From: Opitutales bacterium
Lineage (GTDB): Bacteria > Verrucomicrobiota > Verrucomicrobiia > Opitutales > Oceanipulchritudinaceae
Direction: 5' to 3'
DNA length: 32,881 nt
Assembly (NCBI GenBank): GCA_020831585.1
Contig: JAFIGE010000045.1
Span: forward strand, 1-32,881
A model generated the notes under the pieces. The model was not told the DNA's origin and did not search any database. It worked only from the letters and a program-made list of their open reading frames with translations. The translations under genes and the position numbers were made by a program. This document shows, one piece after another, positions 1 to 32,881 of the stretch; the stretch's first letter is position 1; every line of letters begins with the position of its first letter.

Positions 1-415
1 TCTTCACCTCCCGCATGAAGACGGAGACATCCCCCATCCGCGCCTTCAGGCGTCGCCGGATGCCCTCAGCGGAGTCCCTATTCTTCGTCAAAATCACCTC
101 CAAATCATCCGCATCGAGTCCCAGCGACGCGCAGCGCGTCCCCCCGTATAGCACCCGAAACCGCCCCACCAGCCCCGCGTCGTCCAAATCCTCCGTCTCC
201 TTCGGATCCAGCCTTACGAAGATGTGAAAGTGATTCGCCATGAAGCAGTATGTCAGCACCTCCATCCCCGCAAACGCCGCCTGCGAGCGCATGATATGCC
301 GCATCGCCTCCATCGCCTCCTCATCCATCAACCGTCTTTTCTGCACCACCCTTGAAATAAGGTGGTGGCACGCCAACCGCGGATAACGTAGACGCCTGCA
401 ATACTTCCTGCTCAT
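1..415 (-). CDS. REP-associated tyrosine transposase (RAYT, Y1_Tnp family), partial copy 1
   Basis: This is the N-terminal ~138 residues of a RAYT, a HUH/Y1 single-strand nuclease thought to mobilise REP palindromes. The gene enters from the left edge, so its 3' part is missing. The protein starts MSRKYCRRLRYPRLACHH and contains the HUH motif in MANHFHIFVRL. It matches the complete copy at 21894-22892 almost residue for residue up to the edge. The start is the ATG at 415-413; the same start is conserved in the other copy, and sequence upstream of it is non-coding but also conserved. A 15-nt palindrome lies about 40 nt upstream. No frameshift is visible in this part. Whether the whole gene is intact cannot be seen. 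Family membership is sure; the activity is inferred. Confidence 0.88.
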   Translation of the reverse strand, partial: MSRKYCRRLRYPRLACHHLISRVVQKRRLMDEEAMEAMRHIMRSQAAFAGMEVLTYCFMANHFHIFVRLDPKETEDLDDAGLVGRFRVLYGGTRCASLGLDADDLEVILTKNRDSAEGIRRRLKARMGDVSVFMREVK

Positions 416-455
416 GACGCGACTCAAACACCTGCCTATCTTCTGTCAATCCTGT

Positions 456-470
456 AATGTTCAGAACGTT
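456..470. repeat. RAYT-upstream palindrome, copy 1
   Basis: AATGTTCAGAACGTT, a 7-nt inverted repeat around one central base with one mismatch, followed by an A run. Read on the RAYT strand it lies about 40 nt upstream of the start codon. The same motif precedes the other RAYT loci at 13370-13384, 22933-22947 and, in variant form, 3856-3870. It could be an operator, a promoter part or a transposon recognition site. Confidence 0.7.
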
Positions 471-545
471 AAAAAACCCCCGCGGCACCGGTTACCCGAA
501 ATTTTTGTTTTCGCGGTCGGGAATGCGTGCATCTTTCAGGGGGTT

Positions 546-1535
546 GTGAGTGAAGCTTCCCAGAGAGTCCCTTGCTGTGCACCGATCACTCCTGAGCGTC
601 CGGTTCGTGGAGCTATTGATGCGACGAGCCCCGGCAGTAGACGTGTGTCCGATATCCTGCGGGATCACAGGGGCATGGTCCGCCTAGACGGTGGCACCTT
701 CCGGATGGGGAACGATGATGAGGAGGCCTGGATCGAAGATGGCGAGGGGCCGGTTCGCGAGGTCAGTCTGCGGCCTTTCTGGATCGATGTTGCAGCGGTG
801 ACGAATGAACAATTTGCCGCTTTCGTGGAAACCACGGGTTACAGGACTGAAGCGGAGCTTTTCGGTTGGTCTTACGTCTTCCATCTCTTCGTTCCCCGGA
901 AGATTGCGCGGAAGGCCGCTGGGGCGCGCAAGGTGCCAAATCTGCGCTGGTGGTCCGGAGTCGAGGGAGCCTTTTGGAAGAAGCCTGAGGGGCCGGGTTC
1001 GAATGTGGTGAAGCGGATGCACCACCCGGTTATCCATGTTTCCTGGAACGACGCCGTGGCCTACGCAAACTGGGCCGGTAAGCGTTTGCCGACAGAGGCC
1101 GAGTGGGAATACGCCGCGCGCGGTGGCCTTGAGCGCAAACGCTATCCATGGGGGGATGAGTTGACGCCCAAGGGTAAGCATCAATGCAACATCTGGCAGG
1201 GGCGTTTTCCGGAAGAAAACACCGGTGAGGACGGTTTTGTGGGCACGGCACCGGTGCGTTCATTTCGTCCCAATGGATTCGGGCTCTACAATGTCGCCGG
1301 AAACGTGTGGGAGTGGTGTGCGGATTGGTTCGATCCGCAGTGGCACGCCGATGAGAGGGAGGAGACGCGGGTGGATCCCCGGGGGCCCGCAAACGGAACG
1401 AATCGCGTGATGCGGGGAGGGTCATACCTCTGTCATCACAGCTATTGCAACCGCTATCGCGTGGGCGCGCGCACAGCCAATTCGCCGGACACGAGTACCG
1501 GCAATTGTGGTTTTCGCTGCGCGGCCGATGCTTGA
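546..1535 (+). CDS. Formylglycine-generating enzyme (sulfatase-maturating, SUMF1/FGE-sulfatase family)
   Basis: It oxidises the Cys of CxPxR motifs in type I sulfatases to C-alpha-formylglycine. The FGE fold starts at GMVRLDGGTFRMG. It continues with HPVIHVSWNDAVAYANWAGKRLPTEAEWEYAARGG and NVAGNVWEWCADW blocks and ends GFRCAADA. The two active-site Cys in GGSYLCHHSYCNRYR are both present, five residues apart as in human FGE and the actinobacterial enzymes; they fall at codons 1431 and 1446. This marks a true FGE rather than one of the many FGE-like domains without the Cys pair. The frame is open back to an ATG at 414, but that region is the RAYT upstream repeat. I prefer the GTG at 546, after AGGGGG, because the following VPCCAP-type N-terminus resembles other bacterial FGEs. 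ATG 675 is a further alternative. No sulfatase gene is in the window, so it probably acts on substrates encoded elsewhere. Confidence 0.9.
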   Translation: MSEASQRVPCCAPITPERPVRGAIDATSPGSRRVSDILRDHRGMVRLDGGTFRMGNDDEEAWIEDGEGPVREVSLRPFWIDVAAVTNEQFAAFVETTGYRTEAELFGWSYVFHLFVPRKIARKAAGARKVPNLRWWSGVEGAFWKKPEGPGSNVVKRMHHPVIHVSWNDAVAYANWAGKRLPTEAEWEYAARGGLERKRYPWGDELTPKGKHQCNIWQGRFPEENTGEDGFVGTAPVRSFRPNGFGLYNVAGNVWEWCADWFDPQWHADEREETRVDPRGPANGTNRVMRGGSYLCHHSYCNRYRVGARTANSPDTSTGNCGFRCAADA

Positions 1536-1567
1536 GGCGGACGGGGCCTGAGGTTTGGACCGGGGAG

Positions 1568-2182
1568 TTATGCGGGAAGGTTTGTTTCAGGAAGGCGGCT
1601 TGCGAGTTCGCGCATCAGGGTAGGGTGGTCCAACGGATCATAGTGGATCGCGTGGAAACCCAGGCTTCGGGCCGTTTCGATGTTGGGAAGGAGATCGTCG
1701 ATGAAGATTGTGGAGGCAGGATCCAGGTCGAAACTGGAGAGGACCTTTTCGTAGATGATTGCTTCCGGCTTCGCGCAGCCGGCAAGGTGGGAGTATATGC
1801 CGCCCCGGAAATGCCGGAAGACGGGGAAGGTGGCTTCCACGTAGTCCAGATGGAGCTGGCTGGTATTGGAGAGAAGGAAGAGCGGGAACTGTGGTGCGAG
1901 GGTTTCCACGAGGCGGTGCATGGGCTCGTTGGCCCAGAAAATTTCCTGGTAGCAGCGGACAAGCTCTTCATCCGAGCCCTCATAGCCGAGAGCCTTCCGG
2001 ATTTGCCGAAGGAAGGTCGGGGTATCGGTATCGCCGCGCTCGTAAGGCAGTTTGAGGCGCTCGACCTCCGCCAAACCTATGGTCGGATCGACGGAAGAGT
2101 GAGCCGACAGGTGTTTAACTGCCGGCGCGAAATCGAAGCGAAGCAAAACGTTTCCGATATCAAAAATAAAGGCTTTGACCAT
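1568..2182 (-). CDS. HAD-superfamily hydrolase, YihX-like phosphatase
   Basis: A HAD phosphatase of about 204 residues, a typical length for subfamily IA. Motif I is FIFDIGNVLLRFD with nucleophile Asp8. The usual +2 Asp is Gly, as in YihX-type sugar phosphatases, which share the FDxGNV signature. Motif II is LLSNTS, the motif III Lys is in AKPEAIIYEK, and motif IV is FIDDLLPNIETA. The helical cap lies between motifs I and II, at roughly residues 15-90. The ATG at 2182 gives a protein that begins MVKAFIFDIGN; an upstream in-frame ATG at 2221 would add 13 residues lacking family similarity. It lies 86 nt downstream of the Trp-repeat gene on the same strand and could be co-transcribed. Substrate is unknown; small phosphorylated sugars are plausible from the family. 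Confidence 0.85.
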   Translation of the reverse strand: MVKAFIFDIGNVLLRFDFAPAVKHLSAHSSVDPTIGLAEVERLKLPYERGDTDTPTFLRQIRKALGYEGSDEELVRCYQEIFWANEPMHRLVETLAPQFPLFLLSNTSQLHLDYVEATFPVFRHFRGGIYSHLAGCAKPEAIIYEKVLSSFDLDPASTIFIDDLLPNIETARSLGFHAIHYDPLDHPTLMRELASRLPETNLPA

Positions 2183-2268
2183 GCGGCATCCGAGCAAGGG
2201 ACGCTGCACGCCTCCGCGCAAGCTGGTTTCTTGCAGCCGGATGGTTCCTCCCGGACTTGGTGCGCCGA

Positions 2269-3744
2269 TTAGGGGGCTTCTTCTTGGAAAACGGAGTCCT
2301 CGTCGAAGAACAGGTCATCCTCATCCTCATCCTCTGCAAACGGTTCGTCCCTATCCGGGAAACCGGTTAAGTCTTCTTCCTCTCCGGCGGGCTCCAGCAC
2401 CTCGGCAAAGCCGAGATCCGACTCATCGAAGAGATCAATACCCGCGGCGAGCAGGCGTGCGGCCAGATCCGGATCGGCAAGGAGGCTGTTGAAAATATCT
2501 CCCGGCAACACCTCCGAAACAACCGGCAGCGCAGCGACCGGATCCGCGATGAGCCAGCGACGCGAAATGACGGCGCTGGCGGCAAGTCTTCGCGTGTTAT
2601 CCATGATCGATTGAGCCCAGGCGATCGACATCCGGGGGTCCACGTCCATGAGTGCAGCGGAGATGCGCTCAAAGCTGGGGTCGAGGTCCGGGTGGCGCTC
2701 TTGCCGGGTGAGCCAGCGGGCCGGCGGACCCAGGCCGTCGGCGCGGATCCAGTCGGTCAGAATGATCTCCACGATATCGGCGCGCACATCGCCCGGTGGA
2801 GAGGCATAGGCCCAGGTTGCGGCTGTCTCCGGGTCTTCTGCAACCCAGAGGGGGAGGATACCGGGGAGCACGACCGATTGGGAATCCGGGTCCAGTTCCA
2901 TGGCCCAGGCAACCGCTCCTCCGGGGTCGGATGCGGCCCAACGGCGTGCAAAGAGATCGATGATTTCAAGGGGCAGACCGTCTTCGTCCATAACGGCGAG
3001 CCAAGGAAGCGCGCGCTCACCGCCCATCTCAAAGACAAGCCACTCCGTAACCTCCCGCATGAGAAGAATTTGCCTCTCGGGGGGCTCGACGGTGCCAACC
3101 CGGCGCAGGGCCGCCTCCAAATCCCGCGCTCCGCCGCTTTCGAGGACGGCGCGGAGGCGGGCGGCGGCAACTCCCGCTGAGGCTTCGGTGCCCGCAGCCC
3201 ATGCCCAGGCATCCTCGGGGGCGCTCTTGGCCCATCCCCGCAAAACAGCTTCAATGCCAGCTTCCCGACGCTCCGGGGAGAGGCGGGTGGTCGCGTAGCC
3301 CATAGCGCTGCGTCCGTCGAGCGTTCCCCAGCGTGCGAGCAATGCATCGTGCACGATTTCCTGTCCGGAGGAAGGGGGCAGGTTGCTCGTGTGTTGCACG
3401 GAAGCGGTCACGGAACGCGGCGGAAGGCCGCCGACCAAAGCGCTGAGGAGAAACTCTTGGCGGACGCCAGGACGCTCTGCAATGAGGGCATCGAGTGCTT
3501 GCAAAAGTTGAGGGGGAGCGGCGTCGCGAACGCCGACCGACTTGATGGCGGCGAGATCGGCCGGTCGACCGGTCAGCTCACGCAAGGCAAAGGCGAGGGC
3601 GCGGTCTGCGGCGTTTTCGCCGGATACCCCATTCTCCTCTGGTGCGCGGTGAAAGGCAAAGGCAGAGAGAATTCCAAGAACAAAGACCATTGCCAGGGAG
3701 AGCATCCAGGCCCCTCCCAATACCAGTGCTGAGGTATGCTTCAT
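2269..3744 (-). CDS. Membrane-anchored Trp-repeat protein of unknown function
   Basis: I do not recognise a named family. The protein has about 491 residues. Residues 6-30 (TSALVLGGAWMLSLAMVFVLGILSAF) form a single N-terminal hydrophobic segment, so it is likely membrane-anchored or exported. The body is an alpha-helical repeat with a unit of about 32 residues of the form W-x3-DP-x2-A-x2-WA. Trp residues recur near 139, 171, 235, 269, 300, 332 and 397. Examples are RRWAASDPGGAVAWAM and LWVAEDPETAATWAYA. Such repeats suggest a superhelical scaffold. The last 40 residues are very acidic (for example DEDEDDLFFDEDS). The start chosen, ATG at 3744, directly follows GAGGAGG with AAGG further upstream; an ATG at 3780 would add 12 residues. 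The function could be scaffolding of an envelope complex, but nothing in the sequence proves it. Confidence 0.8.
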   Translation of the reverse strand: MKHTSALVLGGAWMLSLAMVFVLGILSAFAFHRAPEENGVSGENAADRALAFALRELTGRPADLAAIKSVGVRDAAPPQLLQALDALIAERPGVRQEFLLSALVGGLPPRSVTASVQHTSNLPPSSGQEIVHDALLARWGTLDGRSAMGYATTRLSPERREAGIEAVLRGWAKSAPEDAWAWAAGTEASAGVAAARLRAVLESGGARDLEAALRRVGTVEPPERQILLMREVTEWLVFEMGGERALPWLAVMDEDGLPLEIIDLFARRWAASDPGGAVAWAMELDPDSQSVVLPGILPLWVAEDPETAATWAYASPPGDVRADIVEIILTDWIRADGLGPPARWLTRQERHPDLDPSFERISAALMDVDPRMSIAWAQSIMDNTRRLAASAVISRRWLIADPVAALPVVSEVLPGDIFNSLLADPDLAARLLAAGIDLFDESDLGFAEVLEPAGEEEDLTGFPDRDEPFAEDEDEDDLFFDEDSVFQEEAP

Positions 3745-3855
3745 CCTCCTCACCTTGGAAGACCTCCGAAGTAAAGGCAATCAACAAGCTACGGCTGCAA
3801 AACCCGGCAATGTAATCGCATATTCGACCCTTCAAGTAGGCCATTTAATTGATTC

Positions 3856-3870
3856 AATGTTCTGATCATT
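3856..3870. repeat. RAYT-upstream palindrome, variant copy 4
   Basis: AATGTTCTGATCATT, 7-nt arms with one mismatch around a central T. It lies 72 nt before the RAYT fossil at 3943, close to the matching distance in the other copies (about 70 nt from palindrome to the PRLAC codons). This placement supports it as a relic of the same unit. Confidence 0.5.
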
Positions 3871-3942
3871 TTAGTTGAGAACGAGAGCCGGAGATGTTTC
3901 GGTGGTGCCTTGAGCAGAAAATTCCGCCTTCAATTGTAGTGT

Positions 3943-4032
3943 CCACGATTGGCTTGCTACCACTTTATATTGAGGGTGGAGCGGAAGAAGCGGCTGATGG
4001 ATGAGGTCGCGACCTTCCTGAACCGCCGCTAG
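3943..4032 (+). pseudogene. RAYT N-terminal fossil (copy 4)
   Basis: One frame reads PRLACYHFILRVERKKRL, then MDEVATFLNRR and a stop. This aligns with PRLACHHLISRVVQKRRLMDEEAM near the N-terminus of the RAYTs at 1-415 and 21894-22892. There is a stop codon two codons upstream, no start codon, and nothing of the HUH or Tyr regions downstream. It is therefore a short remnant, on the opposite strand from the other copies and more diverged than them. The rest of the 3745-4217 interval holds only the palindrome at 3856 and the hairpin at 4034. Confidence 0.72.
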
Positions 4033-4033
4033 A

Positions 4034-4059
4034 AGCAGGTCCCCTAAAATAGACCTGCT
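4034..4059. repeat. 8-bp inverted repeat upstream of mcsA
   Basis: AGCAGGTC, a 10-nt AT-rich loop, then GACCTGCT: a perfect 8-bp stem about 160 nt before mcsA and directly after the RAYT fossil. There is no T tract, so a simple terminator is unlikely. The AGCAGGTC arm resembles part of the two-hairpin element at 28973-28995, which may be chance. Confidence 0.5.
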
Positions 4060-4217
4060 CGATCACATTTCTCTACCGGGGTGGCTGGTTGAATGGTAAC
4101 TGCTATTGGTGCTTGTGCCTTTGCCGGGCCCCTACGCTGAGGACCGCCCATAGACGCATTCGCATTTCCAAAGGATTTCCGCTGGAAAAAGCCGGAAGCC
4201 GCGTCTACCGTTGCATC

Positions 4218-4724
4218 ATGGCAAAACCTGAACAGTGCGGAAACTGCAAAAAGCCCGCGACGATTCACCTCACGCAGATCGTCAACAACCAAGTACACAA
4301 GGTCGATTTGTGCGAAGATTGTCCGTTCAAGAAAGGGGTCACCGATCCCGAGGGGTTTTCTTTGGGAGAGTTTTTGCTCAAGCCGGGCGTGTTGCCGATT
4401 GGAGCAGGGGAGGCGGTTACCTGCCCCGGTTGCGGATTTGCGCCGATTGATTTCAAGAAACACGGCCGTTTTGGTTGCCCGCAGTGTTACGAGACCTTCA
4501 AGGGAATGCTCAAGCCGATGCTGGCGAATATGCACAAAGACGTGATTCACCGGGGTAAAGTGCCGGACCGCGCCCTCACGCGGGTAAGTATCCGCAGGAA
4601 ACTCGAAGAACTCGAAGAGGGCCTCCAAGCTGCGATCGAGGAGGAAGCCTACGAAGAAGCCGCCCGTTTGCGGGACGAAATCCGCATCCTCCGCAGCTCC
4701 CTCGCGGACGCCCCCAAAGCCTAA
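4218..4724 (+). CDS. mcsA: McsA, zinc-binding activator of the McsB protein arginine kinase
   Basis: McsA binds and activates McsB and couples it to ClpC. The protein has 168 residues. Two pairs of zinc-type cysteines make one site (CGNC at 7-10, CEDC at 32-35) and two more pairs make a second (CPGC at 69-72, CPQC at 87-90). The C-terminus carries a UVR motif (IRRKLEELEEGLQAAI..YEEAARLRDEI), the interaction element also found in ClpC and UvrB/C. The start is the ATG at 4218, giving MAKPEQCGNC; the frame is open to an ATG at 4089, but that extension has no family similarity. It is followed after 11 nt by mcsB, and clpC comes next, so the three likely form an operon. In Firmicutes the operon begins with the repressor gene ctsR; none is present here and no CtsR heptad operator was seen. 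Confidence 0.93.
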   Translation: MAKPEQCGNCKKPATIHLTQIVNNQVHKVDLCEDCPFKKGVTDPEGFSLGEFLLKPGVLPIGAGEAVTCPGCGFAPIDFKKHGRFGCPQCYETFKGMLKPMLANMHKDVIHRGKVPDRALTRVSIRRKLEELEEGLQAAIEEEAYEEAARLRDEIRILRSSLADAPKA

Positions 4725-4735
4725 ATCCCCCCCCT

Positions 4736-5824
4736 ATGCACATCCTCCCTCTCATTGAAGCCAAGTCTGAGTTGACCGACGGCGGACTCCCGCCGGAGCC
4801 CATCGTCCTCAGCACCCGCATTCGCCTGGCTCGCAATATTTCTCCCTTCTCTTTCCCCGGTTGGGCCTCCGAGGAGGTTCGCGAGGAGGTCTTGGACAAG
4901 TGTATACAGACCCTCTCCGCCCTCGGTACTCTCAGCTCTGCGGTGGCTCTGCGCATGGACGCCCTCTCCGCCCTCGAAAAGCAGGTCCTTGTGGAGCGGC
5001 ATCTGGTCAGCCGCGAGTTGACCGAGTCGACCGGTGGCTCGGGTGTGATCATCACGCCGGACCAGCATCTCTCCATCATGGTCAACGAGGAGGACCATTT
5101 GCGCCTGCAGGCGGTCCGATCGGGCTTTAATTTTAAGACTGCGTGGTCTGACATCAACACCCTCGACACCGTCATCGAGGGTGAGCTGGACTATGCTTTC
5201 TCCTCCGACCTCGGCTATCTCACCGCCTGCCCGACCAATCTGGGCACAGGTATGCGAGCCTCCGCTATGTTGCATCTTCCGGGTTTGGTTATCCAAGAAC
5301 ACATGGAAAAGGTCATTCGCATGGTGAACCAGCTGGGTATGGCTGTGCGGGGGCTTTTTGGCGAAGGATCTGAGGCCACAGGCAGCATTTTCCAGATTTC
5401 CAATCAGCAAACTCTTGGCGAAACCGAGGAGTCCATCATAAAACGCCTCGTCAACATCCTCGAAGCCATTGTCGAACAGGAGCAGAATGCGCGGCAGATG
5501 GTTCTGGAGACCAAAGCCGCCAAACTTCTCGATAAAATGGGGCGTGCACTCGGAATCCTGCAAAATGGGCATCTTTTAAGCTCAGAGGAAGCCATGAACC
5601 TTCTCAGCCTGATGCGCCTGGCGGTGGATCTCGGCCTGCTGGATGAACCCTATCGCGCTCACATCGACCGTTTGTTCATCGAGACACAACCGGGTCATAT
5701 TCAGTTCACCGCCCGTGGCGAAATCGAACCCGGTCAGCGCGATGAGCAACGCGCCCGGCGTATGCGGGAGGAATTCCGCCGAGTTGACGGGTTGCGGATT
5801 TCGGGCGGAGGGGCAGGAGCTTGA
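4736..5824 (+). CDS. mcsB: McsB, protein arginine kinase
   Basis: It phosphorylates arginine residues of proteins, marking them for ClpC-ClpP degradation. The protein has 362 residues, close to the Bacillus enzyme. The phosphagen-kinase core is visible: ATP-binding STRIRLARN near residue 27, the NEEDHLR loop, the catalytic-domain block ACPTNLGTGMRASAMLHLP, and RGLFGEGSEATG. The C-terminal part carries RDEQRA at 335-340, matching the RDxxRA phosphoarginine-binding motif that separates true McsB from creatine and arginine kinases acting on small molecules. It starts 11 nt after mcsA, and clpC follows after 105 nt. I see no broken motif. Confidence 0.94.
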   Translation: MHILPLIEAKSELTDGGLPPEPIVLSTRIRLARNISPFSFPGWASEEVREEVLDKCIQTLSALGTLSSAVALRMDALSALEKQVLVERHLVSRELTESTGGSGVIITPDQHLSIMVNEEDHLRLQAVRSGFNFKTAWSDINTLDTVIEGELDYAFSSDLGYLTACPTNLGTGMRASAMLHLPGLVIQEHMEKVIRMVNQLGMAVRGLFGEGSEATGSIFQISNQQTLGETEESIIKRLVNILEAIVEQEQNARQMVLETKAAKLLDKMGRALGILQNGHLLSSEEAMNLLSLMRLAVDLGLLDEPYRAHIDRLFIETQPGHIQFTARGEIEPGQRDEQRARRMREEFRRVDGLRISGGGAGA

Positions 5825-5874
5825 TCACCGGGTATAGCCATTCGCTTTCGTCGCGCGGGAAACGTGCCAAGGTT

Positions 5875-5903
5875 TTGACACCCCGTTGGAACCTCTTTTT
5901 ATT
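5875..5903 (+). promoter_or_regulatory. Possible sigma70-type promoter of clpC
   Basis: TTGACA at 5875-5880 is a consensus -35 box. After a 17-nt spacer, TTTATT at 5898-5903 is a fair -10 box, 26 nt before the clpC ATG. It lies in the 105-nt mcsB-clpC gap and would let clpC be transcribed separately from mcsAB. No CIRCE or CtsR-like repeat is visible. The leader would be very short, so this is tentative. Confidence 0.4.
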
Positions 5904-5929
5904 GACCTCATTAAACAAGAAGAATCCCC

Positions 5930-8446
5930 ATGGAACCAATGAACAATTTTACGCCCCGCGCTCAACAGGTCCTCGCCTTGGCCCGCAAAGAAGCCGACCG
6001 CTTCCACCATAACTATGTGGGGACGGAACACCTTCTTCTCGGCCTCATCAATTTGGGCCAGGGTGTTGCGGTGAACGTTTTGCAAAAAATGGGCCTTGAT
6101 CTGGAGACCGTCCGGAGTGCTGTGGAAAAGCAAGTCGGCAAAGGGACGGCCGCCAAGCCCACCGGCAATATACCTTACACTCCCCGGGTGAAGAAGGTTC
6201 TCGCCCTCGCCGGAAAGGAAGCCAAGGCGCTGAATCACAGCTACGTCGGCACAGAGCACATTCTGCTCGGCCTCCTTCGCGAGGGCGACGGTGTGGCGGC
6301 CCGCGTCCTAAAGAGTTTGGATGTCGATATTGAACGGTGTCGCGACGAAATCCTCAGTGAGCTGGACCCGAATTTTTCCGGTGAGGGCGGGGGCTCCGGT
6401 GATCCCGGAGCTTCCGGTCCTGTGGGTGCCGGGGGTGGGGGTGGCGCTCCCGAGGAGCGCAAGGAAGTTAAGACGCCTGCGCTAAAGGCATTCGGGCGTG
6501 ACCTCACGGAACTCGCCCGCAATGGCGAGCTGGACCCTGTCATCGGGCGAAAACAGGAGATTCGCCGCGTCGTCCAAATTCTGTGCCGCCGCACGAAGAA
6601 CAACCCCGTGCTCATTGGTGAGGCCGGGGTGGGCAAGACGGCTATCGTCGAAGGGCTCGCCCTTGAGATCGCCAACGGCCTTGTGCCCGAGATCCTTGCC
6701 GACAAGCGGCTCATCACTCTTGACCTTGCTCTCATGGTGGCCGGTACAAAATACCGCGGCCAGTTTGAAGAACGCATCAAAGCGGTGATGGATGAGATTC
6801 GGCGTGCCAAGAATATCATCATCTTCATTGATGAATTGCACACCATCGTGGGCGCGGGTGCCGCCGAAGGTGCCATGGATGCCTCGAATATCTTTAAGCC
6901 GGCTCTCAGCCGGGGCGAGCTCCAGTGTATCGGTGCGACAACCCTCGCCGAGTATCGCAAATACATCGAGAAGGACAGCGCCCTCGACCGTCGCTTTCAG
7001 AGCGTGATGGTAGAGGCACCCTCGCCGGAGGATTCGGTTGAAATTCTCAAGGGCATCGCCCCCAAATATGAAGACCACCATAAGGTGGATTATACGCCCG
7101 CTTCGCTGGAAGCGGCAGTGAAGCTCTCCGATCGCTACATCACCGCCCGTTTTCTTCCTGACAAGGCCATCGACGTTCTGGACGAAGCCGGTGCGCGAGC
7201 CCGCATCAACTCGCTCGATCGCCCGCCCGAGATTGAAAATCTCGCCAAGGATATCGAGGAAGTCTGCCAGAAGAAGGAAGAGGCCATCAGCAAACAGCAG
7301 TTTGAAGATGCCGCCAAGTTCCGTGATGCGGAAAAGCAGTTGCGCGCGAAGCGTGAGCAGATGCTGGAGGAATGGAAGAAGAACCGCGCCGAAAAACGTA
7401 TCAAGGTCGACATCGATGATATGCTCCATGTCGTCAGCGACTGGACGGGCATTCCTCTGAACCGCATGGAGCGCAAAGAGTCCGAAAAACTCCTCCACCT
7501 CGAAGGCGATTTGCAAAAAGCCGTCATTGGCCAAGACGAAGCTACCGTGGCCATCTCGAAGGCCCTGCGCCGCAGCCGGGCCGATCTCAAGGATCCGCGC
7601 CGGCCGATCGGATCTTTCCTGTTTATGGGGCCCACCGGCGTAGGGAAGACCCACCTCGCCAAGACCCTGGCGGAGATGATCTTCGGTGAGCGGGAGTCTA
7701 TCGTGCAGATCGACATGTCGGAATACATGGAAAAGTTTTCCGTCTCCCGGCTTATCGGTTCGCCCCCGGGTTACGTGGGTTACGAAGAGGGCGGGCAGCT
7801 CACAGAAACCGTCCGCCGCAAGCCCTATTGCGTGGTACTCTTCGACGAGATTGAGAAGGCGCACCCGGATGTTGTTCAGCTCCTCCTTCAGGTTCTGGAA
7901 GAGGGGCGCCTGACGGACAGCCTCGGCCGAACAGTCGACTTCCGCAATACCATCATCATCATGACATCCAACGTGGGTGCGCACATCTTGCAGAAGAGCC
8001 AGAGCCTTGGTTTTGGTGTGGACGATGTGGACGGCGATTTCGACAAAACGAAGGGCAAAATCCTCGACGAAGCCAAACGCGTCTTCAAGCCCGAGTTCCT
8101 CAATCGGATCAACAGCATCATCGTCTTCCGCCAACTTCAGCGCACGCACCTGCGCCGCATCGTTGATTTGGAAATTGCGAGCGTGTCAAAGCGCCTCCGG
8201 GAAAAGAACCTTTTCCTCGAAGTCACCGATGCCGCCAAGGACTTCCTTATTGATCAGGGATATGATGAAAAGTACGGCGCGCGCCCACTGCGGAGATCGG
8301 TGGAGCAGCACCTTGAAGATCCCTTGGCTGAACACCTTCTGCGCGATGAGATCCGCGAGCACGAACCGATCCTCGTGGATCCGAATCCCACAAACACAGC
8401 TTTGACCTTCACTCAAGAAGCGCCTACTGCCGGTAGCGTGCCTTGA
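5930..8446 (+). CDS. clpC: ClpC-type Hsp100 ATPase (Clp protease ATP-binding subunit)
   Basis: A AAA+ unfoldase that feeds substrates into ClpP. The 838 residues show, in order, the double Clp-N repeat ([16 protein letters not shown] and [16 protein letters not shown] blocks, each followed by YVGTEHxLLGL) and a Gly-rich linker near 150-170. NBD1 has Walker A GEAGVGKT at 230-237 and Walker [11 protein letters not shown] middle domain with a UVR motif ([21 protein letters not shown]) is diagnostic of ClpC over ClpA or ClpB. NBD2 has Walker A GPTGVGKT starting at 567 and Walker [12 protein letters not shown]. The SLGF tripeptide-type loop for ClpP docking follows LQKSQ. The C-terminal D2 block [21 protein letters not shown] ends the core. 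The start could be 5930 or the ATG three codons later. It follows mcsA and mcsB, its functional partners; clpP is not in the window. Confidence 0.96.
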
Positions 8447-8584
8447 TTTCGCGCTTCGGGTATTCTCCTTTAGCTCGGGGCGAACCCCTCCCTCCGTCTG
8501 GATTGGGGCTGCCCCCCTTGGGCCTGTTTTTCCGCCTTTCTTCCGCAGCTGGATACTCAGGACCTCATTACTTCGGCGAAGTCT

Positions 8585-8680
8585 GGACAATTTTTGGATA
8601 GGCAACGCGTTTTATCATTTCGCTGCGTGGAAGGGCATCTTCCGTAGCAGGGTGGCCATTTTGGCCCTCTGCTCTGCGGC
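8585..8680 (+). repeat. REP-like repeat, copy A
   Basis: A segment of about 95 nt that recurs inverted at 23097-23190. It ends in a 28-nt imperfect palindrome at 8647-8674, with outer arms AGCAGGG / CTCTGCT, inner arms GGCC / GGCC and a central ATTTT. The palindrome agrees with the other copy at 26 of 28 positions. The flanking part shares blocks such as TTTGGATA, GCAACG and TTTCGCTG. It sits after clpC. It could fold as a REP hairpin and be a substrate of the RAYTs in this window. Confidence 0.75.
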
Positions 8681-8967
8681 TCGGGAAAGGGAGCGGTCGC
8701 GGAGATTCCCCCGCCCCGGCCGGAAAAGCCGCAGGTGCAACGCATTGTCCCCAAGATGGGGTCGCGCTACACGGGGCGAGAGGCCGCAGGATGAAGAAAT
8801 CGCGTCGAACCTACCTTCAAAAGACGGAGCGCCAGCACATGAAAGAACCGGTGCAATTCAGCCATCACCATGATGGAAATGTTTCTGAGCGGGTTCACCA
8901 AGTGAACGCAGGCAACGGCATGGCATTGGATCACCCTTCCTGGATGATTACACCCAAGCGGGTTGGC
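8681..8967. other. Intergenic stretch with no supported gene
   Basis: Between the REP-like repeat and the lipoprotein gene. Short open frames exist on both strands, but none has a recognisable domain, and one runs antisense into the lipoprotein gene. A small CCCC-AAGAT-GGGG hairpin lies near 8750. Nothing else is supported. Confidence 0.5.
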
Positions 8968-9888
8968 TCAACGAACTTCGATGGGGATTTCCTGACGGCG
9001 GAATCCGGGAGCCTCGATGAAGAGAGTTCCCGTGCCGGGTTGGCCACCTTCAATGTCAATCACGACTGAGCCGAAGCCCGAAGGAATGATGACCTCCGGC
9101 ATAATAATGGAAGCGGGCACATCCGTGGTTACGTCAATAACAAGACCACCGGCTGGGGCGACCCCGGGAATTTGGAAGCTCATCTGGTCGCGGCCGCCCG
9201 AAGACAGGCGCACCCGACCGGGCAAAATGGAAAGGCTGCCCTCGTCAATGCGAAACATCCCGGCGGGGATATCTCCGCTTCCGGTGCGCAGAGCCACTTC
9301 GTAAGCGCGCCCGGCGGGCAAGCTGGGCACCGTGAATTCAAGGGAGATGGGGGAATGAAAAGTGGTGGCCGCTTCCCTTCCATTCACTACGACAACGTCG
9401 CCCGCGCTGAATCCGCTCCCCACCAGACCGATGGTTGATCCAACCGGACCGCGTTCGGCGAGCAGTTGAATGGTGAAGCGATTGATGAGCCGCGCCACAT
9501 ACACGCCGCCATGCTCATGGGTGCTGAAACGGGTGCGGGTGCGGCGGATGTTGTTGCTGACTTCGTCGTAGGTCAGGATGAAGTAGTAGCGGGCTTCGGT
9601 CACACCGGGGGGCATCGCGTAATCAAACGTGAAGATGCGCTCGCCGCGCGGGCTCGGCTGCATGTCGAAGGTCTTTCCGTTAATAACAATCTGGGCGCGC
9701 TCCGTTCCGGCAATGGCATTGGTTTGCCCCAGACGGGCGGCAAATTCAAACGTGTAAATATTCGACGGGTTTTCCGGAATACGTTCGCGTGTGAAGTCTT
9801 GGAAGATCGGGTTCTGGCAACCCGTGATCACAAACAACAGCCCAGCGATACCAAGGCGAAAAGCCAGCGTGAGGAAACCATTCATCAT
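8968..9888 (-). CDS. Lipoprotein with IPT/TIG-like domain, unknown function
   Basis: About 306 residues. Residues 5-24 form a lipoprotein signal peptide ending in the lipobox VITGC, with Cys24 as the likely lipidated residue, so the protein is probably outer-membrane or periplasmic. Mid-protein, near residues 145-210, the pattern RGPVGSTIGLVGSGFSAGD..VVVNG.. resembles an IPT/TIG immunoglobulin-like fold, which is often found in surface and polymer-binding proteins. The N-terminal part (IYTFEFAARLGQTN..) and the C-terminal beta-rich part are not recognised. Either of the first two ATGs, 9888 or 9885, can be the start. It is divergent from mgtE with a 158-nt spacer. The function is unknown. Confidence 0.78.
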   Translation of the reverse strand: MMNGFLTLAFRLGIAGLLFVITGCQNPIFQDFTRERIPENPSNIYTFEFAARLGQTNAIAGTERAQIVINGKTFDMQPSPRGERIFTFDYAMPPGVTEARYYFILTYDEVSNNIRRTRTRFSTHEHGGVYVARLINRFTIQLLAERGPVGSTIGLVGSGFSAGDVVVVNGREAATTFHSPISLEFTVPSLPAGRAYEVALRTGSGDIPAGMFRIDEGSLSILPGRVRLSSGGRDQMSFQIPGVAPAGGLVIDVTTDVPASIIMPEVIIPSGFGSVVIDIEGGQPGTGTLFIEAPGFRRQEIPIEVR

Positions 9889-10046
9889 AAGCGGCGGACA
9901 CTAGGTTGCTTCACTCGCTATGGGCAAGCAAAAGCTGTGGCCATTCAACGTTTTGCTTGGTTGACAGGGTGGTTTGGAATGGCGGCAATCAAGGCTAACC
10001 GGGTGCCTGTCCGGGCGACCTTCCTCTCAATCCGAACTTTGTTGGA

Positions 10047-11417
10047 ATGACTGAAAACACGATTCTCCCCCTCGCTGACCAAATCCGCGCGTGCCTGGAT
10101 CTCCAGAAGCCTGCCGAGATCAAACGTCTCCTCACGGAAGTTCACCCGTCGGAGGCGTCGGAAGCACTCCTCGGGCTTCCGCGTTTTCAGCGGATTTCGG
10201 CGCTCACGCTCCTGCCCATTCGGGGGCAGGCGGATGTGTTCAGCTTTTTCCCCCTGGAAGAGCAGGTAGACATCGTCGAGGAACTCACCCAGCAGGGGGT
10301 TGTCCGCCTCGTCACCCACCTCTCGCACGACGAGCGGGCTGATCTGGTGGCTGAACTGCCGGATGCCCTGAAGGATGCGATCATGCGCAAACTCGATTTG
10401 CGCGAACAGGAGGATATTCGCCGCCTGGAGGCCTATGAGGACGACGAGATCGGGGCGATCATGACCTCCGACTTTGCCGCCCTTTCCCCCCGGTTAACGG
10501 CGCAGGAAGCCATTGATGCGCTGCGCGCGCGGGCGGAGGACTCCGAGACGATCTACTATGCCTATGTGCTCGATCCAGACCGGCACCTGCTTGGGGTGGT
10601 CACACTCAAACGCCTCATCACGGCCCGCTCCGACCGGCGTATTGAGGATATCATGACAACCTCGCCGATCTTTCTGCATACGCGGGCACCACTCGAAGAA
10701 GCGATCAAGGCCCTCCACAAAACAGACTTGATCGCTTTGCCGGTGATTGACCGGCAGGAACGCATGGTGGGCATCGTGACTTATGACGACGTCCATGACA
10801 TCGTGGAGGAAGAGGCGACGGAAGACTTCCACCGGATGGGCGGCAGCGCGGGCGTGGCGAGCTTCAAGACGGCTTCGCTGACGGAGTTGATCCGGCGGCG
10901 GCTTCCCTGGCTCATTCTCCTCGTCTTCATGAATATTTTTTCGGGCTTCTTTCTCGCCGTGTATGAAGGCACGATCGAGGCGGTGGTTGCGCTGGTCTTC
11001 TTTTTGCCTGTGCTCATTGGCAGCGGGGGCAATGCGGGTTCGCAGTCGGCCACCCTCATGGTCCGCGCGCTTGCCATTGGCGATGTCGCGGGGCGCGATT
11101 GGTTTCGCCTCCTGCGCCGGGAGTTTCTTGTGGCGGCCCTCCTCGGCTCGGCCATGGGCGTAGCCATCGCCAGTATCGGTCTGCTCAGGGTGGGTTACGA
11201 TGTGGCGATTGTTGTCGCGGCGACGATGCTCTGTGTGGTTATGGTGGGCAGCCTTATCGGTATGCTCCTTCCTTTTATCCTCGCCCGGTTGCGCATGGAT
11301 CCCGCCACCGCAAGCGCGCCCTTGGTGACATCGCTTTGCGATGTGTGCGGCGTGCTTATCTACTTCGGCATCGCCACTTGGTATTTCCGTGATCTCATCG
11401 CCATCGCAGCGGGGTGA
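10047..11417 (+). CDS. mgtE: MgtE-type magnesium channel/transporter
   Basis: An inner-membrane Mg2+ channel gated by cytosolic Mg2+. The 456 residues match the usual length. The order is a superhelical N domain (about 1-130, with SEASEALLGLPRFQRISALTLL and EELTQQGVVRLVTHLSHDERADLVAELP) and two CBS domains at about 135-260 (EIGAIMTSDF.., RIEDIMTTSPIFLHTRAPLEEAI.., VGIVTYDDVHDIV). The plug helix follows, then about five transmembrane helices from about 290 to the end. The pore region shows LPVLIGSGGNAGSQSATLMVR, the family signature, and the last helix keeps the conserved Asp in SLCDVCGVLIYF. It is convergent with menG; the two stop codons lie inside one hairpin at 11415-11432. No M-box riboswitch was recognised in the short upstream region. 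Confidence 0.95.
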   Translation: MTENTILPLADQIRACLDLQKPAEIKRLLTEVHPSEASEALLGLPRFQRISALTLLPIRGQADVFSFFPLEEQVDIVEELTQQGVVRLVTHLSHDERADLVAELPDALKDAIMRKLDLREQEDIRRLEAYEDDEIGAIMTSDFAALSPRLTAQEAIDALRARAEDSETIYYAYVLDPDRHLLGVVTLKRLITARSDRRIEDIMTTSPIFLHTRAPLEEAIKALHKTDLIALPVIDRQERMVGIVTYDDVHDIVEEEATEDFHRMGGSAGVASFKTASLTELIRRRLPWLILLVFMNIFSGFFLAVYEGTIEAVVALVFFLPVLIGSGGNAGSQSATLMVRALAIGDVAGRDWFRLLRREFLVAALLGSAMGVAIASIGLLRVGYDVAIVVAATMLCVVMVGSLIGMLLPFILARLRMDPATASAPLVTSLCDVCGVLIYFGIATWYFRDLIAIAAG

Positions 11418-11432
11418 GCGCTTGGGCGCTCA
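11415..11432. terminator. Palindrome spanning both stop codons of mgtE and menG
   Basis: TGAGCGCTTGGGCGCTCA: a perfect 7-bp stem with a 4-nt loop. The first three bases are the mgtE stop, and the last three are the menG stop on the other strand. It may act as a compact bidirectional transcription end, though there is no T tract on either side. Confidence 0.5.
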
Positions 11433-12134
11433 GGAGGCCGTGTGCAGGGCGACGATGGAGGCTGTGAGCCCGGTGGCACGCACGGTGGTGAAGCCGGCGG
11501 CGCGGATTTCCGCCGTGAGGCTTTCTTTGGTGGGGAACGATTCGATGCTGCCGGCGAGATAGTCGTAAGCCTGGCGGTTGCCACACACGATCCAGGCGAC
11601 AAAGGGCAACAGGTTTTTCAAGTAGAAGAAATAGAACGGTCTGAACCAGCGGTCGGGCTGTGTGAACTCCAAAATATGAAGGTGTCCCCCGGGTCGAAGG
11701 ACGCGTCGCATTTCGCACAGCCCGCGGTGGCGGTTCTCCAGGTTGCGCAGGCCAAAGGCAATTGTGAGGGCGTCCACGCTGCTGTCTTCGAGGGGGAGGT
11801 GCAGGCAGTCGCCTTCGAGAAAGACGATATCAGCGAAGCGGTTGTCGCGGGTTCCCTTGCGGCGGGCCTCTTCGAGCATCGGCGGGCAAAAGTCGTAGCC
11901 GGTGATCCGGACATCCGCACCGAGGCGTTTGCGCAGGGCGAACGCCACATCCCCGCTTCCCGTGGCCAGATCGGCGACATCACGGGGAGCGGCGGCGGCG
12001 ACCGCACGCACGAGGCGGGCGCGCCAATAGAAGTCCATCCCTCCGCTGAGAAGATGGTTGGCGAAATCATAGCGCCGGGAGATGCCGGCAAACATTCGGC
12101 GAACAGCCGTTCCTTCGGGCATGATGGCACCCAT
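11430..12134 (-). CDS. menG: Demethylmenaquinone methyltransferase (UbiE/MenG)
   Basis: A SAM-dependent C-methyltransferase that completes menaquinone (or carries out the ubiquinone C-methylation step). The 234 residues are typical. The [23 protein letters not shown] block is the UbiE N-terminal signature. Motif I for SAM is [13 protein letters not shown], the post-I acid is in [14 protein letters not shown], and the UbiE signature blocks [26 protein letters not shown] and ILEFTQP follow. The C-terminal [17 protein letters not shown] is also conserved. The start may be 12134 or the ATG at 12122. It begins 9 nt after the AraC gene ends on the same strand, so the two may be co-transcribed. MenG is more likely than UbiE for this phylum, but the sequence does not separate them. 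Confidence 0.92.
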
Positions 12135-12143
12135 CGCGGGGGC

Positions 12144-13007
12144 CTAGCGGATTGTCAAGCGGCTCGGCGCAACGCCGTGGAACTTCTTGAAGATGCGCGA
12201 GAAATGGTAGGGGTCCTCGAAGCCCGAGGCTCGGGCCACTTCAGCCACCTGCCAGGGGCCGTCACGAAGGAGATTGGCGGCGTGATGGAGCTTCCTCTGT
12301 AGAAGAACCTGGTAGGGCGATTCGCCGAAGGCCCCGCGGAAACTCCGGCAGAGGTGCTCCGGGGTAACGCCCACGCGAACGGCCAGCGCCGAAAGGGAAG
12401 GGATCGTGGCAAACTCCCGGTCGATAATCTCCATTGTCTGCCGGGCGAGGGGCGGGATGGTGGCCTGCCGACGCCCCTCGCGGGCGGCGCGACCGAGCCG
12501 CCAGACAAGCACATTGTATAAGTGCGCGGTCAAGGCCGAGGTCTCGGGAGAGTCGCGCACGCCCTCTTCCAAGAGTTCCGCACATGTGCGCAGAATCCGC
12601 GTTTCGCCGTGTACCCGACCAGCCGTGCCCGCTTCAAGTCCGGCTTCGCGCCAAAGGGACGGCTGCTCGGGGCTGCGCACGGCCACAAAAAACTTTGTCA
12701 AACCCTCAACCGCGCCCGCTTCGACGCGGTGCGGGATATGCGGACCGTAGGTGAACCAAGAGCCGGGACGAAGAGAGTGGCATGCGCCGCCAAGCTCCAG
12801 CTCTCCCGAACCCTCCGCGATCACTTCGATAATCCAGAAAGGAAACGAAGCGCGGTTGATGGAGTAGGGGGGCGGGCAGACCTCGCGCCCACCGCAGAGG
12901 GCGTTGAGCGCCCGCTCAGGCTCACCGGCGACGGCAAAATACCGCCCCTCGCGGACATGGGGAGCCAACTCGATGGGGAGACGGGCGGTGGGGGCAGGCG
13001 CTGGCAT
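12144..13007 (-). CDS. AraC-family transcriptional regulator (cupin sensor + HTH)
   Basis: About 287 residues. The N-terminal half carries an AraC-type cupin (FWIIEVIAEGSGELELGGACHSLRPGSWFTYGPHIPHRVEA), usually a sugar sensor. The C-terminal 100 residues hold the paired HTH: LSALAVRVGVTPEHLCRSFRGAFGESPYQVLLQRKL, then VAEVARASGFEDPYHFSRIFKKFHGVAPSRL. The frame is open upstream to an ATG at 13187, but codons between 13187 and about 13090 belong to the tail of a decayed RAYT. The ATG at 13007, preceded by CTAAGGG, is therefore the likely original start, although its spacing to that SD is short. It is followed by menG after 9 nt. The regulon is unknown. Confidence 0.85.
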   Translation of the reverse strand: MPAPAPTARLPIELAPHVREGRYFAVAGEPERALNALCGGREVCPPPYSINRASFPFWIIEVIAEGSGELELGGACHSLRPGSWFTYGPHIPHRVEAGAVEGLTKFFVAVRSPEQPSLWREAGLEAGTAGRVHGETRILRTCAELLEEGVRDSPETSALTAHLYNVLVWRLGRAAREGRRQATIPPLARQTMEIIDREFATIPSLSALAVRVGVTPEHLCRSFRGAFGESPYQVLLQRKLHHAANLLRDGPWQVAEVARASGFEDPYHFSRIFKKFHGVAPSRLTIR

Positions 13008-13089
13008 ACCCTTAGCGAAATGGCCAAATCGGCCACGTGCAACTCCGGAAGCCGCAAGGAGGTTGTGGGATGGCAATGGTTGCCACATT

Positions 13090-13354
13090 CCGGCCTCTCC
13101 GAGGAGGCCGCATTTCCGGACCCATCCCGGCTGCACAACCGCGCACGGTAGCGCTCGCGTCATTTCGTCGCCAGCGTCCTCGACCACACAAACCTGCCCG
13201 CATCGGGTTCAAGTCGATATATCCCCAAAGCCTCCATGATCTCCTCATCCATCAGCAGCCCTTTCCATACCACCCACCAAACAAGGTAGTGGAATGCCAA
13301 ACGCGGATAACGCAACCGACGACAATATATCCTGATCAAGTCACCACTCCTCAA
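13090..13354 (-). pseudogene. Internally deleted RAYT (copy 3)
   Basis: The first part reads IYCRRLRYPRLAFHYLVWWV and then VWKGLLMDEEIMEAL, matching residues 5-37 of the complete RAYT. It then jumps, with a frame change, to GYIDLNPMRAGL, which matches AYIDLNPVRAGL near residue 180. About 140 codons containing the HUH motif and catalytic Tyr are gone. Past the junction, nucleotide similarity to the 3' part of the 21894 copy continues (shared blocks around GCACGGTAGCGCTCG) to about 13090. The ATG start is replaced by TTG. Beyond it, the frame runs into the AraC gene. It is non-functional as a transposase but keeps both ends, like a MITE-type derivative. Confidence 0.8.
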
Positions 13355-13369
13355 CGGAATGTCAATTGC

Positions 13370-13384
13370 AATATTCAGAACATT
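13370..13384. repeat. RAYT-upstream palindrome, copy 3
   Basis: AATATTCAGAACATT, 7-nt arms with one mismatch around a central A, followed by an A run as in copies 1 and 2. It lies upstream of the decayed RAYT at 13090-13354. Confidence 0.7.
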
Positions 13385-13439
13385 AAAAAAAAGACGTTAG
13401 AGAACTGGCGCGCGGCATTGCAGCCCTAAAAAAGGGGGG

Positions 13440-13994
13440 CTAAGACCACTCCGGCGGATTCTGGCAATCCGCCCGGAGAACCCCGATGTAGGGGAGGTTG
13501 CGGTAGTGTTCGGCGAAATCCAAACCGTAGCCGATAACAAACTCGTCGGGAATGTCGAAACCCACGTAGTCCGCTCTCGCGGAAACGGCCCGGCGCGCTT
13601 TCTTTTCCAATAGCGCGGCGAAGCGGGCGGTGGCCGGGCGAAGGCTGCGGATCTCTCGCATGACCCGCTCGAAAGTGAAGCCGGTGTCGAGGATGTCGTC
13701 GATCACAAGGACATGCCGGTCACGAATGTCCAAGCGCAGGGTGTCAATGATTTGCGGTTTTTGCACGGGAGAGGTGTCGTCCCGGTAGCTGGACACGCGC
13801 ATGCAATCCAACCGCACGGGCAAGGTGATGTGGCGCATCAGATCGGCTGTAAACATCAGCGCCCCGTTGATGATGGCAATGATGGTCAGCTCGCCGACCT
13901 CGGCATAGTCTCGCGAGATCTCGGCCGCCAGAGCCCGCACGCGGGTGTCAATTTGCTCGGCCGTGACGACTATTTTCTCAAGATCTTCGTGCAT
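13440..13994 (-). CDS. hpt: Hypoxanthine phosphoribosyltransferase
   Basis: It salvages hypoxanthine and guanine with PRPP to IMP and GMP in the cytosol. The 184 residues match the family. The PRPP-binding loop VLVIDDILDTGFT is exact, the flexible-loop region SSYRDDTSP is present, and the base-binding C-terminal block ADYVGFDIPDEFVIGYGLDFAEHYRNLPYIGVL is the HPRT signature. The start used is the ATG at 13994 (MHEDLEKIVVTAEQI); an ATG at 14111 would add 39 residues with no similarity. It is divergent from the Cys-repeat gene, with about 190 nt between the start codons. Confidence 0.93.
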   Translation of the reverse strand: MHEDLEKIVVTAEQIDTRVRALAAEISRDYAEVGELTIIAIINGALMFTADLMRHITLPVRLDCMRVSSYRDDTSPVQKPQIIDTLRLDIRDRHVLVIDDILDTGFTFERVMREIRSLRPATARFAALLEKKARRAVSARADYVGFDIPDEFVIGYGLDFAEHYRNLPYIGVLRADCQNPPEWS

Positions 13995-14187
13995 GGTGGG
14001 GGGATAAGTTCGCTTTGCTTGCAGAACTGCAAGCGGGAATCGTTCCGGAATGGGGGAAATCAGGCTTTCTTCGGTTGAATGGGAATAAAGTTTGCTCCTA
14101 TGAATCTTCAAAGTTGCGTCCGACGCCGATGTCTTTCAAGTTTTTCGTCGTCATCATCGACTTATCATCCACGACCCTAACTTAATT

Positions 14188-14982
14188 ATGATCAGAACAT
14201 TCCTAATACTTGTCGCTGCTGCGGTGGCTTCCTACAGCCTTATGGTCTATGCCGGGAGCGCTTCCTGTCCCGTTTCTTTCGTCTCTTCAAGTGAAACGAG
14301 GGTGGCTGCCTCCGCCTGCTGCGGGGAGAAAACCGTTTTGGCCTCCTTGCCCGCCGCTCAGGAATGCAGCGGTTCCGATAACCTGCTCGCTGCCTCGGGT
14401 TGCTGCGCTACTGCCGCCGTTTTGGCCTCAGCGCCCGCCGTAGAAACAAGCGGTTGCTGCTCTGCGCAAGCCGTCCTGGCCTCGGCTCCTGCCGTGAAGG
14501 CTGATGCTTGTTGTGCAGCTGAAGCAGTTCTCGCTTCGCAGCCAGCGGTTGATGCCAGCGCGTGCTGTTCGTCCGTCGCCGTGGCCGCCGTTGAGGCAGC
14601 CTCGTGCTGTGCCGCCGCCGCCGTTTTGGCTTCCGGACCCGCGGTCAAGGCAGATGATTGCTGCGCTTCCGCCGCTGTCCTCGCTTCCGTGCCAGCTGTC
14701 AGTGGCGATGCCTGCTGCGCCGGCGGGGCAACGGCTGCCAAGGCCGAAGCGGTATCCGTTGACTGTTGCAGTGGAGCGACCACGGTGGCCGATTCCTGCT
14801 GTGCGGGAGCCGGCTGTGGTGCTTTGGAGACGGCTTCTGTTTCTCCGACTGGCGGGGCGCAGGCGGTTCTCGCTTCTATGGTCGAGGCGGATGCAGGTGA
14901 CTGCGCTGCAGCCTGCGCCAAAGAGTGCGGCGCGGAAGCTTGCTGCGGCGGAGAGTTGGCGGCTGTAACCCCCGCTCGCTGA
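14188..14982 (+). CDS. Secreted protein with 18-residue Cys-Cys repeats, unknown function
   Basis: I do not recognise the family. The protein has 264 residues. Residues 2-23 form a signal peptide (IRTFLILVAAAVASYSLMVYAG), so it is probably exported to the periplasm or beyond. The mature part is built on CC-x3-AVLAS-x-PAV-x4. Adjacent Cys pairs occur at 44, 72, 90, 108, 126, 140, 158, 176, 193, 204 and 252, with exact 18-residue spacing over most of 72-176. Six single Cys bring the total to 28, and the rest is mostly Ala, Val, Ser and acidic residues, with few aromatics. The DNA of the units has diverged, so the repeat is not a recent duplication and appears to be selected. Metal binding, redox storage or a disulfide-linked surface layer are all possible; none is shown. 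A strong terminator follows. Confidence 0.8.
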   Translation: MIRTFLILVAAAVASYSLMVYAGSASCPVSFVSSSETRVAASACCGEKTVLASLPAAQECSGSDNLLAASGCCATAAVLASAPAVETSGCCSAQAVLASAPAVKADACCAAEAVLASQPAVDASACCSSVAVAAVEAASCCAAAAVLASGPAVKADDCCASAAVLASVPAVSGDACCAGGATAAKAEAVSVDCCSGATTVADSCCAGAGCGALETASVSPTGGAQAVLASMVEADAGDCAAACAKECGAEACCGGELAAVTPAR

Positions 14983-15019
14983 GACTCGGCGACGGCTTAG
15001 GATAGAGCCTTCCTTTTTC

Positions 15020-15060
15020 AAAGCCTCCATGGTATCGCCCATGGAGGCTTTTTGTCTTTT
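15020..15060 (+). terminator. Rho-independent terminator after the Cys-repeat gene
   Basis: A perfect 13-bp stem (AAAGCCTCCATGG / CCATGGAGGCTTT) with a 6-nt loop is followed by a T-rich tail, 38 nt past the stop codon. It is the clearest terminator in the window and implies that the Cys-repeat gene is a single-gene transcript. Confidence 0.9.
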
Positions 15061-15186
15061 GAAAAGAAGGTTTACCCGGTCTTCGGTGAACTTCGTTTTG
15101 CGCAAAATGTATGGGCTATTCCGCGTGAAGTGCCTTAGCGCTTTCTTGTTGATCCTGCGAATGGATGGCTCCTGCACTCCCTAAAC

Positions 15187-15366
15187 ATGGTCGGATCGCT
15201 CGCTTTCGGTCTCATCGGTGTGATTCTTTGGTCGATGTATCGAGATTGCGCGGACTACGGGGAGTGGAAATTCCATCGGTGCGCCACCGCGCTGGTCTTC
15301 TTGACCTCTCATCTTGCTCTTAAGCTGGGGCTCCCTCTTGGTGGAGCCATCGCCGGGCCTCCTATC
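15187..15366 (+). pseudogene. Fragment of a GPH-family (MFS_2) sugar:cation symporter
   Basis: The frame reads GVILWSMYRDCADYGEWKF and continues HRCATALVFLTSHLALKLG and LPLGGAIAG. This matches the GPH-symporter signature (WAMYxDxADYGEWKxGRRATxLVFSxxxFAxKLGxAxGGAxAG). Only this one helix-loop-helix segment of a roughly 450-residue protein is present; no symporter sequence was found on either side. It overlaps the end of the AraC gene by 5 nt. It suggests a sugar-uptake gene once stood beside the AraC regulator and the Gfo/Idh enzyme and was deleted. It may still be translated from the ATG at 15187, but as a fragment it would not be functional. Confidence 0.7.
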
Positions 15367-16213
15367 GGGCCGCTTTGCGGTTTGACCGGATCTTCCGGCG
15401 GGATGCCTTTTCAGAAATCAAGCTGCTATGAAGCGCATTTCTCCAGGTGCGGGGAGCGTAGCCCATGCGTTCTTTAAAGGCTCTCGAAAACGCGCTTGCG
15501 CTGCCAAAACCACAGCGTTCGGCAATCGCCTCCAAACCGTCGGTGGTACGGCTCATTTCGTCGAGAGCGCGTTGGAACTGGAGTCGTTGCAGGGCCACTT
15601 TTGGGGCGCAGCCCAGGCTTTTGTGAAAGAGGCGACGCAGGTGCGCGGGCGATGCCCCCACCGCCCGGCCAACCTCATCCAGTCCGGGGCTCCGCGACAG
15701 GTGATCGCCATACCACAGCAGGGCGCGTTTGACGGTTTGAATTCCGGAAAGACCCCTTGATTTATCCTCAATTTCAAGCGTGGGATGGGCATCTGCGGCC
15801 AGCAGGGAGAGTTCGAGGAGCAGGTGTTCCTGCTGTAAATGCGTGAACGCATCGGGCTGACGAAATCCCGCCAGAGCTTGCTTCTGCAACTCGCGCAGCC
15901 GCGTAATCTGCCTGGCCGCGAGTCCGAGAGAGATATACCCGGCCGGGGGGAGGGTCTCGCGGAGAGGTGCCGGGGCAACCGGGAAATGAAAGACAGCAAC
16001 TTCCGCCGCCGCCGCGCCATCTCCATCCCAACCGTGCTCCGAACCGGGTGGGAAGATCCACAGGCGGCACTTCTGCAATTCCCCTTCACCGCCGGGGAAT
16101 AAGGGAGCGATGCGTCCCTTGAGCACCGCTTGGAATTCCCAAAACGGCCGGCGAATCGGAGTGAGCGGATTTAATCCGTAGGTCCGGCGACCATGTCCAA
16201 TATAGACGAGCAT
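15362..16213 (-). CDS. AraC-family transcriptional regulator
   Basis: About 283 residues. The N-terminal 130 residues are a cupin-like sensor (FWEFQAVLKGRIAPLF.., LWIFPPGSEHGWDG), weaker than in the other AraC gene here. The C-terminal HTH pair is LDEVGRAVGASPAHLRRLFHKSLGCAPKVALQRLQFQRAL and LEAIAERCGFGSASAFSRAFKERMGYAPRTWR. The start at 16213 gives MLVYIGHGRRTYG. It is divergent from the Gfo/Idh gene with a spacer of about 100 nt, so it could regulate that gene. Its last codons overlap the symporter fragment, and the C-terminal tail beyond the HTH may have been altered when the neighbouring DNA was deleted. The effector is unknown; a sugar or sugar acid is likely from the neighbours. Confidence 0.87.
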   Translation of the reverse strand: MLVYIGHGRRTYGLNPLTPIRRPFWEFQAVLKGRIAPLFPGGEGELQKCRLWIFPPGSEHGWDGDGAAAAEVAVFHFPVAPAPLRETLPPAGYISLGLAARQITRLRELQKQALAGFRQPDAFTHLQQEHLLLELSLLAADAHPTLEIEDKSRGLSGIQTVKRALLWYGDHLSRSPGLDEVGRAVGASPAHLRRLFHKSLGCAPKVALQRLQFQRALDEMSRTTDGLEAIAERCGFGSASAFSRAFKERMGYAPRTWRNALHSSLISEKASRRKIRSNRKAAR

Positions 16214-16314
16214 AAAGAAATCTTCCGATAGGAGGGCGATTTAGGAGCGAAAATGTCAAGTTTATGAGCGTGCCCGCTATGGCTCTTTCGGAAGCTATTT
16301 GCTAATCTGCTCTA

Positions 16315-17628
16315 ATGTCATCCTCAAGAAAACGCTACGCGATAGTCGGTTTGGGTAGTCGCTCCTCCATGTTTTGGAAGGCCCTCACCGGGCCATACAA
16401 AGAAAGTGCCGAGTTGGTTGGTTTGTGCGACGTCAACCAGACGCGCATGGCCTACGTGAACCGGACACTTCTCGACGAGGGGAAACTCACCAAACCCGTT
16501 CCGACTTATCAGGCGGAGGCCTTTGATCAAATGGTGAAGGAGACCCGCCCGGATGTCATTATCGTGACAACGATTGATCGGTTGCATCACCGCTACATCA
16601 TCCGAGCGGCCGAGTTGGGCTGTGACGCCATCAGCGAAAAACCCATGACCACGGATGCGGAGAAATGTCAGCAAATTCTGGATACGTTGGCGCGCACGGG
16701 CCGGAAACTTCGCGTCACTTTCAACTATCGTTACTCGCCCGCCCGCTGGAAAGTCCGCGAACTCATTCGCGACGGAGTCATTGGCGATGTGAAGCAGGTG
16801 CACTTTGAATGGCTCCTCGATACCCGACACGGTGCGGATTACTTCCGCCGCTGGCACCGCGATAAGAGCAACTCGGGAGGGCTCATGGTGCACAAGTCCA
16901 CGCACCACTTCGATCTCGTCAACTGGTGGCTTGGGGCGCGCCCGGAGGTCGTTTTTGGTTTTGGTTCGCTTGCCTTCTATGGGCGCGAGAACGCGGAGGC
17001 CCGGGGTGTGCACGCCCCCTACTACCGCACCACCGGTGCACCGGGTGGGGAGAAGGATCCTTTTGCTCTCGACCTGAGAAAAGTCCCGCAAATGAAGGCC
17101 CTCTACCTCGACGCGGAGCATGAAGATGGCTACCTCCGCGACCGTAATGTTTTTTCCGATGGCATCAGTATTGAAGATACCATGAACCTGCTCGTCCGCT
17201 ACGATACCGGTGCGCAGATGTCCTACTCGCTCGCCGCCTACTGTCCGTGGGAGGGCTATCGGGTGATGTTTACGGGCACAAAAGGACGCATCGAGTTGCA
17301 GGATGTTGAGCGTCCTTATGTCAGTGGTGACGGGACGGAGAGCGGGGAGTCCTTGCAGAAGGGAAAAAACATCATCGTTTATCCTCATTTTGCGGAAGCC
17401 TATTGCGTAACGCCCGCAGCGGCCGTTGGCGGCCATGGCGGGGGAGATACGCCCCTCCTCGACTCTCTTTTCGGACCGCAGGAGAATGCCGTCGAAGATC
17501 CGCTCGGACTGGCTGCGAATGAAGTCGATGGAGCGTGGTCTATCCTCACCGGAATCGCGGCCAACCGCTCCTTCGCCACCGGGCTTCCGGTATTTACCCG
17601 CGAGTTGGTTCGGTTTCCACAGCAATGA
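16315..17628 (+). CDS. Gfo/Idh/MocA-family NAD(P)-dependent oxidoreductase
   Basis: A 437-residue oxidoreductase of the family that acts on sugars, inositols and related polyols. The N-terminal Rossmann segment is YAIVGLGSRSSMFWKAL, with an acidic end of strand 2 (LVGLCDVNQTR). The family EKP motif is at 108-110 (ISEKPM), with the Lys used in catalysis. The second domain contains GGLMVHKSTHHFDLVNWWLG, where a His-rich H-x3-H-x-D stretch provides the usual catalytic His. The C-terminal part PLGLAANEVDGAWSILTGIAANRSF is typical. There is no signal peptide, so it is cytosolic. It is divergent from an AraC regulator. The fragment of a sugar symporter beyond that regulator suggests this was a sugar catabolic locus. 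The substrate cannot be told from the sequence. Confidence 0.9.
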   Translation: MSSSRKRYAIVGLGSRSSMFWKALTGPYKESAELVGLCDVNQTRMAYVNRTLLDEGKLTKPVPTYQAEAFDQMVKETRPDVIIVTTIDRLHHRYIIRAAELGCDAISEKPMTTDAEKCQQILDTLARTGRKLRVTFNYRYSPARWKVRELIRDGVIGDVKQVHFEWLLDTRHGADYFRRWHRDKSNSGGLMVHKSTHHFDLVNWWLGARPEVVFGFGSLAFYGRENAEARGVHAPYYRTTGAPGGEKDPFALDLRKVPQMKALYLDAEHEDGYLRDRNVFSDGISIEDTMNLLVRYDTGAQMSYSLAAYCPWEGYRVMFTGTKGRIELQDVERPYVSGDGTESGESLQKGKNIIVYPHFAEAYCVTPAAAVGGHGGGDTPLLDSLFGPQENAVEDPLGLAANEVDGAWSILTGIAANRSFATGLPVFTRELVRFPQQ

Positions 17629-17710
17629 AACGGCTTATTCTTCCGGTTTGCGGACTCCCTTTCGGCAAAGTCGACGCCTGCCTTGTGCGGCAAAAGCTGG
17701 CGCTTCTATA

Positions 17711-17840
17711 GTCGATCTGCTTGAGCGGTTGACCGCAGCGGAAGGGCGCTACCAGGCGTTTGCACGCCTGACTCGTCGCCCGTGGCCCTCGCAAATCCGG
17801 AACCGCTCCGCCGCCGCCGCCCGGTGATAAATCAACCGGG
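17711..17840 (+). repeat. Two-hairpin dispersed element, copy A
   Basis: It consists of a 23-nt hairpin at 17711-17733 (arms GTCGATC / GGTTGAC), an 86-nt spacer, and a 21-nt hairpin at 17820-17840 (arms CCCGGT / ACCGGG around GATAAATCA). The inverted copy is at 28867-28995. The first hairpin with its flank agrees at 27 of 32 positions and the second at 20 of 24, and the spacer is 86 versus 85 nt. It fills the space between the convergent Gfo/Idh and gcvP genes, and no gene is seen in 17629-17921. Confidence 0.75.
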
Positions 17841-17921
17841 CTACGATCCACCGACCGACCGCGCGGCGGGCATTTCAACTCGACGCCGCTTGGCCGTTCT
17901 CCCGACACGCCCTTTCCCGCT

Positions 17922-20900
17922 TTACACAGTCAACAGACTGGCGGCTTCGCGAATGCGTTGCCGGATCTCCGAAACCGGAAGCCGGGCGATTTCCGCCGGT
18001 GGAAGACGGTTTGGATGAAGCGGGGGAAGCTCGCTGAGTGTTTCGCGGAATTGGGGTTGGCGGTTGGCGGCCACATCGTCGATGCGCCCCACTGGCGTGA
18101 AGAGCGGGACAACGCGGAGGATCTCCGGCTCGGTGCGGATGACATCGGCAATGGCTTCCACGGCCTCGCAGAAGCGGTCAAGCTCGGCGCGGCTGTAAGT
18201 CTCGGTGGGCTCGATCATGAGGCCGAGGGCCTCCGGCCACGCCACCGTGGGCGCGTGAAAGCCGAAGTCGAGGAAGAGTTTGCCAATGCGCCCGACAGCG
18301 AGATTCGGCGGGATACCCACCTTCTCCAGCCGCGCAAAGTCTTCCTTCGTGAGCGTGAGGATAAACTCATGCATGCGCGGTTGGGTGTCGGCACCGGCGG
18401 GGAGGGTGGGGAGGGACTGCTTCAACCGTGCGTGGCAATAGCGGGCGCTGAGCACGGCGAGAGCGGTCATGCGGGGCACACCGGCGCGCCCGAGACGACG
18501 CAGATAGGTGTAGGCCCGCACCTTGTGGGCGAAGTTACCCCAATGGCGATGAAAACTCCCGATGCTTTTTGCCGGGGTGAAGGGAATGAAGCGGTCGCCC
18601 TCGTGCCGGATTTGCTTGCCCGGCAGGTAATCGACGAGGCGTTCGCTCACAGCCACGATGGCATCTCCCGGACCGCCGCCGCCGTGGGGAATCGTCCAGG
18701 TCTTGTGGAGGTTGTTGTGCACGGCGTCCACGCCCATCGCCCCGAGGTCGCACCAACCGGCGATGGCGTTCATGTTCGCCCCGTCCATGTAGACAAGGCC
18801 CCCGGCCGCGTGAACTTTTTCGGCGATTTCGCGGAAGCGGGTTTCAAAGAGGCCGCAGGTGTTGGGATTGGTCACCATGATCCCCGCGAGGTGCGGGCCG
18901 TATTGGGCCATTTTCGCCTCGAAGTCGGCCATGTCGATGAGGCCGTCCCCGTCACTTTGAAGCAGGACAATACCGGCCTGGCGTCCGTCCACGCGGCGGG
19001 ATTTGTAGCCCGCCATGATGGCTGTGGCGAAATTGGTCCCGTGGGCGGAGGCGGGGATGAAGATGACATCGCGGTGCGCCTCGCCACGGTCGGCGTGGTA
19101 GGCTTGGAAGAGCTTGATGCCGACCAACTCGCCTTGCGCGCCGGCCACCGGCTGGGTCGTCACGCCGGGGAGGCCCGTGATCTTTTTGAACCATTCCTGA
19201 ATCTCAAAGAGGACCTCGAGCGAGCCCTGGGCGTCCGCTTCCGGGGCGAGTGGGTGAATATCGGTGAAGCCTGCGAGACCCGCCGCGTAATCATTGATCA
19301 ACGGATTGTATTTCATCGTGCAGGAGCCGAGCGGGTAACACGCGTCGTCGGGGCTCACATTGAGGGCGGCGAGGTCGCTGTAATAGCGGCGCAGGGTCGC
19401 CTCGTCGAAGCCGGGGAGCTGCGCGGAACCCTCCCGGAGAAGAGCCTGCGGAATGTCCGCCAGGCCGCCACCGGCGGGCGATCCGGAGTAGCCGCGCGCC
19501 GCGAAGAAAGCTACAAGTGCCTCAATATCGGCCTCGATATCGGTGAAGGTCAGCTTGATCAGGGAGCGGCTTCCGGAGACGCGGTCAGAAACATCCACGC
19601 CCAAGTGCAAACCGGCTTCAGCGGCCGCCGCGATTGCCGCGGCGGCGGGTTCGGGTAGTTCGAGAACGATCTCGTTGAAGCAAGCGGCTTCAGGGAAAGC
19701 GAGCCGCAGGCCGGGCAGGCCGAGGAGGCGCTCAGTGGCCGAACGGGCTTGCGTGAAGCCCTTGCGAATGGCCGCGGCCATGCCCGTCTCACCCCGCGCG
19801 AGCATCGCGGCCCCGGCGAGCGTGGCGAGAAATGCTTGATTGGAGCAAATGTTGGAAGTCGCTTTGTCTTTGCGGATGTGTTGCTCGCGGGTACTCAGGA
19901 CCATCACGCAACATTCACGCCCGTCCTCGTCGACGGCCTTGCCGATGTATCGCCCGGGCGTCTGGCGCACGTCGTTGCGGTGCGCTTCATCGGTGCGCAC
20001 TCCAAAGAGGCCGAGGCCCGGCCCGCCAAAGTTCGGCCCGATGGCGAGGTGCTGCGCCTCACCGACAATCATGTCCGCTCCCTTGGCCCCGAAGGCCATT
20101 GGCGGCACGAGCCCACCCGTCGCCAGAAGGAAAGGATCGATCACGGCGATAGCCTTCGTCCCGAGCGCGTGAATGCCGTCTGTCAGGGCATGGACATCTT
20201 CGAGAAGGCCGAGCTTGTTGATCTGGGGGAAGATCACCGCAGCGAGGTGTCCGGCGGGCTGCGCGGCCGCGAGTTGCTGGAGCGCGGCAAGGTCGGTTCG
20301 ACCCGTAGCCGGATCAATCGGCGCGAAGAGCAACTCGATTTCGGTGTGGCGGGCGAGGGTTTGCACCACTTCCAGATCGCCGGGGAAGAGGGCCTCGGAA
20401 AGAATGACGGACCTGCCTTGGCGGCTCAGCCGGAGGGCCGTGCAAATCGCTTCGAAGATGGCCGTCGAACGCTCGTAAAGAGAGCTATTGATAGCATCAA
20501 AGCCCGTCAGTTGCCCCATGGCGCACTGGTAGATCCAGTGGGAGAGCAGGGTGCCCTGCGAACGCTCCGGTTGATAGGGCGTGTAGGCCGTGGTGAGATT
20601 GCGAAGATTGGAGACGAAGGGCACGATCTCCGGCACGGTGTAGGCGTGAAGGCTGTCGCCGATGAAGGACGGGCGCACCTTGTTGCGCGCTGCGACCGCT
20701 TCCACGTGCGCGCGGAGGTCTTCGTAAGACAGCTCATCGGGTAACTCCGGAGCCTCCGCGAAGCGGCTCTCCGCCGGAATGTGCGCGTAGAGGTCGGCCA
20801 AGCGGTCGGCCCCCACGGCTTCGAGCATGCCCTCAATGTCCGCTTCGGTCGCGGAAATGTAGTGCCGCTTGAGCTCGCGGGGATACACATGTGGATCGTA

Positions 20901-20936
20901 AGGAAGGTTGGATTGGGCAATCATCTTTACAGGCAT
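17922..20936 (-). CDS. gcvP: Glycine dehydrogenase (decarboxylating), P protein, fused PA-PB form
   Basis: The PLP-dependent decarboxylase of the glycine cleavage system. The 1004 residues contain both halves. The N-terminal half (about 1-480) carries YTPYQPERSQGTL and REQHIRKDKATSNICSNQAFLA, typical of subunit 1. The C-terminal half (about 500-1004) carries LGSCTMKYNP, IPASAHGTNFATA, YMDGANMNAIAG and NLHKTWTIPHGGGGPGD, in which Lys745 should hold PLP. Sequence features such as KYNPLIND and HKTWTIPHGGGGPG look like the split GcvPA/GcvPB type rather than the E. coli single-chain type, so this may be a fusion of the two-subunit form. The start is 20936, with ATG 20924 as an alternative. It is divergent from nth; gcvT, gcvH and lpd are not nearby. 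No glycine riboswitch is visible in the 93-nt upstream gap. Confidence 0.93.
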   Translation of the reverse strand: MPVKMIAQSNLPYDPHVYPRELKRHYISATEADIEGMLEAVGADRLADLYAHIPAESRFAEAPELPDELSYEDLRAHVEAVAARNKVRPSFIGDSLHAYTVPEIVPFVSNLRNLTTAYTPYQPERSQGTLLSHWIYQCAMGQLTGFDAINSSLYERSTAIFEAICTALRLSRQGRSVILSEALFPGDLEVVQTLARHTEIELLFAPIDPATGRTDLAALQQLAAAQPAGHLAAVIFPQINKLGLLEDVHALTDGIHALGTKAIAVIDPFLLATGGLVPPMAFGAKGADMIVGEAQHLAIGPNFGGPGLGLFGVRTDEAHRNDVRQTPGRYIGKAVDEDGRECCVMVLSTREQHIRKDKATSNICSNQAFLATLAGAAMLARGETGMAAAIRKGFTQARSATERLLGLPGLRLAFPEAACFNEIVLELPEPAAAAIAAAAEAGLHLGVDVSDRVSGSRSLIKLTFTDIEADIEALVAFFAARGYSGSPAGGGLADIPQALLREGSAQLPGFDEATLRRYYSDLAALNVSPDDACYPLGSCTMKYNPLINDYAAGLAGFTDIHPLAPEADAQGSLEVLFEIQEWFKKITGLPGVTTQPVAGAQGELVGIKLFQAYHADRGEAHRDVIFIPASAHGTNFATAIMAGYKSRRVDGRQAGIVLLQSDGDGLIDMADFEAKMAQYGPHLAGIMVTNPNTCGLFETRFREIAEKVHAAGGLVYMDGANMNAIAGWCDLGAMGVDAVHNNLHKTWTIPHGGGGPGDAIVAVSERLVDYLPGKQIRHEGDRFIPFTPAKSIGSFHRHWGNFAHKVRAYTYLRRLGRAGVPRMTALAVLSARYCHARLKQSLPTLPAGADTQPRMHEFILTLTKEDFARLEKVGIPPNLAVGRIGKLFLDFGFHAPTVAWPEALGLMIEPTETYSRAELDRFCEAVEAIADVIRTEPEILRVVPLFTPVGRIDDVAANRQPQFRETLSELPPLHPNRLPPAEIARLPVSEIRQRIREAASLLTV

Positions 20937-21029
20937 TCCCTTCGCGTCACTTTCCTCAACCGTTTAACGCACAAACCGGGAAGCACCCCTTCCCTTCGGC
21001 TGGAAAAATGAATACACGACCGGAAAATC

Positions 21030-21683
21030 ATGACTAAACGACAGCGAGCTGAATTTGTCCACCGCCGACTGGATGAATTATTCCCCGAAACCCCGATTCC
21101 TCTGAACCACACCGACGCCTTCACGCTGTTGGTCGCCGTCCTGCTCAGCGCGCAGTGCACGGACGTGCGTGTGAATGAGGTGACACCCCGGCTCTTCTCG
21201 CTCGCCTCTACGCCGGAGGTCATGGCTGCGCAGCCCGTCGACACCATCCTTGAAATCGTGCGCCCATGCGGTCTCGGGCCGCAAAAGGCGGCGGCCATCT
21301 CCGCCCTCTCGAAGATCCTTGTGGCCGATTTTGGCGGCGAGGTGCCCGCCGATCTGGCGCAATTGGAAACGCTCCCCGGCGTTGGTCACAAGACCGCCCA
21401 GGTGGTCATGGCGCAAGCCTTCGGTGTGCCCGCTTTTCCTGTGGACACCCACATCCACCGCCTCGCCCAGCGCTGGGAGCTGAGCTCGGGCAGAAACGTG
21501 CGCGAAACCGAACGGGACCTGAAGAGCCTTTTTCCCGAGGAGTCGTGGAACCGACTGCACCTCCAGATTATCTTTTACGGGCGGGAGGTTTGTCCCGCTA
21601 GGCGCTGCGATGGCCTCGCCTGCGAACTCTGCCAATCCCTTTTCCCGGGGCGCAAACGGCCGCGGCCGGTGAACAAAGCCTGA
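21030..21683 (+). CDS. nth: Endonuclease III (DNA glycosylase/AP lyase)
   Basis: It removes oxidised pyrimidines in base excision repair. The 217 residues match the family. The helix-hairpin-helix LPGVGHKTA contains catalytic Lys121, and PVDTHIHRLAQR contains catalytic Asp139; E. coli uses Lys120 and Asp138. The N-terminal LLVAVLLSAQCTDVRVNEVTPRLF is typical. The C-terminal Cys cluster differs: VCPARRCDGLACELCQ has spacings C-x4-C-x4-C-x2-C rather than the usual C-x6-C-x2-C-x5-C, so [4Fe-4S] binding may use a variant arrangement. It is divergent from gcvP with 93 nt between. Confidence 0.94.
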   Translation: MTKRQRAEFVHRRLDELFPETPIPLNHTDAFTLLVAVLLSAQCTDVRVNEVTPRLFSLASTPEVMAAQPVDTILEIVRPCGLGPQKAAAISALSKILVADFGGEVPADLAQLETLPGVGHKTAQVVMAQAFGVPAFPVDTHIHRLAQRWELSSGRNVRETERDLKSLFPEESWNRLHLQIIFYGREVCPARRCDGLACELCQSLFPGRKRPRPVNKA

Positions 21684-21893
21684 CGGCGGGCAGTCGGTTG
21701 CGCCGTGAGATTACCCCAAAAATCAACTGGATCTTTGGCGCACGCGCGTGGACACGGATTTTAGGCCGTGGCTTTTGCCGGGATTTTGACCATGGATTTC
21801 CTGGATGATATGGACCCGGAGAGTGGGGCTTTTGCGTGGGCTCGGATTCGGAGGTGGAGCAGGTGGGTGTGATCACAAAGGCTGTCACCTCTT
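21684..21893. other. Intergenic stretch without a supported gene
   Basis: Between nth and the RAYT. Short frames exist but show no domain. An ACACGGATTTTAGGCCGTGG imperfect inverted repeat lies near 21750. I see no tRNA or terminator here. Confidence 0.45.
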
Positions 21894-22892
21894 TCAGTTG
21901 CGTTTATCTGCGGTTGCGACCGTCGCGAAGTCGGCACCACCGTCCTCCATCAGCGGTTTGGGCTTCCTTCCCCTTCGAAAGCCCAGCCAGCCATTGGCCG
22001 CACAGAAGCTCTCTACCCAGGCTACCGACCCCACCGCCCAGCTCTCGCTGAAGGCGCGGATCTTCGAGAGAAGCCCCGATTCTTCCGCCAAACCCGCTAC
22101 AGGCATCGCTTTCTCCTTCGTTGCACCGGCTGCTGTGCTCCTCTGATTCCTTCGAAGAGGCCGCGCTCCCGGTCCCATCCGGCTGCACAGCCGCGTACGG
22201 TAGCGCTCGTGCCATTGGGTCGTCCAAGTCATCTTGCCCTCAGTCCGGGCGATCCCCCGCCGTGCAGCCGAGCCACCCGCGCACGCCTCCCCGAAACCAC
22301 TGAAGCCATAGGCCCCCGCGTCCTCCACCAGCCCCGCCCGCACCGGGTTCAAATCAATATACGCCGCCACCATCCTTTGCGCCGCCGTATCCGCCTCCAC
22401 CACCACGCTGCGGAAACGCTCCGCCCAGAAAGTCCCCACCGTGTCGTGCTTCTGATTATACCATAAAGTAAACCGCGTTTTCACCTCCCGCATAAAGACA
22501 GACACATCCCCCATCCGCGCCTTCAGCCGTCGACGGATACCCTCTGCGGAGCTTCCGTTCTTCTTCAGAATGACCTCCAGATCATCCGCATCCAACCCCA
22601 GCGAAGCGCAACGCGTCCCCCCATAGAGCGCCCGAAACCGCGTCACCAGACCCGCATCGTCCAAATCCTCCGTCTCCTTCGGATCCAGCCGCACGAAGAT
22701 ATGAAAGTGATTCGCCATAAAGCAATACGTCAGCACCTCCATTCCTGCGAACGCCGCCTGCGAGCGCATGATATGGCGCATCGCCTTCATCGCCTCCTCA
22801 TCCATCAGCCGTCTTTTCTGCACCACCCTCGAAATAAGGTGGTGGCACGCTAGTCGCGGATACTTCAATCTTCGGCAAAACCTTCTGCTCAT
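21894..22892 (-). CDS. REP-associated tyrosine transposase (RAYT), apparently complete copy 2
   Basis: A Y1/HUH nuclease of 332 residues. The HUH motif is H62-F-H64 in MANHFHIFVRL. The likely catalytic Tyr is Y145 in RFTLWYNQKH, followed by the family block GTFWAERFRSVVVE and AAYIDLNPVRAGLVEDAG. All expected motifs are intact, so it may be active. Beyond about residue 205 the protein has a long C-terminal extension that is not recognised; copy 3 at 13090-13354 shares its first part at the DNA level. The start is the ATG at 22892, conserved in copy 1; the frame opens four codons earlier at 22904. A perfect 15-nt palindrome lies 41 nt upstream, and a REP-like repeat lies about 200 nt upstream at 23097-23190, both plausible substrates or control sites. 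Confidence 0.9.
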   Translation of the reverse strand: MSRRFCRRLKYPRLACHHLISRVVQKRRLMDEEAMKAMRHIMRSQAAFAGMEVLTYCFMANHFHIFVRLDPKETEDLDDAGLVTRFRALYGGTRCASLGLDADDLEVILKKNGSSAEGIRRRLKARMGDVSVFMREVKTRFTLWYNQKHDTVGTFWAERFRSVVVEADTAAQRMVAAYIDLNPVRAGLVEDAGAYGFSGFGEACAGGSAARRGIARTEGKMTWTTQWHERYRTRLCSRMGPGARPLRRNQRSTAAGATKEKAMPVAGLAEESGLLSKIRAFSESWAVGSVAWVESFCAANGWLGFRRGRKPKPLMEDGGADFATVATADKRN

Positions 22893-22932
22893 GCTACGAC
22901 TCAAACACTTGCTTAGTGTCTGTCAATGGTGC

Positions 22933-22947
22933 AATGTTCAGAACATT
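22933..22947. repeat. RAYT-upstream palindrome, copy 2 (perfect)
   Basis: AATGTTCAGAACATT: perfect 7-nt arms around a central A, followed by an A run, 41 nt upstream of the complete RAYT start codon. It is the best-preserved of four copies in the window. Confidence 0.75.
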
Positions 22948-23096
22948 AAAAAATACAAACCAATCGTAGGTTTTGGTTGTTTGCGTTGGATTATCAATGG
23001 CTATGAGGCACCCAGCCGTAACTGAGTAGTTGAAGGCCGGAATGTAGCTATTCCCCTCCATGAAGAGGAGTGAGGGAGAAAGCCTTCGCTGAGTCC

Positions 23097-23190
23097 CACG
23101 TAGCAGGGGGCCAAAATGGCCGCCCTGCTTCTATGGACGACGCGCACCAAACAGCGAAAGGAAAAACCCGTTGCGTATCCAAACAGTGTC
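23097..23190 (-). repeat. REP-like repeat, copy B
   Basis: The inverted partner of 8585-8680. The terminal palindrome is at 23102-23129 (outer arms AGCAGGG / CCCTGCT, inner GGCC / GGCC around AAAAT) and matches the other copy at 26 of 28 positions. The flank to 23190 shares TTTGGATA, GCAACG and TTTCGCTG blocks on the minus strand. It lies between the complete RAYT and the HAD gene. No protein gene is supported in 22893-23228. Confidence 0.75.
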
Positions 23191-23228
23191 AAGATCGCTT
23201 CTCCGGAGCAAGGAGTCCAGTCCTGAGG

Positions 23229-24131
23229 CTACCCAAGCGCCCGACCGATCTCTTGGAGTTGATGGAGGACGAGGTCCGGCTGGAGGCGGGCGAGGGCGGG
23301 ATCTTCCTTGCGCAGACGCAGGGAGCGGGCGTCGCCGGCAAAGAGGGCCGTGCGGAAACCAAGCGCGGCGGCGGGTCCGATGTCGTTGCGCATGTCGTTG
23401 CCCACGTAGAGGACATCCCCGGGAGCGAGGTCATGCTTTTCGAGAGCGGCGGCGAGCTTGGCGTAGAGCGCGGTGGAGGGTTTGCCCTCGCGTTCCTCGA
23501 AGGAATAGACCCGCAGATCGGGCAGGAATCCTGCCGCTTCAAGGGGTTTTTCCAGAAACGCTTCCAGCATGATGGGCGTGTAAAACTGGGCGTTGGAAAC
23601 GATGCCGAGGGGCAGGCCCGCCGTTTGCAAACGGGAGAGTTCCCCGGCCAGGCCGGGCATGGGGGCAACGGGATTGAGGCGGCATTCCAGCTCAATCGCG
23701 AGGGTCTCGATGAGGTCGGCTGGGAGGGTCGCGGGGAGGCGCTTGCGCTCCGTCAGCTCCCGGAGAAAATCGCGCCAGACCTCGCGGATCTCGACTTCCG
23801 GAAATTCGATTTTCCGCTCCGCCCGTATACGCCCCTGATGGGCGCGGACGGTCTCGAAAAATTGCGCGGGTATGCCTTCCGCCCCGTCCGCGAGGGGATG
23901 CCCCACCGCCGCAAACGCTTCCTTGAAGGCCGCCGAGCGGTCGTTTTTCTCCGCGAGGCTGATGTCGCCGGAACCTGAAATGACAAGGGTGCCGTAAATA
24001 TCAAATACGACTGCGCGGATGCCTTTGAGCTTTGGCAGGTGCGGCGGATGGTCGGTGGCAAGGGGCTCCAGCGGGTGGGCGGCCGCTTGCTCGCGGAAAC
24101 GTTGAAGGTGGCGGGCTTTTGCAGGCATCAT
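23229..24131 (-). CDS. HAD-superfamily hydrolase, last gene of the gpgS operon
   Basis: About 300 residues. Motif I is VVFDIYGTLV with nucleophile Asp44. The +2 position is Tyr instead of Asp, as in dehalogenase-type HADs (FDxYGTL). Motif II is IVSNAQF, the Lys is in EREGKPSTALY, and motif IV is YVGNDMRNDIGPA. A helical cap of about 120 residues follows motif I, and the first 38 residues are an extension before the fold. It begins 10 nt after the DUF983-like gene and ends the operon. The context suggests a phosphatase for a phosphorylated glycoside made by GpgS or the GT4 enzyme. The Tyr at +2 is unusual for a phosphatase, so this is uncertain. Either of the first two ATGs (24131, 24128) may be the start. 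Confidence 0.85.
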   Translation of the reverse strand: MMPAKARHLQRFREQAAAHPLEPLATDHPPHLPKLKGIRAVVFDIYGTLVISGSGDISLAEKNDRSAAFKEAFAAVGHPLADGAEGIPAQFFETVRAHQGRIRAERKIEFPEVEIREVWRDFLRELTERKRLPATLPADLIETLAIELECRLNPVAPMPGLAGELSRLQTAGLPLGIVSNAQFYTPIMLEAFLEKPLEAAGFLPDLRVYSFEEREGKPSTALYAKLAAALEKHDLAPGDVLYVGNDMRNDIGPAAALGFRTALFAGDARSLRLRKEDPALARLQPDLVLHQLQEIGRALG

Positions 24132-24141
24132 GGGAAGCGTC

Positions 24142-24567
24142 TCAGTGGTTGTCGCCCTTTTCGTCCTCCGGGCGGTGGCGCATTTCCTGGGTGAGCACGC
24201 TGTAGTAGATACCCACCCACAGGCTTTTTGTGAAGCGGAAGGTGAAGACGGGGAGAAGAATGACGCCGCCGAGAGAAAGGAAAATAGCTGTTTTCAGGCC
24301 AAGGATGCCCACAACGAAAAGGATCGCGATGGGCAAAACCCAGAAGATGCACGCGAGCGCATAGGCCAACGGCACGGAACCGTAGCTCCAGCCGTCTTCC
24401 ATTTCGAGGGGAAGATCGCAGTTCGGACAGCGGGTGTGTAGCCGGAAAGTAGATACATAGAGAGGGCTGTGCTCGCAGCGGGGGCACTGCCCGCGGATTC
24501 CACGCCTGAAGGCAAGGCCGCGTGGAATGGAGTCGAGCGCGCTCGGCGATGGGCGAACCGGTTTCAT
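24142..24567 (-). CDS. DUF983-like small zinc-ribbon membrane protein
   Basis: 141 residues. A four-Cys ribbon opens the protein (GQCPRCEHSPLYVSTFRLHTRCPNC), followed by DLPLEMEDGWSYGSVPLAY. Two transmembrane helices lie at about 70-90 and 93-115 (ALACIFWVLPIAILFVVGIL, AIFLSLGGVILLPVFTF). This layout resembles DUF983 proteins, whose function is unknown. Its ATG overlaps the end of the GT4 gene by 4 nt, implying translational coupling, and the HAD gene follows after 10 nt. Any role in solute synthesis is only suggested by this position. Confidence 0.78.
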   Translation of the reverse strand: MKPVRPSPSALDSIPRGLAFRRGIRGQCPRCEHSPLYVSTFRLHTRCPNCDLPLEMEDGWSYGSVPLAYALACIFWVLPIAILFVVGILGLKTAIFLSLGGVILLPVFTFRFTKSLWVGIYYSVLTQEMRHRPEDEKGDNH

Positions 24568-26015
24568 TGGCGCAGCAGGGAAAAGCGTTCGGGGCTGAGA
24601 AAACGGTCGAGGATCGTTTCGGCGGAGTGGGCTCCGGGGGCCGATGCAGGGGCGTTGAGGATCGCTTTGTAAAGATCGCGCAGACGCCCGCCGTAGGCGT
24701 CCAGCGAATACTTCGAGGAAATCGCCGCGCGGTTGCTTTCAATGAGCCGAGCGGGCGCGCTTGTGGGCAGGGAGGCTTCCAGGGCGGCGGTCGGTCCTTG
24801 GCTCAGCACGCGCTCGATAACGGCGCGTTGCAGCGGCTCGGGGAGACCGCCGAAATCATAACCCTCTTCGGATTGGAGGGCGCTTTGCGTGCGTTCCAAG
24901 GCATCGGACGGGAGCGTGCGGTCATAGGCGGCGAAGGCCGCAGCCAAGCCCTTTTCGAGAGCGGCAAGCAGATCTTTTTCTTCCCTGGGGTTGAGGCACA
25001 CCGGCAAGCGCGCGTAGAGACCGTCCAGGCGGACACCGTTTTCTCCGAAGTCCGCTGTGATTTCGGGGAGGTTTCGCCCGCACACACCTTTTCCGAAAAG
25101 CCAGGGTTCCAGAAAGGCGAGCCCGAAGCCCTCGGCCACGCTGGTTGTCATCAGGGCCTCCGCCCGATGAATGAGAGCGGGAAAACTCACCGACGGATCG
25201 TCGCCGAGGCCGAATCGCACGGGCAGGGAGTGTGCCCGCGCGAAGGCAACCCACTCCTCGTGGAGGGCCTTCCAATCCGGATTCTCCGGCGCGAGTGTGG
25301 TGGCAAAGAGTGCGCTGCGGCCAAGCTTCGCCGCGACTGCCCCATACAGCGCCACCTCGCCGATATTCTTTCGCCGGATGGCGCGGGTCGGGTAGAGGAA
25401 AAGCGGACCTTCTCCGGGGAGCGGATCCGCGGGATCATCCCCGGTTTTGGGAACCGAGACGGCGTTGGGCAGGGTGTGGCAACGGTCAGCGGGCACGCCG
25501 GCGGAGCGGAGAATCCGGGCATCGCGCGCGTTCAGAGCGGCGTAATGAATCTGTGGCGCGGACGGATAGAGGGTGGTCTGCCCGCCCGCGTCCTCCGTCT
25601 TGCGAAGGAAAGCCTGTTGCGCGGCGTAGTTGGCCGGGCGTCCGTCTTCCGCGAAGTCATGGATTTGCAGGAGGGCGCGCTGTCCTTGGCACAAAAGCCC
25701 GGTGAGCGCGGCGGGGAAGGCGACATTTTTCCCCAGGCTGTGGTTGTGGATGTGCCACAGATCGGGTTCGCCCCCGAGGGCATCCCGCGCGGCGGAGCGG
25801 AGATTTGCCGCCAGTCGGGCGGGGTCGTCGGGTCCGGCAGTCTTTCGGTATCCCAGGCCGTCCACCACCACAACCTTGGGCAGCGCGTCACCCGCGTAAG
25901 CCTCTCCGGAGAGCACCACGCATTCCACCTCCGGTCCGAGAGCGGCGACGGCGTTTTCGATCACCCGGGTGACGCCGCCGCGACGCAAATGATAATGCAC
26001 AATCGCGACTCGCAT
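24564..26015 (-). CDS. GT4-family glycosyltransferase in the gpgS operon
   Basis: A GT-B glycosyltransferase of 483 residues. The N-terminal Rossmann domain begins MRVAIVHYHLRRGGVTRVIENA, with the acceptor-side Gly-Gly of GT4. The acceptor domain has WHIHNHSLGKN and QIHDFAEDGRP. The donor domain has FLYPTRAIRRKNIGEV and the E-x7-E motif EGFGLAFLE in SVAEGFGLAFLEPWLFGKGV. There are about 120 extra residues after the usual C-terminus. It starts 9 nt after gpgS. In Petrotoga a GT acting after GpgS adds mannose to glucosyl-3-phosphoglycerate to give mannosylglucosylglycerate. A similar role is a hypothesis here, and the donor and acceptor are not known. Confidence 0.85.
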   Translation of the reverse strand: MRVAIVHYHLRRGGVTRVIENAVAALGPEVECVVLSGEAYAGDALPKVVVVDGLGYRKTAGPDDPARLAANLRSAARDALGGEPDLWHIHNHSLGKNVAFPAALTGLLCQGQRALLQIHDFAEDGRPANYAAQQAFLRKTEDAGGQTTLYPSAPQIHYAALNARDARILRSAGVPADRCHTLPNAVSVPKTGDDPADPLPGEGPLFLYPTRAIRRKNIGEVALYGAVAAKLGRSALFATTLAPENPDWKALHEEWVAFARAHSLPVRFGLGDDPSVSFPALIHRAEALMTTSVAEGFGLAFLEPWLFGKGVCGRNLPEITADFGENGVRLDGLYARLPVCLNPREEKDLLAALEKGLAAAFAAYDRTLPSDALERTQSALQSEEGYDFGGLPEPLQRAVIERVLSQGPTAALEASLPTSAPARLIESNRAAISSKYSLDAYGGRLRDLYKAILNAPASAPGAHSAETILDRFLSPERFSLLRQ

Positions 26016-26024
26016 CCGGAAGTT

Positions 26025-27014
26025 CTAAGCGTTGGGGGCGGTGCGACCGAAGCGCTTGCGATATTCGGGCAGGGTGATCATGGGCGGGCGTTCTTCCTCG
26101 ATGATTTCTTTGAGCGTCTGCTCGTAGCGGTTCCCCTCCGCCTGAAACTGGCGGAAGATGTTCGACATCTCCGGCAGCTTGTCGACGTGTCCGTAGGCTT
26201 CCATGCGGTTGAGGAAGCTTTGGAGAATCCCGAACGACATCTTTCCGAGGTCGAGAGTCGATTGATTGCGGTGCACGCGTTGGTCGAGGTCGGTTTGCGC
26301 GAAGGCATCGAGCCCATACTTCATGTAGACGTCCATGAGGTGAGAGGTCTCGACTCCGTAGCCGATGGGGAAGGGGATTTGCTCAAGGACCTCGCGGCGC
26401 ACGGCATATTCCCCGGAGAGCGGCTGGATGAGGGCCGTGAGTTCGGGGAAAAAAAGCGAGAAGAGCGGCCGCACAAGGATCTCCGTAACCCGCCCGCCCC
26501 CGGACGGGCGAATTCCCTGGGAGAAGGCGAGGGGCCGGTCGTAGAAGGCTTTCACATACTGCGTGGAGTCGTGCGCAATGAGCGGCCCCACGAGCCCGGT
26601 GACAAAGCGCGGATGGATGTTTTTGATGTCCGCATCCACGTAGCAGATGATGTCGCCCTTGAGCTGATAGATCGCCTTCCAAAGGTTTTCCCCTTTGCCG
26701 CGCTTGAAACCCTGGGAGGGAAGGATGTCTTTGGAGAGGTAAACATCCGCGCCGAACTGCGCCGCCACTTCGCAGGTGCGGTCGGTCGATCCCGAATCGA
26801 TCACGGCAAACTCGTCGATCAGCGGATACCGGTCCATCAGCTCGCTCTTGAAGATGACGATTTCCTTACCGATCGTTTTTTCTTCGTTGAGCGTGGGAAT
26901 GCAGAGGCTGATGGTCAGGCCCTTCTTTTCCTTCTCTTTGATCATGGCGAGGATATCCCAAAACTCGCCGTGGTGGAAGGTGTTCTTCTCCAGCCATTTT
27001 TCAATCTTACTCAT
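26025..27014 (-). CDS. gpgS: Glucosyl-3-phosphoglycerate synthase (GT81)
   Basis: It transfers glucose from an NDP-glucose to 3-phosphoglycerate, the first step to the compatible solute glucosylglycerate. The 329 residues match the family. The GT-A fold has TISLCIPTLNEEKTIG and VIDSGSTDRT. The metal-binding motif is D127-A-D129 in CYVDADIKNIHP. Family blocks follow: QYVKAFYDRP, SGGGRVTE, PLSGEYA at 198-204, GYGVE at 218-222 and HRN at 248-250. These match the mycobacterial enzyme closely in order and content. The first codons overlap the end of the M20-like gene by 8 nt (ATGAGTAA), and the GT4 gene follows after 9 nt. No GpgP of the histidine-phosphatase type is adjacent; the HAD gene of the operon is the candidate. 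Confidence 0.92.
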   Translation of the reverse strand: MSKIEKWLEKNTFHHGEFWDILAMIKEKEKKGLTISLCIPTLNEEKTIGKEIVIFKSELMDRYPLIDEFAVIDSGSTDRTCEVAAQFGADVYLSKDILPSQGFKRGKGENLWKAIYQLKGDIICYVDADIKNIHPRFVTGLVGPLIAHDSTQYVKAFYDRPLAFSQGIRPSGGGRVTEILVRPLFSLFFPELTALIQPLSGEYAVRREVLEQIPFPIGYGVETSHLMDVYMKYGLDAFAQTDLDQRVHRNQSTLDLGKMSFGILQSFLNRMEAYGHVDKLPEMSNIFRQFQAEGNRYEQTLKEIIEEERPPMITLPEYRKRFGRTAPNA

Positions 27015-28179
27015 CGCAAAGTCCTCCGTCGATTGCCTGTATCACACCGATGATCTGGGCGATGCCCTTGAAGATCGGCTCCACGAAAACCGTCTCATCG
27101 ATTTCGTGTTTTTTCTCTCCCTTGGTCACGCCGAGGGTGAGACAGGGAATGCCTTTGTCGGCCAGAGCGGAGAGCTCTCCGGTGCTGGGGGCTACCTTCG
27201 CTTTGATGTCGAGTGCGCCCATGATGGAGCGGGCCGCCCGCACCAGCGGATGGTTGAAAGCGATACCGCCCGGGCGGCGGCGGGCGATCACGCGGATTTC
27301 CGCGCGCGCCCGGTTCTCCGCGTTGACCTCCGCGACAATTTCTTCGATTTGCTGAAGGATCTCCGCAACCATGCCGGGCTGTAAGCTGCGCACTTCGAGA
27401 CGGAGCGTCGCTTGCGTGGGCGGTGTGTTGAAGGCGTTGCCCGCGATGATAGAGCCGAGGATGATGGAGGTTTCCGGTTGCTGGGGCGTGCGAATGCGGA
27501 GGATACGGTCGATCACACCGTGCAGTTCCACGATCGCTCCCGTTGTATCGGCATCTGCCCAATCCATGCGCTCCGGGGTGAAGAGGCGGATTTCGAGGCG
27601 GATCATTCCGAGGCTCGAATAACTCAGGCGTCCCAGTTGAATCCCTTCCACGCAAACCGCCGTGTGGATCGGTGCCTTGGTGTTTTCCACGAAGAAGCGC
27701 AGGCCGCCGAGGTCTCCCCGGCCCATGCTTCGTGTCGAACCGAGGAGAATGAGGTTGGACTTCAGTTCGATACCCAGCCGATTGAGGATGAGCGGCAGGG
27801 AGGCGACCGTGGCCACGCCCAGGCTGTTGTCGGCCACTCCCGGACCCGTCAGGCGATCTTCCGCCACCGTGACCGAGTGGTCGATGCTCTTGTCCCAGAT
27901 CTTGTCGACGTGCGCGGAGACGAGGATGTTCCGTTTACCTTCCGTGCCGGGCAGGATGCCGGTGACGTTTTGTGCCTCGTCCGTGGAAATGTTTTGCAAA
28001 CTGCTCTCCGTGAAGCGGTCGCGCAGAAAATTGATCAGCGCTTGTTCGTGAAATGCCGGAGAGGGGACCTCCCCGCACATGATGACGTTGGCCAGGAGAA
28101 TTTCGCGCAACTCGATCAAGCGTTCGCGAAAACCCCGGACCTCCCCCTGCAACGTTTCTATGTCTGGAGATGGACTCAT
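27007..28179 (-). CDS. M20-family metallopeptidase-like protein, catalytic Glu motif absent
   Basis: 390 residues with the M20 two-domain layout: a catalytic domain split around a dimerisation domain at about 190-300. Metal ligands are recognisable: H90 and D92 in VSAHVD, D117 in GPGVADNSLG, E178 in VCVEG and H358 in KGEKKHEID. The position that normally has the catalytic and metal-binding Glu pair (DEExG) reads GSTRSMGRGDLGG at 148-159, with no Glu. It may therefore be inactive as a peptidase, or act by another residue. It is the first gene of the operon and overlaps gpgS by 8 nt. It is divergent from the thioredoxin-like gene with a 127-nt spacer, so the operon promoter should lie there. 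The start at 28179 has no clear SD. Confidence 0.85.
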   Translation of the reverse strand: MSPSPDIETLQGEVRGFRERLIELREILLANVIMCGEVPSPAFHEQALINFLRDRFTESSLQNISTDEAQNVTGILPGTEGKRNILVSAHVDKIWDKSIDHSVTVAEDRLTGPGVADNSLGVATVASLPLILNRLGIELKSNLILLGSTRSMGRGDLGGLRFFVENTKAPIHTAVCVEGIQLGRLSYSSLGMIRLEIRLFTPERMDWADADTTGAIVELHGVIDRILRIRTPQQPETSIILGSIIAGNAFNTPPTQATLRLEVRSLQPGMVAEILQQIEEIVAEVNAENRARAEIRVIARRRPGGIAFNHPLVRAARSIMGALDIKAKVAPSTGELSALADKGIPCLTLGVTKGEKKHEIDETVFVEPIFKGIAQIIGVIQAIDGGLCDE

Positions 28180-28306
28180 TTTTTGAATCTATCCGCCAAG
28201 CAGGGGAAGTGCCAAGGGATTTGTCGAAATTCCTTGTTGGCCTCTGGGAATTTTTCCCTACCGTCGGGAGTCCTTTCACTGAAACCCACTTCAATTAGGA
28301 TTTAAC

Positions 28307-28759
28307 ATGAACAGATTCTTCCGCCCGCTCGCCTCCCTTTTTCTTTTCGCTGCCGCTGCCGTGATGGCGCACGGCGCGAACTGGACCACCGACTATGCCG
28401 CTGCCAAGGAGCAGGCAAAGGCGGAGAACCGCCACATTCTCCTGGAGTTCACCGGATCCGATTGGTGCCCGCCCTGCCAGCGGCTGAATGCCGAGGTGTT
28501 CTCGCGCAGTGAGTTCAGCGCCTTCGCCGACGCAAACCTGATCCTCGTGAAGCTCGATTTTCCCCGCCGCACCGAACAGGCACCCGAATTGGCCGCGCAA
28601 AACCGTCGTCTCGCCGAAAAATATGGTATCCAGGGTTTCCCCACCGTCATCATCCTCAACCCGAGCGGTGAAGAGATCGAGCGCACGGGCTATCGCCGTG
28701 GCGGCGTGGCGGCCTACATCCGGCATCTGGAGTCGGTGCTCGCCCGGAGCAAATCGTGA
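28307..28759 (+). CDS. Secreted thioredoxin-fold protein
   Basis: 150 residues with a signal peptide (residues 1-23, MNRFFRPLASLFLFAAAAVM then AHGA), so it is exported. The mature part has the thioredoxin fold with active site C54-P-P-C57 in GSDWCPPCQRL and the cis-Pro loop GIQGFPTVIIL. The W-C-P-P-C form occurs in thiol:disulfide proteins of cytochrome maturation and envelope redox. It has no transmembrane DsbD partner here. It is divergent from the M20-gpgS operon and is followed by a terminator. Whether it reduces or oxidises is unknown. Confidence 0.88.
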   Translation: MNRFFRPLASLFLFAAAAVMAHGANWTTDYAAAKEQAKAENRHILLEFTGSDWCPPCQRLNAEVFSRSEFSAFADANLILVKLDFPRRTEQAPELAAQNRRLAEKYGIQGFPTVIILNPSGEEIERTGYRRGGVAAYIRHLESVLARSKS

Positions 28760-28789
28760 GACCTTCGTAACGGATTTTCTTCGATATCC

Positions 28790-28818
28790 GGCGGCTTCCG
28801 ATGGGGAGCCGCCTTTTT
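28790..28818 (+). terminator. Rho-independent terminator after the thioredoxin-like gene
   Basis: GGCGGCT and AGCCGCC form a 7-bp GC-rich stem, extended by TCC/GGG pairing, followed by TTTTT. It lies 31 nt past the stop codon. Confidence 0.8.
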
Positions 28819-28866
28819 GGTGACGTTTACTAAGAGCCAGCCGCGAGGGCGAACGCGAAAAGGTAG

Positions 28867-28995
28867 TCCGGGTGATTCATCCCCGGACCGCGACGGAGAA
28901 GCGGCTACGCATTCTCGTGCACCTACAGCGGCGAGGAAAACGTGCGATGAACGGACCCGCGTTTCCGCCCAGGTCGACCGCTGAAGCAGGTCGAC
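28867..28995 (-). repeat. Two-hairpin dispersed element, copy B
   Basis: Inverted relative to 17711-17840. The 21-nt hairpin is at 28867-28887 (arms TCCGGG / CCCGGA), then an 85-nt spacer, then a 23-nt hairpin at 28973-28995 (arms GTCGACC / GGTCGAC, perfect). Both hairpins are conserved with compensating or neutral changes between copies. It fills most of the gap between the convergent thioredoxin-like and mnmA genes, and no gene is seen in 28760-29074. Confidence 0.75.
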
Positions 28996-29074
28996 TACGG
29001 AAGCAGCGCGGTCTCTCTGCGAGGACGAAAACCGGCAAACCAGGCATTTTTCAAGTTCTTGCTTGCGGATGCCC

Positions 29075-30187
29075 TCACACGTAAACACCCCCGCCCAGGA
29101 GGCGCTCACCATCGTAAAGGGCGGCCACCTGTCCGCTCGCGAGACCGCGCTGGGGTTCGGCGAAAACGAGGCGCGCGCCCGTGGAATCGGGCTCGAAGCG
29201 CACGCGCACGCTGGGGTCGCGGTAGCGCACCTTGCAGAGCAGGTCGACCGGTTCCGTGGGCGGTTGCGGGGTGAGCCAACTGAGGTGATGCAGGCGGGCG
29301 TCGTCCTGCCAAAGCGCGGCGGGACGCTCCTTTTCAAAAGCGACCACCAGTTTGTTTGCGGGGAGGTCTTTGGCCACGACAACGTAGTGGTTGAAGTTGC
29401 TGTTCGAGGGCAGGCCGATCCCGCGCCGCTGCCCGAGGGTGTAGCGGTGCAGTCCCTTGTGCTCGCCGAGGACCTCTCCCGCCAGGTTGACGATGGGGCC
29501 GGGGGAGGGGGGAATGAAGTGCTCCAGAAAATCGTTTATGCGCACGCGGCCGATGAAGCAGATTCCCTGGCTGTCTTTCTTTTCGGCGTTGGGCAGACCG
29601 AACCGGCGGGCTTCGGCGCGCAGTGCAGGCTTTTCCAAGTGCCCCACGGGAAACCACGCCGCCGCCAATTGCTCCGGACGGAGAAGGGCGAGGAAGTAGC
29701 TCTGGTCCTTGTTTTTGTCGGCCCCTTCCCACAGCTCAACCGGGCCGGGGTAGGGACGCCCGGGGTTGCCCGGACGGCTCTGGCAGTAGTGTCCCGTGGC
29801 CACGCCTTCAAAGCCGCGTTCGCGCGCCCAGTCGAGGAGCACACCGAACTTCATCTCGCGGTTGCACATCACGTCGGGATTGGGCGTGAGGCCCGAAGCG
29901 TAGCCCCGCACAAGATAGTCCACAACCCGTTCGCGGTAGTCGCGCATGAAGTTGACCACCTCGAAGCCAATCCCAAGGGTCGCCGCCACGGCCTCCGCAT
30001 CGCGGATATCCTGCTGCCACGGGCAGTCTCCGAGGATCTCCTCCTCGTTGATCCAGTTTTTCATGTAGACCCCGTGCACGTCGTGACCCGCCTCCCGCAA
30101 AAAGGCGGCAGCCACGGCGCTATCGACCCCCCCGGAGAGGGCCACGATGAGTTTTTTTTCCATGAAATCTGAAATTTTCCCTTCCAT
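29075..30187 (-). CDS. mnmA: tRNA-specific 2-thiouridylase MnmA
   Basis: It thiolates U34 of tRNA Lys, Glu and Gln in the cytosol, with ATP. The 370 residues match the family. The PP-loop is LIVALSGGVDSAVAA near the N-terminus. The catalytic Cys pair is in NPDVMCNREMKFG and DSQGICFIGR, both intact. The tRNA-binding signature ATGHYCQ and the KDQSYFLALL block are present. The C-terminal beta-barrel follows YTLGQRRGIGLP. The start is 30187, after GGGGAAGG; the ATG at 30163, giving MEKKLIVALSGG, is a good alternative nearer the domain start. It is divergent from the GH13 gene with about 110 nt between. The sulfur donor genes are not in the window. Confidence 0.95.
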   Translation of the reverse strand: MEGKISDFMEKKLIVALSGGVDSAVAAAFLREAGHDVHGVYMKNWINEEEILGDCPWQQDIRDAEAVAATLGIGFEVVNFMRDYRERVVDYLVRGYASGLTPNPDVMCNREMKFGVLLDWARERGFEGVATGHYCQSRPGNPGRPYPGPVELWEGADKNKDQSYFLALLRPEQLAAAWFPVGHLEKPALRAEARRFGLPNAEKKDSQGICFIGRVRINDFLEHFIPPSPGPIVNLAGEVLGEHKGLHRYTLGQRRGIGLPSNSNFNHYVVVAKDLPANKLVVAFEKERPAALWQDDARLHHLSWLTPQPPTEPVDLLCKVRYRDPSVRVRFEPDSTGARLVFAEPQRGLASGQVAALYDGERLLGGGVYV

Positions 30188-30298
30188 ACCTTCCCCGAGA
30201 GGCCATGCTCTTCAAGCCTTGAGGTGGATTCTTCAGGAATTTTTCGCAATCCGGTAGGAGACTTGCTCCACCCGGCAATGCAGGGGATGCAATCAAGT

Positions 30299-32734
30299 AT
30301 GGCAGAGGACGTAAAGATCAAGTGGGCGGTGTGGACGTCTCCAAAGACGGGGTTGTTGGCATTTGCGAGCGACTGGAAGAGCAGTGATCTTCCCGAACTC
30401 TATTTCGGTGAGGACCGCCTGCCCGTGAAGAATCTGCGCCGCGAAGATCCCCTGAACTTCGCGCGGATGAGCGGCTATTGGATCGACAAACGCGAAATCA
30501 TTTTCGTTTTGCCCGAGAAAACAGCCAAAGAGGAGAAAGCCGCGCTGAAGGAAGGGGTCTATGTCGCTGGTTCCTTCAACGACTGGGCGAAGGCTGTCGG
30601 CGATGATGCCTGGAAGCTGGAACGGGACGAAGAATCAGGCCTCCATTGTCTGCGGGTGCCGCTCAAGGCCGTTGGGGGGGCGCGCAAAAGCCAGAGCTTC
30701 AAATTTGTTACGGCGAAGGAACGCTGGCTCGAGGTGCCGGTCGATCTGCCCAATTGCATTGTCGACGATTACGGCAACCGGAACTTCCACCTCGAACCAA
30801 AGTGCACGGGCGCGCACGAGTTTGTCTTCGAGCCGCCGCTGCCCTTCAATGTGGCGGCGGATATTCAACTGATTTTTTGCCGTGGAGGCAAGGATGTGGC
30901 CGTGACCATGAAACCGGGGCCCTTTGTCAAGAAGATGGCCTCCAAGCTGCCGCTGGGAGCAGTCGTGGAAGACGATGTGACCATTTTCCGCCTCTTCTCC
31001 CCGCAGGCGAATCGCGTATCCGTGCACATTTACAAAGACGTCGAAGCGACGCGCGTAAAGACCATCGCCATGGTTTTGCGTGAGAGTTGCGTATGGGAAG
31101 CACGCTTGCCCCGCAATGCCCACGGCGAGTTTTACCACTTCACGGTGGATGGCTTCGCGGCCGATGTGGGCACGCTCTTCGATCCGCATTTCCGCGTCCT
31201 CGATCCCTATGCCCTCGCTGTTACCGGACCCAAAGGCCCGGCGATTGTCGTGGATCTTGCCCGCTGGAAACCGCCGGTCCGGCGCTTTCAGCCGCCCGCC
31301 TGGCACGAATTGATCGTCCTTGAAACGCATGTGCGGGATCTGACTGCGCGCGCCCCCATCGATCTGACTGAGCAAGAAAGGCTGGGCTTTGCCGGGGTCA
31401 CCAAGTGGCTCAAAACCGAGGGCTCCTATCTCCGTTCCCTCGGCATCAACGCGGTGGAGCTTCAGCCGGTCCAAGCCTTTGATACAGCCAACTTCGAGGA
31501 ATACGGCTGGGGCTACATGCCCGTGAACTATTTTTCTCCCGCGCCCCAGTATGGCAGCGATCCGCAATCCCCCGACAAGGCCGCCCAAGAGTTTAAGGAA
31601 ATGGTCGAAGCCTTCCATGAGGCCGGCCTCGCTGTGATTCTTGACGTCGTCTACAACCACGTGGGCGAGCCGAATCACCTCCAGTATGTGGACCGTGGAT
31701 ACTATTTTCTCCTCAACGCGGACGGGGCGTATCTGAATTTCAGTGGTTGCGGCAACACCCTCGATGCCGACACCCCGATGGTGCGCCGTCTCATGGTCGA
31801 CAGCCTCATTCACCTCATCGAGTATTTCGACGTGGACGGCTTTCGCTTTGACCTGGGCGAGCTCATCGGCGTGGACGCCCTCGTGCACGTCGAGCGGGCG
31901 CTCAAAGCCGTCAAACCCTCCGTGATCTTCATCGCCGAGCCCTGGAGTTTCCGCGGCCACATTATCCGGGAACTGAAAAACACGGGGATCGCCTCATGGA
32001 ACGACGGTTACCGCGAGTTTCTGAAAAAATACCTGCGAGGGGAGGGTGGGGCCGACGGTCTTTTCTATTTCCTTTCGGGCTCGCGCGATGCCTTCCGCTT
32101 CCCCGCGCAGACAGTCAACTACGTCGAATCCCACGACGACCGCTGCTGGATCGACGAAATTACCGAAAACCCTAATGGAAGCGGGCTCTTTCCCACCGCC
32201 AATGACCGTCGCCGCACCCACATCATGTTTGCCATCCTCATGATGTCGCACGGCATCCCCATGCTCCTCGCGGGCATCGACTTTCTCAAATCCAAGAACG
32301 GCAAGCGAAACACCTACCTTGACGGCGAGGAGAACGCGCTACCCTACGAGCGCACCCTGCAGTTTCCCCATACCCGCGACTACCTCAACAAGTGGATGGC
32401 CTTCCGCTTGGGGCTCGGCAAAGCCCTGCTCTGTCCCGCACACCCCGTTGAGCAAGGCTTCTTTTCCACCGCTGCCGTCCGCAATGCCCTTGCTGTCGTC
32501 TACAACGCCAACACCACGCTGGGCTCCCGCCGCTGGCTCTTCGCCGTCAACCCCCACTTCGAAGAAGTCGCGCTCCCCCTGCCCGAGGGCGACCTCACCG
32601 TCGGCAAACAACTCGCCGACCACGAGCGCTTCGACCTTGCCGGCCTCACCTCCGCCACCATCCCCATCGACTCCACCGCCCACCTCCGCATGCCCCCCCT
32701 CTCCTGCGCCCTCTGGCAAATCCTCCCGGACTAG
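30299..32734 (+). CDS. GH13 alpha-glucan hydrolase of pullulanase/debranching type
   Basis: A cytosolic-looking glycoside hydrolase of about 811 residues with no signal peptide, likely acting on glycogen or maltodextrin alpha-1,6 branches. An N-terminal beta-sandwich has GVYVAGSFNDWAKA, and a CBM48-like domain follows (VTIFRLFSPQANRVSVHIYKD). The catalytic barrel has YGWGYMPVNYFSPAPQYGSDP, typical of pullulanases. Catalytic residues are Asp518 in DGFRFDLGE, Glu547 in IAEPWSF and Asp613 in VESHDD, and DVVYNHVGE is also present. The start chosen is the ATG at 30299, but in-frame ATGs at 30224, 30278 and 30287 cannot be excluded. The ESHDD form instead of the AHD usual in pullulanases and the Glu after DLG are small differences. 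It could also be a branching-type or trehalose-type relative; debranching is the best guess. Confidence 0.87.
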   Translation: MAEDVKIKWAVWTSPKTGLLAFASDWKSSDLPELYFGEDRLPVKNLRREDPLNFARMSGYWIDKREIIFVLPEKTAKEEKAALKEGVYVAGSFNDWAKAVGDDAWKLERDEESGLHCLRVPLKAVGGARKSQSFKFVTAKERWLEVPVDLPNCIVDDYGNRNFHLEPKCTGAHEFVFEPPLPFNVAADIQLIFCRGGKDVAVTMKPGPFVKKMASKLPLGAVVEDDVTIFRLFSPQANRVSVHIYKDVEATRVKTIAMVLRESCVWEARLPRNAHGEFYHFTVDGFAADVGTLFDPHFRVLDPYALAVTGPKGPAIVVDLARWKPPVRRFQPPAWHELIVLETHVRDLTARAPIDLTEQERLGFAGVTKWLKTEGSYLRSLGINAVELQPVQAFDTANFEEYGWGYMPVNYFSPAPQYGSDPQSPDKAAQEFKEMVEAFHEAGLAVILDVVYNHVGEPNHLQYVDRGYYFLLNADGAYLNFSGCGNTLDADTPMVRRLMVDSLIHLIEYFDVDGFRFDLGELIGVDALVHVERALKAVKPSVIFIAEPWSFRGHIIRELKNTGIASWNDGYREFLKKYLRGEGGADGLFYFLSGSRDAFRFPAQTVNYVESHDDRCWIDEITENPNGSGLFPTANDRRRTHIMFAILMMSHGIPMLLAGIDFLKSKNGKRNTYLDGEENALPYERTLQFPHTRDYLNKWMAFRLGLGKALLCPAHPVEQGFFSTAAVRNALAVVYNANTTLGSRRWLFAVNPHFEEVALPLPEGDLTVGKQLADHERFDLAGLTSATIPIDSTAHLRMPPLSCALWQILPD

Positions 32735-32738
32735 GAAT

Positions 32739-32881
32739 TTAGTTTATTAAATTCGCGTATTTACTTTCGGGTGTTTTCCGCGAGACGCGGATTTTCGTCC
32801 ACTCGAAAGGCCCGGCGCTCTCGTTGTATACTTTGATGAATCGCTCGATGGCTTGAATCAGCTCGCGGGTGGTTTTAAAAC
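32739..32881 (-). CDS. IS630-type transposase, C-terminal part (runs off the right edge)
   Basis: The minus strand reads KTTRELIQAIERFIKVYNE, then SAGPFEWTKIRVSRKTPESKYANLIN and a stop. This is the usual end of IS630-family DDE transposases (ELIxAIExFIxxYNxxxxPFxWTK). Only about 46 codons are in the window, so completeness of the element cannot be judged. The stop lies 4 nt past the GH13 stop on the other strand, so the insertion has come up to the very end of that gene. Confidence 0.75.
   Translation of the reverse strand, partial: FKTTRELIQAIERFIKVYNESAGPFEWTKIRVSRKTPESKYANLIN

Follow-up and report, generated by a model that had tools for sequence, protein, structure and literature searches.

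Exported metal stores are rare among bacteria outside methanotrophs and a few other groups (PMC12510493). Csp1 of Methylosinus trichosporium and NGO1701 of Neisseria gonorrhoeae are exported four-helix bundles with Cys-lined cores and about 13-15 or more Cys, and a role as Cu(I) store of the envelope has been proposed for them (PMC7558416, PMC12510493), while CopG, also a copper protein of the envelope, carries a tetranuclear copper cluster at a periplasmic CxCC motif (PMC7558416). The protein described here is the product of a plus-strand ORF at 14188-14982 in a stretch of 32,881 nucleotides from an Opitutales bacterium (genome G000, bacterial family f1); the whole stretch is called the window, and the product of the ORF the window protein. 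We give about an even chance to its being a lineage-restricted exported buffer or store of soft metals in the cell envelope, most likely of Cu(I), a function which we infer by analogy.

Layout of the gene and its surroundings

A recount reproduced exactly the coordinates, the reading frame, the length of 264 aa and the counts of 28 Cys and 11 CC given in the preliminary description (Table 1). The CC pairs start at residues 44, 72, 90, 108, 126, 140, 158, 176, 193, 204 and 252, with intervals of 28, 18, 18, 18, 14, 18, 18, 17, 11 and 48, so that the 18-residue spacing stands, but not the statement that most pairs follow it, as it is exact in half of the intervals (5/10). Five units (72, 90, 108, 140 and 158) follow the form CC-x3-AVLAS-x-PAV strictly, and the unit at 44 does so more loosely. 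At the N-terminus is a hydrophobic stretch such as type I signal peptides have, and the signal peptide of the preliminary description, read from the sequence, is graded probable; a start with ..YAVVTTAG is also present in the orthologues.

Table 1. Positions in the window of the Cys-repeat gene, its parts and its flanking elements
Feature	Position	Strand	Remarks
CDS, secreted Cys-repeat protein	14188..14982	+	264 aa, 28 Cys, 11 CC, no His, no Trp
Probable signal peptide, residues 1-22, MIRTFLILVAAAVASYSLMVYA	14188..14253	+	hydrophobic run, then A-x-A-like site (sequence reading)
CC unit 1, residues 44-71, looser variant CCGEKTVLASLPAA	14317..14400	+
Three 18-residue units in succession, CC at 72, 90, 108	14401..14562	+	form CC-x3-AVLAS-x-PAV
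Shortened unit, CC at 126	14563..14604	+	14 residues
Two 18-residue units, CC at 140 and 158	14605..14712	+
Degenerate CC units at 176, 193 and 204	14713..14820	+	unit at 176 of 17 residues; C210 included
C-terminal segment GGAQAVLAS...CxxxCxxxCxxxxCC	14851..14946	+	GAQAVLA block and several Cys kept in orthologues
Intrinsic terminator, 13-pair stem and T-rich tail	15020..15058 (stem 15020-15051)	+	fold z = -5.7
Phosphoribosyltransferase gene (Pribosyltran, hpt-like)	13443..13994	-	divergent from the Cys-repeat gene

The protein has 28 Cys, no His and no Trp, and its mature chain has a single aromatic residue. The Cys content of the window protein is 10.6%, compared to a mean of 1.05% over 844 ORFs sampled from 1.125 Mb of the same genome, among which the second-highest number of CC pairs is 2. 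Shuffling the mature chain 20,000 times at constant composition gave a CC count of 3.1 on average and of 10 at most, against the 11 present, and the 12 Cys matches at lag 18 exceed the 2.9 expected if CC pairs are shuffled intact (0/5000 shuffles; P<0.0002).

The strong terminator that the preliminary description ascribed to the gene was recovered, as a 13-pair stem with its T tail. An AraC-type regulator and a Gfo/Idh/MocA oxidoreductase are encoded downstream of the gene; neither an adjoining metal gene nor a recognised metal-response site is present, and the regions upstream of the orthologues yielded no convincing conserved promoter motif. Elsewhere in the window, an mcsA-like gene (UVR motif, CxxC), an mcsB-like guanido kinase gene and clpC stand in a row at 4212-8446 and make up a protein-arginine kinase/Clp module, which is best known from Firmicutes. 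The window also has two copies of a Y1_Tnp transposase (IS200-like, REP-associated type) at 3-302 and 22480-22779 (ORFs 1-427 and 21894-22904, both on the minus strand), which are 87% alike, and a further copy (L251:1-520, minus strand) is found on contig C125 of the same genome, beside a Cus operon.

Relatives and what they conserve

Direct protein searches for relatives, in 55 genomes and in genome_contigs, gave nothing convincing. The orthologues were missed because low complexity hides them, and they were located by synteny, since the hpt neighbourhood of the window is common to three species of genus g3 (G002, G009 and G013; the window protein is in g1, and all are in family f1) and a gene divergent from hpt is present across the same intergenic region. 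Their identity to the window protein is 37-40%, and the four share the hpt-divergent locus, Cys columns and the GAQAVLA block; the 12 remaining genomes of the family with hpt showed no comparable ORF next to it. An exact-spacing DNA pattern, CC-18-CC-18-CC, pointed to a same-family gene with a signal peptide (G006:C77), which a profile of the four orthologues matched as a weaker relative at E 4.6e-4 in a search of 347 genomes of the order. That profile had no other match in the 347 genomes, and no other homologue in a 388-genome sample of the phylum. The family is thus narrow, comprising genera g1, g3 and probably g7. Low-complexity families of this kind escape normal homology searches, and synteny can recover them.

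Other candidates were discarded. With the exception of G006, matches to the DNA pattern in genomes of the order, the phylum and the GTDB species were almost only CTG/CAG-type repeats or out-of-frame readings; weak matches at L002, L003, L037 and L041 were either dismissed or turned out to be Cys-bearing proteins of no relation, and an apparent CC-bearing ORF at L048 is a Lys/Ala-rich protein read in another frame. The window protein matched no Pfam family at E<=0.1, no PDB entry at E<=10, and nothing in NCBIfam, PHROGs or plasmids, in agreement with the earlier view that it belongs to no named family.

The gene is real and under selection. When the five strict units are compared, they differ by 0.23/0.20/0.69 at codon positions 1/2/3, and pS is 0.67-1.0 (saturated) with pN of 0.14-0.28; the third-position excess and these values show that the reading frame is fixed and coding, and saturated pS with low pN means that the protein motif, and not recent DNA duplication, holds the units alike. 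Between the g3 orthologues dN/dS is 0.15-0.23, and not near 1. The proposal of the preliminary description, that the DNA units have diverged while selection keeps their spacing, is therefore borne out both within the gene and between species.

The Cys are the best-conserved residues of the family: 22 of the 24 Cys columns are invariant in the g3 orthologues, in comparison to 67% of non-Cys columns, and 15 Cys columns are common to all four proteins. The related genomes hold homologues with the 18-residue Cys spacing, a point that the preliminary description had named as a check, but with the doublet poorly kept, because in g3 most CC doublets are replaced by a single Cys or by CxxxC, with intervals of 14, 4, 14, 4, 14 and 18. 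Among the Cys spacings, lag 18 ranks first in G002 (P=0.005) and G006 (P=0.006), first or equal first in G009 (P=0.12) and second in G013 (P=0.07); the values for G002, G009 and G013 are not mutually independent. Spacings of 4 and 14 also recur in the orthologues. In g3, residues 18 positions apart show no excess of identity, which means that the Cys spacing outlives the repeat text. The conserved unit is the 18-residue Cys period and not the CC doublet.

A spacing of 18 residues could line Cys along one helix face. In the proline-free segment 105-178 of the G002 orthologue, which was picked after inspection, the helical angles of nine Cys are confined to a sector of 100 degrees (resultant 0.79; P=0.0002 by comparison with shuffles). 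In the window protein every strict unit contains a proline, and a single-sequence structure model, of very low confidence and unusable (pLDDT 46), has separate helices of ~12 residues; one continuous helix is therefore unlikely. The one-face arrangement suggested earlier is supported for the orthologue segment, but is unlikely as a single helix running through the window protein.

Metal context, proposed function and rival explanations

Several other CC-bearing proteins of these genomes have a connection with metals. In G002, G009 and G013, of the same family, P-type metal ATPases that contain the heavy metal binding domain HMBD have CC motifs in their N-terminal part; in G003 and G011 there is one CC amid His. 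In G000 a probably secreted Cys-rich protein (CCC..CC; L251:703-1092, contig C125), with no family match in Pfam or PHROGs, heads a cusC-cusB(HMBD)-cusA operon, and its homologues lie near HMBD genes in G002, G009 and G013; its co-occurrence with the window protein in these four genomes was given no weight as evidence, because they are close relatives. In G008 an ArsR-family regulator with a CC tail (L207:3525-4066) ends in a stop that shares nucleotides with the start of a CC peptide of 43 residues (MSDNDKCCSGSENEKKEGCCTQG...KCCCCG), and in the wider order G064 has a CusF-like protein, just below the Pfam cut-off, with ADDCCAAP after its signal peptide. The metal-linked CC proteins are presumably unrelated to the window protein, and it is by analogy that they lend a metal role indirect support.

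A CC a few residues past the signal peptide was also observed in otherwise unrelated exported proteins of fasciclin-domain, CusF-like and YscW type (L002:1123-1644, minus strand, in G054; L038:1477-1830 in G064; L209:1286-1717 in G011), and may be a shared tag. Family f11 of the order, together with the genomes G005 and G011 (L212-L225), has clade-wide exported Cys-rich low-complexity proteins with the head AHCG[STG]CG, CxxxCxxxCC clusters and expanding units such as AECSKDK; the gene stands alone near a dus or YmdB-like gene, usually once per genome. Homology of these proteins to the window protein was not supported, as their alignment was no better than with CC-preserving shuffles.

If the window protein buffers metal, its short Ala-rich helices would display thiolate ladders, with CC or CxxxC in each turn group. 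Cu(I) or ions like it may then be held there in multinuclear clusters that bridge repeats or packed helices, in a manner comparable to Csp proteins though with a different fold. The protein would thereby reduce the level of free metal beyond the cytoplasm, in addition to the Cus efflux that the same genome encodes. Helix packing, metal binding, the identity of the metal and the envelope location are the steps that we infer; in an oxidising periplasm the CC pairs could go over to disulfides, which counts against a metal buffer. A bolder version, which we hold as tentative and rather doubtful, is that this is a new exported metal-binding class, with a thiol ladder of 18-residue period kept by selection on short Ala-rich helices and with multinuclear clusters of Cu(I) or other soft metals along one face, that is, a modular, repeat-extendable envelope store unrelated to Csp and metallothioneins. 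If it is a metal store, a Cys phase that is kept while the rest diverges would be a natural, extendable design for thiolate clusters.

The main rival is a disulfide-linked envelope scaffold, in which the CC/CxxxC ladders are joined by disulfides within and between chains and so give stiffness to the periplasm or to a surface layer, as with chlamydial OmcA/OmcB. We judge it unlikely, though it agrees with a protein that is probably exported, Ala-rich, repetitive and best conserved at its Cys, and with the exported Cys-rich protein of the f11 relatives, with its expanding repeats and usual single copy per genome. Chlamydiae, which have Cys-rich OmcA and OmcB in their outer membrane complex, are moreover related to Verrucomicrobia (PMC2811131). 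However, the window protein resembles no Pfam or PDB entry in sequence, cross-linking does not need a regular one-face helical spacing of thiols, and the CC-bearing proteins found elsewhere in family f1 are metal-related. A trap for arsenic(III), mercury or another soft metal that is not copper would be consistent with the binding of As(III) by vicinal dithiols and with the translational overlap of the ArsR gene and the CC peptide in G008, but that peptide lacks a signal peptide and resembles the window protein in CC content, not by established homology, while the clearest metal-linked CC protein of G000 sits with Cus genes; such a trap is in our opinion improbable.

Equally improbable is a periplasmic thiol or redox buffer, whose CC pairs would switch between dithiol and vicinal disulfide and absorb oxidants or feed thioredoxin-like proteins. 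Vicinal Cys are capable of such cycling, and the window does encode a thioredoxin-like protein (28307-28759), but it is 13 kb away, and no redox partner is adjacent or conserved at the syntenic loci. This explanation is weakened because the doublets are not conserved: their replacement by CxxxC or single Cys in orthologues should abolish vicinal-disulfide chemistry, and yet the spacing is kept. A non-functional or drifting low-complexity ORF would account for the failure of ordinary protein searches and for the very narrow distribution; it is scarcely credible and already contradicted by the low dN/dS, the third-position bias between units, and the conserved locus and terminator.

Comparison with known systems

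The envelope proteins OmcA/OmcB/Srp are Cys-rich, as is the window protein, and come from a phylum related to that of the window, but there is no sequence match to them (no Pfam match), and size and Cys layout are different. The AHCG[STG]CG proteins of f11 and of G005/G011 have in common with the window protein a signal peptide, a low-complexity Cys tail, CxxxCxxxCC clusters and a single stand-alone gene. With CopG the window protein shares a CC-containing motif; unlike CopG, it has no thioredoxin-like domain (no domain match) and no CxCC motif.

Metallothioneins such as SmtA and MymT resemble it in high Cys content, the lack of His and Trp and the one aromatic residue of its mature chain, and multi-metal thiolate binding is probable; it differs from them in being probably exported, in its length of 264 aa and in its CC at period 18, and the metallothionein families in Pfam and NCBIfam gave no match. 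Similarly to Csp1, the window protein is probably exported and has many Cys, which are proposed to lie along helices. In contrast to Csp1, its signal has no Tat twin-arginine motif, it has no Csp match in Pfam (E<=0.1) and no match in PDB (E<=10), and it is Ala-rich and built of repeats. The pLDDT 46 model gave no evidence of a four-helix bundle, and the Cys of the G002 segment lie on one helix face. We therefore file the window protein under no named family; by analogy, its mode of action could resemble that of a Csp or a metallothionein even though it is neither.
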